54,102 bases of DNA from Megasphaera micronuciformis F0359 (GTDB taxonomy: Bacteria > Bacillota > Negativicutes > Veillonellales > Megasphaeraceae): positions 27,234 through 81,335 of the forward strand of contig NZ_GL538212.1 of the NCBI RefSeq assembly GCF_000165735.1. The letters run 5' to 3'. A program made the translations under genes and the position numbers. The notes under the pieces were generated by a model. The model saw only the letters and a list, made by a program, of their open reading frames with translations. It was not told where the DNA came from and made no database searches. Below are positions 1-54,102 of the stretch, one piece after another. How positions within the stretch are numbered: the first letter of the stretch is position 1; the number at the start of each line of letters is the position of its first letter.

Positions 1-310
1 CCCCGTAAGGGGACGGAAACATACTTATCATACGTTGTCACATAGAATGTTCTTTGAGTTTGATTTAATTACCGTTACCCCGTAAGGGGACGGAAACAAC
101 CACTCTTTAATTGTATACATAACCGTACCGCCTTGATTTAATTACTGTTACCCCGTAAGGGGACGGAAACATTGATTCCGTTAATATTGCATCATCCTTC
201 TGTTCGATTTAATTACCGTTACCCCGTAAGGGGACGAAAACGTATTGACTTAAGTTCTTACCTAATCTCTCACTGAATTTATTGCTTTTACATCGAAAGG
301 GGATGAAGAA
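1..310 (+). CRISPR. Type III-A CRISPR array, trailer-proximal end
   Basis: Three full 36-bp repeats lie at 62-97, 135-170 and 206-241. The last 20 bases of another repeat are at 1-20, and a degenerate terminal repeat is at 275-310. Spacers are 21-61 (41 bp), 98-134 (37), 171-205 (35) and 242-274 (33). Each repeat carries a CCCC-GTAA-GGGG hairpin and ends in ACGGAAAC, which matches the 8-nt crRNA 5' handle known for Csm systems of Streptococcus thermophilus type. Repeat 2 has one C-to-T change and repeat 3 one G-to-A change in the handle. Decay towards the right shows that the array is transcribed rightwards, with its leader outside the window. Cas genes follow on the same strand. Confidence 0.97.
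275..310 (+). repeat. Degenerate terminal CRISPR repeat
   Basis: A 36-base stretch, exactly one 33-bp spacer after the last good repeat, matches the consensus at 24 of 36 positions by eye, including GGGGA in the 3' half. The CCCC arm of the hairpin has become CATC, so the stem is broken. Decay of the leader-distal repeat is common in arrays. This copy fixes the array polarity. Confidence 0.8.
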
Positions 311-332
311 GCATCGTGTATAACCCTAGTAA

Positions 333-373
333 AAAAGACGACTTAACGATAAATTTTCGTTAAGTCGTCTTTT
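333..373. terminator. Bidirectional terminator between array and cas1
   Basis: A perfect 17-bp stem (333-349 with 357-373) has a 7-nt loop and is flanked by A and T runs, so it can end transcription in either direction. It separates the CRISPR transcript from the cas operon promoter. Confidence 0.85.
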
Positions 374-419
374 GATAGATGAGGGTATGTTCAAGTTGAA
401 TCTTAGAAAGTCAGAGATA

Positions 420-469
420 CTCAATACTTGAGAGTGATTTTTACAGAAAAATCACAGACATGATATAAT
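420..469 (+). promoter_or_regulatory. cas operon promoter with overlapping dyads
   Basis: A -35 TTTACA (440-445), an 18-bp spacer and an extended -10 (TG at 461-462, TATAAT at 464-469) lie about 70 bases before the cas1 start. The -35 sits inside a perfect 9+9 bp inverted repeat: GTGATTTTT at 434-442 and AAAAATCAC at 447-455, with a 4-base spacer. A second small dyad, CTCAA-TAC-TTGAG, lies just upstream at 420-432. Placement over the -35 suggests a repressor operator. The regulator is unknown. Confidence 0.75.
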
Positions 470-539
470 AAAATCATATTTGATATATATGACAATCATG
501 AAAAATAAATTTAACGGCATTAATAAAGGAGCATTTTCT

Positions 540-1529
540 ATGAGTCATGTATATATAACGGAAGATGGGGCAAAGATATCTAAGCGTGGAGGTCATTTTA
601 TCCTCAGCCGTAATTCGGAAGTTTTGTTCGAAATACCTGAAGAAGGCTTAGAAAGTCTCACCCTTATTGGGCGGGTACAATTATCTGCGACAGTGATAGA
701 ACGATTGTTGCAAAAGGAGATTCCGGTTACGTGGTTGTCGAAGGGCGGATACTTTTTCGGTCGGCTAGAGTCAACTCGTCATTGTAATGCCGTAAAGCAA
801 GCTAAGCAAGTTGTCTTAACCGGCGGTTCCTTATACCTATCTATGGGAAAATCGATGATTGAGGCAAAGATTCATAATCAACAAGTCTTGCTGAGACGCT
901 ATAACCGAGAATTAGAAAGTGATTCTGTACGACAAAAGATAGAACAGCTTTCGCGAATAAAGCATAAGATCATGCAGGTGCCGAATCGATCAGAATTGAT
1001 GGGCAATGAAGGTTTAGCGGCTCGAATATATTTTGACGCTCTAAGTGAACTGATAGAACCGGAGTTTCGCTTTAACGGACGGACAAAACGACCGCCACAG
1101 GACCCCTTCAATGCCGTTATCGGTTTTGGGTATACGCTATTGCTGTACGAGCTGTATACCGCATTATCTAATGTGGGGTTGCACCCTTATTTCGGCTGTC
1201 TTCATGCGTTGAAGCATCGTCATCCGGCTTTGGCGTCCGACTTAATGGAGGAATGGAGGCCTGTTATTATTGACAGCTTGGCCATGAGTCTTTTTAACAG
1301 GCATCAATTAAAAGCGGAACACTTTGAGCGTACGGAAGACGGCGTGTATTTAAATAGAGAAGGTCGATATACTTTTTTGCAGGCTTATGAGAAGCGGTTG
1401 CGTACGTCGAATAAATATTCGGATGAAAAGCAATCGTTTCGGCAATCATTGGTTAATAGGGCGGAAATGTATTCTTTGGCTATTATGGAAGATGATGAGT
1501 CATGTTATCAGCCCATGAGATTGAGGTAA
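540..1529 (+). CDS. cas1: Cas1 adaptation integrase
   Basis: This is the metal-dependent integrase that, with Cas2, inserts new spacers at the leader end of the array. The product is 329 aa, normal for Cas1. The catalytic triad is visible as E157 in a GNEG motif, H222 in the CLHALKH segment and D234 in ASDLMEEWRP. The ATG at 540 is chosen because AAAGGAG lies 8 bases before it. In-frame starts further upstream (from 480) have no ribosome site and fall close to the predicted transcription start. It is the first gene of the operon. cas2 starts 4 bases after its stop, as expected for co-translated adaptation genes. Confidence 0.97.
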   Translation: MSHVYITEDGAKISKRGGHFILSRNSEVLFEIPEEGLESLTLIGRVQLSATVIERLLQKEIPVTWLSKGGYFFGRLESTRHCNAVKQAKQVVLTGGSLYLSMGKSMIEAKIHNQQVLLRRYNRELESDSVRQKIEQLSRIKHKIMQVPNRSELMGNEGLAARIYFDALSELIEPEFRFNGRTKRPPQDPFNAVIGFGYTLLLYELYTALSNVGLHPYFGCLHALKHRHPALASDLMEEWRPVIIDSLAMSLFNRHQLKAEHFERTEDGVYLNREGRYTFLQAYEKRLRTSNKYSDEKQSFRQSLVNRAEMYSLAIMEDDESCYQPMRLR

Positions 1530-1533
1530 GCTT

Positions 1534-1836
1534 ATGACATACTTTCGAGAGAATCATGACGAACGTAAATATGTTATTTTAGTCATTTATGACATTGTGG
1601 ATAATAAGCGACGGTCTCAGATGGTGAAGTGCCTAGAAAAATATGGCATTCGGGTTCAGAAATCTGCATTTGAAGTGTATATTTCCAAAAAGAAACTAGT
1701 TAAGTTAGAAGCTGAGGCCGGCAGTATTATAGATATAACATGCGACTCTCTGAGGATTTACTCTTTAAAACACAATACAGCTATTAAAACTTGGGGAATC
1801 GGTTGTTGTAAGGCTGAAGATGTCATTATTTTGTAA
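1534..1836 (+). CDS. cas2: Cas2 adaptation protein
   Basis: Small ferredoxin-fold partner of Cas1; the dimer bridges two Cas1 dimers in the spacer-integration complex. The product is 100 aa. The first beta strand leads into VIYDIVDNKRR, with the family's conserved Asp at D20, followed by KYGIRVQKSAFEV, typical of Cas2. It starts 4 bases after cas1. A GAGG within the end of cas1 serves as ribosome site. Together with cas1 it shows that this type III locus keeps its own adaptation module instead of relying on another CRISPR locus. Confidence 0.95.
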   Translation: MTYFRENHDERKYVILVIYDIVDNKRRSQMVKCLEKYGIRVQKSAFEVYISKKKLVKLEAEAGSIIDITCDSLRIYSLKHNTAIKTWGIGCCKAEDVIIL

Positions 1837-1854
1837 TATATGGAGATGAAGTAG

Positions 1855-4311
1855 ATGGATCAATTGGAAGCAAGGTTACAAAAGGCGGCCTTATTGCATG
1901 ATATAGGAAAAGTTTACCAACGCTCCGGGCTTGGACAAGGGACACACTCGGAGGCCGGCGTAGCATTTTTAAAGCCCTATTATGAGAATGACGATAGTTT
2001 GGTGTTGAGAGCTGTTAAATATCATCATGCTGATATGGCTAAACGCCTTACAAAAGATGATGATTTAGCTTATATTGTATATGAAGCTGATAACATAGCG
2101 GCAGGGACGGATCGGCGTGAAATGCAGGATAGTGGAAGTAGCGGCTTCGATAGACGAGCCAGTTTGGAATCTGTGTTTAACGTGTTCGGGGCTAATGAGA
2201 GTAGCGAGAATACAGCTTACTATTTACGTGGGTTAATGAAGGATAAAGATATGTTGTACCCTCAGCCCAAAACAGATATTCAAGCTCCCGCCTCTATGTA
2301 TAAGGAGATTATTGAAGACCTGAAGAGAAACTTCGAAAGACGCAAGCCTGATGATATGGAAGTAAATGAAATGCTCCAAGTATTGGAGGCAACTCTTTCA
2401 TATATTCCGTCCAGTACGGCGACCAATCAACCGGCAGATATATCCTTGTATGAACATGTAAAACTTACGGCAGCCTTTGCAGCAGCTATGTATCGCTGGT
2501 TTAAAGCCGAAGGCATAGAAGATTACAAATCCTATTGCTTCGGAGGGAAAAATGAAGATTGTCGCGAGAAAGCCATGTATTTACTGGTTTCCGGTGATAT
2601 ATCGGGTATTCAAAAATTTATTTATACCATTCCTTCTAAGGGTGCGTTAAAGAACCTGCGCGGACGTTCCTTCTATTTGGAAATATTGACAGAACATGTA
2701 GTTGATGAGTTGTTGACCATGACCGGACTTAGTCGGGCGAATCTTTTATATACAGGTGGCGGGCATTTCTACTTGCTAATGCCTAATACGAAAGAGGTTG
2801 TAAGTCAACTTCAACAGTTTGAAAACTTGCTGAATGCATGGTTCTTGAAGCACTTCGGAAATCGCTTGTATATTGCCTTCGGTTGGAGCGAATTTTCCGC
2901 CAATGAGATTATGTCCAAGGGAACGGGAATAGGGAATGTCTACCGTCGCGTCGGTAAAATCCTGTCAGAATGGAAATTACAGCGCTATTCAAAAGAGCAA
3001 TTGGAGGATATGTTTGATTGGGGCAGCGAGTTAAACTCTGTAGGGGATGGGATGCGTGAGTGTAATGTTTGCCATACGTCGGCTAATCCCGATTTGTTGC
3101 GACCGTATGTGTTAGGTGATGACGGTACCTTAGCTTGCGATACTTGTAATGCCTTAGCACAGTTGGGACAAGACATTTTAAATAAGGATGTCTTTATTAT
3201 TACTAGTACAGCGGAAGGGGGAATAGGACTTCCCGGCTTCGGTGAGGGGCGGTACTTGGAGGCAGTGACGCCGGCAGAAGCAGAACAACGTGATGACCTT
3301 GTTCGTGCGTATGTAAAAAATAAGGTTTGGACAGGTGAAAAGATGGCGACCCGCCTTTGGGTCGGTGATTACAGTGTAAGAAAAGATGATGGAAGCGGTT
3401 GTTTGGAATTTTCCGAACTCGCCGAACTAAGTGGTGGCGGAAAAGAGAAAGCCGGGATTGAACGTATCGGTGTCCTGCGAGCTGATGTGGATAATCTGGG
3501 TGCTGCCTTTGTTGCCGGTATTTCTCGAGAGTTCGCAACTGTAACGAGGACGGCTGTATTATCGCACCAGCTATCCGTGTTTTTTAAACGATATATTAAT
3601 GAACTTTGCGAAGGAAATGTTAACGGTATTAATGAAAAAGAATACAGCCAATTTAGCTTGTTTAGTCGAGAGAAGGATAAAAAAAGAGATGTCCATATCG
3701 TTTATTCAGGTGGTGACGACATGTTCATTGTCGGCGCCTGGGATGACTTAATCGAATTGGCTGTTGATATTCGGCGAGCCTTCCGGCGCTTTACAAATGA
3801 TAAACTGACGTTTTCGGCAGGCATCGGTCTATTCAAGAGTGCCTTTCCTATCTCGCAGATGGCGAGGATTGCCGGGGAGTTGGAAAGCTACTCAAAGAAG
3901 AATACAGGGAAGAACAGTATTACCTTGTTCGGAGCGTCTGCAGATGACGGCCCGTATAGTAGTCCTATTGCTTATAAATGGGATGATTTTACGGAAAAGG
4001 TTTGCGGTCAGAAGCTGAGACTTCTTCAGAGCTGCTTTTATTTTGATGAGAAAAAGCCGGAAGAGAATAAATTGTTTATCGGTAAGGGGGGGTTATATCG
4101 AATTATGCAATTAATGGCTGATTGTGAGACAAAGCGTATTAATATTGCCCGTATTGCTTATACCTTGGGGCGAATGGAGCCTAAGGATCGCAAGAGAATG
4201 ACCGCCTATAATGAAGTGCGGGATAATATTTATAAATGGAGTTTGAACGGAAGTGATCGCAGTGAATTGATAACGGCCATTCAATTATTGATATATTCAT
4301 TAAGAGCATAA
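1855..4311 (+). CDS. cas10: Cas10/Csm1, signature subunit of the type III-A complex
   Basis: Large subunit (818 aa) of the Csm interference complex. An N-terminal HD nuclease domain shows LLHDIGK (H15, D16), associated with target-activated ssDNA cleavage. A first Palm-like domain begins near residue 245 (VSGDISGIQKFIY). A CxxC...CxxC zinc ribbon follows (C403, C406, C428, C431). The second Palm carries GGDD at residues 619-622, the site that makes cyclic oligoadenylate from ATP when target RNA is bound. Both catalytic centres are intact, so DNA cleavage and second-messenger signalling should both work, which fits csm6 at the operon end. The start follows a GGAGATGAAG stretch 18 bases after cas2. 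Confidence 0.97.
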   Translation: MDQLEARLQKAALLHDIGKVYQRSGLGQGTHSEAGVAFLKPYYENDDSLVLRAVKYHHADMAKRLTKDDDLAYIVYEADNIAAGTDRREMQDSGSSGFDRRASLESVFNVFGANESSENTAYYLRGLMKDKDMLYPQPKTDIQAPASMYKEIIEDLKRNFERRKPDDMEVNEMLQVLEATLSYIPSSTATNQPADISLYEHVKLTAAFAAAMYRWFKAEGIEDYKSYCFGGKNEDCREKAMYLLVSGDISGIQKFIYTIPSKGALKNLRGRSFYLEILTEHVVDELLTMTGLSRANLLYTGGGHFYLLMPNTKEVVSQLQQFENLLNAWFLKHFGNRLYIAFGWSEFSANEIMSKGTGIGNVYRRVGKILSEWKLQRYSKEQLEDMFDWGSELNSVGDGMRECNVCHTSANPDLLRPYVLGDDGTLACDTCNALAQLGQDILNKDVFIITSTAEGGIGLPGFGEGRYLEAVTPAEAEQRDDLVRAYVKNKVWTGEKMATRLWVGDYSVRKDDGSGCLEFSELAELSGGGKEKAGIERIGVLRADVDNLGAAFVAGISREFATVTRTAVLSHQLSVFFKRYINELCEGNVNGINEKEYSQFSLFSREKDKKRDVHIVYSGGDDMFIVGAWDDLIELAVDIRRAFRRFTNDKLTFSAGIGLFKSAFPISQMARIAGELESYSKKNTGKNSITLFGASADDGPYSSPIAYKWDDFTEKVCGQKLRLLQSCFYFDEKKPEENKLFIGKGGLYRIMQLMADCETKRINIARIAYTLGRMEPKDRKRMTAYNEVRDNIYKWSLNGSDRSELITAIQLLIYSLRA

Positions 4312-4326
4312 AATGGGGTGAGTATA

Positions 4327-4779
4327 ATGGAAGAAAAAATGAAAAAGGAAGAAATAGACGTAGTAGAAAGAGCCGAAAAAGTGATGAAAGAGTTGAAAAA
4401 TGAAAGTGACGGCAGTGGCGGCCGATATAGGAATAACCGTTCTGTAAAGATGATTACGGTTAGTCAGATTCGTAAATTTTTAACGGCAGTTAACTCTTTA
4501 ACGGATAAGATAGAACGTTATAAAGTGGAGCATCTTCGACAAGGGGAACAAGTACTTGAGTTATCTACTGATTTGGCAGCAGAAGTTAAGTATTTAAAAA
4601 TAAAGCTGGCTTACCAATCGGGACGCAAGTCTTCGGTCAAAGACTTTGAAAAGAAGGCGGGATTGTTGGCAGAGATAAGTAGTATCGGGAAAGATCTTAA
4701 TAAGTATATGAACTTTGCCAGATATGTAGAGGCTTTGGTAGCATACCATAAATATTATGGAGGTAGAGATTATGAGTGA
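4327..4779 (+). CDS. csm2: Csm2 small subunit
   Basis: Small helical subunit that forms the inner filament of the Csm complex along the crRNA-target duplex. The product is about 150 aa. The conserved core is visible (ITVSQIRKFLTAV, KLAYQSGR, YVEALVAYHKYYGG), preceded by a charged, probably flexible N-terminus of about 45 residues. The ATG at 4327 is preferred because GGGGTGAG lies just before it; an in-frame GTG at 4318 is inside that ribosome site. Its end overlaps csm3 by 8 bases, implying translational coupling. Confidence 0.93.
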   Translation: MEEKMKKEEIDVVERAEKVMKELKNESDGSGGRYRNNRSVKMITVSQIRKFLTAVNSLTDKIERYKVEHLRQGEQVLELSTDLAAEVKYLKIKLAYQSGRKSSVKDFEKKAGLLAEISSIGKDLNKYMNFARYVEALVAYHKYYGGRDYE

Positions 4780-5467
4780 ACAAGGCGTATTACGCGGGAA
4801 ATTGATGATAACGGGAAAAGTAAAGTTAGTGACCGGCCTCCACATAGGAGCGGCACAGGATTTTGCCCCCATTGGAGCTGTAGACAGGCTCTTTGTTCGC
4901 GATCCGTTGACAAAGGAGCCGGTTATTCCCGGCAGTTCTTTGAAAGGAAAGTTGCGCACCTTGCTTGCTAAGGCAGAAGCGACGGGATATGTTTTGAACA
5001 AAATAAATGATGATTCCGAATTGATTAAGCGACTTTTCGGAAGTGCCGGTAAAGATACGGCCAGACCGTCGAGATTACAGTTTTATGATTTGAGAATGAC
5101 AGATGAAAGTGTTGAAAAATTCAGCTCTCTTGATTTAGATACCTACATCGGAGAGGTTAAGTTTGAAAATACGATTAGCCGATTAACGGCTGTGGCCACT
5201 CCTCGCCAAATCGAAAGAGTTCCGTCCGGGGCGGAATTTGGCTTTAAGCTTGTATATAATATTGAAAGGGAAGGTGAGCTTAAAGAAGACATACAGGCAC
5301 TCGGTACGGCATTGCAATTATTGGAAAATGACTATTTAGGCGGTCACGGCTCTCGTGGATATGGCAAGATTGCTTTTGAAGATCTTGCGGTTCAGGATAA
5401 GTTTGTTAAGAACGGCGAGGCCGTTGATTGCAATGAATGTGAGAATTGGTTAAAGGGATGTAGATAA
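4772..5467 (+). CDS. csm3: Csm3 backbone RNase (Cas7 family)
   Basis: Cas7-type RAMP protein (231 aa) forming the helical backbone; each copy cuts bound target RNA at 6-nt steps. The catalytic Asp is D38 in PIGAVDR, matching D32 of the Staphylococcus epidermidis protein. The RAMP glycine-rich segment IPGSSLKGKLRTLL and the C-terminal GGHGSRGYGKI loop are both present. The ATG at 4772 follows GGAGGT closely; the in-frame ATG at 4757 overlaps that ribosome site and is less likely. It starts inside the end of csm2, and its stop shares a base with the csm4 start (TAATG). Confidence 0.96.
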   Translation: MSEQGVLRGKLMITGKVKLVTGLHIGAAQDFAPIGAVDRLFVRDPLTKEPVIPGSSLKGKLRTLLAKAEATGYVLNKINDDSELIKRLFGSAGKDTARPSRLQFYDLRMTDESVEKFSSLDLDTYIGEVKFENTISRLTAVATPRQIERVPSGAEFGFKLVYNIEREGELKEDIQALGTALQLLENDYLGGHGSRGYGKIAFEDLAVQDKFVKNGEAVDCNECENWLKGCR

Positions 5468-6471
5468 TGATGGTATCATATCTGTACCAATTAAAATTCG
5501 ATACACCCGTCCATTTCGGAACTATTGAGGCGGGCGACGGGCTTGAATCGGTTGTATATACATATGAGTCGGACCGGTTGTTCAGCAGTTTATGCTGTGA
5601 GTTGGCTGAAAACGGTGATAGTAACAAAATTTTAGATTTAGTCGGGGCTGCAGATTCGGGCAAATTAATACTCTCTGATTTGTTTCCTTTTGCCAAAGTA
5701 GACGGCGATTGCCGATTGTATATTCCCAAGCCAGTTTTATCTATTGAACGCAATGAAAGTGATGAAATTCGGTCCTATACGGAAGCTTGTAAAGCATCGG
5801 TTGCAAAAAAAACTAATAAGAAGTTGGAATTTATTCGAGTATCTAAGGTAGACGAGTATATACAGTCATTAAAGTCGAACCGGGCTTTTACAGAAGACGA
5901 CGATTTCGGTGCGAGTTGGTTGACGGAGCAGGTTAGTTGTCGAGGCGATAAGCCATTGCCGTATTACGTAGGCACCTTTGTATTTGCAAAAAATACGGGT
6001 CTTTATGGAATCATTCAAGGGGAAGAGCGCATAGTGCAGCGTAGCTTGGACCTTTTGGAACAGTTGGGACTTAGCGGTATTGGTGGCAAAAGAAGCAGCG
6101 GTTATGGAAAATTCCGTTTTCATGACGACCCGTTTATATTGGATGAAGAGCCGCCGTATGATGATGCCATAGAGTTAAAACGACGTATGGATGATAAAAC
6201 TGCGCAATGGCATATGAACATGTCTCTCCTTATACCCGATATAGGAGATATTGATGATATTAAAAAGGGATTTTATTCCTTGAAAAAAAGAAGCGGATTT
6301 GTATCGTCTTTAGGTTTCGGGTATGTGCATAAGCGACATGATATATATGGAATTGCATCCGGATCGTGTTTTAGAAATCAGCCGGCCGGTAAAGTGGCTG
6401 CCATGAGAACCGATACGGGGCATGACGTTTATCGAAACGGGAAAGCCTTATATCTGGGGGTGAATGCATGA
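5467..6471 (+). CDS. csm4: Csm4 (Cas5-like RAMP, 5' handle binding)
   Basis: Cas5-group RAMP subunit (334 aa) that caps the 5' handle end of the crRNA and contacts Cas10. Visible features are the N-terminal RAMP strand with TPVHFGTIE, the central glycine-rich GLSGIGGKRSSGYGKFRF, and a second RAMP-like half ending in a KRSGFVSSLGFGYVHKRHD region. Length fits Csm4. Its start overlaps the csm3 stop by one base, and its stop overlaps csm5 by four bases (ATGA). Confidence 0.93.
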   Translation: MMVSYLYQLKFDTPVHFGTIEAGDGLESVVYTYESDRLFSSLCCELAENGDSNKILDLVGAADSGKLILSDLFPFAKVDGDCRLYIPKPVLSIERNESDEIRSYTEACKASVAKKTNKKLEFIRVSKVDEYIQSLKSNRAFTEDDDFGASWLTEQVSCRGDKPLPYYVGTFVFAKNTGLYGIIQGEERIVQRSLDLLEQLGLSGIGGKRSSGYGKFRFHDDPFILDEEPPYDDAIELKRRMDDKTAQWHMNMSLLIPDIGDIDDIKKGFYSLKKRSGFVSSLGFGYVHKRHDIYGIASGSCFRNQPAGKVAAMRTDTGHDVYRNGKALYLGVNA

Positions 6472-7694
6472 GGGAGCAACACAGAGAGACAAGGAATTTT
6501 GAGATAGAATGCTTATCACCCGTTCATATCGGGAGTGGTGATAAGTTGACGGCAGTAGAATATATTTTTGATGAAAAAGCTCGTCAAGTATATTTTCTTG
6601 ATCAAGCACGCTGGCTACAATTTTTATATAGAAAAAGGCTTACCGATGAATTCTTGCGACATATTAGACGTACGGCGGAACAGTTAAAAAGCAAAGATCC
6701 TTTTTGCGGACAACTCTTATGGGACTGGCTTACACAAAAAGGGATTAGGCCTGATGAAATTCGTAATCTTGCCGGTACAATCGGACATGTTCATACCAAC
6801 AATCCTTTAATAGATCGACGCTCAGTGAATGATATTGCCAGAAATGTTACGGATGCCTTCGGATCTGTGTATATTCCCGGTAGTTCCATAAAAGGCGCTT
6901 TGCGGACAGGGCTTCTTAGCAGTATTATTCTTAAAAACAAGGAGAAGTATACAACAAGTTGGAAAGAGATTGAAAGTACTATATTTAATGCAAGAGGTCG
7001 AAGCGATTTAAAATGTTTGGGGAAGGTGCAAAGCAAACTGGAAGGCCTTGTATTCCAGAGATTAGGCTTGCAGGATGAACATGGGAGAGCTTGCGGCGGT
7101 TCCGTTAATGATGTCTTGCGCGGCTTGATAGTAAGTGACGCAGCTTGTGTAGAACCCGTGTGCAATACGGTTATTGTACAAAAACTCGACGGTTCTTTGG
7201 CTAAGACAGAGGGCATGAATCCTTGCAGGTTGCCCCTATTTCGTGAATGTATTCCAGCCGGGACTCGGTTGCGCTTTTCCGTCACGGCTGATTTAGAGAT
7301 GTTGAAAGTAATCGGGATTGGAAGTATTGACGATATTTTTTCGGTGACTCGTGAATATGTGATGAGAAACTTGAAATTTCAGGAACATGCTTTTACTCGT
7401 GCGTTCGGCAGGCAGTTTTTTGCTGCTCAAGCCTTTAATGAAGCGAAACAGGCAGATTTATTCCTTGGTGGCGGTACGGGCTTTCAGTATAAAACGGTTA
7501 TATATGACTTGGCACCGGACGAAGAAATCGGGCGTGCTGCTGTCGCCAAGTATTTAGATTTAGTATTTACAAATAAAGACTCGAAGCCGCAACATAAAAG
7601 TAAGGATAAAGATATATCGCCGCGTACCGTTAAATTGACTGATCAAGGGAGAGAATACCAGTTAATGGGACTTTGTCGAGTAAAAGAGGTATAA
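6468..7694 (+). CDS. csm5: Csm5 (Cas7-like RAMP, 3' end cap)
   Basis: RAMP subunit (408 aa) placed at the crRNA 3' end, where it helps recruit nucleases for crRNA maturation. Motifs are an N-terminal CLSPVHIGSGDKL segment, IPGSSIKGALRTGLL near residue 137, and a C-terminal FLGGGTGFQYKT glycine-rich stretch. Length and order match Csm5. It starts by a four-base ATGA overlap with csm4 and ends two bases before cas6. Confidence 0.94.
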   Translation: MREQHRETRNFEIECLSPVHIGSGDKLTAVEYIFDEKARQVYFLDQARWLQFLYRKRLTDEFLRHIRRTAEQLKSKDPFCGQLLWDWLTQKGIRPDEIRNLAGTIGHVHTNNPLIDRRSVNDIARNVTDAFGSVYIPGSSIKGALRTGLLSSIILKNKEKYTTSWKEIESTIFNARGRSDLKCLGKVQSKLEGLVFQRLGLQDEHGRACGGSVNDVLRGLIVSDAACVEPVCNTVIVQKLDGSLAKTEGMNPCRLPLFRECIPAGTRLRFSVTADLEMLKVIGIGSIDDIFSVTREYVMRNLKFQEHAFTRAFGRQFFAAQAFNEAKQADLFLGGGTGFQYKTVIYDLAPDEEIGRAAVAKYLDLVFTNKDSKPQHKSKDKDISPRTVKLTDQGREYQLMGLCRVKEV

Positions 7695-7696
7695 AA

Positions 7697-8452
7697 ATGC
7701 TACGTTTGCTGGAGTATGAGGTATCGACATCGACGGGGATTCGCCTTCACCCGTCCATGGGTTCTGTCATTCATGGAGCCCTTATGGAGAAGTTGGGGGA
7801 AGAGTGGGGAAATGTATTGCATGAAATGACTGTGCGTCCCTTTCATCAATACCTGTTTTTCCACAAGAAACGCAAGGTGTTTATTTGGCACATTGGTGTC
7901 GTTGATGATGCTTTATTTGATGCCTTATCGGAGATATTGGAGCTTCGCAAATTGTATATAAAAAAACATGAGTGCGACTTGTACTTGAGTGACCCCACGC
8001 TCCTTGCCGAGACTACTTTTGATACATTGGCAGCCCAGGCATTTACAACGGAGCACTTACCGTATGGCTGTAGGTTGATGTTACATACGCCCACAACTTG
8101 TAAACATGACGGTGCTTATGACGTCTTTCCTGACCTTAACCGTATTTTCTACGGTCTTGATAATAAGTGGAATGCTTTTTCGAAAGAACTCTGTTTAGAA
8201 CAAGAAGGCCTGGAAGCCGTCTTAGGGAATGCATGTAGAATCGGTAAGTATGAATTGCGATCCGCTCTTTTTTCATTAGAAGGGTCTCGTATCAATGGAT
8301 ATGAGGGTATGATACAGTTGAACTTTCGAGGAAATGAAATGACAAGAAGGATTGTCATGTTGTTGTTAATGTGGGCGTCATTCACCGGCATCGGTATAAA
8401 GACCGCCTTGGGCATGGGCGGGTGCTCATGCGAATTCTTATATAAGGAGTAA
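7697..8452 (+). CDS. cas6: Cas6 pre-crRNA endoribonuclease
   Basis: Endoribonuclease that cleaves repeat RNA 8 nt before the repeat end, giving the 5' handle. The product is 251 aa. The C-terminal RAMP signature is clear as GIGIKTALGMGG near residues 231-242. The start at 7697 follows AGAGGT at suitable distance; an in-frame TTG at 7673 would overlap csm5 and lacks a ribosome site. Cas6 lies between csm5 and csm6, not beside cas1 or cas2. The catalytic His cannot be fixed by eye; H17 or H53 are possible. Confidence 0.9.
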   Translation: MLRLLEYEVSTSTGIRLHPSMGSVIHGALMEKLGEEWGNVLHEMTVRPFHQYLFFHKKRKVFIWHIGVVDDALFDALSEILELRKLYIKKHECDLYLSDPTLLAETTFDTLAAQAFTTEHLPYGCRLMLHTPTTCKHDGAYDVFPDLNRIFYGLDNKWNAFSKELCLEQEGLEAVLGNACRIGKYELRSALFSLEGSRINGYEGMIQLNFRGNEMTRRIVMLLLMWASFTGIGIKTALGMGGCSCEFLYKE

Positions 8453-8458
8453 GGGATT

Positions 8459-9799
8459 ATGCAGTATTTATTTACACCGGTTGGCAATACAGATCCTGTT
8501 CGTGACTACCACGATGGAGGTATGCTACATATCTTAAGGCATTATAAAATCGATAAGGTGTTCATATTCCTGACGGCGGATATGGAAGAAAAAGAGGAGC
8601 AGTGGCATTGCTACTCTCTAGGCGTGAAGAAAGTGGCTCCGCAGTGTGAGATTGAATTTATTAAAAGCGGAATAACGGAACCTCAAAATTATGAAAAGTT
8701 ACTTTATTTGCAAGAGAAATTCGATGAGTTGTTTGAGCAATTTCCGGACGTTAAATGGATTTTGAATATCACTTCGGGAACTTCGCAGATGCAGACGATT
8801 ATGTCTTTCTTATCTGTTGATTATCCTTCGTGTACAGCGGTACAGGTCTCGAATCCGCATGTTGATAGGGACAAGGTGGCCGTTCATTGTGAAAAAGAAG
8901 AATATGTCCAAATGTTGGAGTGTAATGAAGATGATGATCCGAGTAGCCCTAATCGTTGTACCGAGCCGCCCCTATTAATGATTAGAAGGCATGTGCTGAG
9001 ATTTCAAATAGAATCTTTGGTTCGTAATTATGAATATGGAGGAGCCCTTCAGCTTGTGGAACAAAATCGAAGACTGTTTTCAGATACGACTGAAAGGTTA
9101 TTGCGGCACGGTGTGTGCCGGACTATGTTAAATTGGCGCGAGGCCAATAAAATTATTTCTGACTATGAAGGGAACATACTCATGCAGAGTCCCGGTGATT
9201 TTTCTGAGTACTTCCAGGTAATGGAACTGCGTCAACGCAAGGGACAGTTATCCGAATTTATTGTTAAGCTGTCGCCCGTCTTAATGGGGTTAGGCTTTAA
9301 ATATTTAGAATGTATAAAGGGCTTTGATTTGCTGCAATGTGGTAGGGAATTGGATAGAAATGGTGAACGTGTATTTATATGGGATTGTAATAAAGCACGA
9401 AAATATAACCCCGAATTGCAGGACTATTTAGATAAAAAATATTCCGGTGACATGAAGGATGGTCCCTTGTACTTTCAGACCATTATGGCGCTCTGCGAGT
9501 ATTATAAGGCGACAACTCTAAAATCTGATGCCCTACATAATGAAATAACAACGGCTTTTAGTAAATTGAGAACTGTAGAAGAAACGGCACGAAACCCGAT
9601 AGCTCATAATATTTGCAACATGACGGAGACTCGATTAGAAGAAGAGACAAAGAAGCAGTTGCTGGAACCTCTGAATTCGGCAGGAATTTTAAGGATTTTA
9701 CGTAAGGTTTATAAGGACATTTATAAAAAGAATATGGCTTGGACTTATGACGGATTGAATGATTGTATTGTTGAAAGTTTACAGACCTTTTCGATGTAG
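8459..9799 (+). CDS. csm6: Csm6 CARF-HEPN ancillary ribonuclease
   Basis: Stand-alone RNase (446 aa) activated by cyclic oligoadenylate made by Cas10. The N-terminal CARF domain shows the start LFTPVGNTDPVRD with a following GGMLHILRHY helix, and the ligand-loop motif NITSGTSQM near residue 103. The C-terminal HEPN domain has the catalytic R-x4-H at R378 to H383 (RNPIAH). AAGGAG precedes the ATG. It is the last gene of the operon, before a terminator. The presence of both the GGDD cyclase and this effector predicts a working signalling branch with collateral RNA cleavage. Confidence 0.95.
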   Translation: MQYLFTPVGNTDPVRDYHDGGMLHILRHYKIDKVFIFLTADMEEKEEQWHCYSLGVKKVAPQCEIEFIKSGITEPQNYEKLLYLQEKFDELFEQFPDVKWILNITSGTSQMQTIMSFLSVDYPSCTAVQVSNPHVDRDKVAVHCEKEEYVQMLECNEDDDPSSPNRCTEPPLLMIRRHVLRFQIESLVRNYEYGGALQLVEQNRRLFSDTTERLLRHGVCRTMLNWREANKIISDYEGNILMQSPGDFSEYFQVMELRQRKGQLSEFIVKLSPVLMGLGFKYLECIKGFDLLQCGRELDRNGERVFIWDCNKARKYNPELQDYLDKKYSGDMKDGPLYFQTIMALCEYYKATTLKSDALHNEITTAFSKLRTVEETARNPIAHNICNMTETRLEEETKKQLLEPLNSAGILRILRKVYKDIYKKNMAWTYDGLNDCIVESLQTFSM

Positions 9800-9838
9800 C
9801 AGAAGATGTAGAGGTTTCAGGTTATCTCCCCCTTCAAA

Positions 9839-9867
9839 AAAGGACGCATGCATAGCATGCGTCCTTT
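9839..9867. terminator. Bidirectional terminator after csm6
   Basis: A 13-bp perfect stem (9839-9851 with 9855-9867) with a 3-base ATA loop and A/T flanks lies between the convergent csm6 and metallophosphoesterase genes, serving both. Confidence 0.85.
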
Positions 9868-9896
9868 CTTCATCTCCTACCAACTTCCCCCACGTC

Positions 9897-11216
9897 CTAC
9901 TTCCGAATCTCAGCCGTATCGAGTAGGGTGCCGTCAGGTAAGAAGCATTGGAAGCGGATGGTGTCGGCAGTGGCTTCCATTGTCATGTAGTTGTCCGTTT
10001 CGGGCTGAGGCGGTACGTAGAGGTCCAAGGTGTGTTGTTTCCACAGGCTCGGGTAGCGTACGTCGCCGGCGACTCCTGTAAGAAGGTAAAGCGGGCCCGA
10101 TTCGTCTCGTGTAAAGTTTTTGATATGGCCGCGGTTACGGTAGGTGTGTAAGTGACCTGTCAGGACGGCGTCTACGTTGTAGACGTCGAAGATGGGCATA
10201 AAGACGCGGCCTTCGTCAGATATGCCTTCGTCACGCGATTCAGGTCTCGTATCGGGGTTAAAGGCGTAGCGAAGTACGTCTTTATGCATGAGGACGATTT
10301 TCCATTTTTTCGTCGTTTGTTTCAAGTCGTTAATGAGCCAAGTCGTTTCTTCGTCCAAAAGGGTGGGCTCGAAGTCTTTCAGTTCCGTAAACTGTGTATC
10401 CATGACGGTGAAGTGAATATCGCCGTAGTCGAAGGAGTAGAACTGGTTCGGGTATTTGGACAGACCGTTTTTCGGCAAGTCGAAGAGGGTCGTGTATGAC
10501 ACGGGCATGTGCATATTCCAGTCCAAGTCATAGGTTTCGTGGTTGCCGTCCAAGGGGGCCACGGGAATTTGGCGAATCATGTCTTTGCAGGCATCAAACC
10601 AGGCATTCCACTGGTACGAGGCCTGGCCGTTGTCGACTAAATCGCCTATATTGATGAAAAATTGTGCGTCCTTATTGCGCTTCCACGCCGGCATGGCCGT
10701 ATCTCGCCAGACTCCGTAGTCGGCAGACTGAGAGTCGGGAAAGATTAAGGCTTTAAAGTCGGCCCCGTCAGCGGTCCGTAAAGGGTACCACTGGCTGCGG
10801 CGGTCGCCGTAGCCTACGCGGTACTCGTAGTTCGTGCCGGGTGTCAAATCGGCCAGGTAGGCACCGTGAACATAGGATGTATTGCCGTCATCGTTTAAGA
10901 CCGTGTCGGTACCGTCGACGGTCCACGTGTCTTCAGCGTCTTTTAAACGGTATTCGACGACTGTCCCTTTTTCTTCATATTGAGATTGCCACATGACCGT
11001 ACGGGACGTACGGCTGTTGGCCGTAATGATTTGACGTATGTTGTAGGCATCGACCGAGTCGGTCAGTTTATAGTGAGCCGCCGTGGCCTTTGTAACACGG
11101 ACGGCTTGGTCTACGATAGCCTTCGTACCGGGTACGAACTCGTATACGCCGGCAGCGGCTGCCGCAACGGCAATGCCTGTAGCTTTCAGAAAATCTCTGC
11201 GTGATAGGTATTTCAA
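9897..11216 (-). CDS. Tat-exported purple-acid-phosphatase-like metallophosphoesterase
   Basis: Predicted secreted or envelope phosphoesterase. The N-terminus carries a Tat signal (SRRDFLKATG, then an Ala-rich hydrophobic run). A fibronectin-like domain of the purple acid phosphatase type spans roughly residues 50-140. The two-metal calcineurin-like core follows: FPDSQS (about 159), GDLVDNG (about 191), GNHE (about 224), LMHKD (about 310) and TGHLHTY (about 353). I place the start at a TTG (11216), because GGGAGG lies 7 bases before it. This gives 439 aa with the twin Arg at positions 6-7. The ATG at 11249 has no clear ribosome site and would lengthen the n-region. Substrate unknown. Confidence 0.9.
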   Translation of the reverse strand: MKYLSRRDFLKATGIAVAAAAAGVYEFVPGTKAIVDQAVRVTKATAAHYKLTDSVDAYNIRQIITANSRTSRTVMWQSQYEEKGTVVEYRLKDAEDTWTVDGTDTVLNDDGNTSYVHGAYLADLTPGTNYEYRVGYGDRRSQWYPLRTADGADFKALIFPDSQSADYGVWRDTAMPAWKRNKDAQFFINIGDLVDNGQASYQWNAWFDACKDMIRQIPVAPLDGNHETYDLDWNMHMPVSYTTLFDLPKNGLSKYPNQFYSFDYGDIHFTVMDTQFTELKDFEPTLLDEETTWLINDLKQTTKKWKIVLMHKDVLRYAFNPDTRPESRDEGISDEGRVFMPIFDVYNVDAVLTGHLHTYRNRGHIKNFTRDESGPLYLLTGVAGDVRYPSLWKQHTLDLYVPPQPETDNYMTMEATADTIRFQCFLPDGTLLDTAEIRK

Positions 11217-11306
11217 TAGGTGCCTCCCGAAGAGTTTAGATAAAGTCATAGGATAAGGTCATTGTATGATTCTGCGGCATCATTGTCAATGAAGCGGCTT
11301 CTGTCC

Positions 11307-11335
11307 TTGACAGTGGCGGTCAAAGAAGATACACT
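11307..11335 (+). promoter_or_regulatory. Promoter of the T-box/trpS operon
   Basis: A perfect -35 TTGACA (11307-11312), a 17-bp spacer and -10 TACACT (11330-11335) place the transcript start near 11342, at the head of the T-box leader. Confidence 0.7.
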
Positions 11336-11341
11336 TCTATA

Positions 11342-11583
11342 CGTATAGAATAATGTCGATGAACGGGTGTAAGTAGGTATGATGCAGCTGTGCTTAGCGA
11401 GTCGGAGACGGTGAAAGTCCGACGGCGGCGGTTATAGTGAATGGGCCCGGGAGATGCGATCCGAAGCCAGTAGGCGTCGCCGGTACCTGCCGTTAAGAGG
11501 AATGAGTCGGGCTTTATGCCAAATCGGGTGGTACCGCGGAACACGTCCTTTCGTCCCTAGTGAGGGGATGAAAGGCTTTTTTT
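11342..11583 (+). promoter_or_regulatory. T-box leader, tryptophan type
   Basis: The antiterminator signature GGGTGGTACCGCGG is at 11526-11539, followed by a Rho-independent terminator at 11547-11583 (CCTTTCGTCCC pairing with GGGGATGAAAGG, then a T run). The preceding 180 bases hold the Stem I region. A candidate specifier codon TGG (11442-11444, in GAATGGG) fits tRNA-Trp and the downstream trpS. In this class, uncharged tRNA binding stabilises the antiterminator and allows readthrough. Confidence 0.9.
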
Positions 11584-11607
11584 ATGTCAATAATCAGGAG
11601 GCACATT

Positions 11608-12594
11608 ATGTCCGTTATTTTTTCAGGAATTCAGCCCAGCGGCAATTTGACGCTGGGAAACTATTTAGGCGCACTGCGTAATTTCACGAAGGTACAAGAT
11701 GAAAACGAATGCTATTACTGCGTCGTCAATCAGCATGCTATTACGGTCCCTCAAGACCCGAAGACGCTTCATGAACGGACACGTCAATTGGCAGCCATCT
11801 ATTTGGCAGCTGGTTTGGATCCGGAAAAAGCGGTTCTCTTCGTTCAGTCGGAAGTTCCCGAACATGTACAGCTCGGTTGGATTATGACGACCATGTCCTA
11901 TGTGGGTGAATTGGAACGCATGACTCAGTACAAGGACAAGGCTTCTAAGCGCGGCGACTCCGTACCGGCAGGTCTTTTGACCTATCCGCCCTTGATGGCC
12001 GCCGATATTTTGTTGTACCAGACGAATCTTGTTCCTGTCGGTGATGACCAGAAGCAGCATCTGGAAATTACGCGTGACTTGGCACAGCGGTTTAATCGCG
12101 TTTACGGTGAAGACGTATTTACCATTCCCGAAATCCTCTTGGGACAAGACGGAACTCGTGTCATGAGCTTACAGGAACCGACGAAGAAGATGAGTAAGTC
12201 CGACGACAATCAGACGGCTACCGTCTACCTTCTCGATACGCCGAAGGATATTGAAAAGAAAATTAAGCGTGCTCAGACGGACAGCGACAATGCCGTTCGT
12301 TACGACAGAGAAGCAAAGCCCGGTATTTCCAACTTGATGGATATCTTTGCAGCTCTTACGGACAAAAGCCACGAAGAAATTGAAAAGGCTTATGCCGGAC
12401 AGGGCTACGGTACATTCAAGAAGGACGTAGCTGAAGCGACTATTTCCGTCCTTGAACCGATTCAAAAGCGTTATGCCGAACTCATTGACACGCCGGAACT
12501 TGATGTCATCCTTACGAAGGGTGCCGAAAAGGCACGTGAAAAGGCAAGCAAGACGTACGAAGCCGTTACGAAAGCTATGGGATTATACCGTTAA
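11608..12594 (+). CDS. trpS: Tryptophanyl-tRNA synthetase
   Basis: Class I aminoacyl-tRNA synthetase charging tRNA-Trp; 328 aa, normal length. The HIGH-equivalent is PSGNLTLGNYLG at residues 10-21 and KMSKS is at 194-198, both in the Rossmann core. The start at 11608 is chosen because AGGAGG precedes it; the in-frame ATG at 11584 lies directly behind the T-box terminator and has no ribosome site. It is controlled by the tryptophan T-box immediately upstream. yfbR follows after 10 bases and is probably co-transcribed. Confidence 0.97.
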   Translation: MSVIFSGIQPSGNLTLGNYLGALRNFTKVQDENECYYCVVNQHAITVPQDPKTLHERTRQLAAIYLAAGLDPEKAVLFVQSEVPEHVQLGWIMTTMSYVGELERMTQYKDKASKRGDSVPAGLLTYPPLMAADILLYQTNLVPVGDDQKQHLEITRDLAQRFNRVYGEDVFTIPEILLGQDGTRVMSLQEPTKKMSKSDDNQTATVYLLDTPKDIEKKIKRAQTDSDNAVRYDREAKPGISNLMDIFAALTDKSHEEIEKAYAGQGYGTFKKDVAEATISVLEPIQKRYAELIDTPELDVILTKGAEKAREKASKTYEAVTKAMGLYR

Positions 12595-12604
12595 GGAGTT
12601 TGCT

Positions 12605-13183
12605 ATGAGCCACTTTTTTGCCATGCTCAGCCGCATGAAATATATTCGTCGCTGGGGGCTTATGCGCAATACACAGGAAGAAAATATTCAGGAACACACC
12701 TTGCAGACGGCTATGATCGCTTATCACCTGGCCGTTTTGAGAAATCGTCGTTTCGGCGGCGATGTCAACCCCGAACGGGCTGCCGTCTTGGCTATGTATC
12801 ATGACGTGACGGAGATCTTCACGGGAGATATGCCTACGCCGGTCAAATACTTCACCCCTCTCATGAGGGAGACATACGGCCAAATCGAACGTCTGGCAGG
12901 TAAGCGCATTATTGATTCCTTGCCTGATGATTTACAGTCGGCCTATGAACCGCTCATTCTGGACGGTGAAGAGGATCCCGTTTGGCCTCTTGTCAAAGCG
13001 GCGGATACGCTAAGCGCCTATTTAAAGTGTTTACAGGAAAAGCATGCCGGTAATTCGGAATTCGATGAGGCTTATACGGGATTGGAAGAAAAGCTGCATG
13101 CTTTACATATGCCCGAAGTGGATACGTTCATGAAGGAGTATGCCCCGGCCTTCCTGTTATCCTTGGATGAAATGAATACGTAA
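12605..13183 (+). CDS. yfbR: YfbR-type HD-domain 5'-deoxynucleotidase
   Basis: Predicted dNMP 5'-nucleotidase of the HD superfamily (192 aa). It closely follows the known Escherichia coli YfbR pattern from the first residues (MSHFFAMLSR) through RNTQEENIQEH and YHDVTEIFTGDMPTPVKYF to the LSLDE end. Metal ligands are visible: H31, H66-D67 and D134. The ATG at 12605 follows TTAAGGAG, 10 bases after trpS, so it should share the T-box-controlled transcript. No metabolic link to tryptophan is obvious. Confidence 0.93.
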   Translation: MSHFFAMLSRMKYIRRWGLMRNTQEENIQEHTLQTAMIAYHLAVLRNRRFGGDVNPERAAVLAMYHDVTEIFTGDMPTPVKYFTPLMRETYGQIERLAGKRIIDSLPDDLQSAYEPLILDGEEDPVWPLVKAADTLSAYLKCLQEKHAGNSEFDEAYTGLEEKLHALHMPEVDTFMKEYAPAFLLSLDEMNT

Positions 13184-13196
13184 GAATAAAAACTTA

Positions 13197-13263
13197 TCGA
13201 CAAAAATCAGTACCGTCATGTATAATTAAGTAAGGGAGTCGTCATTGTACAGCTCCCTTACTT
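13197..13263 (+). promoter_or_regulatory. nfeD operon promoter overlapping a hairpin
   Basis: TCGACA (13197-13202), 18 bp, TATAAT (13221-13226) form a good promoter. Directly after the -10 lies a perfect 11-bp stem (13228-13238 with 13253-13263; 14-base loop) followed by TTTG. It probably ends upstream trpS-yfbR transcripts, because a transcript starting near 13233 would contain only part of the left arm. Confidence 0.6.
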
Positions 13264-13295
13264 TGTATATGAACCGCCGTTACAGGAGGTGTTTT

Positions 13296-14591
13296 ATGAA
13301 GTATAGACTACGCATCATAATGGTTTTGTTATTCGTATGCTTAGTGAGTGTTGCAGGAGTTCGTGTACCCGTTTATGCCGAGACGGTGCGGGTCGTTTAT
13401 GTGGACGGGGATATCAATGCAGCCAATACGTCTTTGGTTAAACGCAGTCTGGCTGATGCGGAAGCACAAGGCGATGCAGCTCTGATTGTGAGTTTAGATT
13501 CTTCCGGCGGCAGCCGCGAGCAGGCCGTTAAAATCAGCGACTTATTAACCGGCTCGGCAGTACCGACCATTGCTTATGTTTCGCCTCGGGCCCGTTCGGT
13601 AGCGGCTTTGGTAGCATTGTCATGTCGGCATATCGTCATGGCCCCCGGCGGCAGTATCGGGGCCTCCGACACGGAGTCGGCAAAGGATACGGAAGAATTG
13701 AAAGGTAAATTCGGTCAAGTCGCTACGACAACGGGAAAGAATCCTCGCCTTATTGAAGCTATGACAGATAAGAGCCTGGGGTATTCTAACTATGCCGAGC
13801 CGGGGCAGTTGTTGACCTTGTCGGATATTCAGGCGAAAGCTGTCAATTTGTCGGACGGTACGGCTGACAGTATTGACGGAGTCTTGCATCTGTACAGCTT
13901 GGATAATGCGAGTGTACAAGACAACCGCTTATCTTTAAAGGATATGTTCTTCGGCATCTTACAAAATGAGTTGGCACGAGTGCTTCTCGTGGCATTACTA
14001 CTCAGTGCATTTGCTGTTGAAATCAAAACCGGCGGTATCGGTGCGGGGTTCGGTCTGGCTGTAATCAGCGGCGCTCTTCTTCTTAGTAGCGGTGACGGCA
14101 CCTTGGCCGATTCGTTGAAACTTGCAGCCTTACTGGTCTTGGGAGCCGTCTTTGTCGGTATCGAGTTGATTACGCCGACTGTGGGTATCTTCGGTTTCTT
14201 GGGAACCGTCATGATTTTTGCAAGTCTCTTTTTCATTCTCGGCTCCGATATGACGGCCCTCTTTGAATTGGCCGGAGCCGTTGTCTGCACCGTCGTATTT
14301 TTGGCCTTTGCCGGTTCGCGGTTGCCGCAGAGTAGACTTTTGGCCAAGGTGACTCTTAAGAACCGGTCGACGCGTGAAAGCGGATATGAATCGCAGACCG
14401 ATAAGAGTGATTACATCGGCAAGAACGGTACGACACTCACCCCTTTACGGCCTGCCGGGACGGTACGCATTGACAAGAAACGGGTAGATGCCGTTTCTCG
14501 CGGTGACTATATTGATAAAGATGTGCCTGTACGTGTCATTGAAGCGGAAGGCATGCGGGTCGTTGTGGAAACCATTGAATCTGACACATAA
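13296..14591 (+). CDS. NfeD-family membrane protein with ClpP-like domain (long form)
   Basis: Long NfeD protein (431 aa). It starts with a signal peptide ending near VYA-ET (about residue 29). A ClpP-like serine protease domain covers residues 30-220, including ARSVAALVAL around the expected nucleophile Ser and APGGSIGAS. Several membrane segments span roughly 225-345, and a soluble OB-like NfeD domain ends the protein (RPAGTVRIDKKRVDAVSRGDYI). In characterised relatives Ser is followed by Ala-Gly; here it is Val-Ala, so protease activity is uncertain. AGGAGGT precedes the ATG. floA follows 18 bases later, the conserved NfeD-flotillin pairing. Confidence 0.9.
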   Translation: MKYRLRIIMVLLFVCLVSVAGVRVPVYAETVRVVYVDGDINAANTSLVKRSLADAEAQGDAALIVSLDSSGGSREQAVKISDLLTGSAVPTIAYVSPRARSVAALVALSCRHIVMAPGGSIGASDTESAKDTEELKGKFGQVATTTGKNPRLIEAMTDKSLGYSNYAEPGQLLTLSDIQAKAVNLSDGTADSIDGVLHLYSLDNASVQDNRLSLKDMFFGILQNELARVLLVALLLSAFAVEIKTGGIGAGFGLAVISGALLLSSGDGTLADSLKLAALLVLGAVFVGIELITPTVGIFGFLGTVMIFASLFFILGSDMTALFELAGAVVCTVVFLAFAGSRLPQSRLLAKVTLKNRSTRESGYESQTDKSDYIGKNGTTLTPLRPAGTVRIDKKRVDAVSRGDYIDKDVPVRVIEAEGMRVVVETIESDT

Positions 14592-14609
14592 CAGTGAGGA
14601 GGTTTTTCT

Positions 14610-15635
14610 ATGTCGGGTATTGTATTTGCACTCCCCTTGGGAGTCATTATTGTCGTTATTTTCATCGTTTCTTTATTCTTACATTTTGTGCCTATCGGCT
14701 TGTGGATTTCCGCACGAGCGGCGGGAGTGAACGTAGGAATTTTTAATCTCGTCGGGATGCGTCTCAGACGCGTTATTCCTTCGAAAATCGTCTTACCTTT
14801 GGTCAAGGCCAACAAGGCGGGACTGGACGTGAACGCCAACCAGTTGGAAGCTCATTACCTTGCAGGCGGTGACGTAGACCGCGTTGTCGATGCACTGATT
14901 GCTGCACAGCGAGCAACTATGTCCCTTACGTTTGAACGTGCCGCAGCTATCGATTTAGCCGGTCGTGACGTATTGGAAGCCGTACAGATGAGTGTTAACC
15001 CGAAGGTTATTGAAACGCCGTTCATTTCGGCAGTAGCTCAAAACGGGATTGAACTTAAGGTGCGTGCTCGTGTAACGGTTCGAGCCAACATTGATCGTCT
15101 TGTCGGCGGTGCCGGTGAAGCGACGGTTATTGCTCGTGTCGGCGAAGGCATTGTTACCAGTGTCGGTTCGGCCGAAGATCATTCTGAAGTTTTGGAGAAT
15201 CCCGATAAGATTTCTAAAACCGTTCTGAATAAGGGGTTAGATGCCGGTACGGCTTTTGAAATCCTTTCCATCGATATTGCCGATGTTGATGTAGGACGTA
15301 ACATCGGGGCTCGTCTACAGACGGACCAAGCCGAAGCGGATAAGAGAATTGCTCAGGCTAAGGCGGAAGAACGTCGGGCCATGGCTGTGGCAAAGGAACA
15401 GGAAATGCACGCTTATACTCAGGAAATGCAGGCTAAGGTCGTAGAAGCCCAGGCGGAAGTTCCTTTGGCAACGGCGCAGGCTTTGCGTGAAGGCAACTTG
15501 GGCGTTATGGACTATTACTCCATGCGCAATATTTTAGCCGATACGAATATGCGTAATGCCGTCGCCGGAACGGGTGTTCCCGACGTGACGACGGAAGGAA
15601 ACGGTTCGCATCCTTCGACGGGGCATGAAAAGTAG
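14610..15635 (+). CDS. floA: Flotillin-like protein FloA
   Basis: Membrane microdomain scaffold (341 aa). One N-terminal membrane segment (about residues 5-30) is followed by the conserved [25 protein letters not shown], the SPFH-type domain, and an Ala/Glu-rich coiled coil (about 245-295: [17 protein letters not shown]). The variable tail ends in a polar Gly/Ser-rich stretch. GAGGAGG precedes the ATG. In Bacillus, FloA is encoded next to an NfeD protein, as here. The next two genes lie close behind, so all four are probably one operon. Confidence 0.95.
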
Positions 15636-15643
15636 GTGAGCCT

Positions 15644-16171
15644 ATGAGTTGGATTTTTTTCCTGCTTATTCTTTACTTTATTTATAAGCAGCTGTCGAAG
15701 TCGGTTCGCAGGGCGAAAAGACAAAGGCAGAATCAACAGCCCTTTCCTTATCCCGGAGAGGATACCTATAGGGACGATGATGCCAATGACGACGGTTATC
15801 CGTATCCGACGGAAACGGTCAAAACGGACAGCTACGACAGAAGATACTGGGAAGGTCCGTATGAAAAAGAAAAAGAACCTTATGAAGTCGTAACCGGTGG
15901 CGGTAAGACGAAAGTTACTCTTGAACTGCCCGAGCGCATGTCGTCGGAAAGTATTCGTGAAAAAGATCGGCCTGAGGTAGGGCCGAACCCGGTTTTTCAA
16001 GCGGCTCTGGCCGAAGCGGATGAACCGACAGTTGAAGAAGAGGTTGGTGTTACGCAGGTACAACGGGCGGCACAGCCGGCACGGATGCCACGCAATCGCT
16101 TGCAGGCAGGCCTTATCTGGTCGGAAATTTGGCAGACTCCCGTGGCTTGCCGCAGGGGGATGCGTCGATGA
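15644..16171 (+). CDS. Membrane-anchored acidic protein of unknown function
   Basis: Product of 175 aa that I cannot assign to a named family. An N-terminal hydrophobic helix (FFLLILYFIYKQL, residues 5-17) is followed by a basic stretch (RRAKRQRQ). About 100 residues of low-complexity, Asp/Glu/Pro/Tyr-rich, probably disordered sequence follow. The C-terminus is short and structured-looking (RNRLQAGLIWSEIWQTPVACRR). The layout suggests a single-pass cytoplasmic-facing protein whose tail could bind a partner. It starts 8 bases after floA and overlaps the next gene by four bases, so a role with the FloA membrane domain is plausible but unproven. Confidence 0.75.
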   Translation: MSWIFFLLILYFIYKQLSKSVRRAKRQRQNQQPFPYPGEDTYRDDDANDDGYPYPTETVKTDSYDRRYWEGPYEKEKEPYEVVTGGGKTKVTLELPERMSSESIREKDRPEVGPNPVFQAALAEADEPTVEEEVGVTQVQRAAQPARMPRNRLQAGLIWSEIWQTPVACRRGMRR

Positions 16172-16908
16172 TTGAGGAGAAGGCGTTGTATATCGACTCA
16201 ATTCCTTGTCTGGTCGTAGTACCTACAGAAGACGTTCGAGGGGTCGTGATTTTTTATCACGGCTGGTCGTCGTGTAAGGAGTTACAGTCCTTGCGGGCGA
16301 GAATCATGGCCTCATACGGATATGCCGTCATCGTTCCCGATGCACTGAATCATGGACAAAGAGGCCTTATAGATTACGATGATAAGCAGGCTTACCCGTT
16401 ATTTTGGCAGGCAGTTTTGCAGTCGACACAAGAAGCCGGAGCTCTCATTGCTTATGGTGAGGCTCACTGGCCCGAGCAAAAAATTTTTGTAGCCGGACAT
16501 TCCATGGGCGGTATTACGGCTCTCGGAGTTGTTGCGGCACAAGAGAAGGTATGCGGGGCCGCAGCCTTGAACGGGTCGGGGTGGTGGAATGAATCGGATC
16601 GTCGATTTAGAGCCGCTTGGAAGATTGACCGGACTTCTGAATGGCAAACTCTGCTGCCGCATATAGATGCGGCGGATCCTTATAACCGCGTGGAGGTATT
16701 GAGTAATAAATCGGTTCTTCTATTAAACGGCGGAGCTGACGATGTAGTCGATAAGGCGGCACAGGCTCTGTACGCTTGTAAGTTAAAAACGGCAGGAGCA
16801 GATGTTCAATCTGTTATTTATGACGGGTTGGGGCACTTCGTGACGACCAATATGATGGGCGACGTCGTTCAGTGGTTGAATGAACGAATTGCCGCTACGG
16901 GTCGATAA
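16168..16908 (+). CDS. Alpha/beta hydrolase (esterase/peptidase-like)
   Basis: Serine hydrolase fold, 246 aa. The oxyanion-hole strand is VIFYHGWSSC, the nucleophile elbow GHSMGG, an acidic residue candidate lies in LLNGGADDVVD, and the catalytic His sits in YDGLGHFVTTN. All triad positions are present. There is no signal peptide, so it is probably cytosolic. The ATG at 16168 overlaps the preceding stop (ATGA), with GGGGG nearby as ribosome site. Substrate unknown; similar to dienelactone-hydrolase and prolyl-oligopeptidase-like esterases. Confidence 0.88.
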   Translation: MIEEKALYIDSIPCLVVVPTEDVRGVVIFYHGWSSCKELQSLRARIMASYGYAVIVPDALNHGQRGLIDYDDKQAYPLFWQAVLQSTQEAGALIAYGEAHWPEQKIFVAGHSMGGITALGVVAAQEKVCGAAALNGSGWWNESDRRFRAAWKIDRTSEWQTLLPHIDAADPYNRVEVLSNKSVLLLNGGADDVVDKAAQALYACKLKTAGADVQSVIYDGLGHFVTTNMMGDVVQWLNERIAATGR

Positions 16909-16943
16909 AAAGTTTTATAAAAGCCGTCGGGAGACGGAACGAA

Positions 16944-16997
16944 AAAAGCATTACCTTTACAGAAGCACATGAAGTGAGTCTGTGAGGTAATGCTTTT
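16944..16997. terminator. Bidirectional terminator
   Basis: Inverted repeat arms of 13 bp (16944-16956 with 16985-16997), with an inner CAGA/TCTG pair and A/T flanks, lie between two convergent genes. Confidence 0.75.
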
Positions 16998-17007
16998 CGT
17001 TTAATAT

Positions 17008-17976
17008 TTATAGGCCGTCTATATCGTCTGTAAAGTCGAGACCTTTATCGGTAGCATAATAGGTACCCGGGCGTTCGCCGTCTTCGAGGTAGCCTTTATC
17101 CACCATGGTTTTTAATAAGCTTTCATTTACGGCAAGGGGAGAGAACATGGCTTCCGGCGTATCCGCTTCTCGTTCTACTTCGGCAATGGCGGCTGCCATG
17201 ATTTCCTCATCTGTCGGTGCCGTACCGTACGCATAAATACGAGGCAGGGCTGTAGGATAATCGCTGTGAGAGAGTGCAAAAAACTTACCCAATCCGACGG
17301 CCTTGCTCAGTTCGTCGTCAGGTTCGGCTTCAAAACCCGATTCACTACAAATTCCGACGAGAGAGTTATCGTCAAAGTTGTATAATTCCTTAGCCGTTTC
17401 CAAGGCGTCGATGTAGCGCAATTTTTCGGCTTTAATATCGTATACTTCCAAGGCGTGAAGAATGCAGCCGATAACAAACGGTGCGTTATGAGCGACGAGG
17501 ACGGAATGCTCAAAAATATCCTTCATGCCCGACTTCCAATATTCCCCGAATGTATCGGCTTTGGTTAATACTTGCCAGTTGACGGCCTTGTCCGTGACTT
17601 TTGACAGGTCGTTTTCAGGCGGCTGAATATAGAAGTAATGACGATCGACGGGTTCGCCGTTTTCGAACTCCGCAAAAGCCAGCTTGTATATGGAATAAGG
17701 TTGTTTAGCGGCCAAATCAAGGGCTACGGCAACAAAGCGATTCGGGTAACGATGGGTGTACCCCGTAGTCTGTACGTCGTAGCGTAAGTAGCCGTTATGC
17801 GGCTTTACATCATGGGAATGTAAATTTACGGCATGCGTATGTTTACGTCCCTCCAAGGCTTTCTCCGCTTTTTCAGCCTTGTCTTTCTTGCGTATGGTCG
17901 TATACAACGAGTAAATGACGGCAACAGCGAAAATTACGGCAATAATCGTGCCGCTCGATTGTAATAACGAGTCCAT
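17008..17976 (-). CDS. Membrane-anchored DnaQ-fold protein with degenerate active site
   Basis: Product of 322 aa. A membrane helix (residues 8-27) and a charged linker precede a DnaQ/RNase T-like 3'-5' exonuclease fold. Exo I, normally D-x-E, reads FVAVALDLA (81-89), so the first Asp is Ala and the Glu has become Asp. Exo II, normally HNAxFD, reads HNAPFV (163-168), so the Asp is Val. The Exo III H-x4-D is not found; DDELSKA occupies the place. Catalysis is therefore unlikely. The C-terminal 50 residues look like a winged helix. It may bind nucleic acid at the membrane. Expressed alone from its own promoter, divergent from moaB. Confidence 0.75.
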   Translation of the reverse strand: MDSLLQSSGTIIAVIFAVAVIYSLYTTIRKKDKAEKAEKALEGRKHTHAVNLHSHDVKPHNGYLRYDVQTTGYTHRYPNRFVAVALDLAAKQPYSIYKLAFAEFENGEPVDRHYFYIQPPENDLSKVTDKAVNWQVLTKADTFGEYWKSGMKDIFEHSVLVAHNAPFVIGCILHALEVYDIKAEKLRYIDALETAKELYNFDDNSLVGICSESGFEAEPDDELSKAVGLGKFFALSHSDYPTALPRIYAYGTAPTDEEIMAAAIAEVEREADTPEAMFSPLAVNESLLKTMVDKGYLEDGERPGTYYATDKGLDFTDDIDGL

Positions 17977-18035
17977 AATGGGTTTCCTTTCCGAAAAAAC
18001 TTCGTTTATGACCGAATCGAATGCAGGTCAGCTTT

Positions 18036-18110
18036 ATTATATCAAACTTGTTACGGTCCTGTCTTGTATTCTTAAATAGAGTACCTTATTGTTCAAAAGT
18101 ATCGTATAAT
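18036..18110. promoter_or_regulatory. Divergent promoters, DnaQ-like gene and moaB
   Basis: On the minus strand an extended -10 (TGATATAAT; TATAAT complement at 18036-18041) has an AAGACA -35 about 18 bp upstream. On the plus strand TATAAT at 18105-18110 precedes moaB by 59 bases, but its -35 is poor. Confidence 0.5.
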
Positions 18111-18169
18111 ATAAATATAATGTGATAAATTGAACGAGAATCGGATCCTCATTACGGGAGGCGACAAAT

Positions 18170-18664
18170 ATGAGTCGGAAAGAAAAAGACAACCGTCCTT
18201 TACGCTTTGCCATACTTACGGTCAGCAACAGCCGGACCTATTCGGATGATACGAACGGCTTGCTTATTCAGTCTTTATTGACCAAGGCGGGGCATCAGGT
18301 CGTGGATTATGCCATTGTAAAGGACGACGGAGAAGCGATTTTAAAGCATATTCATGAATGGGTATGCAGTGTAGATGCTATTGTAACCAGCGGCGGTACG
18401 GGGCTGGCCTTAAGAGACGTGACCCTGGAAACGTTGGAACCTAAATTCGATAAGGTTATTCCCGAATTTAACGGGATGTTGACTTTTCTGGCATACCGGC
18501 GGGCTTGCGGGACAGAGGCTCTTGCATATAGAAGTGCGGCCGGCGTCATTCGTCAGTGCCCCGTCTTTTGTTTGCCCGGCCAAACGAGCTTGATAAAAGT
18601 CGGAACAGAACAACTTATTATTCCGGAAGTCCACTTGATTAAGAGTGAAATAAGCAAATCGTAA
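18170..18664 (+). CDS. moaB: MoaB/MogA-family molybdenum cofactor protein
   Basis: Molybdopterin-binding fold, 164 aa, acting in molybdopterin adenylylation. Conserved pieces are ILTVSNSRT at the start, VTSGGTGLALRDVTLET (about residues 66-82) and the C-terminal VFCLPGQTSLIKVGTEQLIIPEV. The usual family motif is SGGTGxxxRDxT, which is intact. A GGGAGG sequence precedes the ATG. It has its own promoter and a following terminator. No other molybdenum cofactor gene lies nearby, so MoaB versus MogA rests on length only. Confidence 0.88.
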   Translation: MSRKEKDNRPLRFAILTVSNSRTYSDDTNGLLIQSLLTKAGHQVVDYAIVKDDGEAILKHIHEWVCSVDAIVTSGGTGLALRDVTLETLEPKFDKVIPEFNGMLTFLAYRRACGTEALAYRSAAGVIRQCPVFCLPGQTSLIKVGTEQLIIPEVHLIKSEISKS

Positions 18665-18672
18665 AAATTAAG

Positions 18673-18697
18673 AACTGCCGCTTATGCGGCAGTTTTT
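18673..18697 (+). terminator. Terminator after moaB
   Basis: A 9-bp perfect GC-rich stem (18673-18681 with 18686-18694), TTAT loop and a following T run. Confidence 0.88.
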
Positions 18698-18716
18698 CAG
18701 TTATTAAAGGACTCTG

Positions 18717-18725
18717 TGATATAAT
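18717..18725 (+). promoter_or_regulatory. Extended -10 promoter of cobU
   Basis: TGATATAAT (TATAAT at 18720-18725) lies 23 bases before the cobU start. No convincing -35 is visible at the right distance, which fits an extended -10 promoter. Confidence 0.5.
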
Positions 18726-18748
18726 GGGGCGTACGATAAGGAGGATGT

Positions 18749-19315
18749 ATGGGTACATTGATAGTCGTAACCGGCGGCTCGCGAAGCGGTAAAAGTGAAT
18801 TTGCCGAAAACTTGGCACGGCAACGGTCGAAAAAAACGGTGTATATAGCTACGGCTGTGGCGGATGATGAAGAAATGAAGGCTCGTGTCGCCCGTCATCA
18901 GAAGCGACGTCCGAAAGGATGGCAGACAGTAGAAGCCGCTTGCGACCTGCCGAATGTAACGGCACAGGCGGCTTGCAAGTATGAAACGGTTCTCATCGAT
19001 TCATTAACGACTTATGCGGCCTCTTTTCTTTACGCCCACCGCCATGACGAATCGCAAGATACGGAAAATGCGGCCTTACAGGAAATGCATTCATTGGCAA
19101 AGGCCGTAAAAACGAACGGGGCAACGGTTATTATTGTAACCGATGAAGTAGGCTCCGGCATCGTTCCGGATAATGCCGTGTCGCGTGCCTTTCGCGATGT
19201 ATTGGGGAGCATGAACTCGGTCTTAGCCGCCGAAGCGGACAGGGTATACCTGTCCGTGGCCGGCCTTACGGTAGATCTTAAGAAAATATCCGTTAGGGCG
19301 GAGGAAGAGATATGA
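18749..19315 (+). CDS. cobU: Adenosylcobinamide kinase / adenosylcobinamide-phosphate guanylyltransferase
   Basis: Bifunctional enzyme that phosphorylates adenosylcobinamide and transfers GMP to it, building the activated precursor for the lower loop of cobalamin. The product is 188 aa, usual size. The P-loop is GGSRSGKS (9-16). YIATAVADDEEM and VARHQKRRPKGW, with the guanylylated His near residue 49, are typical. EVGSGIVP follows the nucleotide-binding core. AGGAGG precedes the ATG. The stop overlaps cobS by four bases, so they are translationally coupled. Confidence 0.96.
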   Translation: MGTLIVVTGGSRSGKSEFAENLARQRSKKTVYIATAVADDEEMKARVARHQKRRPKGWQTVEAACDLPNVTAQAACKYETVLIDSLTTYAASFLYAHRHDESQDTENAALQEMHSLAKAVKTNGATVIIVTDEVGSGIVPDNAVSRAFRDVLGSMNSVLAAEADRVYLSVAGLTVDLKKISVRAEEEI

Positions 19316-20073
19316 GGTCTTTTTTGATTGCCTTACAATTTTTAACGCGCATACAAGTGGCTTCGCGACTGACCTGGTCTGATGTCGACTTCGGACGGGC
19401 CGTAGTGTGGTTTCCCGTTGTCGGCCTTCTTATCGGACTCTTAACGGCCTTGGCCCGAGGCTTGACGGGGATTCTTTTTTCTCCCTTTTTGTCAGCCGTC
19501 CTAACCGTAGCCTGTTGGTATTTTCTGACCGGCGGTCTACATTCCGACGGTCTGATGGATGCGGCCGACGGTATTTATTCGGGTCGGGATCGAAAGCTAA
19601 GTCTTGAAATTATGAATGACAGTTGTGTCGGAGCTAACGGGGTAGCTGCTTTTGTCTTTGTTATCTTACTTAAGGTGGCCTGTGTCGGCGAATTGACGCC
19701 TGCCTGGCCTTTCTTGATAGGCATACCTGCAGCGGCTCGCTTCGGAGCCGTCTTGGGCATTTTGCGCTTTCCCTATGCACGTGAACGAGGCTTGGGGAGA
19801 GCTTTTCAGGACTATGCTCCGCGTCACGCGTTGCTCAAGGCCTTTGTCGTATCCTTATTGCCCCTTTTGGCAGTCGGCATCGTTTATCTTTATATACTGG
19901 CCGGAGCAATTCTTGTCGCTTACGGAGCACACCGAAAGGTAACGGCTCGTTTAGGCGGGCTGACGGGCGATACGTACGGGGCGGTTATTGAAGTGACTGA
20001 AACGGTTTTATTGCTTGTGGCGACCTTGATTATTCAGATGAACAACTTTTTTGCAATGACCGCGTTTATTTAA
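19312..20073 (+). CDS. cobS: Cobalamin synthase (adenosylcobinamide-GDP ribazoletransferase)
   Basis: Integral membrane enzyme joining adenosylcobinamide-GDP with alpha-ribazole (phosphate). The product is 253 aa with several hydrophobic helices. Family hallmarks are FLTRIQV near the start, GGLHSDGLMDAADGI (about residues 73-87, acidic Mg2+ site), and NDSCVGANGVAAF. It overlaps cobU by four bases. The phosphatase gene follows 25 bases later, the last activity expected for this branch. No cobT is present in the window. Confidence 0.95.
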   Translation: MRSFLIALQFLTRIQVASRLTWSDVDFGRAVVWFPVVGLLIGLLTALARGLTGILFSPFLSAVLTVACWYFLTGGLHSDGLMDAADGIYSGRDRKLSLEIMNDSCVGANGVAAFVFVILLKVACVGELTPAWPFLIGIPAAARFGAVLGILRFPYARERGLGRAFQDYAPRHALLKAFVVSLLPLLAVGIVYLYILAGAILVAYGAHRKVTARLGGLTGDTYGAVIEVTETVLLLVATLIIQMNNFFAMTAFI

Positions 20074-20098
20074 TAATAGAGAATTAGGGAGGATTTTT

Positions 20099-20752
20099 AT
20101 GATAAAGCTTTACCTCGTTCGACACGGAGAGACAAAGGGGAATGTAGAACAATGGTATCAGGGATCTACGGATATTCCTTTAAATGATAAAGGACGACTT
20201 CAGGCACAGTGCTTGAGTGAGTACTTGAAGGACGTTCATTTTGACGGCTTTTACAGCAGTGACCTTATGCGAGCCGAAGAAACGGCAAAAATTGTAGCGG
20301 CCCCTCATCACATGGAAGTGAGGACATATAAAGAGTTGCAGGAAGTCAACTTCGGTGAGTGGGAAGGACATCGCTACGATGAGATTACATCCGGCTGGCC
20401 CGGAATGATTGAAGATTTTTATGCGTCGGAAGGAAAGATGAAGGCTCCCGGCGGTGAATCTTTCGAAGAAGTGGAGATGCGCTCTTTAAAGAAGGTACAG
20501 GAAATTTTAGGCGAACATAAAGACGGGGATACCGTATTTATAGCTTCTCACGGAGCGACGATTCGGTGCCTTCTTTTTGGTTTGTTGGGATTGCGGTTGA
20601 CTCGGATTTGGTGTTTCCAACAGTTTAATACGGCTGTCAACGTCATTGAGTATTACGGCGAACGAAATGTCATGACGGTTATGAATTCGACGCGCCATTT
20701 GGAACAGATGGCGGAAGTCCAAAAGCAGTGGTCGACCATGATCGGACTATAA
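20099..20752 (+). CDS. cobC: Histidine phosphatase, probable alpha-ribazole phosphatase
   Basis: Phosphoglycerate-mutase-like histidine phosphatase, 217 aa. The phosphohistidine motif is LVRHGET (residues 6-12), the second His is in IASHGATIR, and the general acid Glu is in NFGEWEGH. Position directly after cobU-cobS suggests that it removes the phosphate from (adenosylcobalamin or) alpha-ribazole phosphate. The fold alone would not tell it from a broad-specificity phosphatase. It starts behind GGGAGG. The next gene begins 10 bases downstream. Confidence 0.8.
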   Translation: MIKLYLVRHGETKGNVEQWYQGSTDIPLNDKGRLQAQCLSEYLKDVHFDGFYSSDLMRAEETAKIVAAPHHMEVRTYKELQEVNFGEWEGHRYDEITSGWPGMIEDFYASEGKMKAPGGESFEEVEMRSLKKVQEILGEHKDGDTVFIASHGATIRCLLFGLLGLRLTRIWCFQQFNTAVNVIEYYGERNVMTVMNSTRHLEQMAEVQKQWSTMIGL

Positions 20753-20762
20753 GGAGAAACCC

Positions 20763-21476
20763 ATGATTCGTTTGGATAAATTGCTCGGCCATTCGGGGTA
20801 CGGTACGAGAAAAGAAATTAAGAGTTTGTGCAAGAGCGGGGATGTAACGGTAAACGGAGAAATCGTTCGGGACAGTTCCGTAAAGGTGGATGAAGGAGCT
20901 ACTGTAATCGTAGCCGGTGAGAAGGTGGAATATGAAGCGGTTTCGTATTTGATGCTGCATAAGCCGGCCGGCGTCGTTTCGGCAACTCAGGATAGCCGAG
21001 TGCGGACCGTTTTGGATATTTTGCCGTCCCGTTATGCCGCCTCTCGGGTAGCTCCTGTAGGTCGCTTGGACATAGATACGACAGGACTTCTCTTACTGAG
21101 TAATGACGGTACATGGGCCCACAAGGTGATTTCGCCTAAAAAGCACGTACCGAAAGTCTATGAGGCTCAGGTTGAAGGAGTTATTCCCGCTGACGTGGGA
21201 GAACGCTTTGCTGCCGGAATTGTTTTGGAAGACGGGGTGGAATGTTTACCCGCACGGGCTGAAAAAACAGCTGAAGGTCGACTGCAAATTACCGTTTGTG
21301 AGGGAAAGTTCCATCAAGTAAAGCGGATGTGCAGTGTCGTCGGGCTTACCGTGACGTCCTTGCACCGCAGTCGTATCGGCGGTTTGGCTTTGGACAAGAA
21401 TTTGCAGGCCGGAGAATACAGAAAGCTGACCAAAGAGGAAATTGCCCTGCCGCTTCTTTCAACAGAGGATTTGTAA
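20763..21476 (+). CDS. rsuA: RsuA-family 16S rRNA pseudouridine synthase
   Basis: Pseudouridine synthase of the RsuA/RluB group, 237 aa. The N-terminal S4 RNA-binding domain covers residues 1-60 (RLDKLLGHSGYGTRKEIK). The catalytic Asp lies in VGRLDIDTTGLLLL (about residue 103), and the GKFHQVKRMC segment is the family's C-terminal motif. The short form with this motif fits RsuA (16S U516) better than RluB. It starts 10 bases after the histidine phosphatase and is the likely end of the cobU operon. No obvious terminator follows. Confidence 0.9.
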   Translation: MIRLDKLLGHSGYGTRKEIKSLCKSGDVTVNGEIVRDSSVKVDEGATVIVAGEKVEYEAVSYLMLHKPAGVVSATQDSRVRTVLDILPSRYAASRVAPVGRLDIDTTGLLLLSNDGTWAHKVISPKKHVPKVYEAQVEGVIPADVGERFAAGIVLEDGVECLPARAEKTAEGRLQITVCEGKFHQVKRMCSVVGLTVTSLHRSRIGGLALDKNLQAGEYRKLTKEEIALPLLSTEDL

Positions 21477-21511
21477 AATTGTAAAAACGTCCTTCTTAAC
21501 GTGCAAATAGC

Positions 21512-21540
21512 TGGTCAAAGCCTTGTTTATATGGTATTAT
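21512..21540 (+). promoter_or_regulatory. Promoter of the pepP-efp unit
   Basis: TGGTCA (21512-21517), 17 bp, TATTAT (21535-21540) with an extended TG element at 21532-21533, 32 bases before the peptidase start. Confidence 0.55.
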
Positions 21541-21572
21541 TGTCGTTAGTCGAACAGAAATAAGGTGATATT

Positions 21573-22640
21573 ATGACAATGGAAAGAATAGCGGCTTTAC
21601 GCCGTTTTCTTCAGAATCATACTTTGGATTCCGTCATTATGTTACAACCTGAGAATCTCAAATACTTCAGCGGCTTTACCGGCGGGGAAGGGGCCTTGGT
21701 CCTGACGCCGTCACGAGTTATTTTATGGACCGATTCGCGGTATATTGAACAGGCTGTCGACGAATGTACTGAGAAGATTACCGTTATGAATCATGGCGGT
21801 CGCTTGGCTTTCTCCGCTGTTTCCGTGTTAATAGAAGACGGAGCGGGAGCTGTCGGGTATGAACGGGATTTCATGACGCATTCTTTCTTTGAAAGTATGG
21901 CTCAGGAAGACGAATTGTACTTTGAAGCCGTGTCCTTACAGGAACTAAGAGCCGTAAAAGAAACGTATGAAATCGAAGCGACACGACGGGCATCGCGTAT
22001 TGCCGACAAGGCATTTGCGGAACTTTTGCCTCACATTCGTCCGGGTGTTACGGAACGACAATTAGCGGCTTTGTTGGAAAGCAAGATGCTCTTGGCCGGT
22101 TCGAAAGAAAAATCGTTTGATACTATTGTGGCCTCGGGGAAACGTTCGTCCATGCCGCACGGCACGGCGACGGATAAGCCCGTTGAAAACGGTGATTTTA
22201 TTACCTTTGATTTCGGTGCCGTTTGTAACGGATACCATTCCGATATGACGCGAACCGTTGTTTGCGGTAAGGCTTCGGAGGAACAAAAACGTTTTTATGA
22301 CCTTGTTTTGCAAGCTCAGCTCATAGGTGTGGATGCCGTAAAAAGCGGTGCTTCCTGTTGTGAAACGGATGCGGCTGTACGGCGGTTTTTTGCAAAGCAC
22401 GGTGTAGATAAATACTTTACCCATGCCTTGGGGCACGGGACGGGATTGGAAATTCATGAGCAACCCGTTCTGTCGCCTCGGTCTCAGGGAGTATTGAAAG
22501 AGAATATGATAGTCACGGTAGAACCGGGACTGTACATAGAAGGCAAGTACGGAGTGCGCATTGAAGACTCCCTTGTCGTAACAGCAGAGGGCTGTGAAAT
22601 ATTGACGACAACATCGAAAGAATTAACGGAGTTGTTTTAG
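21573..22640 (+). CDS. M24B-family Xaa-Pro aminopeptidase/dipeptidase
   Basis: Dinuclear metallopeptidase, 355 aa. The N-terminal creatinase-like domain (1-125) includes [15 protein letters not shown]. The C-terminal pita-bread domain carries the metal ligands: Asp in TFDFGAV and HSDMTRT, His in [14 protein letters not shown], Glu in TVEPGLYI and in VRIEDSL. All five ligand positions are present. Removal of residues before proline is the expected activity. It lies 13 bases upstream of efp, a frequent pairing in Bacillota, and both share a promoter at 21512. Confidence 0.93.
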
Positions 22641-22653
22641 GAGGAGATTGTGT

Positions 22654-23211
22654 ATGATTACAAGTAATGATTTCAGACCGGGCGTTACCATTGAAATTGA
22701 CGGTCAGGTTTGGCAGGTTGTGGAATTTCAGCATGTAAAGCCCGGCAAAGGGGCCGCTTTTGTACGTGCTAAAATTAAAAACCTCGAAACCGGTGCTGTT
22801 GTAGAACGCACATGGAATGCAGGCGAAAAAGTACAGGAAGGTCGTGTTGATCGCCGTCAGATGCAATACCTCTATGAATCGGACGGAATGTACGTATTTA
22901 TGGACAACGAATCGTATGAACAGATTGAGCTCAATAAAGATGCACTCGGCTCGGCAGTAAACTTCCTCAAAGAAGAAATGAATGTATCCGTCATGATGTT
23001 CAAAGGCAAGGTAATCGGGATCGACTTACCCGCAACCGTTGAACTTCGTGTTGTTGAAACGGATCCGGGCGTTCGCGGCGATACGGCTACGGGCGGTAGC
23101 AAGCCGGCTACGTTGGAAACGGGATATGTCGTTAAGGTGCCTCTTTTCATTAACGAAGGCGAATTGTTGACAATCGACACGAGAACCGGTCAGTACACGG
23201 GGCGTGCATAA
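22654..23211 (+). CDS. efp: Elongation factor P
   Basis: Translation factor that relieves ribosome stalling at polyproline; 185 aa, standard length. The N-terminal KOW-like domain has K32 at the tip of the loop [10 protein letters not shown], the residue modified in many bacteria. Two OB domains follow, ending in the conserved [11 protein letters not shown]. The ATG at 22654 is preceded by AGGAGGAG; an earlier in-frame TTG is not needed. A hairpin follows 13 bases after the stop. Confidence 0.97.
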
Positions 23212-23224
23212 GTAAAGAAACGAT

Positions 23225-23253
23225 AAAAAGCGATGAGCCTCTCATCGCTTTTT
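23225..23253 (+). terminator. Hairpin between efp and the asp23-recN operon
   Basis: Perfect 13-bp stem (23225-23237 with 23241-23253), 3-base loop, ending in TTTTT. It is a textbook intrinsic terminator, yet the next start codon is only 18 bases downstream, leaving no room for a promoter. It may act as a leaky terminator or attenuator. Confidence 0.85.
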
Positions 23254-23271
23254 GTTCATGGAGTATCTTTT

Positions 23272-23631
23272 ATGATGACGACGGAATATAACGAATTGGG
23301 AGCTGTTCACATTGCCGACAAGGTTATTGCCGGTATAGCGGTTGAAGCTGCCTTGGCTGTAAAAGGTGTTGCCGGACCGGCCGCTTCCTTTGCGGAAAAA
23401 TTCGGCCGTTCTTCTTCGCCTCGCGGCATAGATATTAAAACGGACGGGACTACGGTTGAATTGACGGTGCGATTGGTTGTTCGGTACGGTATTCGCATTC
23501 CGGATGTAGCCATTGAGGTTCAACAGGTTGTAAAAGGGGCTGTCGAATCCCGATGCGGCTATGAAGTGTCGGCTGTTCACATTATCGTTCAGGATATTTT
23601 ATATGACCGACCGGCAACAGAAGAAGGTTGA
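23272..23631 (+). CDS. Asp23/Gls24 family protein
   Basis: Asp23/Gls24 (DUF322) family, 119 aa. Typical elements are GAVHIADKVIAGIAVEAALAV at the N-terminus (begins about residue 9), the alternating IDIKTDGTTVELTVRLVVRYG strand pair, and the closing VSAVHIIVQDI. Members act in the cell envelope stress response or as membrane-associated scaffold. It is the first gene of a long operon and is followed at once by a second, shorter member of the family. Confidence 0.88.
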   Translation: MMTTEYNELGAVHIADKVIAGIAVEAALAVKGVAGPAASFAEKFGRSSSPRGIDIKTDGTTVELTVRLVVRYGIRIPDVAIEVQQVVKGAVESRCGYEVSAVHIIVQDILYDRPATEEG

Positions 23632-23635
23632 TGGA

Positions 23636-23938
23636 ATGGAAACAAATGAAGAGAAGGTATATACGGTTTCTCAATCGGCAATGGAAAAAATTGTTCGTAC
23701 GGCCGTGGCCGGTACGACGGGTGTGGCTGCGAACCGCAAGATACATGTAAGTGTACACCCTAAGGAAGATGAATTGGCTGTGGCCATACGTCTGACAGCG
23801 TTGCCGAAGGCACAAATGCGTGAGTTGGCTCTGGCCGTTCAGCATCATACGGCGCAGGCTGTAAAAGATATGATCGGCCCCGATAAGGTAACTGTCGATG
23901 TAACTATAGAAGATATGATTGCACACCGGACGGTGTAA
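23636..23938 (+). CDS. Second Asp23-like protein
   Basis: About 100 aa from the ATG at 23636; an in-frame ATG at 23603, overlapping the previous gene, would add 11 residues. Fold elements resemble the upstream Asp23 protein: a start with SQSAMEKIVRTAVAGTTGV, a central IHVSVHPKEDELAVAIRLTAL strand pair and a final VTVDVTIEDMIA. Sequence similarity to the family is weaker. The tandem layout suggests a heteromeric partner, but this is inference. Confidence 0.7.
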   Translation: METNEEKVYTVSQSAMEKIVRTAVAGTTGVAANRKIHVSVHPKEDELAVAIRLTALPKAQMRELALAVQHHTAQAVKDMIGPDKVTVDVTIEDMIAHRTV

Positions 23939-23955
23939 GGCAAGGAGAGGATAGC

Positions 23956-24486
23956 GTGAGCAGACATACAGCACGCCGGAGAGCATTGGAAATTCTTTTT
24001 TCCCGAGAATTTCACGATACAAATGATATTCAATACAGTGAAACGGAAATCCTCGGTTATGCGGAGGATGAAAAAGAACCGATAGAGAGTGCCGCAACAG
24101 TAGAGACGGTCACGGCTGATTGTTTGGATGCACATGCCGTGCCCTTTGAAAGCGAGGACGAGGTTCTTAGTGAAGCGACTGAAGATAACAGCGAAAACGA
24201 CACGAACTCTTATTGTGAATATCTTGTGTCCACCGTTTCCGAGCATGGCGAAGAACTGAATGATCTTATTCGTACATATGCCAAAGGTTGGGATTTGAGG
24301 CAAATGAACAAGGCCGATAAAACGATTATGAAAATGGCTTTTTGTGAGTTCGTATACCCTAAGGAAAAATTGGCATCAGCCATTATTATAAATGAAGCAG
24401 TGCTCTTGGCTAAACAGTTCGGCGGGGCGGACTCCTCCAAATTCGTAAACGGTATTTTGGGTGCCTACGCGAGGACACACGAATAA
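23956..24486 (+). CDS. nusB: NusB antitermination factor with acidic insertion
   Basis: Transcription antitermination factor that binds boxA RNA with S10 (NusE), needed for rRNA transcription. Conserved parts are SRHTARRRALEILFSREF (1-19), LRQMNKADKTIMKMAFCEF and the C-terminal INEAVLLAKQFGGADSSKFVNGILG. The product is 176 aa against about 140 for Escherichia coli NusB. The excess is a strongly acidic, probably disordered insert between helix 1 and helix 2 (about residues 22-85). It starts with GTG behind AAGGAGAGG. Its stop overlaps the next start by one base. Confidence 0.92.
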   Translation: MSRHTARRRALEILFSREFHDTNDIQYSETEILGYAEDEKEPIESAATVETVTADCLDAHAVPFESEDEVLSEATEDNSENDTNSYCEYLVSTVSEHGEELNDLIRTYAKGWDLRQMNKADKTIMKMAFCEFVYPKEKLASAIIINEAVLLAKQFGGADSSKFVNGILGAYARTHE

Positions 24487-25445
24487 TGAAGGTATATCTG
24501 GGAATTGATACCAGCTGTTATACAACTTCATTGTGCCTGTTGAATGAACAGGCGGCTGTTCTTGCCGATGAACGTCGCGTCTTGACCGTACCCGAAGGAG
24601 AACGGGGACTCTCGCAGTCGGAAATGGTATATCAACATGTGCGAAATTTACCGGAGTTAACGGAAAAAATCGCATCTTATGTGGCGGGCAATACGGTATG
24701 CGCCGTCGCCGTAACGGATAAGCCGCGGCGGCGTGACGATTCGTATATGCCCGCTTTTTTAAGCGGACTCGGTTGCGCTCGCTCATTGGCGGCTATGCTT
24801 AACGTCCCGTTATATAGGCTGAGTCATCAGGAAAATCACCTTTTGGCCGCCTGGAGAGCCGTAGGAAAGGAACCCAAAGAGCCGTACTGTGCCCTTCATC
24901 TTTCCGGCGGCACGACAGATATATTAAGGGTTGAGACTGATGGTGACAGTACCGTAATTACTCGTATAGGCGGCACGACGGATATCAGTGCGGGACAGTT
25001 TATCGACCGTATCGGTGTTGCCTTGGGACTGCCGTTTCCGGCGGGGAAATACGTAGATAGGCAGTCTCAGGCGGCGTTGGGAGAGGTCAACGGGTTTCCG
25101 GTCTGGCATCGGAACGGCAGCATCAGCTTTTCAGGGCGGGAATCACAGATGCAGCGTCTTATTACGGCCGGGGAGACGAGTTGTGAGGTCATTTGTGCAC
25201 AAACTATGCATACGGTTTTGAACGGCATTTTAGAATTACTGGATACCGCATTGGCAGGAAACGAGTATAAGACGGTTGTTGCTGTAGGCGGTGTAATGGA
25301 AAACAACTTTTTACGGACTTCCGTCGAAGCGGCTATGCATAGACGACGAATTGAATTTATACCGGCACCGCAGGGATTCAGTGCCGATAATGCAAGCGGG
25401 GCGGCCTTTAAGGCTTTACGGGAGTACCATAAGGCGGGTATATGA
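24486..25445 (+). CDS. TsaD/Kae1-family paralogue with altered catalytic motif
   Basis: ASKHA-fold protein of the TsaD/Kae1 family, 319 aa. Metal-binding H114 and H118 (SHQENHL) are retained, as are LHLSGGTTDI, the FIDRIGVALGLPFPAG segment and VAVGGVMENNFLR. The N-terminal family motif ETSCDET reads DTSCYTT here, so the acidic pair important in true TsaD is Tyr-Thr (Y12, T13), and SGGHT reads SGGTT. It is therefore probably not the housekeeping t6A enzyme. The place between nusB and xseA is known for this paralogue in some Clostridia and Negativicutes; function undefined. Confidence 0.82.
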   Translation: MKVYLGIDTSCYTTSLCLLNEQAAVLADERRVLTVPEGERGLSQSEMVYQHVRNLPELTEKIASYVAGNTVCAVAVTDKPRRRDDSYMPAFLSGLGCARSLAAMLNVPLYRLSHQENHLLAAWRAVGKEPKEPYCALHLSGGTTDILRVETDGDSTVITRIGGTTDISAGQFIDRIGVALGLPFPAGKYVDRQSQAALGEVNGFPVWHRNGSISFSGRESQMQRLITAGETSCEVICAQTMHTVLNGILELLDTALAGNEYKTVVAVGGVMENNFLRTSVEAAMHRRRIEFIPAPQGFSADNASGAAFKALREYHKAGI

Positions 25446-26671
25446 TGAACTATGACAGTGTGTCGACCGTTGTAGGTAGAATAAAAGAAGACTTGGAACA
25501 TGATTTTCGTTTGAAAAATGTGGCTATGGAAGGCAATATTATCGGCTTGAAACGGGCATCTACCGGACATTGGTACATGAACATTCATGACGATAAGGCT
25601 TCTATCAGAGCTGTCCTTTTTCGTAATCGTGCCGGCACGATGATGAGCACTGTAAAAGAAGGCGATCGCGTTGTCGTGACGGGAGAAGTCAACGTGTACG
25701 AAAAAGGAGGTACCTTTTCTTTTATTATTGAGAGGCTTTTTTCTCAAGGCGTAGGGAATCTGCAACAACAGTATGAGAAAAATAAGGCCGAGCTGTATGC
25801 TCAAGGATATTTTGACAAGGATAACAAGAAAGAATTGCCTCGCTTTCCCTGGAAGGTGGGTGTATTGACATCGGCTACGGGCGCAGTTCTTCACGATATA
25901 CAAAAAATTCGTGCAGAACGTAACGAATATATAGAGGTCGTTTTATATCCCGTGCCTGTTCAAGGAGACGGAGCTGCACCTAAATTGGTTAAGGCCCTTG
26001 AAGAGGCGGGGAAGAACCGTGATTTGGATGTTTTGATTCTGGCCCGCGGCGGCGGTTCCATGGAAGACTTGTGGTGCTTTAATGATCCGGCCGTCGTTCG
26101 AGCCGTGTACAATACGCAAGTGCCTATTATTACGGCTGTCGGACATGAAACGGATACGACCCTTGTCGATTATGCAGCCGATGTGCGAGCGGCGACACCC
26201 ACTCATGCAGCGGAACTGGCATTTCCTTCATTTACGGATATACAATTGCAAATAGCCGCTTTAACGGAAACGGCCGGGCGACTTATGGACGACTGTATTG
26301 AACGACGATTTTCACAGTGGGAACGAACGGCGACACGAATTCGCCTACATCAATATAATGAATTCGTATCTGTCAAAAAAGACAATTTAAATCGTTTGGT
26401 AGAAAGTGCAAGACAAAAGACGGAGTATTTATTACTGCAAAAACAGCATGCGTTGGATAAGATAAAATCACGGGCTGAAGGTATGAACCCGACCGCTTTT
26501 TTACGCAAAGGTTATGGGCAGTTGTTGCAAAACGGTGAGGTCATAGTGGGAATTACGGCCGTAAATCGCAAGAAACCTTTAGAAGTACAACTTGTCGACG
26601 GTATTATTGTGGCGGAAGTGAAAGAGGTGATTGGACGTGGTGAAAAAAACGGACAAATTAAAAAACTTTGA
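25442..26671 (+). CDS. xseA: Exodeoxyribonuclease VII large subunit
   Basis: Catalytic subunit of ExoVII, which degrades single-stranded DNA from both ends. The product is 409 aa. An N-terminal OB domain (about 1-100, WYMNIHDDKASIRAVLF) precedes the catalytic core with RGGGSMEDLWCFNDP and VGHETDTTLVDYAADVRAATPTHAAE, both hallmark motifs (given here in part), and a C-terminal coiled-coil region. It overlaps the upstream gene by four bases, and xseB starts inside its end. Confidence 0.96.
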   Translation: MMNYDSVSTVVGRIKEDLEHDFRLKNVAMEGNIIGLKRASTGHWYMNIHDDKASIRAVLFRNRAGTMMSTVKEGDRVVVTGEVNVYEKGGTFSFIIERLFSQGVGNLQQQYEKNKAELYAQGYFDKDNKKELPRFPWKVGVLTSATGAVLHDIQKIRAERNEYIEVVLYPVPVQGDGAAPKLVKALEEAGKNRDLDVLILARGGGSMEDLWCFNDPAVVRAVYNTQVPIITAVGHETDTTLVDYAADVRAATPTHAAELAFPSFTDIQLQIAALTETAGRLMDDCIERRFSQWERTATRIRLHQYNEFVSVKKDNLNRLVESARQKTEYLLLQKQHALDKIKSRAEGMNPTAFLRKGYGQLLQNGEVIVGITAVNRKKPLEVQLVDGIIVAEVKEVIGRGEKNGQIKKL

Positions 26672-26903
26672 GAAGGATTTTGAAGAGCTGGAAAGACTGG
26701 TAGACTCTCTTGATAATCCCGGGTTGACCTTACAAGAATCTCTGGATATTTTTGAAAAAGCCGTGAAATTGTCCGGCACCTGTGAAAGTGCACTTGAATA
26801 CGCTCGTCAACGAGCTCAAGCCTTGGCGGAAGTACGGGGAGAACAAGCAACCCAAGCTGAAGATACGACAGGGGCTTATGAAGAAGGGACGTTGGGGCTA
26901 TGA
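26637..26903 (+). CDS. xseB: Exodeoxyribonuclease VII small subunit
   Basis: Small helical subunit that coats the XseA coiled coils; 88 aa. The family pattern FEKDFEELERLVDSLDNP followed by LTLQESLDIFEKAVKLS is complete. A GTG at 26637 is taken as start, because AGAGGTGA lies before it. The gene begins within the last codons of xseA in another frame, and its end overlaps ispA by four bases (ATGA). Confidence 0.94.
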   Translation: MVKKTDKLKNFEKDFEELERLVDSLDNPGLTLQESLDIFEKAVKLSGTCESALEYARQRAQALAEVRGEQATQAEDTTGAYEEGTLGL

Positions 26904-27781
26904 GTTTTCGCACCTCATTGGAAAGTCGTAAGAAACGAATCGATACCCGTTTAGCCGAACTGTTGCAGACGAGTACGCCCGAGTTCTCCGGCCTTTATGA
27001 GGCCATGAATTACAGCCTTAATGCAGGCGGTAAGAGAATACGGCCCGTTTTGTTTCTGGCTGTTTTGGAAGCGGCGGGGACGGATCCGGATGCTTTTTTA
27101 GACTTGGCTTGCGCCTTGGAATGTGTTCACTCCTATTCTCTTATTCACGATGACCTGCCGGCTATGGATAACGATGATTTTCGTCGCGGCAAGCCGACGA
27201 ATCATAAGGTGTACGGAGACGGCACTGCTGTTTTGGCCGGAGACGGGTTATTGACCTATGCCTTTGAACTCATGGCGGCACAGTCGGCTGCCCCTGCCCA
27301 TAAAATCTTACAGGCTATTCGAATTTTTGCACATGCGGCAGGCCCGGCCGGTATGGTGGGCGGCCAATACTTTGATCTTCAGTCTGAAGGCGGCGTGCCG
27401 ACAAGAGCGGCTATGGAACTTATGCATCGCAGTAAGACGGGCGTTATTTTTACGGCCATTGTACAAATGGCGGCTTTATTGGCCGGCGTGAGGAATGAAA
27501 CGATGAAGGCTCTTACGACATATGGAGATCAGCTCGGGTTGGCTTTTCAGATTACGGACGATATTTTGGATGTCGTAGGCAGTGAAAAGGAAATGGGAAA
27601 GCCTGTAGGCAGCGATGAAAAAAATCATAAGACTACATATGTATCCCTTCTCGGTGTAGAGGGGGCAAGGGAAGAAGCGAAGCAAACGACGGCTCGGGCG
27701 TTGGCGGCTTTGCAGGAATTCGATGAAAATGCGGAGTTTTTAAGACAACTCGTTATCTATTTAGAGCAACGAGTTCAATAA
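26900..27781 (+). CDS. ispA: Farnesyl diphosphate synthase (polyprenyl synthase family)
   Basis: Short-chain isoprenyl diphosphate synthase joining IPP and DMAPP/GPP; 293 aa. The first Asp-rich motif is HDDLPAMDNDDFRRG (about 85-99), with the insert typical of bacterial type II FPP synthases. The second Asp-rich motif is QITDDILDVVG (about 217-227). GGKRIRP near residue 40 binds IPP. It follows xseB directly, an arrangement widely conserved in bacteria. No dxs follows here; tlyA does. Confidence 0.95.
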   Translation: MSFRTSLESRKKRIDTRLAELLQTSTPEFSGLYEAMNYSLNAGGKRIRPVLFLAVLEAAGTDPDAFLDLACALECVHSYSLIHDDLPAMDNDDFRRGKPTNHKVYGDGTAVLAGDGLLTYAFELMAAQSAAPAHKILQAIRIFAHAAGPAGMVGGQYFDLQSEGGVPTRAAMELMHRSKTGVIFTAIVQMAALLAGVRNETMKALTTYGDQLGLAFQITDDILDVVGSEKEMGKPVGSDEKNHKTTYVSLLGVEGAREEAKQTTARALAALQEFDENAEFLRQLVIYLEQRVQ

Positions 27782-27790
27782 GGGGAAGGT

Positions 27791-28594
27791 ATGAAGGAAA
27801 AGGAACGGCTTGACGTATTATTGACGGAACGAGGTTTTTTCGAAAGCCGGGAAAAAGCCAAGGCCGCAGTCATGGCGGGACTTGTTTTCGTCAAGGACCG
27901 GCGAGTAGATAAAGCGGGAACGAAAATTGAAATTCATGAAGAAATTACGGTAAAGGGAAATCCTTTACCGTATGTGGGGCGGGGCGGGTTGAAGCTGGAA
28001 AAGGCCTTGCAGACGTTTCCCCTTGACTTGAAGGGTAAGACTATGATAGACATCGGCGCCTCTACGGGCGGATTTACAGACTGTGCTTTACAAAACGGTG
28101 CCGTTAAGGTAGTTGCCATAGATGTGGGCTACGGACAACTGGCTTGGAAATTAAGGACCGATGAGCGAGTCGTCAATATGGAAAGAACCAATATTCGAGG
28201 CGTTACGTCTGAAGATATAGGCGGGCCTGTCGATTTTATTTCCGTTGACGTATCCTTTATTTCCCTCTTAAAAATAATGGACGCCGTCGTACCTCTATTG
28301 AAACCGGGCGGGCAGATTGTCACTCTCATAAAGCCGCAATTTGAAGCCGGTCGTGAAGCGGTCGGCAAGGGCGGTATCGTAAGAGATATGAATGTACACC
28401 GCGAAACGGTATGTCGTGTCGTTGCCGGCATAGCCCAAGCCGGTCTTTCACCTCTTGAACTGACCTATTCGCCTATCAAGGGAGCGGACGGCAATGTAGA
28501 ATATTTGTTATACAGTCGCAAGGATGAACCGGTACACAATGACGTGACGGATGAAGAAATCGGTATTGTTGTGGCTCGTTCTCATGAAATGTAG
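27791..28594 (+). CDS. tlyA: TlyA-family rRNA 2'-O-methyltransferase
   Basis: 267 aa. An N-terminal S4 RNA-binding domain (RLDVLLTERGFFESREKAK) is followed by an FtsJ-like Rossmann methyltransferase (IDIGASTGGFTDCAL for SAM). KPQFEAGREAVGKGGIVRD is the family's distinctive region. TlyA of other bacteria methylates cytidines of 16S and/or 23S rRNA, while in many Bacillota the protein (YqxC) is uncharacterised. Located between ispA and nadK as in Bacillus and Clostridium. Confidence 0.92.
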   Translation: MKEKERLDVLLTERGFFESREKAKAAVMAGLVFVKDRRVDKAGTKIEIHEEITVKGNPLPYVGRGGLKLEKALQTFPLDLKGKTMIDIGASTGGFTDCALQNGAVKVVAIDVGYGQLAWKLRTDERVVNMERTNIRGVTSEDIGGPVDFISVDVSFISLLKIMDAVVPLLKPGGQIVTLIKPQFEAGREAVGKGGIVRDMNVHRETVCRVVAGIAQAGLSPLELTYSPIKGADGNVEYLLYSRKDEPVHNDVTDEEIGIVVARSHEM

Positions 28595-28602
28595 GTGAAA
28601 CA

Positions 28603-29475
28603 ATGAGAATCGGTATTTTTCCGAATTTAATGAAAGAAAGCAGTATTTCTCTGGTGCAAAATATTGTGTCATTGTGCAAAGAAAACGGTTGTGAGTACTA
28701 TGTTCTTTATGATGAGGAAGAGTCGGGTCATGCAGTATATACCGGTATAGAGAAAGAACATTTACTTTCCGGCGAAAAGATATATGATCGTATCGAGTTG
28801 GCCTTTGTTCTCGGCGGTGACGGTACCATTTTAAAATCGGCTCGTCATTTCGCTTCGCGGGGAATTTCCGTGTGCGGGATTAACCTGGGGTCTCTCGGCT
28901 TTTTATATGAAGTGGAAGCTGCCGACTTGCCCGCTCGCTTCACAGATATTCTGGCAGGGCGGTACTTTAAAGAAGAACGAATTATGCTGGCCGGTGAATT
29001 GGAATATGCAGACGGCATGATTCAGCGGCTGCCCGACGCGTTGAACGATATCGTTATCGGTCACGGAAATGTAGGCAAGCTGGTACGCGTGGATATGAGT
29101 ATTAACGGTTACTTCGTTCAACAATATCCCGGTGACGGTATTGTCGTTTCTACGCCTACAGGCAGTACGGGGTATACCTTTTCCGCAGGGGGGCCCATTG
29201 TGCCGCCCCATGTAAAAGGCATGATGGTAACGCCTATTTGTCCGCACTTATTATTGAAAATACCCCTTGTTCTCAGCGACGAGGACAGACTCAGTTTTTC
29301 CGTAAGGTACAGTCGCAATGTTGTCCGCATTTCCGTAGACGGCATGACGGATTATGAGTTCGCCTGCAATATGATTCTACATATTCGTAAATCGACAGCT
29401 CATTTGGATTTTATTCGCTTTGACGGCGGATATTTTTATGCCAACTTGTTCAAAAAGATGAGAGGTGCCGAATAA
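28603..29475 (+). CDS. nadK: NAD kinase
   Basis: Makes NADP from NAD and ATP; 290 aa. GGDGTILKSAR (catalytic Asp in GGDG, about residue 72), NLGSLGF, and the diagnostic DGIVVSTPTGSTGYTFSAGG are all present. It starts 8 bases after tlyA behind AGGTGA. The next gene starts with TTG immediately after the nadK stop. Confidence 0.96.
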   Translation: MRIGIFPNLMKESSISLVQNIVSLCKENGCEYYVLYDEEESGHAVYTGIEKEHLLSGEKIYDRIELAFVLGGDGTILKSARHFASRGISVCGINLGSLGFLYEVEAADLPARFTDILAGRYFKEERIMLAGELEYADGMIQRLPDALNDIVIGHGNVGKLVRVDMSINGYFVQQYPGDGIVVSTPTGSTGYTFSAGGPIVPPHVKGMMVTPICPHLLLKIPLVLSDEDRLSFSVRYSRNVVRISVDGMTDYEFACNMILHIRKSTAHLDFIRFDGGYFYANLFKKMRGAE

Positions 29476-30051
29476 TTGGAAGAATATCCGTTTCATAATG
29501 CCGTTGCCTTGTGCCATACCTTAGCACTTCCTTTTGTAAAACGGGCTCGAGTTCTCGTTGATATGACTTGCGGTAACGGATATGATACTTTATTTTTAGC
29601 TAAACACATGGATGAACAAGCCTTTCTCTACGGATTTGATATTCAAGCTTCAGCCTTGGCATCCACACAGTCTCGCTTGGAAACAAACGGATTGTTTCAC
29701 GAACATATACAATTGAAATTAGGGTCTCATGAAAATTTATTAAGTAAAATTGATAAAACTCCTGATTTTATAGTATTCAATTTAGGCTATCTGCCCGGAG
29801 GAAACCGCGCTATACATACGGATACTGCAATTACATTAAAAGCCGTGGATTTAGGCTTGCATAAAATTTCTGTCAATGGGATAATTATGATAGTAGCATA
29901 TCCGGGAACCCCGGACGGGAAAAAAGAGAAGGATGAGCTCGCTTCGTTTTTGAGCCATGTGTCTCAGAAACGGTTCGACGTGTCGTACTGGCAGCCTGCC
30001 AATCAAGTGCATGAGCCGCCGGTACTGTTTGTTATTCAAAAGAGAGGATAG
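29476..30051 (+). CDS. mnmM: YtqB/MnmM-type SAM-dependent tRNA methyltransferase
   Basis: Class I methyltransferase of the former rRNA_methylase family, 191 aa. SAM motif I is VDMTCGNGYDTLFLA and the distinctive motif is NLGYLPGG. Bacillus subtilis YtqB (MnmM) methylates the aminomethyl group of wobble 2-thiouridine in tRNA, so this is the likely role. The start is TTG at 29476, directly after the nadK stop, with GAGAGGTG about 9 bases upstream. Codon use is visibly richer in A and T than in nadK and recN on either side. Confidence 0.85.
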   Translation: MEEYPFHNAVALCHTLALPFVKRARVLVDMTCGNGYDTLFLAKHMDEQAFLYGFDIQASALASTQSRLETNGLFHEHIQLKLGSHENLLSKIDKTPDFIVFNLGYLPGGNRAIHTDTAITLKAVDLGLHKISVNGIIMIVAYPGTPDGKKEKDELASFLSHVSQKRFDVSYWQPANQVHEPPVLFVIQKRG

Positions 30052-30053
30052 CC

Positions 30054-30509
30054 ATGAAAAGATTCCGTTACACTAAGATTAAAGAAATTGTTCAATCTCG
30101 GCCGATTGAGACGCAGGAAGAATTGGCCAAGGCTTTGCAGGAAGAGGGGATTGAAGTCACTCAGGCCACGGTTTCCAGGGACATTAAAGAGTTGATGCTG
30201 ATTAAGGTTCCTACCAGTGACGGACATTATCGATATGCTTTGTCACCCGAACAAAACATGCTCATGTCCAAGAGTCGTATGGCCCGGTTATTTCAGGATT
30301 CTATCGTGCGCGTCGACTCGTGTTTGAATCAAATCGTCATTCACACCGTTCCCGGTTCGGCCAGCATGGTTGCTTCGGCAGTAGACCATGCAAAATGGGA
30401 GCGTGTTATCGGCACTGTAGCCGGTGACGACACGGTTTTAATTATTACGAATAACCCCGACAGCGTTCCGAAACTTGTCAAACTGATCATTTCATTAATG
30501 AAGGAATAA
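30054..30509 (+). CDS. argR: Arginine repressor ArgR/AhrC
   Basis: Hexameric arginine-responsive regulator, 151 aa. The N-terminal winged helix (1-70) has the conserved TQATVSRDIKEL recognition part; the C-terminal oligomerisation/arginine domain has TVPGSASMVASAVD and IVGT-like VIGTVAGDDTVLII with the arginine-binding Asp pair. It lies two bases after mnmM and five before recN, an order shared with many Bacillota. No arginine biosynthesis gene is nearby. Confidence 0.95.
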   Translation: MKRFRYTKIKEIVQSRPIETQEELAKALQEEGIEVTQATVSRDIKELMLIKVPTSDGHYRYALSPEQNMLMSKSRMARLFQDSIVRVDSCLNQIVIHTVPGSASMVASAVDHAKWERVIGTVAGDDTVLIITNNPDSVPKLVKLIISLMKE

Positions 30510-30514
30510 TACAC

Positions 30515-32200
30515 ATGTTGCAATCATTGCACATTGAGAATTTTGCACTAATTGAAGATATATACTTGAGCTTTACCGATGGAGTCACTGTTTTTACCGG
30601 TGAAACCGGTGCGGGCAAATCCATCCTTCTCGATGCCATCGGTATGCTCGCAGGAAAACGCGCATCAGCGTCTTTCGTCCGGTCAGGGGCGGAAGCGTTC
30701 CTCGTTGAAGGCGCGTTTTTTTTGCCCTCGGGAAACGAAGGATTGGTAGCCTTTTTAGAAGAGCAACATATTGATACTTCAGACGGGGAAATCATCATAT
30801 CCCGTCGTTTTTATCGGAACGGGCGCGGTTCCGTGCTGGTTAACGGAACTCTGGTTCCTCTGGCTACAGTTCGCAAATTGGGCCTATACCTTGTCGATAT
30901 TCACGGTCAATATGACAGTCGCCTTATTTTCGACACGGCTTATCATGTGCGCCTTCTCGACAGCTTTACGGAAGGTACGTGCCGTTGTCGGACTGCCTAT
31001 GACAAGACGTATAAAACGTGGAAAAACCTGTGTCGCGAGAGAGACGATTTGGAACATGACGAGAGTGAAAAGATGCGTCTTCTCGGTATTTTAGATTTTC
31101 AAATACAGGAAATTGAAGAAGCCAAGTTAACCAAAGGAGAGGACGAAAAGCTGGAAGCCGATATTCGCACGGCTTCTCATGCCGAACACATTACGGAAGG
31201 ACTACAAACCGCCATGGCCGCTATGGACGGTAGTGAACGTCGTCAGGGAATGACGGACGGTATTGCGGAAATTCGCCGCAGTTTGCTGAAAAACGCATCG
31301 TATGACCCGCGTTTTGAGGTCATGGCAGCTAAGGCGGAGGCGCTTTCTTACGAGTTGGAAGAGTTGCGAGACGAAATATCTTCTTATGCAGACGGCATGA
31401 GTTTTGACGGCCCGGCATTAGACCGAATGCAGTCTCGCTTGGCGACGATTGAAAAGTTAAAACGTAAATACGGATTTTCCGTAGAAGATATATTGGCCTT
31501 TGCCGAAAAAGCCAAGGCGGATAGGGAGAAACTGAGCGATTCGGAAAACGCTCTGGCTGACTTAAATAAACAAATCTCCAGCTGCGAAAAGCAATTACGG
31601 CAAGAAGGCGATGATTTATTTCAGGCACGCTTGGAAGCGGCAGACTTGTTTAAAGAAAAGACGGAAGATATTTTACATCGGTTGGGACTTGAAAATAGCC
31701 GCATCTCTTTTCGCATCGAGCCTATGGAGGCTATAAGTCTTTCCGGAGCCGCATCGGTGGAGCTGTGGTTTTCAGCTAATCGGGGCGAGACGGAACAACC
31801 CTTGGCAGAAGTGGCATCCGGCGGCGAAGTATCCAGAATCGCCTTGGCATTAAAATCTATTTTCCGAGAAAAATATACGGACAGGACCGTAGTTTTTGAC
31901 GAAATAGATGTAGGCATCAGCGGGGAAACAGGGTTGCAAGTAGCGGCTCAAATGGGACGATTGGGACGGATGGGTCAGGTTTTTTGTATTACTCACCTGC
32001 CGCAGACGGCAGCCATTGCGGACAGTCACTACTTTTTGTATAAAGAAGAAAAAGAGGGGCGGACGGTTACTCAGGTCCGCAATTTAGATAAAGAAGCCCA
32101 TGTTAAAGACATTGCCCGCATATTTTCCGGAGACGATACCAGTGAGGCCGGTATGCAAGCAGCTGAGGAAATTATTCGCAAGGTCAAAGGGCGTGCCTAG
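30515..32200 (+). CDS. recN: DNA repair ATPase RecN
   Basis: SMC-like ATPase acting in double-strand break repair, 561 aa. Walker A is GETGAGKS (29-36), the ABC signature ASGGEVSRI (about 432), Walker B VVFDEIDVGISG (about 458), with two coiled-coil arms between. Full length for RecN. Its stop codon TAG lies in the loop of an intrinsic terminator, which closes the operon that began with asp23. Confidence 0.97.
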   Translation: MLQSLHIENFALIEDIYLSFTDGVTVFTGETGAGKSILLDAIGMLAGKRASASFVRSGAEAFLVEGAFFLPSGNEGLVAFLEEQHIDTSDGEIIISRRFYRNGRGSVLVNGTLVPLATVRKLGLYLVDIHGQYDSRLIFDTAYHVRLLDSFTEGTCRCRTAYDKTYKTWKNLCRERDDLEHDESEKMRLLGILDFQIQEIEEAKLTKGEDEKLEADIRTASHAEHITEGLQTAMAAMDGSERRQGMTDGIAEIRRSLLKNASYDPRFEVMAAKAEALSYELEELRDEISSYADGMSFDGPALDRMQSRLATIEKLKRKYGFSVEDILAFAEKAKADREKLSDSENALADLNKQISSCEKQLRQEGDDLFQARLEAADLFKEKTEDILHRLGLENSRISFRIEPMEAISLSGAASVELWFSANRGETEQPLAEVASGGEVSRIALALKSIFREKYTDRTVVFDEIDVGISGETGLQVAAQMGRLGRMGQVFCITHLPQTAAIADSHYFLYKEEKEGRTVTQVRNLDKEAHVKDIARIFSGDDTSEAGMQAAEEIIRKVKGRA

Positions 32201-32211
32201 GCACGCTTTTT
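32191..32211 (+). terminator. Terminator overlapping the recN stop
   Basis: GCGTGCC (32191-32197) pairs with GGCACGC (32200-32206), followed by TTTTT. The TAG stop codon of recN (32198-32200) falls in the 2-base loop and first right-arm base. Confidence 0.88.
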
Positions 32212-32230
32212 GTATACATGGGCAGATTTC

Positions 32231-32259
32231 TTGACGAGCGTTCTTGAGAAGTTTATCAT
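32231..32259 (+). promoter_or_regulatory. dapB-asd-dapA promoter
   Basis: TTGACG (32231-32236), 17 bp, TATCAT (32254-32259), 41 bases before dapB. The leader is too short for a lysine riboswitch, and none was seen. Confidence 0.7.
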
Positions 32260-32300
32260 AAATAGATACATAATATTCCGATTTATACGGAGGAAAAGGC

Positions 32301-33098
32301 ATGATTCGAGTATTGGTAAGCGGCGCAGACGGTCGCATGGGAAGCGAAACGGTTAAGGCCGTTTTGGCAGATAATGAATTGGAATTCGTAGGCGGCACAA
32401 GTCTTATGAATGTGGGTAAAGATGCGGGAGAAGTCATCGGTATTTCTTCTTTGGGGTTACCCTTGTACGGGAGTTTGAATGAAGCGTTAAAAATGGCAAA
32501 ACCCGACGTAGTCGTCGATTTTACGACACCGGCGGCTATTTACGGAAATGTAAAGACTTGTATTGAAAACGGGACGAATATTGTTGTCGGTACGACAGGT
32601 TTGACGGCACAACAGCGTAATGAATTGGATGAAGCGGCAAAAAAAGCGGACGTAGCCGTATTTATTGCACCAAACTTTTCTGTCGGAGCCGTACTGATGA
32701 TGAAGTATAGTGCGGAAATTGCTAAATACTTGCCTGATGTAGAAATCATCGAGTTACATCATAATAATAAATTAGACGCTCCGTCCGGTACGGCCAAGAT
32801 GACGGCTGAAAAAATAGCCCGTGCCCGTCGTGAAGCAGGTGCAGAACCGGCTCCGGATAAAACGCACGAAAGTCTTGCCGGAGCCAGAGGCGCTACGGTG
32901 GAGGGCATACCCGTACATAGCGTTCGGCTGCCCGGGTATGTGGCGCATCAGGAAGTACTTTTCGGCGGCTACGGGGAAATCCTTACGGTCCGTCACGACT
33001 CGTTGGACAGAAAATCCTTTATGCCCGGCGTTGTCTTAGCCGTAAAGAAGGTGGATTCCCGCAAGGGTGTGACCTTCGGCTTGGAACACTATTTATAA
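32301..33098 (+). CDS. dapB: 4-hydroxy-tetrahydrodipicolinate reductase
   Basis: Reduces the product of DapA in the lysine and diaminopimelate pathway; 265 aa. The N-terminal nucleotide site reads VSGADGRMGSETVKAV (one glycine-rich position differs from the usual GxxGRMG), FTTPAA follows, and the diagnostic substrate loop ELHHNNKLDAPSGTA is intact with catalytic His and Lys. First gene of a three-gene operon with its own promoter. Confidence 0.96.
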   Translation: MIRVLVSGADGRMGSETVKAVLADNELEFVGGTSLMNVGKDAGEVIGISSLGLPLYGSLNEALKMAKPDVVVDFTTPAAIYGNVKTCIENGTNIVVGTTGLTAQQRNELDEAAKKADVAVFIAPNFSVGAVLMMKYSAEIAKYLPDVEIIELHHNNKLDAPSGTAKMTAEKIARARREAGAEPAPDKTHESLAGARGATVEGIPVHSVRLPGYVAHQEVLFGGYGEILTVRHDSLDRKSFMPGVVLAVKKVDSRKGVTFGLEHYL

Positions 33099-33120
33099 AA
33101 CTGTACAGGAGGCTTTACAT

Positions 33121-34155
33121 ATGAGTACGAAGAATCTGTCTGTAGCCATTTTGGGGGCTACCGGTGCTGTAGGACAGGAATTTATCAGATTAATAGAAGA
33201 ACGCAACTTCCCGTACAGTTCCTTGAAGTTGTTGGCATCCAAACGTTCGGAAGGTAAGAAGCTGACGGTTAACGGTAAGGAGTATACGGTAGAAGAAGCG
33301 AAACCCGAATCGTTTGAAGGCGTTGACATCGGCTTGTTTGCCGGCGGGTCCATCAGTAAAGAATTAGCCCCCGAAGCGGTAAAACGAGGGTGTGTTGTCA
33401 TTGATAACTCCAGTGCCTTTCGCATGGATCCCGATGTACCGTTGGTTGTTCCCGAAGTGAATCCTGAAGACATTCGTAAGCATAAGGGGATTATTGCCAA
33501 TCCGAACTGTTCGACCATTATTATGCTAATGGCCTTAAAGCCTATTTACGACTTGTCTAAAATTACTAAAATTGTGGTCAGCACATACCAGGCTGTATCC
33601 GGCGCCGGTAAGGAAGGCATTGATGAACTGCGTAAACAAGTGGAAGATGTTATGGCGGGAAAAGAACCGGTAGCGGAAATCTTGCCTACAAAGAGCTTGG
33701 ATAAACACTATCCCATTGCTTTTAATCTATTGCCGCAAATTGATGTTTTTATGGACAACGATTACTCTAAGGAAGAAATGAAGATGGTCAATGAGACACA
33801 TAAAATCTTCCATGACGATACTATTGCCGTTACACCGACAACGGTTCGCGTGCCCGTATTCCGCAGTCATGCCGAATCGGTTTATGTGGAAACGGAAAAA
33901 GAACTGACCGTTGAAGAAATTCGTCGTGCTATCGATGCTTTTCCGGGGGCACAGGTTCAGGATAATCCGGCTAAAATGGAATATCCCATGCCCTTGTATA
34001 CTTCGGAAAAGTATGATGTGTATGTAGGTCGCATCCGTAAGGATTTATTTAATCCCAAAGCCGTCAATCTTTGGGTATCGGGGGATCAAATCCGCAAAGG
34101 GGCCGCTTTAAATGCGTTGCAAATTGCGGAATATATGATAAAACACGATATATAA
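33121..34155 (+). CDS. asd: Aspartate-semialdehyde dehydrogenase
   Basis: Reductive dephosphorylation of aspartyl phosphate, shared by lysine, methionine and threonine pathways; 344 aa. LGATGAVGQE (10-19) binds NADP, C130 in NPNCSTI is the catalytic thiol, and the conserved RVPVFRSHAESV carries substrate-binding residues. It starts 22 bases after dapB with AGGAGG and is followed by dapA after 15 bases. Confidence 0.96.
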   Translation: MSTKNLSVAILGATGAVGQEFIRLIEERNFPYSSLKLLASKRSEGKKLTVNGKEYTVEEAKPESFEGVDIGLFAGGSISKELAPEAVKRGCVVIDNSSAFRMDPDVPLVVPEVNPEDIRKHKGIIANPNCSTIIMLMALKPIYDLSKITKIVVSTYQAVSGAGKEGIDELRKQVEDVMAGKEPVAEILPTKSLDKHYPIAFNLLPQIDVFMDNDYSKEEMKMVNETHKIFHDDTIAVTPTTVRVPVFRSHAESVYVETEKELTVEEIRRAIDAFPGAQVQDNPAKMEYPMPLYTSEKYDVYVGRIRKDLFNPKAVNLWVSGDQIRKGAALNALQIAEYMIKHDI

Positions 34156-34170
34156 GGAGGAGTACGGGTT

Positions 34171-35067
34171 ATGTTGAAGTTCGGAAACGTTATTACGGCT
34201 ATGGTCACGCCCTTTTATGAAAACGGGAATATTGACTTTGACGAGTTTGATTCATTGGCAAGATATTTGCTTGAAAACGGTTCGGACGGGTTACTCGTTG
34301 CCGGTACGACCGGTGAAGGTGCTACACTGACGGAAGAAGAAAGATTGCGTCTTTTCCGGTTTGCCGCCGATGAATACGGCGATCGTACTATGATTATGGC
34401 GAATGTAGGTTCTAACAATACGGCGGCTACTGTTGAATTTGCCAAAAAAGCTGAGAAAACCGGCGTTGACTGTCTGCTCGTAATAGTACCCTATTACAAT
34501 AAGCCGAATCAGGACGGGTGTTACGCACACTTTGCGGCAGTGGCAAAGGCCGTATCATTACCTGTTATTATTTATAATGTACCGGGGCGGACGGGTGGTA
34601 AAATCTTGCCTGAAACGGTAGTGCGACTGGCTGCGGACTTCCCCAATATTGTAGGCATAAAAGAAGCCAGCGGTGACTTGGTGGCGGCTACGAAGATTGC
34701 TCGCGACACTAAAGACGACTTCCGCGTATATAGCGGTGAAGACGCATTGACATTGCCTATTACGGCTGTCGGCGGTACGGGGGTTATCAGTGTGGCATCA
34801 CATATTATCGGCAAAGAAATGAATGCCATCGTACAGTGCTGCAAGAACGGAGACATGGAAGCGGCTGCATCTATCAATCAAAAATACCTTGATGTCATGA
34901 CGGGAATCTTTACGACTGTTAATCCGATACCTGTCAAAGAGTGTTGCCAAATGCTGAAGATTACGTCTAATTGCGTATTCCGGCTACCCATGGTAAATGC
35001 AAGTGACGAAGTAAAGAACTTCTTGGACAGCATGATGAAAAAAGCGGGACTTTACGATCGCAAATAG
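34171..35067 (+). CDS. dapA: 4-hydroxy-tetrahydrodipicolinate synthase
   Basis: Condenses pyruvate with aspartate semialdehyde; TIM barrel of 298 aa. K164 in VGIKEASGD forms the Schiff base. GTTGEGATL, YYNKPNQDG and YNVPGR supply the other active-site residues. It is third in the dapB-asd-dapA operon, before a strong terminator. Residues that determine lysine inhibition were not evaluated. Confidence 0.96.
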   Translation: MLKFGNVITAMVTPFYENGNIDFDEFDSLARYLLENGSDGLLVAGTTGEGATLTEEERLRLFRFAADEYGDRTMIMANVGSNNTAATVEFAKKAEKTGVDCLLVIVPYYNKPNQDGCYAHFAAVAKAVSLPVIIYNVPGRTGGKILPETVVRLAADFPNIVGIKEASGDLVAATKIARDTKDDFRVYSGEDALTLPITAVGGTGVISVASHIIGKEMNAIVQCCKNGDMEAAASINQKYLDVMTGIFTTVNPIPVKECCQMLKITSNCVFRLPMVNASDEVKNFLDSMMKKAGLYDRK

Positions 35068-35078
35068 AATAAACAGAT

Positions 35079-35129
35079 AAAGAGTCCTAGCAACGGATTG
35101 AGAGCCAGTTGTTGCTAGGACTCTTTTTG
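35079..35129. terminator. Terminator between dapA and hxlR-type gene
   Basis: 16-bp perfect arms (35079-35094 with 35111-35126) with a 16-base loop and T run; serves the convergent gene pair. Confidence 0.85.
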
Positions 35130-35136
35130 TGTTGAA

Positions 35137-35493
35137 TCAGATACGGCCTGACGCTTTCATGAATTCAATGTATTTCAGTCCCCAAGATTCTAAAGCGGTT
35201 AGGACTGTGCGAAACTCGGCTCCCATTTCCGATAGGCTGTATTCTACCTTCGGCGGGACTGTGGCATAGACCTTGCGGGAGATAAGACCGTCATGTTCCA
35301 TTTGTCGGAGTGCTCGTGTCAGAGTGGCTTGAGTAAAGGGGTTCAAACGACGTTCAAGTTCTCGAAAGCGAACAGGACCTTCTGCCAGTTCGTGCAAGAT
35401 TAAGAGTGCCCACTTGCCGGCTAAGACCTTTTGGCTTGTTGCAAAGGGGCAGCGTCCTACGAGGTCATGTATGTTGGTGAGTGTGTCTGACAT
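35137..35493 (-). CDS. HxlR-family transcriptional regulator
   Basis: Winged-helix regulator, 118 aa. The family's N-terminal Cys is C15 (GRCPF), followed by KWALLILHEL, VRFRELERRL, and the wing TQATLTRALRQMEHDGLISR. Members with this Cys often sense electrophiles or oxidants. It is monocistronic on the minus strand, with AAGGAGA before the start, and is divergent from the small Cys-motif protein at 35785. The intergenic region carries repeated CTATC/GATAG dyads that could be its operator. Confidence 0.92.
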   Translation of the reverse strand: MSDTLTNIHDLVGRCPFATSQKVLAGKWALLILHELAEGPVRFRELERRLNPFTQATLTRALRQMEHDGLISRKVYATVPPKVEYSLSEMGAEFRTVLTALESWGLKYIEFMKASGRI

Positions 35494-35651
35494 AGAAATC
35501 TCCTTTTAAACGTTTTTTGTAAATAAACGGTAGGTAATACATGCTTATTTATCAATATAGCACACCGCATAAAGGAGTCAACTCATTAATAGTATCTTTT
35601 TTATATGTACAAATATTTTTGAAAAAATAGGAAGTAGTAAACGAGCTAAAT

Positions 35652-35718
35652 CTATCATATTTGATAGTACCTATCGGAAATAATTCTACTATTCAGTGTA
35701 AGCGTAAGCTACTATAAT
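35652..35718. promoter_or_regulatory. Dyads and promoter in the hxlR-type/35785 intergenic region
   Basis: The 291-base, AT-rich gap 35494-35784 contains CTATCA-TATT-TGATAG (35652-35667) and an overlapping GATAG-TAC-CTATC (35663-35675). A -10 TATAAT sits at 35713-35718 for the rightward gene, with a weak -35 (TATTCA at 35690-35695). The dyads lie just upstream of that -35. Nothing else gene-like was seen in the gap. Confidence 0.55.
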
Positions 35719-35784
35719 GAGTGTGTAATAAATATGAGTCGATGCAGTTTCAGTAAGCAAGCGACGTAAATTCAGGAGGTTACT

Positions 35785-36129
35785 ATGACACACGAAGAAT
35801 TGAAAGCAAAAGTACAGGCCTTGGCAGATGCGGCATCAAGTAATGAAACGGTAAAGGCCTTCGCCAATGAATGGTTAGCGGCTGAAGGAACGGATAAGCA
35901 AGCCGGATTGACGAAAGAGTTGCCGACTGTTGTGAAGGAAAATATTGCTCTTATTGACGAAACTATTGATTTTATGGGTTCTTCTACGGCAGCGGAATTG
36001 TTCGGTAAAGAAGCGGCTCATGCCATGTTGAAACATGCCGAAGAAATTAAGGCGCAAGGTGCGGAATTTTGTGATTGCCCGGGATGTATTGCTTGTAAAG
36101 ATATTATCGATCATTTGGATGAAATCTAA
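35785..36129 (+). CDS. Small Cys-motif protein of unknown function
   Basis: Acidic, mostly helical protein of 114 aa. It ends in a Cys cluster FCDCPGCIACKDII (C at about 97, 99, 102, 105), suited to binding zinc or an Fe-S centre. Similar small proteins are, to my knowledge, found in Negativicutes and sometimes labelled as chaperones without experimental support. AGGAGGT precedes the ATG. It has its own promoter and a very strong terminator, so it is a single-gene unit that may be highly expressed. Confidence 0.75.
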   Translation: MTHEELKAKVQALADAASSNETVKAFANEWLAAEGTDKQAGLTKELPTVVKENIALIDETIDFMGSSTAAELFGKEAAHAMLKHAEEIKAQGAEFCDCPGCIACKDIIDHLDEI

Positions 36130-36132
36130 TTT

Positions 36133-36176
36133 GCTGAATAAAAAGCGGCTCCGAAAGGAGCCGCTTTTTATTCAGC
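36133..36176. terminator. Strong 20-bp terminator
   Basis: Perfect 20-bp stem (36133-36152 with 36157-36176) closed by a GAAA tetraloop, with an internal T run. It is one of the strongest hairpins in the window. Confidence 0.93.
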
Positions 36177-36212
36177 CTTCATGTGACAACTCTTTGGGGA
36201 AAGGCCTATTCA

Positions 36213-36241
36213 TAGACATACAGTCAGGCGAAGTGTACAAT
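36213..36241 (+). promoter_or_regulatory. nagA promoter
   Basis: TAGACA (36213-36218), 17 bp, TACAAT (36236-36241), 57 bases before nagA. Confidence 0.65.
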
Positions 36242-36297
36242 AAAACACATACGATCTATAAGGGCGGATTACGCATTTCGATGGCAGGAGGCAGTTC

Positions 36298-37449
36298 ATG
36301 AAAGCTATAATAAACAGCCGCATAGTGACGAAAGAGACGGTTCTTACCGGTCATGTTCTTGTCTATGATGAGAGCGGAATTCAGCAAATCGTGAGCACTG
36401 ACAACTTTCAAGCAGGAAAATGTCGTGTTATAACGGACGGAAACGGCTATATTGCGGTGCCGGGTTTTATTAATGAACATATTCACGGCCTGGGAGGCGT
36501 CGATGTCATGGATGACGATCCTCAAGCATTAGCCGTCATGGCAAAACGCTTGCCCGAAACGGGTGTTACGGCCTTTCTGCCGACGACTATGACTTATGAT
36601 CTGCCAAGTATTACGCGTGCATTGACTCGTATTCGCCGTTATATGAAGGAGCGGTGTATCGGGGCAAAAGTCCTGGGTGCCCATATGGAGGGGCCGTTCA
36701 TCAATGATGTCTATAAGGGGGCTCAAAAGAGCATCCATATTGTTAAGGCCGATTTTTCGTTAATCGAACCCTTTATAGATACGGTACGCATCGTTACTCT
36801 GGCGCCGGAGACTTTACCCGACAACTCTTTTTTAGAAGCGTGTAAAAAGGCGGGAATCATAGTTTCTGTCGGGCATAGTGCCGCTACGTATGAAAAGCTG
36901 GCAGAGCGTTTGGCAGGTCTTGATCATTATCATGTGACTCACTTATATAATGCTCAATCACCTCTACATCACCGCAAGCCGGGTGTGGTAGGTGCGGCCT
37001 TGACGGATGAACGGGCCGTGTGCGAACTTATTTGTGATGATGTACACCTGCATCCGGCAGCACAAAGGTTGGCGTATATAGCAAAGGGGAGGAACGGTAT
37101 CATCTTGATTACCGATTCCATCAGAGCTTGCTTGACAGAAAACGGTGAGTCGGAATTGGGCGGACAGAAGGTTTTCGTTCACGAGAATCGTGCGGAATTG
37201 GCAGACGGAACTTTAGCAGGCAGTGTTCTTACCATGGCTGACGGTGTACGTCGATTCATGCATAATACGGGTGCGTCCTTGCCGGAAGCTGTGGCGGCGG
37301 CAAGCTTGAATGTAGCCGTAAGCCTCGGCTTGGATCATCAGTTGGGGTCCCTTGAAGTCGGTAAGGCGGCGGATATAGTCCTTCTTGATGAAAATACTTT
37401 ACAAGTAAAAAAGACAATTATTGACGGAACGACGGTTTTTAGTGCCTAG
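36298..37449 (+). CDS. nagA: N-acetylglucosamine-6-phosphate deacetylase
   Basis: Amidohydrolase removing acetate from GlcNAc-6-phosphate in amino-sugar catabolism and wall recycling; 383 aa. Metal and substrate motifs: GFINEHIHGLGGVDVMD (about 58), GAHMEGPFIN, VGHSAAT, THLYNAQSPLHHRKPG and ITDSIRA with the catalytic Asp. In the LYNAM family motif, Gln replaces Met. GGAGG precedes the ATG. nagB is not adjacent. Confidence 0.94.
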   Translation: MKAIINSRIVTKETVLTGHVLVYDESGIQQIVSTDNFQAGKCRVITDGNGYIAVPGFINEHIHGLGGVDVMDDDPQALAVMAKRLPETGVTAFLPTTMTYDLPSITRALTRIRRYMKERCIGAKVLGAHMEGPFINDVYKGAQKSIHIVKADFSLIEPFIDTVRIVTLAPETLPDNSFLEACKKAGIIVSVGHSAATYEKLAERLAGLDHYHVTHLYNAQSPLHHRKPGVVGAALTDERAVCELICDDVHLHPAAQRLAYIAKGRNGIILITDSIRACLTENGESELGGQKVFVHENRAELADGTLAGSVLTMADGVRRFMHNTGASLPEAVAAASLNVAVSLGLDHQLGSLEVGKAADIVLLDENTLQVKKTIIDGTTVFSA

Positions 37450-37461
37450 ACACATACAAAA

Positions 37462-37499
37462 GAGGCTGTACGGAATGTATTTTCATTCCGTACAGCCTC
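37462..37499. terminator. Bidirectional terminator
   Basis: 16-bp perfect stem (37462-37477 with 37484-37499) and 6-base loop, between convergent nagA and nitroreductase. The T run is better on the minus strand. Confidence 0.85.
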
Positions 37500-37506
37500 A
37501 CGGTTT

Positions 37507-38217
37507 TTATTCAACAATCTGAACGATTTCATCCAAAGTGCGGCGTGTTTTGTTGCGGTGCGGTTTTTCGTCGCGATAACCGAAGGCTGCCATAACGGCA
37601 ATTCCGAAGCGGTTCGTATCGAACAGACCGAGTTCATCACCTAAAAAGGCGGTCATCTTATCTTGATTAAAGCCTTCCATGGGGCAAGAATCAAGTCCTT
37701 CATAAGCCGCCATAGTCATCATATTGGACATGACGATGTAGGCCTGCTTGGAAGACCAGTCGAAGGCAGCCCGTTCGGATTCAAAAGTTTTATAATCTTC
37801 AGTAGTGAATTGAGCATATTTTTGGCGATATGCAGCATCTACTTCAGGCGGTAATTGTTTTACCTCTTCTTGAATATGGCGGATGTAGGGGGAATCAAAT
37901 TCGAGGTCCGACTTTTTGCGAGCCAGGAATACGACTACGTGACTGGCTTCGAGACCTGCTAAAATTCCCCAGCCGTATTGTTTCATCTTTTCGCGGATAT
38001 CCGGGTTTTGTACTATTAATAACCGGAAGGCTTCAAAACCGAGAGATGTCGGTGCTAATCGGCCGGACTCAAGAATCGCATTCCAATCGTCGTCGGAAAT
38101 CTTTTTAGCTGAGTCAAATTTTTTGCATGCATAGCGATATTTCATAGCATAAGCTAAATCATTGCGATTCAGACTAGGCGCTTTTAATTCGACGGTTTCT
38201 ATTTCGTATTTGTTCAT
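37507..38217 (-). CDS. Nitroreductase-family NAD(P)H oxidoreductase
   Basis: FMN-dependent nitroreductase fold, 236 aa, NfsB-like. KYRYACKKFDSAKKI holds the FMN phosphate-binding Arg/Lys, LAPTSLGFEAFRLLIV is the second FMN segment, CPMEGFNQDKM is the region that lines the active site, and GYRDEKPHRNKTRR ends the protein. AAGGAGA precedes the start. Reduction of quinones or nitro compounds is likely; the physiological substrate is unknown. Confidence 0.9.
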   Translation of the reverse strand: MNKYEIETVELKAPSLNRNDLAYAMKYRYACKKFDSAKKISDDDWNAILESGRLAPTSLGFEAFRLLIVQNPDIREKMKQYGWGILAGLEASHVVVFLARKKSDLEFDSPYIRHIQEEVKQLPPEVDAAYRQKYAQFTTEDYKTFESERAAFDWSSKQAYIVMSNMMTMAAYEGLDSCPMEGFNQDKMTAFLGDELGLFDTNRFGIAVMAAFGYRDEKPHRNKTRRTLDEIVQIVE

Positions 38218-38264
38218 GTCTGTCTCCTTATAGTATACGTAGATTCATCTGTTGTTACTGTTTC

Positions 38265-39524
38265 CTATTTGCGACGTCGGTGATCGGCACCCTTGTGCTT
38301 TGTTTTATGTACTTTCTTTTTAGTAGCCTGGTAGGTGCTGGCCGGGCGGGTGTCTTTGTAGACCCGCTTTTTCTTAGGAACCTTATTGGCTCCTACTGTC
38401 TTAATCTTACCGTTAGCCGTGTATTTCGTGATCGTTGCTTGTATAGTGTGTTCAATGCGCCGGATTTTGTCTTCATCGGCACCTGTAGCGAACATGACGG
38501 ATAGTCCTGAAGATCCGGCACGTCCCGTACGCCCGATACGGTGAATATAGTAGTCCGTATCACCGGGGACATCGTAACTGAAAACGTGGGAAATCCCTTC
38601 AATATCAATACCTCGGGCGGCAATATCCGAAGCGACGAGAATTTGTGTCTTGGCCTTGGCAAAATCACGCATCACCTGATTACGGCGCCCTTGAGACATA
38701 TCGCCTTGCAGTTCAGCGACGTTAAAACCGCGGGCGATAAGATCGCTCGCCAGTTTCTTAGTTCGGTCTTTCGTATTACAGAAGACAACGGCCAGGTAGG
38801 GGTTAAATTCGGTGAGCATATCACAGAGTTTTTCAAATTTGCGATCTTCGCTCATCATGTAAATTCGCTGTTCTATATTTTCCAGCGTAACCGTTTCGCC
38901 TTCACGGACAGTAAGGCTTAGGGGCCGATCCATATGCTTTTTGGCAAGGCTGCGTACTTTATCGGGGATGGTAGCGGAAAAAAAGAGGAGTTGCCTTTTT
39001 TTCGGAGTCATGCCGATAAGTTCGTCCACCTCCGATAAAAAGCCGGACTGCAGCATTTGGTCCGCTTCATCGACGACGACATAGTGAACACCGCTCAAGT
39101 CGAGAGAGTTGCGGCGGCAATGGTCTAAGAGTCTACCGGGTGTACCGATAATGACTTGAGGCCGACGGTGCAATTTCTGCAATTGGTTTTCAATGGTTTT
39201 GCCGCCGATAAGATTGAGAATGTCCAAGCCCGTAACAGGCGTAAAAGAGTCGGCGACGGTGGCAAGCTGTTCTGATAACTCGCGTGTCGGTGCCATAATC
39301 AAGGCTTGTGTCATAGACACGTCTTTTTTTATACCTTGGAAAATCGGTAGAAGAAAAGCCAAGGTTTTACCTGTACCGGTTTGTGCCTGGACGAGGAGAT
39401 TATGCCCTTTAAGGGCAGCCGGTACGGCCTGTTCCTGAACAGCCGTAGGTTCCGTAATATGTTGATTTGTCAAAGCTTCCACAAGAGAGGCGTTAATGCC
39501 CAGAGAAGCAAAGGTTTTATTCAT
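38265..39524 (-). CDS. DEAD-box RNA helicase
   Basis: ATP-dependent RNA helicase, 419 aa. All core motifs are visible in order: Q motif (TAVQEQAVPAAL), AQTGTGKT (I), PTRELSEQ (Ia), TPGRLLD (Ib), VDEAD (II), FSATIP (III), VASDIAARGIDI (V) and HRIGRTGRAG (VI). The C-terminal tail is short and very basic (KKKVHKTKHKGADHRRRK), without the longer RNA-binding domain of DbpA. It resembles CshA/RhlE-type helicases for ribosome assembly or RNA decay. The start follows GGAGC. Confidence 0.93.
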   Translation of the reverse strand: MNKTFASLGINASLVEALTNQHITEPTAVQEQAVPAALKGHNLLVQAQTGTGKTLAFLLPIFQGIKKDVSMTQALIMAPTRELSEQLATVADSFTPVTGLDILNLIGGKTIENQLQKLHRRPQVIIGTPGRLLDHCRRNSLDLSGVHYVVVDEADQMLQSGFLSEVDELIGMTPKKRQLLFFSATIPDKVRSLAKKHMDRPLSLTVREGETVTLENIEQRIYMMSEDRKFEKLCDMLTEFNPYLAVVFCNTKDRTKKLASDLIARGFNVAELQGDMSQGRRNQVMRDFAKAKTQILVASDIAARGIDIEGISHVFSYDVPGDTDYYIHRIGRTGRAGSSGLSVMFATGADEDKIRRIEHTIQATITKYTANGKIKTVGANKVPKKKRVYKDTRPASTYQATKKKVHKTKHKGADHRRRK

Positions 39525-39557
39525 AATAAAGCTCCTTATGTAGCATATGTAATAATA

Positions 39558-40310
39558 CTAAATCCAGCCGAATTTACTGCACGCTTTTACGATTCCGCCC
39601 GCATCATTGCGGTCTGTTATGTAGTCTGCACGGGCTTTGAGTTCTTTTTTTGCATTACCCATGGCAATGCAAAAAAACGGCTTTGTAAACATGGAAATGT
39701 CGTTCATGCCGTCACCGAAAACTACAACATTTTCCGGAGACTCCCCCATTATTTTCATGAGTTCGAAAATCCCTTTTTCTTTGTGAGTCGGTTCTATTAA
39801 AAGACGGTTTCCTAAATAAGGAATGACGGGGAGGCCGTGTAAGTTCGGCATAACTGCAGGGCAATCGAAAAAAATCTTATAAACGGCTTGAATGGAATCA
39901 ATAGTGTCATCCGTACCGTAATGTTGTTCAAAATGAGTATACCCGGAGATGTCAAAGCTATCGTATTTGGAACGCATAATCGGTTCGTTTTCCGTAGCAG
40001 CCGCCCAAGGAATACCTTGCTTTTCAAATTCTCGCAAAACGGCCTTGGCGGCTGTGAGTGGTAATGGCTCAAGCTTAAGGATTTTTCCGTCCAGTGTAAG
40101 ACTGTTACCGCCGTCGGCGACAAATGAGTGAATGCCGTATGCTTTGGCGACGTGGGCCGCATCATATTGGGCTCGACCTGTCGCTATGGCGATAAAGTGT
40201 CCTTTTTGTACCAGTCGTTTCAGGCAATAAGCCGTATCGGCCGGTAACTGCTTTGTCAGTTTTAAGCCCAAGGTTCCGTCAATATCAAAGAAAAAGTATT
40301 TTCGTTTCAT
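39558..40310 (-). CDS. Cof-type HAD-superfamily phosphatase
   Basis: HAD phosphatase of the Cof/IIB group, 250 aa. Motif I is FFDIDGTLG (D9 nucleophile, D11 acid), motif II is in IATGRAQ, and motif IV is VFGDGMNDISMF. The cap domain sits between motifs II and III. Substrates of this group are sugar phosphates and similar small molecules; specificity cannot be read from sequence. It lies 33 bases upstream of the helicase on the same strand. Confidence 0.9.
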   Translation of the reverse strand: MKRKYFFFDIDGTLGLKLTKQLPADTAYCLKRLVQKGHFIAIATGRAQYDAAHVAKAYGIHSFVADGGNSLTLDGKILKLEPLPLTAAKAVLREFEKQGIPWAAATENEPIMRSKYDSFDISGYTHFEQHYGTDDTIDSIQAVYKIFFDCPAVMPNLHGLPVIPYLGNRLLIEPTHKEKGIFELMKIMGESPENVVVFGDGMNDISMFTKPFFCIAMGNAKKELKARADYITDRNDAGGIVKACSKFGWI

Positions 40311-40435
40311 TCTGACCTCCGTACATACCCGTTATTATAATATAAGCGATCTTTAGGTAAAAGGGGAAGCCTATGATGAGATGTATTTTTTTGATATACT
40401 TGAAAAATAATGAAGTATAATACGGAGGTTTTGGT

Positions 40436-40873
40436 ATGTCCTTATGGAAAGATGTGTGTAAGCAGGCTTTGTATATGAGCTTTTTTACCATTCTTATACC
40501 CATCGGCGCCTATACGATTCATAGTGGGTCCAGTGCCGTTGTGGCTGCAGTTTCCTACGGTTTTTTATCGACGGTTATTCCCTTGGCCTATGTAGGGATG
40601 GCGGGAGCTGCTTTCGGCGATAAAAATGTGCGCATTCGCCGTATAGGTATCGTGGCGGCGCGGATTATTGTCGCTGTTGCCGTGTATGCTGTAGTAGAAC
40701 ACGGCAATCTGATGCAATGTCTGGCACCTTTTTGGCAATGGCCTGCCGCCGGTCGAGACCTGGTCTTTATAATTCTCATGTATGCCGATTTGGTTCTTAC
40801 CTTAACCATTGCTTGCATACTGACGGGTCGTAAAATGCGGAAAGGAGAGTCGGTTTATGCGGGAAACCCTTAA
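40436..40873 (+). CDS. Small multi-pass membrane protein, unknown function
   Basis: Product of 145 aa with about four hydrophobic helices (near 12-28, 33-57, 69-87, 106-128) and short loops; basic ends suggest a cytosolic C-terminus. No family recognised. It starts behind ACGGAGG, with a -10 TATAAT at 40416-40421 close upstream. Its end overlaps the next membrane-protein gene by 17 bases, so the two are likely made together and may form a complex. Confidence 0.72.
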   Translation: MSLWKDVCKQALYMSFFTILIPIGAYTIHSGSSAVVAAVSYGFLSTVIPLAYVGMAGAAFGDKNVRIRRIGIVAARIIVAVAVYAVVEHGNLMQCLAPFWQWPAAGRDLVFIILMYADLVLTLTIACILTGRKMRKGESVYAGNP

Positions 40874-41753
40874 AGGTCTCGTAGCCGCCGTTGCCTGGTC
40901 CGCATTGTGGATTTTGCCCTTACCGTTCGGCACCTTCGTGTCCGATCGGATTTTCTTTACGAGTCTGTCGCCGTTACTGCTTGGTGTATTAATCCTTACT
41001 GTTCCGCCTTGGCTGCGGCGTAGAGATATGCGCCTTTTCGGGAAGTCCGTGTACCCGCCTACAGGGTTACTGATTTATGCGACAGTTGTGGCACTCCTTT
41101 TCGGAACGGCCTTTTTAGGAGCGCTAAGAAGCACAGGATTTTGGCAAACCTATCCCTCCAGAGTCGGCGTGTATACGTTGTGGATGATAGCGGTGCTCAT
41201 GGGGCAAGTTGTTATGGGTCGTATCTTTTTTCTATGGCATGATAAGGTGCGAAAACGGAGTTTTTCCGACTTTATCGATCCTTTGTTTTATGCCTTGCCA
41301 ATACCGGCAGGTATGAGCGCGCTCTTCTTCTTTCCCGTAGTAAAGCTCGACGGGGTTCAAGCACAGGAAACCTTTGCACTCGGTTTAATCGGACTTTTCT
41401 TTTTTATTAATACGGTTGTGTACTTTACTTTTATTATCGGCACCTTTGCTTTTTATTTTTATCCTAAGAAAGAAACGTCTCCGACCTTATCCCTTAGAAT
41501 GTTAGGGTTAGTACGAGTCATTTTTGCAGTTTGTCTGTTTTTCTTTGTACAGGCATTTGTAAATGGGGCTACCGGTTTATATGCCTTTGAACTTACCCAT
41601 TTGACGATGCGTAATAATGTTTGGGTTTTTATTCTTCCTGCACTTACGTATGCACTTTTTATTGTTATTTCTATAGCCTGTACGATAGGAATATTCGACT
41701 TATTCATCCCGTTTATACGAATAAAACTGCGTAAAAAAAAGCGTTGCCTTTAA
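40857..41753 (+). CDS. Multi-pass membrane protein, unknown function
   Basis: Product of 298 aa with about seven hydrophobic segments over the whole length and no recognised motif. It begins inside the end of the preceding gene, with AAAGGAGAG upstream as ribosome site. The last residues (KKKRCL) are encoded by the left arm of a terminator hairpin. Pairing of a small and a larger membrane protein suggests a transporter or export complex, but no signature supports a specific one. Confidence 0.7.
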   Translation: MRETLKGLVAAVAWSALWILPLPFGTFVSDRIFFTSLSPLLLGVLILTVPPWLRRRDMRLFGKSVYPPTGLLIYATVVALLFGTAFLGALRSTGFWQTYPSRVGVYTLWMIAVLMGQVVMGRIFFLWHDKVRKRSFSDFIDPLFYALPIPAGMSALFFFPVVKLDGVQAQETFALGLIGLFFFINTVVYFTFIIGTFAFYFYPKKETSPTLSLRMLGLVRVIFAVCLFFFVQAFVNGATGLYAFELTHLTMRNNVWVFILPALTYALFIVISIACTIGIFDLFIPFIRIKLRKKKRCL

Positions 41754-41767
41754 GGGCAACGCTTTTT
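41736..41767. terminator. Terminator overlapping a stop codon
   Basis: AAAAAGCGTTGCC (41736-41748) pairs with GGCAACGCTTTTT (41755-41767). The TAA stop of the upstream gene lies in the loop. It also ends the convergent potE gene. Confidence 0.9.
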
Positions 41768-41772
41768 AGCGT

Positions 41773-43107
41773 TCACTTCGCTTCCTGATTTATGATAAAA
41801 TTTGTTTTTAAAATATTGAAACGGATCATATACGTAAGCCAGCCGATGAAGAGAACGAAAGCCCCGCCCAGGAAGGTGGCAAACGTAATGGTAGTGAGTG
41901 CGTAGAGACAATAAATTAAGGAGACTCCGGCAAGAAAGGACGACATATTTTTATTGCATTCCGTATTGGTAATTCCTTCAGCTTTCAAAAGCGGCTTTAA
42001 GGATAATGCACAGAAGATATACGGAATGACATTCGTCACTACCGCCCAATTGGCGAGTCGGGCGAACTGAGCCGATAAGGACGGGCTGATGGTCATAAGA
42101 GACAGGAGTGTTTGCATAACCAGAATCAAAAACATACCGTGCAAGGGTACATCTGCTTGAGTAACCTTGGCAAACACCTTGGGAAAGAGACCTCTTTCAG
42201 CACTGGTCTTAAAAACACGGGCCAAGGTGAACTGCCAGGACAAAAGTGAGCCTGCGCAGGCGAAGGCCATAAGTCCCATGACGATACGTCCTGTTGTGGA
42301 CCCGAACATTCTGGCAAAGGCCATGCCGAAGGGAGCATCGGATGTCAACAATTCAGCGTTGGGAACAATGCCGGCAATAACATTGGTCGAGGCAATGTAG
42401 ATGACGGCAACGAAAGCCGTACTGAGGAAGGTTGCCTTAGGAACGGAAGTCCGCGGATTTTCAACGGCGTCCGCATTTACCGATGCCGATTCCAAACCGA
42501 GGAAAGACCATAAAGTCAAGGCTATGGAATTGCCGACGGCATCGCTCCAACTAATGGGATTGGGACACCAAGCATCGATCCATGTTGTGGGATTGAACCA
42601 ATACCAGCCGATGACGGAAATCGTCAGAATCGGCAGAATGGAGCACCAAATCGTAAAGGTTGTCAGCCTGCTTGAATAACGACTGCCCTTGATATTAAGG
42701 CTGGCGGCTATCCACAGCAAGGCGATAGTATATAAACAAGTTTGCACCGGTGAAAAATCCATGCCCAGAAAGCCGGCTCCGTATCCGACTGCGGAAATGG
42801 AAATCGCCACGTTGGCAATAACTATAGAAACTGAATAGGCGTAATTCGTCATAAAATGTCCTATTCGTCCGTAACCGTACTCGGCATAACCGCCCATACC
42901 GCCCGTTTTAGTAGTAAACATACCGCATCGGGAAAAGGTCATGGCCAGAGCCAGAGAACCGAGAGACGTAATAATCCAAGAGAAAATCGAGATCGTGCCG
43001 ACCTCGGCGAGCTGAGAGGGTAACATGATGATGCCGGCTCCCAGCATATTGGCTGCAGTAATAAAGGTGAGCTGCACCCAAGACATTTTACGACGGTTAG
43101 TTTTCAT
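41773..43107 (-). CDS. potE: PotE-type putrescine:ornithine / amino-acid antiporter
   Basis: APC-superfamily antiporter of 444 aa with about 12 membrane segments. The sequence follows the known PotE pattern closely: NMLGAGIIMLPSQLAEVGTIS near the N-terminus (quoted in part), SGGMGGYAEY-like TGGMGGYAEYGYG, LWSFLGLESASVNADAVENP, STNVIAGIVPN and LMTISPSL. CadB-like lysine/cadaverine exchange is the main alternative. I start at 43107, because GAAGGA lies before it; the ATG at 43125 has no ribosome site. No decarboxylase gene is adjacent. Exchange of amino acid for amine would help acid resistance. Confidence 0.9.
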   Translation of the reverse strand: MKTNRRKMSWVQLTFITAANMLGAGIIMLPSQLAEVGTISIFSWIITSLGSLALAMTFSRCGMFTTKTGGMGGYAEYGYGRIGHFMTNYAYSVSIVIANVAISISAVGYGAGFLGMDFSPVQTCLYTIALLWIAASLNIKGSRYSSRLTTFTIWCSILPILTISVIGWYWFNPTTWIDAWCPNPISWSDAVGNSIALTLWSFLGLESASVNADAVENPRTSVPKATFLSTAFVAVIYIASTNVIAGIVPNAELLTSDAPFGMAFARMFGSTTGRIVMGLMAFACAGSLLSWQFTLARVFKTSAERGLFPKVFAKVTQADVPLHGMFLILVMQTLLSLMTISPSLSAQFARLANWAVVTNVIPYIFCALSLKPLLKAEGITNTECNKNMSSFLAGVSLIYCLYALTTITFATFLGGAFVLFIGWLTYMIRFNILKTNFIINQEAK

Positions 43108-43332
43108 TATCAGTCCTTCTTCCATTATAAATTGGGTAAAAACCCGTAATAAAAATCAATTCATTTTAGCATTTTTCTTTTTAGAATACCAGTAAAAAAT
43201 AGCTGAAAATCCCCTTAAATTTAGTTGTATTTTCCGAAAAAATTAAACCGTAGTAAAGGGCATATCCATGCCGTTTTTAGAGATTTTAAAAATGGACGGA
43301 TGTAGTGGATTTTATGATTCTTTATTCTACCC

Positions 43333-43383
43333 AAAAGGTATGGTATAATAAAGTTACCTTTTTATAAGGTATGATATAGTAAA
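43333..43383 (+). promoter_or_regulatory. Repeated AAGGTA elements around the promoter of the redox gene
   Basis: The 294-base AT-rich gap 43108-43401 ends in a dense motif cluster. AAAAGGTA (43333-43340) and TACCTTTT (43355-43362) form an inverted repeat flanking an extended -10 (TGGTATAAT, TATAAT at 43344-43349). A second AAGGTA (43366-43371) pairs with TACCTT again. A 17-base direct repeat (43336-43352, 43367-43383; two mismatches) carries a second -10-like TATAGT. No gene was seen in the rest of the gap. Confidence 0.55.
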
Positions 43384-43401
43384 TGAACGGGAGTGATATC
43401 C

Positions 43402-43680
43402 ATGGAAAAAATTACAGCTTTTTATTTACACGAATGTCCCTATTGTGCGAATGCAAAGAAAGCCATAGGAGAACTGATTGAGGAAAATCCGGCCTATAAG
43501 GATATTCCCCTTACGTGGTATGAAGAAACGGAAAATCCCGATATCGTGGCAGGCCATGTCTATGAATATGTGCCCAATTTTTTTGTAGGTGATAAGAAAG
43601 TATATGAAGCACATCCCGGGGAATCATACGGAGAAACGAAGTTTTATATTAAAAAAGTATTTGATGACTTATTGAAATAG
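43402..43680 (+). CDS. Thioredoxin/glutaredoxin-fold protein
   Basis: Small redox protein of 92 aa. The active-site motif CPYC (residues 12-15) sits in FYLHECPYCANAKKAI, the glutaredoxin signature, with the cis-Pro in YVPNFFVGDKKVYEA. It is short and has no signal peptide, so it is probably a cytosolic glutaredoxin- or NrdH-like protein. A GGGAG ribosome site precedes the ATG. The next gene begins 7 bases after the stop. Confidence 0.85.
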   Translation: MEKITAFYLHECPYCANAKKAIGELIEENPAYKDIPLTWYEETENPDIVAGHVYEYVPNFFVGDKKVYEAHPGESYGETKFYIKKVFDDLLK

Positions 43681-43687
43681 GAAAACC

Positions 43688-44233
43688 ATGAAGATAAAAT
43701 TACTGGCAACTTTTTTGACGTTCATGATGATGACGGGCATGGCAACGGCGGAAGAAGCGGTCATTCTTACAAGTGCACCTGAACAGGTTGCTATCGGTGC
43801 AGTCGGTATGCCTAATCCGATTAAGGACTATAAAAGCGTGTCGGCTGTAGCCGAAGCGGTCGGATTCAGGCCCTTAACGTTGGATGAAAATGAACAGTTC
43901 GCTTTAACGCATAGCTCTGCCATCCAGTCAGCGGCTCAAGTTTCTTATATAGAGAAGAATGTAAAGAATAACAATCGAATTCTCGTCAGGACCGCTTTGC
44001 GAAGCACTGTGGACGGACCGACTCTCAGCGGGTACTACGGGACCCCCTGGCAGGTAGACGTAGTCAATCACACGATCGTCTTTGTAACTGAAAGTGATTC
44101 TAGTGCTTATGCCGCTTATTGGAGAAGCGGTGCTTTTATATACTCTGTCAGTGCTACGGAATCTACGCACGAGGATTTCGGACGGATTGTGAAATCTCTG
44201 GTTCAAAAGACGGAAAAAGAACGTGTTTTTTAA
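43688..44233 (+). CDS. Secreted protein of unknown function
   Basis: 181 aa with a clear signal peptide (KIKLLATFLTFMMMTGMATA, cleavage about residue 21). The remainder is soluble, with a beta-rich C-terminal half (RTALRSTVDGPTLSGYYG, then WQVDVVNHTIVFV) that resembles DUF4367-type domains seen in anti-sigma and envelope proteins; this likeness is weak. It lies 7 bases after the redox gene and ends before a terminator. Confidence 0.72.
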   Translation: MKIKLLATFLTFMMMTGMATAEEAVILTSAPEQVAIGAVGMPNPIKDYKSVSAVAEAVGFRPLTLDENEQFALTHSSAIQSAAQVSYIEKNVKNNNRILVRTALRSTVDGPTLSGYYGTPWQVDVVNHTIVFVTESDSSAYAAYWRSGAFIYSVSATESTHEDFGRIVKSLVQKTEKERVF

Positions 44234-44250
44234 GACGGACAAGGATTCCG

Positions 44251-44281
44251 TAAAAGCCGGCTGACATACAGCCGGCTTTTA
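44251..44281 (+). terminator. Terminator after the secreted-protein gene
   Basis: 13-bp perfect stem (44251-44263 with 44269-44281), 5-base loop, T run inside the right arm. Confidence 0.9.
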
Positions 44282-44313
44282 TATACTACCGGAGTCGGAT
44301 AGGGGGGACAAGG

Positions 44314-44946
44314 GTGAAAGAATTGCCGTTGTTTAAAGTAGACTGCGAGTACGGCTACAATCAGGAACACTTTAAAGATATTCGTATGAAACAGGGCGGT
44401 TGCGGAGCTGTTGTCGCCTGTGATGTAAGTATTTATTTGGCACGCTTTTACGGTCTTGGCGAATTATACCCTTTTGATGCACAGCGACCGGTTACTGAAA
44501 AGGAGTATGTGGCCTTTTCTAAGCTTATGAAACCATACTTGAGCCCGCGAGCGACCGGAATAGATACAGTAGAAATCTGGATAGACGGGTACGGTCGATA
44601 TTTGCAAGACCGAGGCATAGATTCTGTAGATCTTGACGGTCTGCACGGTGACTGCTCGTATGAGTTGTTTAAGCATGCCGTTACGGCACAAATTGATATG
44701 GGCATGCTCGTACCGTATTTGAACCTGCGCCATAAAAGTCCCGATTTAAAGAACTTCGTTTGGCATTGGTTCTGGTTGGCGGGGTATGAAGAATTTGCTC
44801 AAGAAACGATGGTCAAGGTGGTCAGTTACGGCACCTTTCGTTGGTTTTCTCTCAAAGAACTTTGGGATACGGGCTATTCTCGAAAGGGCGGCCTGGTCTT
44901 AGTGACTATAGACGATAAACATATAAATACTGTGATTCCGGAATAA
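44314..44946 (+). CDS. Papain/C39-like putative cysteine peptidase, unknown role
   Basis: 210 aa starting with GTG behind GGGGGGA. Q27 and C30 in MKQGGCGAVVACD look like the oxyanion Gln and nucleophile Cys (Q-x-x-C) of papain-like C39 folds, and H151 in VWHWFWLAGYEE is a good catalytic His, with conserved-looking Tyr/Gly context. No signal peptide, so it should be cytosolic. It could be a peptidase, acyltransferase or amidase. It sits alone between a terminator and the gap1 promoter; function is not known. Confidence 0.65.
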   Translation: MKELPLFKVDCEYGYNQEHFKDIRMKQGGCGAVVACDVSIYLARFYGLGELYPFDAQRPVTEKEYVAFSKLMKPYLSPRATGIDTVEIWIDGYGRYLQDRGIDSVDLDGLHGDCSYELFKHAVTAQIDMGMLVPYLNLRHKSPDLKNFVWHWFWLAGYEEFAQETMVKVVSYGTFRWFSLKELWDTGYSRKGGLVLVTIDDKHINTVIPE

Positions 44947-44968
44947 CCCGGAGTTATAGAAAAAATAA

Positions 44969-45022
44969 ATCGGGACTTAATACGTCCATGTCATTGTAAG
45001 TTATGTCCCGATGTGTCATAAT
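44969..45022 (+). promoter_or_regulatory. gap1 promoter with inverted CGGGAC boxes
   Basis: TTGTAA (44994-44999), 17 bp and CATAAT (45017-45022) form a promoter 68 bases before gap1. ATCGGGAC (44969-44976) and GTCCCGAT (45005-45012) make an inverted repeat bracketing the -35. CGGGAC is the core hexamer of Bacillus CggR operators, although there the copies are direct repeats. TGTC also recurs at 44989, 45004 and 45014. Confidence 0.5.
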
Positions 45023-45050
45023 ACACTCGTAAGTTGAAATTGAATGTTAG

Positions 45051-46118
<1,068 letters not shown>

Positions 46119-46162
46119 TCCGCTTGTGCGGGTGGCCGAAACGAAGAGGCAATAAGTTACCG

Positions 46163-46194
46163 ACAGGCGGGAGAGGAATCTCCTGCCTGTTTTG
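46163..46194 (+). terminator. Terminator between gap1 and gpmI
   Basis: 12-bp stem (46163-46174 with 46179-46190; one G-T wobble), GGAA loop, followed by TTT. gpmI has no clear promoter of its own between the hairpin and its start, so some readthrough is implied. Confidence 0.8.
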
Positions 46195-46230
46195 TTTACG
46201 GCCTTCGGTATGATGTAAAGGAGAATGATA

Positions 46231-47751
46231 ATGGCAAAGAAGAATACGGTCATGTTGATTATTATGGACGGGTTCGGGTTGAGCGAAAAGAAAGAATACA
46301 ATGCAGTAGCTCAAGCGAATCTTAAGGTTTTGCCGAAATTGATGCAAATATATCCGCACTCGTATTTGGAAGCTTCCGCCGAAGCCGTAGGGCTGCCTCA
46401 CGGACAAATCGGCAATTCGGAAGTAGGCCACCTGAATATCGGTGCCGGTCGCATTGTCTATCAATCTCTTACGAAAATTACAAAGGATATAGAAACGGGG
46501 GCTTTCTTTGATAAGCCTGCTTTAATTGAGTCTATGAAGAATGCGGCCGGCGGACATGCACTGCATCTTATGGGGCTTGTGTCACCCGGTGGTGTTCACA
46601 GTAGTGAAAAGCATTTGTACGGCCTTCTTGAAATGGCGGCCTCGTACGGCCTTAAAGAAGTGTACATTCATGCCTTTCTCGACGGCCGAGATGTACTGCC
46701 GCGCAGTGCCGGCGAGTATTTAGCGGAACTGGATGAAGAATGCCGGCGTATCGGTACGGGTGAAATCGCTACGATCAGCGGCCGTTACTATGCTATGGAT
46801 CGAGATAAACGATGGGACCGTGTAGAAAAAGCCTACAGAGCTGTAGCGGACGGGGACGGCGAAACGGCAAAAGATTGGCAGGAATGCCTGGATAATTCGT
46901 ATGCCCGTGACGTGTCCGACGAGTTTGTCGTACCGACGGTATTAAAAAAGGTGCCTGTTCGTGACGGCGATTCTCTGATTTTCTTCAATTTCCGCCCCGA
47001 CCGGGCACGTCAATTGACGGAAGCCTTTGTCAGCCCGTCTTTTGAAGGATTCAAACGGCCCTTACTGCATAATCTGTATTTTGCGACTATGACAACGTAT
47101 GAAGATTCATTGCCTGTTCATGTTATATACGGTAAAGAACACTTGGATAGCACTTTGGGGGAAGTGCTTGCTCAAGCGGGTAAAAAACAGTTGCGCATTG
47201 CCGAGACGGAAAAGTATGCTCATGTAACCTATTTCTTTAACGGTGGCGAAGAAGCGAAAAATGACGGGGAAGATCGGATTCTTATTGCATCCCCTAAAGT
47301 TGCTACTTACGACTTGAAACCGGAAATGAGTGCCTACGAAGTGACGGATGCGGTCATAAAAGAGCTGAACAAGGGTATTTATGATATGGTTATTCTGAAT
47401 TTTGCCAATGCCGATATGGTCGGTCATACGGGTGATATGAAGGCCGCTGTTAAGGCTGTCGAAACTGTTGATACCTGTGTCGGAAAGATTACGGATTTGC
47501 TTTTAGAACACGGCGGGCAGGCATTAATCATTGCCGACCACGGCAATGCCGAAAAAATGGCGGATCCGACTTCGGGTTCTGCCTATACGGCGCATACTAC
47601 CAATCATGTACCTTGTATTCTTGTCAGCCAAGAACATAAAGAGGCTCATTTACATGACGGGATCTTGGCTGATGTAGCACCTACCTTGCTGTATATGGCA
47701 GGAATGAAACAGCCGGCTCAGATGACGGGTCACAATTTGATTGATGATTGA
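46231..47751 (+). CDS. gpmI: 2,3-bisphosphoglycerate-independent phosphoglycerate mutase
   Basis: Mn-dependent interconversion of 3- and 2-phosphoglycerate; 506 aa, alkaline-phosphatase fold. The active Ser lies in IGNSEVGHLNIGAGRIVYQ (about residue 62). DGRDVLPRSA, SGRYYAMDRDKRWDR and the metal motifs IADHGNAEKM and TTNHVPCI (in part) are intact. AAAGGAG precedes the ATG at 46231; an ATG six bases earlier overlaps the ribosome site. It lies between gap1 and gap2, away from its usual place after tpiA. Confidence 0.96.
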   Translation: MAKKNTVMLIIMDGFGLSEKKEYNAVAQANLKVLPKLMQIYPHSYLEASAEAVGLPHGQIGNSEVGHLNIGAGRIVYQSLTKITKDIETGAFFDKPALIESMKNAAGGHALHLMGLVSPGGVHSSEKHLYGLLEMAASYGLKEVYIHAFLDGRDVLPRSAGEYLAELDEECRRIGTGEIATISGRYYAMDRDKRWDRVEKAYRAVADGDGETAKDWQECLDNSYARDVSDEFVVPTVLKKVPVRDGDSLIFFNFRPDRARQLTEAFVSPSFEGFKRPLLHNLYFATMTTYEDSLPVHVIYGKEHLDSTLGEVLAQAGKKQLRIAETEKYAHVTYFFNGGEEAKNDGEDRILIASPKVATYDLKPEMSAYEVTDAVIKELNKGIYDMVILNFANADMVGHTGDMKAAVKAVETVDTCVGKITDLLLEHGGQALIIADHGNAEKMADPTSGSAYTAHTTNHVPCILVSQEHKEAHLHDGILADVAPTLLYMAGMKQPAQMTGHNLIDD

Positions 47752-47758
47752 AATAAAT

Positions 47759-47870
47759 AGTATACACTAAATTTAAATGGTGCAGCACGATACCCGCGAC
47801 CTTCAGGGAAAAAACTCTGCATATAGTTTACATTAAATCGTATTTAGTATATATTTATAATGTAAATACT
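47759..47870 (+). promoter_or_regulatory. gap2 promoter with direct and inverted repeats
   Basis: A -10 TATAAT at 47856-47861 precedes gap2 by 65 bases; the -35 is poor. TTACATTA (47828-47835) and TAATGTAA (47858-47865) form a perfect inverted repeat over the -35 and -10. The longer box AGTTTACATTAAAT (47825-47838) recurs as AGTATACACTAAAT at 47759-47772, 66 bases upstream (two mismatches), and a related copy reads leftwards from 47870. This looks like a regulator with a remote auxiliary site. Confidence 0.55.
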
Positions 47871-47926
47871 AAGATACACCGGCTTTTATAAAAGCCAATT
47901 GGAAATAGGAGTAAGGAGGACGCGGA

Positions 47927-48940
47927 ATGACAGTAAAAATCGGTATCAGCGGGTTCGGAAGAATCGGCAGATGCACATTCAGAACGGCATTGTCGCAACC
48001 TGATGTAGAGATTGTGGCTATTAATAACCGTTCGGTCGGTCCTATTATGGCCGACTTGTTAAAGTTTGACACCGTACACGGCACGTGGAATCACGACGTA
48101 TCGTACGATACGCAAAAACAGGCTCTGGTTGTGGATGGTCGGCCTATTCCGGTTATGAATGAAACGGATCCGGCCAATATTGCGTGGAAAGAAGCGGGAG
48201 TCGATATTGTTGTTGAATCGACGGGCAAGTTTAAGGATCATAAATCGGCGTCCAAACATTTGGCGGGCGGTGCCAAGAAGGTTGTTATAACAGCACCCGG
48301 TAAGGATGCGGATGCTACTATTGTTATGGGAGTTAATGAAGAGACGTACGACCCGGACAAGCACCATATTGTTTCGAACGGATCTTGTACAACGAACTGC
48401 CTGGCTCCCGTAGCCAAGGTTCTTTCAACCGAATTCGGTATTGTTCGCGGTATGATGACGACCGTTCATTCGTATACGAATGATCAGCACTTGGTTGATT
48501 CGGTACATAAGGATTTACGTCGTGCCCGGTGTGCGACACAATCCATTATTCCTACGTCTACCGGCGCAGCTCAGGCCGTAGCCCTTGTTTTGCCCGAACT
48601 GAAAGGAAAGTTTACGGGCATGGCTCTGCGTGTACCGACGCCGAATGTTTCCATGACGGACCTGGTTGCCGTTTTGGAAAAGAACGTAACCGTAGAAGAA
48701 GTAAACGGAGCACTTAAAAAATGGGCTGAAGGCCCCTTACAGGGAATATTGGCTTATTCGGAAGATGCTACCGTGTCGTCCGATTATATCAGCGATACAC
48801 ACAGTTCCATTGTGGACGGGTTGGATACGCAGGTGGTTGACGGCAATATGATTAAAGTAGTCGCCTGGTATGACAATGAATGGGGCTATTCCTTGAGAGT
48901 AAACGATTTAGCCGCATATATCGGCTCGAAAGGCTTATAA
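47927..48940 (+). CDS. Glyceraldehyde-3-phosphate dehydrogenase 2 (NADP/GapB-like)
   Basis: 337 aa. Catalytic C154 (SNGSCTTNC) and His (TTVHSYT) are present. The coenzyme-fixing Asp is replaced by Asn (AINNRS), and the Pro typical of NAD enzymes (DGPS in gap1) reads DSVH. LVDSVHKDLRRAR resembles GapB of Bacillus subtilis, so use of NADP or a gluconeogenic or biosynthetic role is likely. AAGGAGG precedes the ATG. cggR begins 44 bases after it. The upstream region carries its own set of operator-like repeats. Confidence 0.93.
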   Translation: MTVKIGISGFGRIGRCTFRTALSQPDVEIVAINNRSVGPIMADLLKFDTVHGTWNHDVSYDTQKQALVVDGRPIPVMNETDPANIAWKEAGVDIVVESTGKFKDHKSASKHLAGGAKKVVITAPGKDADATIVMGVNEETYDPDKHHIVSNGSCTTNCLAPVAKVLSTEFGIVRGMMTTVHSYTNDQHLVDSVHKDLRRARCATQSIIPTSTGAAQAVALVLPELKGKFTGMALRVPTPNVSMTDLVAVLEKNVTVEEVNGALKKWAEGPLQGILAYSEDATVSSDYISDTHSSIVDGLDTQVVDGNMIKVVAWYDNEWGYSLRVNDLAAYIGSKGL

Positions 48941-48984
48941 GGAAAGTCGCATGCGGGTATGGCGATAAACACAGGAGGAAGAAG

Positions 48985-50007
48985 ATGAAAGTCGGTCTTC
49001 TCGACGTTTTTCAAAAAATAGCACCCGATGTAATGGGGATAGTAAGAGAACGGTATTTGTTATTACGCCATATTTCCGATGCGCAGCCTGTAGGAAGGCG
49101 AAGTCTCGCCACTCTTTCAGGCCTTTCCGAACGAGTTGTACGAGCACATGTGGATGTGTTGAGACGCAACGGAATAGTCCGATTTACAACAGCCGGTATT
49201 GAGTTGGAAGCGGAAGGCCAACGACTGATGCCGGAACTTCTGGACTGTTTCGTCCATTTGAATAACTTGGACGATATGCAGAAACAAATTCGTAAGGAAT
49301 TACAATTGGAGCACGTGTATATCGTGCCCGGAAACAGTGATCGGGATAAGACGGCCAAGGAAGAGTTGGGACGTAAGGGTGCCGAAATTCTTGCCTCTTT
49401 ATTGGGAAATTCGGAAATCGTCGCAGTCAGCGGCGGCTCAACGTTGGCAGAGTTGGCCGAAAGGTTGCCGGAAGTATCGACAGATGCGGTTATCGTGCCG
49501 GCACGAGGGGGTCTGGGGAATCATGTGAAACGTCAGGCTAACTATATAGCCTCGCAGATTGCCTGGACGACGGGAACAACATCGCAAATGATGCATGTAC
49601 CCGACGGATTGAATGCCGCCGCCATTCGCCTGCTTCTTGACAGTGATAAGGATACGAGACGAACTGTCGATCTGGCGAAGAGAGCGGATATCCTGCTCTT
49701 CGGTATCGGTCGTGCTGACATTATGGCTAAACGGCGCGGCGTCGATAAAAGGCTGACCGAATATCTGACCGGCCACGGGGCTGTAGGCGAGGCCTTGGGG
49801 TGTTACTGTAATCTTCACGGAGAAATCGTCCATGTTTCCGATAATGTAGGCATATCTTTGAAGGATGTGCAAATGCACTCACATGTTATAGCCGTTGCCG
49901 GCGGCACCGTAAAGGGAGAGGCAATTGTCTCCGTTATGCGGGCTTGCCGAAAGGGAACCTTAGTCATTGACGAGGGAGCGGCCGAAAAAATCATGACCTT
50001 GATTTAA
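48985..50007 (+). CDS. cggR: Central glycolytic genes regulator CggR (SorC family)
   Basis: 340 aa, normal CggR length. The N-terminal winged HTH includes PVGRRSLATLSGLSERVVRAHVDVLRRNG (given for location, residues about 36-64). The C-terminal SorC sugar-phosphate sensor domain contains VAVSGGSTLAELAERL and VPARGGLGNHVKRQAN, with the phosphate-binding loop. Bacillus CggR represses the cggR-gapA operon and is released by fructose-1,6-bisphosphate. Here it lies between two GAPDH genes. AGGAGG precedes the ATG at 48985. gap3 starts 20 bases later. Confidence 0.95.
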   Translation: MKVGLLDVFQKIAPDVMGIVRERYLLLRHISDAQPVGRRSLATLSGLSERVVRAHVDVLRRNGIVRFTTAGIELEAEGQRLMPELLDCFVHLNNLDDMQKQIRKELQLEHVYIVPGNSDRDKTAKEELGRKGAEILASLLGNSEIVAVSGGSTLAELAERLPEVSTDAVIVPARGGLGNHVKRQANYIASQIAWTTGTTSQMMHVPDGLNAAAIRLLLDSDKDTRRTVDLAKRADILLFGIGRADIMAKRRGVDKRLTEYLTGHGAVGEALGCYCNLHGEIVHVSDNVGISLKDVQMHSHVIAVAGGTVKGEAIVSVMRACRKGTLVIDEGAAEKIMTLI

Positions 50008-50027
50008 CAAATGAAAGGGTGTATACA

Positions 50028-51053
50028 ATGGTAAACATCGGTATTAACGGATTCGGTCGAATCGGTAGACAAATATTCAAAATTGCACAGCGATTCGGCG
50101 ACGATATTAAAATTGTCGCTTTAAATGATATAGGCACGCCTAAGCAAATGGCGCACTTATTAAAATATGACAGCATGTTCGGCACTATGCCGAATGATAT
50201 TTCTTATGACTCGGACCATATTATTATGGACGGAGTGAAATACCCTCTGTTTCAGGAAAAAGATATTAAAAATGTAGACTGGAACGGCTTGGGAGTGGAT
50301 ATTCTTATTGAAGCGTCGGGAAAATATGCCGGTCGCGTTTCGCCGTCGGCACAGGATAAACTGCCCCTGGGCGGAAGTGTAAAAAAAATTATTATTACAG
50401 CGCCGTCAACGATTGACGATAAGACTCTTGTTATGGGCGTCAATACGGATGAATATGATCCGGAAAAACATCATGTTATTTCCGGCGCATCGTGCACGAC
50501 AAATTGTTTGGCAGCTATCTTTAAATGCCTTGATGAAGCATATGGGGTAGAACGCGGTATGACTACATCCGTACATTCCTATACGGTGGATCAGAAAATT
50601 TTGGATGTTTCTCATCGCGATTTGCGCCGAGCAAGAGCAGCCGGTATGTCGATTATTCCGACGACGACCGGCGCGGCCGAAGCTATCGGCAAAGTATTGC
50701 CCCAAGTAGCCGGTAAGCTCAGTTGCCATGCCGTACGCGTACCGACTCCCGATGTATCGATTATTGATATCGTATTGGAGTTAAAAGAAAAAGGCGTAAC
50801 GGCAGAAGACGTAAATGCTACGCTGAAGAAGGCAGCTGAAGGCGCTTATAAAGGAATTATTACGACCAATGAAGACGAACTTGTTTCGGTCGATTACCGC
50901 GGTAATGAACATACGGCCATTATCGACACTCCGTTGACGCTTACTATGGATGGCGGAATGGTTAAAATCGTAGCCTGGTATGACAATGAATGGGGTTATG
51001 CAAGACGCATAGTCGACATGGTTCGCTTCTTGGCAGGACAAAAGCCGTTTTAA
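50028..51053 (+). CDS. gap: Glyceraldehyde-3-phosphate dehydrogenase 3
   Basis: 341 aa with catalytic C156 (SGASCTTNC) and His (TSVHSYT). It keeps the coenzyme Asp (LNDIG) but has LDVSHRDLRRAR in place of DGPS, so it mixes NAD- and NADP-type positions. It also has diverged segments (IFKCLDEAYGVE, AGKLSCHAVRVP). In gene order (cggR-gap-pgk-tpiA) it holds the place of Bacillus gapA. The ATG at 50028 follows AAAGGGTG. pgk begins 33 bases after its stop. Confidence 0.93.
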   Translation: MVNIGINGFGRIGRQIFKIAQRFGDDIKIVALNDIGTPKQMAHLLKYDSMFGTMPNDISYDSDHIIMDGVKYPLFQEKDIKNVDWNGLGVDILIEASGKYAGRVSPSAQDKLPLGGSVKKIIITAPSTIDDKTLVMGVNTDEYDPEKHHVISGASCTTNCLAAIFKCLDEAYGVERGMTTSVHSYTVDQKILDVSHRDLRRARAAGMSIIPTTTGAAEAIGKVLPQVAGKLSCHAVRVPTPDVSIIDIVLELKEKGVTAEDVNATLKKAAEGAYKGIITTNEDELVSVDYRGNEHTAIIDTPLTLTMDGGMVKIVAWYDNEWGYARRIVDMVRFLAGQKPF

Positions 51054-51086
51054 GAAGTCGTCTTGCCCGTATTGCAGGAGGAATTT

Positions 51087-52265
51087 ATGAAAAAAACAAT
51101 TAAAGATGTGTCTCTTGACGGAAAAAAGGTATTTGTACGTGCCGACTTTAATGTCCCGCTTGATGATAAACAGCAGATTACGGACGATACGCGGATTGTA
51201 AAAACCTTGCCGACAATTCAATATTTGTTGGATCACAATAGTGCCGTTATCTTGGCGAGCCATCTCGGTAGACCTAAGGGAGAAGCGAAGCCCGAATTTT
51301 CTCTTCGTCCCGTAGCTGCACGTTTGAGTGAACTGTTGGGTCGCACTGTGCAAATGGCTCCGGACTGTGTCGGCCCGGAAACGGAAAAAATGGCAAAGAG
51401 CCTTAAACCCGGCGAAGTCCTTCTCTTGGAAAACCTGCGCTATCATAAAGAAGAAGAAAAGAACGATCCGGCCTTTTCCAAGGCGTTGGCTCAGTTAGCC
51501 GATGTAGGTATTAACGATGCTTTCGGATGCTCCCACCGTGCACATGCATCCGTAGCCGGTATTACGGAATTTTTACCTATGGCGGCAGGATTGCTTTTGG
51601 AAAAAGAAATCCGCTTTATCGGTGGTGCCGTAGAACATCCGGAACATCCTTTTGCCGCTATTATCGGCGGTGCTAAGGTATCGGATAAGATTGAAGTTAT
51701 TTCCAGTCTTTTACCTAAGGTGGATTTAATGATTATCGGCGGCGGTATGGCCAATACTTTCTTGGCTGCACAAGGGTACGGTATCGGGAAATCCTTGGTA
51801 GAAGCAGATAAAATTGAACTGGCATCAACCTTAATGGAAGAAGCTAAAAAACAGAATACGGAGTTGTTGTTGCCCGTCGACGTAGTTGTGGCGGCTGAAT
51901 TTGCTGCCCAAGCACTGTATAAGGAAGTTGATGTAGCCGACGTTCCTGCTGATTGGATGATTTTGGATATAGGAACAAAAAGTCGGGAATTGTTTGCTCA
52001 TAAGCTTGAACCCATGAAACTCATCGTTTGGAACGGACCTATGGGTGTGTTTGAAATGGAACACTTTGCCAAGGGGACGGAAGCGGTGGCACAAGCCGTT
52101 GCCGATTCGAAAGCCGTTTCGGTTGTAGGCGGCGGTGATTCTGTAGCAGCTGTCAACAAAGCCGGGTTGGCTGATAAGATTACGCACATTTCGACAGGCG
52201 GCGGCGCTTCCCTTGAATATTTGGAAGGTAAGATATTGCCCGGTATTGCATCATTAAGCGAATAA
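51087..52265 (+). CDS. pgk: Phosphoglycerate kinase
   Basis: Glycolytic ATP-forming kinase, 392 aa. The substrate-binding N-domain shows VRADFNVPLD and HLGRPKG, the basic patch is completed by GCSHRAHAS, and the nucleotide domain has WNGPMGVFE and VGGGDSVAAV. The ATG at 51087 is preceded by AGGAGGAA; an earlier in-frame start at 51063 overlaps that ribosome site's upstream region and is not needed. It lies between gap3 and tpiA, the canonical order. Confidence 0.97.
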   Translation: MKKTIKDVSLDGKKVFVRADFNVPLDDKQQITDDTRIVKTLPTIQYLLDHNSAVILASHLGRPKGEAKPEFSLRPVAARLSELLGRTVQMAPDCVGPETEKMAKSLKPGEVLLLENLRYHKEEEKNDPAFSKALAQLADVGINDAFGCSHRAHASVAGITEFLPMAAGLLLEKEIRFIGGAVEHPEHPFAAIIGGAKVSDKIEVISSLLPKVDLMIIGGGMANTFLAAQGYGIGKSLVEADKIELASTLMEEAKKQNTELLLPVDVVVAAEFAAQALYKEVDVADVPADWMILDIGTKSRELFAHKLEPMKLIVWNGPMGVFEMEHFAKGTEAVAQAVADSKAVSVVGGGDSVAAVNKAGLADKITHISTGGGASLEYLEGKILPGIASLSE

Positions 52266-52288
52266 GGAATTCTGGCAGGAGTATAAGT

Positions 52289-53050
52289 ATGAGAAAAACG
52301 ATCATAGCAGGGAATTGGAAAATGAATCATACAGGGGAACAAGTGAAGTCCGTATTGACTGAACTGGTTGCCGATGTGGCATTGGGCGTAAAGCCAGAAG
52401 TCGTTGTCGCACCTGTATTTCCTTATTTGGAAACAGCTGTTCAATTGACTCAGGGAACGGCTGTTCATATTGCAGCACAAAATATGCATTTTGAAGAGTC
52501 GGGGGCCTACACGGGAGAAGTATCACCGTCCATGTTGGTCGATATCGGCGTGGAATACGTAATTATCGGTCACTCCGAACGGCGTACATACTTTAATGAA
52601 ACGGATGAAACGGTGAATTTGAAGGTCAAGGCGGCCTTGGCTCACGACTTGATTCCCATTATGTGTTGTGGAGAAACCCTGCAACAGCGTGAGCAGGGAG
52701 AAATGCAGAGGTTTATTGAAGGGCAAATAGAAGCGGGACTTGCCGGTATAAGCAAGGAGGAAGTAGAGAATATTGTCATCGCCTACGAACCTATTTGGGC
52801 AATCGGTACGGGGAAAACGGCGACGGTTGAACAGGCTCAGGAAGTGTGTGCTCTTATTCGTCGGAAGCTGGAAGCTTTATATGACATAAAGACGGCTGAC
52901 AAGATTTCAATTCTTTACGGCGGTAGTGTCAAAAGCGGTAATGTCGGAGAACTTACCTCATCGCTTGATATTGACGGAGGCCTTGTAGGCGGAGCCAGTT
53001 TGAAAGCCGATGAATTTACAAAAATTATTACAACTGCAGTCGTGAAATAG
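52289..53050 (+). CDS. tpiA: Triosephosphate isomerase
   Basis: TIM-barrel enzyme interconverting dihydroxyacetone phosphate and glyceraldehyde-3-phosphate; 253 aa. K11 (GNWKMN), H95 (IIGHSERR) and catalytic E167 (AYEPIWAIGTG) are all present, with the phosphate loop YGGSVKSGN. Last gene before a strong terminator; gpmI and eno, which usually follow, are not here (gpmI lies upstream). Confidence 0.97.
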   Translation: MRKTIIAGNWKMNHTGEQVKSVLTELVADVALGVKPEVVVAPVFPYLETAVQLTQGTAVHIAAQNMHFEESGAYTGEVSPSMLVDIGVEYVIIGHSERRTYFNETDETVNLKVKAALAHDLIPIMCCGETLQQREQGEMQRFIEGQIEAGLAGISKEEVENIVIAYEPIWAIGTGKTATVEQAQEVCALIRRKLEALYDIKTADKISILYGGSVKSGNVGELTSSLDIDGGLVGGASLKADEFTKIITTAVVK

Positions 53051-53060
53051 ACGATTCTTT

Positions 53061-53090
53061 AAGAAGGGCCCTCGGGGGCCCTTCTTTTTA
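53061..53090 (+). terminator. Terminator after tpiA
   Basis: 11-bp GC-rich stem (53061-53071 with 53076-53086), TCGG loop and T run. Confidence 0.92.
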
Positions 53091-53137
53091 TGCCCTAAAT
53101 AAAATTAAAATATTTGCAAAAAGAATAATTTTACCCC

Positions 53138-53201
53138 TTGCATTCTCATTTACAGTTTGCTATACTCTAAACATAACAAATAACTATTATCTATTAATAG
53201 T
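53138..53201 (+). promoter_or_regulatory. Rubrerythrin promoter and downstream palindrome
   Basis: TTGCAT (53138-53143), 17 bp, extended -10 TGCTATACT (TATACT at 53161-53166). A perfect 7+7 inverted repeat, ACTATTA-TCTAT-TAATAGT (53183-53201), begins about 10 bases after the predicted start, where a repressor would block initiation. Confidence 0.6.
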
Positions 53202-53244
53202 AAATAAAAATTATTTTCAAAAACAATTGATGGAGGAATGAAAT

Positions 53245-53793
53245 ATGAAAAAGTTTGTTTGCGGAATTTGCGGATATGTATTTGAAGGTCAGGCAGCTCC
53301 TGAAAAGTGTCCCCAGTGCGGTGCTCCGGCATCAAAGTTTTCCGAAATGACGGAAGGCGCTAAAGAATATGCCGATGAACATCGTGTAGGTGTAGCCAAG
53401 GGTGTTGACGAAAGAATCGTTGAAGGCCTTCGCATGAACTTTAATGGCGAATGCTCCGAAGTAGGTATGTACTTGGCTATGAGCCGTGTTGCCGATCGCC
53501 AGGGCTATCCCGAAATTGCAGAAGCTTACAAGCGCTATGCATTCGAAGAAGCTGAACATGCTGCAAAGTTTGCAGAACTTCTCGGTGAAGTTTTGACAGA
53601 CGATACGAAAAAGAATCTGGAAATGCGTGCTGCCGCAGAACAAGGCGCTTGCGCAGGTAAGAAAGAATTGGCTACGTTGGCTAAGCAATTAAATCTCGAT
53701 GCTATTCATGATACAGTTCATGAAATGGCTAAAGACGAAGCTCGTCATGGCCGTGCATTTGACGGATTATTGGCACGTTATTTCGGTAAATAA
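53245..53793 (+). CDS. Reverse rubrerythrin
   Basis: Peroxide-reducing non-haem iron protein, 182 aa, with reversed domain order. The N-terminal rubredoxin-like domain has two Cys pairs (CGICGY at 6-11 and CPQCGA at about 24-29). A ferritin-like four-helix domain with the di-iron ligands follows: Glu in [21 protein letters not shown] and DEARHGRAF. The reversed form is typical of clostridial and related anaerobes and protects against H2O2. It starts behind GGAGGAATG-type spacing, with its own promoter and terminator. Confidence 0.94.
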
Positions 53794-53794
53794 G

Positions 53795-53853
53795 ATTCCG
53801 TTAACGGAATTTATATAGAATGTAAAGAGGGAAGCCTGCGGGCTTCCCTCTTT
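53795..53853 (+). terminator. Palindrome plus terminator after rubrerythrin
   Basis: A perfect 16-bp palindrome (53795-53810) overlaps the end of the gene region, followed by a 13-bp perfect hairpin (53824-53836 with 53841-53853, TGCG loop) ending in TTT. Confidence 0.85.
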
Positions 53854-54102
53854 GCTCATATTAGAGATTTTCGATGTATCGTATATAATATGTATAAGGT
53901 CTACTACTTACGGTAGAATATAAAATTAGCTCATAGCACAATGTCAAATAATGATACTAAGGTATAAGAGAAACGTTGACATAGGTACAGCAGAATGATA
54001 TGCTTTAGAAGCCGATTGGGGAGACCCGTCAATGACCGTGAAAATACTTTTTTTGAGCTTTTCTTTTTTTAGATAAAAAGAGGTTGACAAGAGAAGGTGA
54101 AT
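53854..54102 (+). promoter_or_regulatory. Non-coding tail with two promoter-like elements
   Basis: No gene is visible in the last 249 bases. A promoter-like pair is TTGACA (53976-53981), 17 bp, TATGCT (53999-54004). Near the window edge a second TTGACA (54084-54089) is preceded by A and T tracts (54041-54080) that look like an UP element. Its -10 would fall at or beyond the edge. A strongly expressed gene, possibly an rRNA operon, may begin outside. Confidence 0.4.

Follow-up and report, generated by a model that had tools for sequence, protein, structure and literature searches.

A perfect inverted repeat over the -35 element of the type III-A cas promoter of Megasphaera micronuciformis, a possible lineage-specific operator

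We analysed a stretch of 54,102 nucleotides from Megasphaera micronuciformis F0359 (the window, to which all coordinates refer unless another locus is named). The window opens on the end of a CRISPR array, which is followed by a nine-gene type III-A operon. The array is on the + strand, with its first repeat at L005:7052, some 2.2 kb before position 1 of the window, and it runs into the window, where its last repeat (275-310) is degenerate. The features of the region are as follows.

1..310, + strand: 3' end of the CRISPR array, 36-nt repeats ending GGGGACGGAAAC (direct repeats D1/D3, spacing 69-77)
333..373, + strand: 17-bp hairpin between the array and the cas promoter (dG -24.4 kcal/mol, z -7.76 against shuffles)
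420..432, no strand: small adjoining dyad (read directly; single genomic copy at no more than 1 mismatch)
434..455, no strand: 9+9 bp inverted repeat, putative operator (read directly; dyad scan)
440..469, + strand: promoter, with -35 at 440-445, TG at 461-462 and -10 at 464-469 (11/12 matches)
525..532, + strand: ribosome-binding-site-like AAAGGAGC (read directly)
540..9799, + strand: operon cas1-cas2-cas10-csm2-csm3-csm4-csm5-cas6-csm6 (NCBIfam matches, 9/9 ORFs)

An earlier note on this DNA had described a nine-gene type III-A operon, and the NCBIfam matches bear this out. The presence of cas10/csm1 with csm2-5 identifies the type; for the cas6 ORF the sole family matched is Cas6, at a score under the NCBIfam cut-off (37.5 vs 58.65 bits). 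From their spacing, the nine genes are probably co-transcribed, and a single promoter may serve them all. The note's statement that this is the only visible promoter holds within positions 1-539, where the promoter scan found no promoter-like site besides 440-469. However, a site with 10/12 matches lies inside the operon, at 4300-4328 where csm2 begins, and could drive some of the genes; the density of such sites is equalled by shuffles. The NCBIfam profile search revealed no evident regulator among the nine ORFs. Because these match Cas/Csm families, autoregulation by the operon's own proteins, as the note had suggested, is unsupported.

The cas promoter lies in a segment (374-539) of 166 nt that is 73% AT. 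An 18-nt spacer separates TTTACA (440-445) from TATAAT (464-469), and the TG at 461-462 makes this a strong promoter of the extended -10 type. Its score is the joint best among the 32 promoter-like sites that the scanner found in positions 1-12000. Shuffles reach 24.0 sites over the same positions, and most of the others are therefore likely noise. Transcription is predicted to start near 476. This start places the inverted repeat at 434-455 at about -42 to -21, so that it would be outside the mRNA leader.

That repeat reads GTGATTTTT-ACAG-AAAAATCAC, a perfect dyad of 9+9 bp with a 4-base spacer, and the -35 element sits entirely within it. Direct reading thus agrees with the earlier note, which had also reported a second small dyad beside it; this is CTCAA-TAC-TTGAG (5+5, spacer 3), which is predicted to form its own hairpin next to that of the larger dyad. 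The 434-455 dyad is not a terminator, as neither strand has a T-run behind it, and it is absent from the scanner's list of intrinsic terminators (G+C-rich stem and T-run). It is a two-fold symmetric site over a core promoter, as expected of an operator.

The position, size and perfection of the dyad, and the near one-turn spacing of its inner arms, suit the operator of a repressor. The best single explanation, to which we give an even chance, is that it is a lineage-specific putative operator, ordinary in kind, at which a dimeric regulator from another locus of the genome would act. What the DNA itself shows is the dyad, the promoter and their overlap; from these we infer protein binding and repression. 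A dimeric helix-turn-helix regulator would bind 434-455 and block RNA polymerase at the -35 element, and transcription of the cas and csm genes would be held down until a signal released it. If a protein does bind the dyad, an entire type III-A system of the Negativicutes would be open to control from one site. A more elaborate version, in which the operator serves a dedicated infection-responsive repressor, was gained after the split from Anaeroglobus, and switches cas1 to csm6 as a unit, separately from an array with its own terminator, seems to us very improbable.

The main rival explanation is chance: a functionless dyad, largely a T-run and an A-run in a segment that is 73% AT, lying over a plain extended -10 promoter. 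We regard this as a serious possibility that falls somewhat short of an even chance. In the whole window there are 15 perfect dyads with arms of at least 9 and a spacer of 0-10, where 20 Markov simulations yielded 2.55 on average; many of the 15 are terminator-like by eye. Some such dyads are thus expected in a scan of 54 kb. When the segment 374-539 was simulated 20,000 times with matched composition, a perfect dyad with arms of at least 9 was present in 2.3% of cases. What argues against chance is the position: in these simulations the dyad covered the -35 element in only 0.3%, a figure that is too favourable because the dyad was picked from the whole 54-kb window. A 22-bp stretch placed at random in the window would cover a -35 element of comparable quality in only 0.09% of positions. 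The window contains 97 promoter-like sites, and among the 15 dyads only that at 434-455 lies over the -35 element of one.

Relatives lend some weight to chance. Among the relatives in which the locus was found, Anaeroglobus geminatus is the nearest, with a Cas1 that is 70% identical. When the promoters are anchored at the -10 element, 23/37 bases are identical from there onward, including TATAAT and the TATATATGACA run; by eye, the extended -10 is kept and TTTACA is not evident. The dyad is not kept: over its segment the best agreement is 10/22 at offsets -3 to +3, and from 75 bases before the -10 up to cas1 there is no dyad with 8/9 arm pairs. The one relative with an alignable promoter thus has no counterpart of the dyad. 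Given the 70% identity of Cas1, this is a weak test. The relatives compared are too distant for judging a fast-changing operator, and absence of conservation, by which the earlier note would have judged its proposal refuted, refutes it only in part.

In two further genomes of the genus (G001 and G002), the 300 nt upstream of cas1 lack any dyad with arms of at least 8. In G001 the cas1 matches are split over two contigs (L016 and L009), one piece with an internal stop codon, and the gene is probably broken or misassembled. Among cas1 upstream regions of other loci, a dyad with arms of at least 9 occurs within 170 nt in 1/74, where 1.01 are expected (74 of the 80 loci fetched were counted, six being omitted for having less than 100 nt upstream). 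Dyads are therefore not general to the regions upstream of cas1.

The surroundings of cas1 vary among these loci. In A. geminatus the array (37 repeat-like matches) is farther from cas1, the two being separated by ORFs that resemble, by eye, two ABC transporter genes. A MarR-like gene, whose NCBIfam matches are all under cut-off, lies beyond the array (L142:3857-7343 and 11490-11963 for all of these). In a Veillonellaceae MAG (L029), an ORF of 125 aa lies 38-416 bases upstream of cas1, ending 38 bases before it; by eye we take it to be HicB-antitoxin-like.

A repressor that regulates itself often has a second operator copy, although not every operator does. The genome scan identified no second copy of the dyad at no more than 2 arm mismatches, which is a further point for chance, and the copy near a regulator gene for which the earlier note had proposed to look was not found. 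Four genomic sites appear at 3 arm mismatches, against 1 for a backwards control pattern, and none was accepted as a second copy. The L004 site is inside a long ORF, that at C33:301730 is inside a 368-aa ORF (ATPase-like by eye), that in L003 is at the start of an ORF that looks secreted by eye, and that in L002 overlaps predicted ORFs. A search with short arms and 1 mismatch gave three other sites (L126, L127 and L128). The L128 site lies between two divergent genes, phage repressor-like by eye, and shares 14/22 letters with the dyad, which makes it at most a weak lead. Thus, with whole arms at up to 3 mismatches and short arms at 1, a range that more divergent copies would escape, no further copy was identified, including one at a regulator's own gene.

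The genome's possible dimeric regulators include two TetR_N matches and three Crp-type helix-turn-helix matches (2/3 of the latter above cut-off, one of those two with an in-frame stop). Each of these TetR and Crp matches was viewed in its 3-kb locus, where the sites most like the arms have 5 or more mismatches. A helix-turn-helix-looking ORF of 75 aa before the CRISPR leader (L005:6604-6831) was considered as the regulator and set aside: it has no Pfam match at 1e-3 and no NCBIfam match above cut-off, and its first part and its residues 53-74 correspond to separate longer open frames in relatives of the genus, so that it reads as a fused gene remnant.

We also searched for a mobile origin of the dyad. 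No plasmid matches at E 0.01. With E up to 1 there are 16 matching phage records, and the best of the five listed has E 0.004 over 38 bases. Identical arms are present in 5 stretches of the viral collection, again consistent with chance, and no viral contig contains the -10 region in exact form. A BLAST match in another genome (G012, E 1.9e-4) was discarded, being a stretch that precedes an unrelated ORF.

Taken together, repressor control as the earlier note proposed it is favoured by the position, size and perfection of the dyad and by the low simulated frequency over the -35; the dyad-free promoter of A. geminatus, the absent second copy and the 1/74 count stand against it. The note's remark that little is known of such regulators overstates the case. 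Published examples for type III-A systems are CasR, SarA/ArcR and PigU, so regulation of such operons is known in kind, and the dyad as it stands is operator-like, of a familiar sort with precedents for III-A control. Literature titles on the type III-A cas1 promoter or on Megasphaera type III CRISPR included none about this locus, and among those listed for Megasphaera with type III CRISPR none concerned CRISPR regulation.

The closest precedent is CasR (Rv1776c), a TetR-family protein that represses csm6 of the Mycobacterium tuberculosis type III-A locus by way of a 20-bp palindrome, in which an interval of 4 bp separates the two inverted repeats (PMC9953421). The likeness to the putative operator described here lies in a palindrome of about 20 bp, a 4-bp interval and a type III-A gene. 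The CasR site, however, differs in sequence and lies upstream of the csm6 -35 rather than over that of cas1; CasR also binds its own promoter (PMC9953421), whereas a second copy of the dyad was not found in this genome. PigU, a LysR-type regulator of Serratia, likewise lowers expression of a III-A cas operon by repression, but it also controls arrays and a type I-F system; in the main text 'inverted' and 'binding site' occur 0 times (PMC10810281). Serratia type III-A is also treated in a paper on Rsm/Csr (PMC8450108, in excerpt). In the type III-A system of Staphylococcus aureus, the cas genes are switched on by SarA and by ArcR (PMC12462963). That case resembles the present one as direct III-A control in a Gram-positive Firmicute, and differs in that both proteins are activators and that Pcas is inside cas1 (PMC12462963, in excerpt).

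The S. aureus case suggests that the dyad could be the site of a global regulator of known class, either CodY or, as with ArcR, a CRP/FNR protein. The GTGA...TCAC ends of the dyad resemble a CRP site, and the three Crp-type matches in the genome would supply candidates. However, the ends are 14 bases apart (GTGA-N14-TCAC), whereas the E. coli motif for the family to which ArcR belongs is TGTGA-N6-TCACA (PMC12462963, in excerpt). CodY gave 0 matches in the genome, which is 98% complete, with the control search positive in 2/14 genomes. We therefore consider a global regulator most unlikely.

No more probable, in our view, is that the dyad works as a hairpin, an attenuator or processing site, in readthrough RNA that extends from the array to cas1. 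It does fold on both strands in company with the small dyad (-10.5 and -9.3 kcal/mol, z -3.48 and -2.66), and the S. aureus study describes the array and cas genes as one transcript (PMC12462963). The much stronger hairpin at 333-373 lies between the array and the dyad, though, and no U-tract follows the dyad. Furthermore, of the 10 Rfam matches in positions 1-2000 (E up to 1), none reaches its gathering score and none is over 434-455. The array transcript probably terminates at the 333-373 hairpin, which the scanner, looking for a T-run beyond the stem, did not list as a terminator.

Only some loci probably have a cas promoter of their own, since repeats lie close to cas1 in others. In G002 and several Selenomonas-like relatives, the array repeats reach to within about 50 bases of cas1, and the repeat core is found on the cas1 strand, no more than 170 nt from cas1, in 22/74 loci.

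Control of the CRISPR leader together with the operon was considered and dropped, as the closest match to the dyad arms in the leader region (L005:6421-7055) has 7 mismatches. About 550 bases before the array there is another perfect dyad (10+10, 6-base spacer, AAGATATTAAGTCTGTTTAATATCTT, L005:6479-6504), unlike the cas dyad and upstream of the 75-aa ORF mentioned above. The leader-proximal spacer (L005:7088-7126) is identical to positions 389-427 at 25/39 bases, on the same strand. This likeness, found post hoc, is probably due to chance: it is reached by 2/200 shuffles (18 script-readable spacers) and by 2/322 other segments of the window. A crRNA of the sense of this spacer would pair with antisense RNA only.
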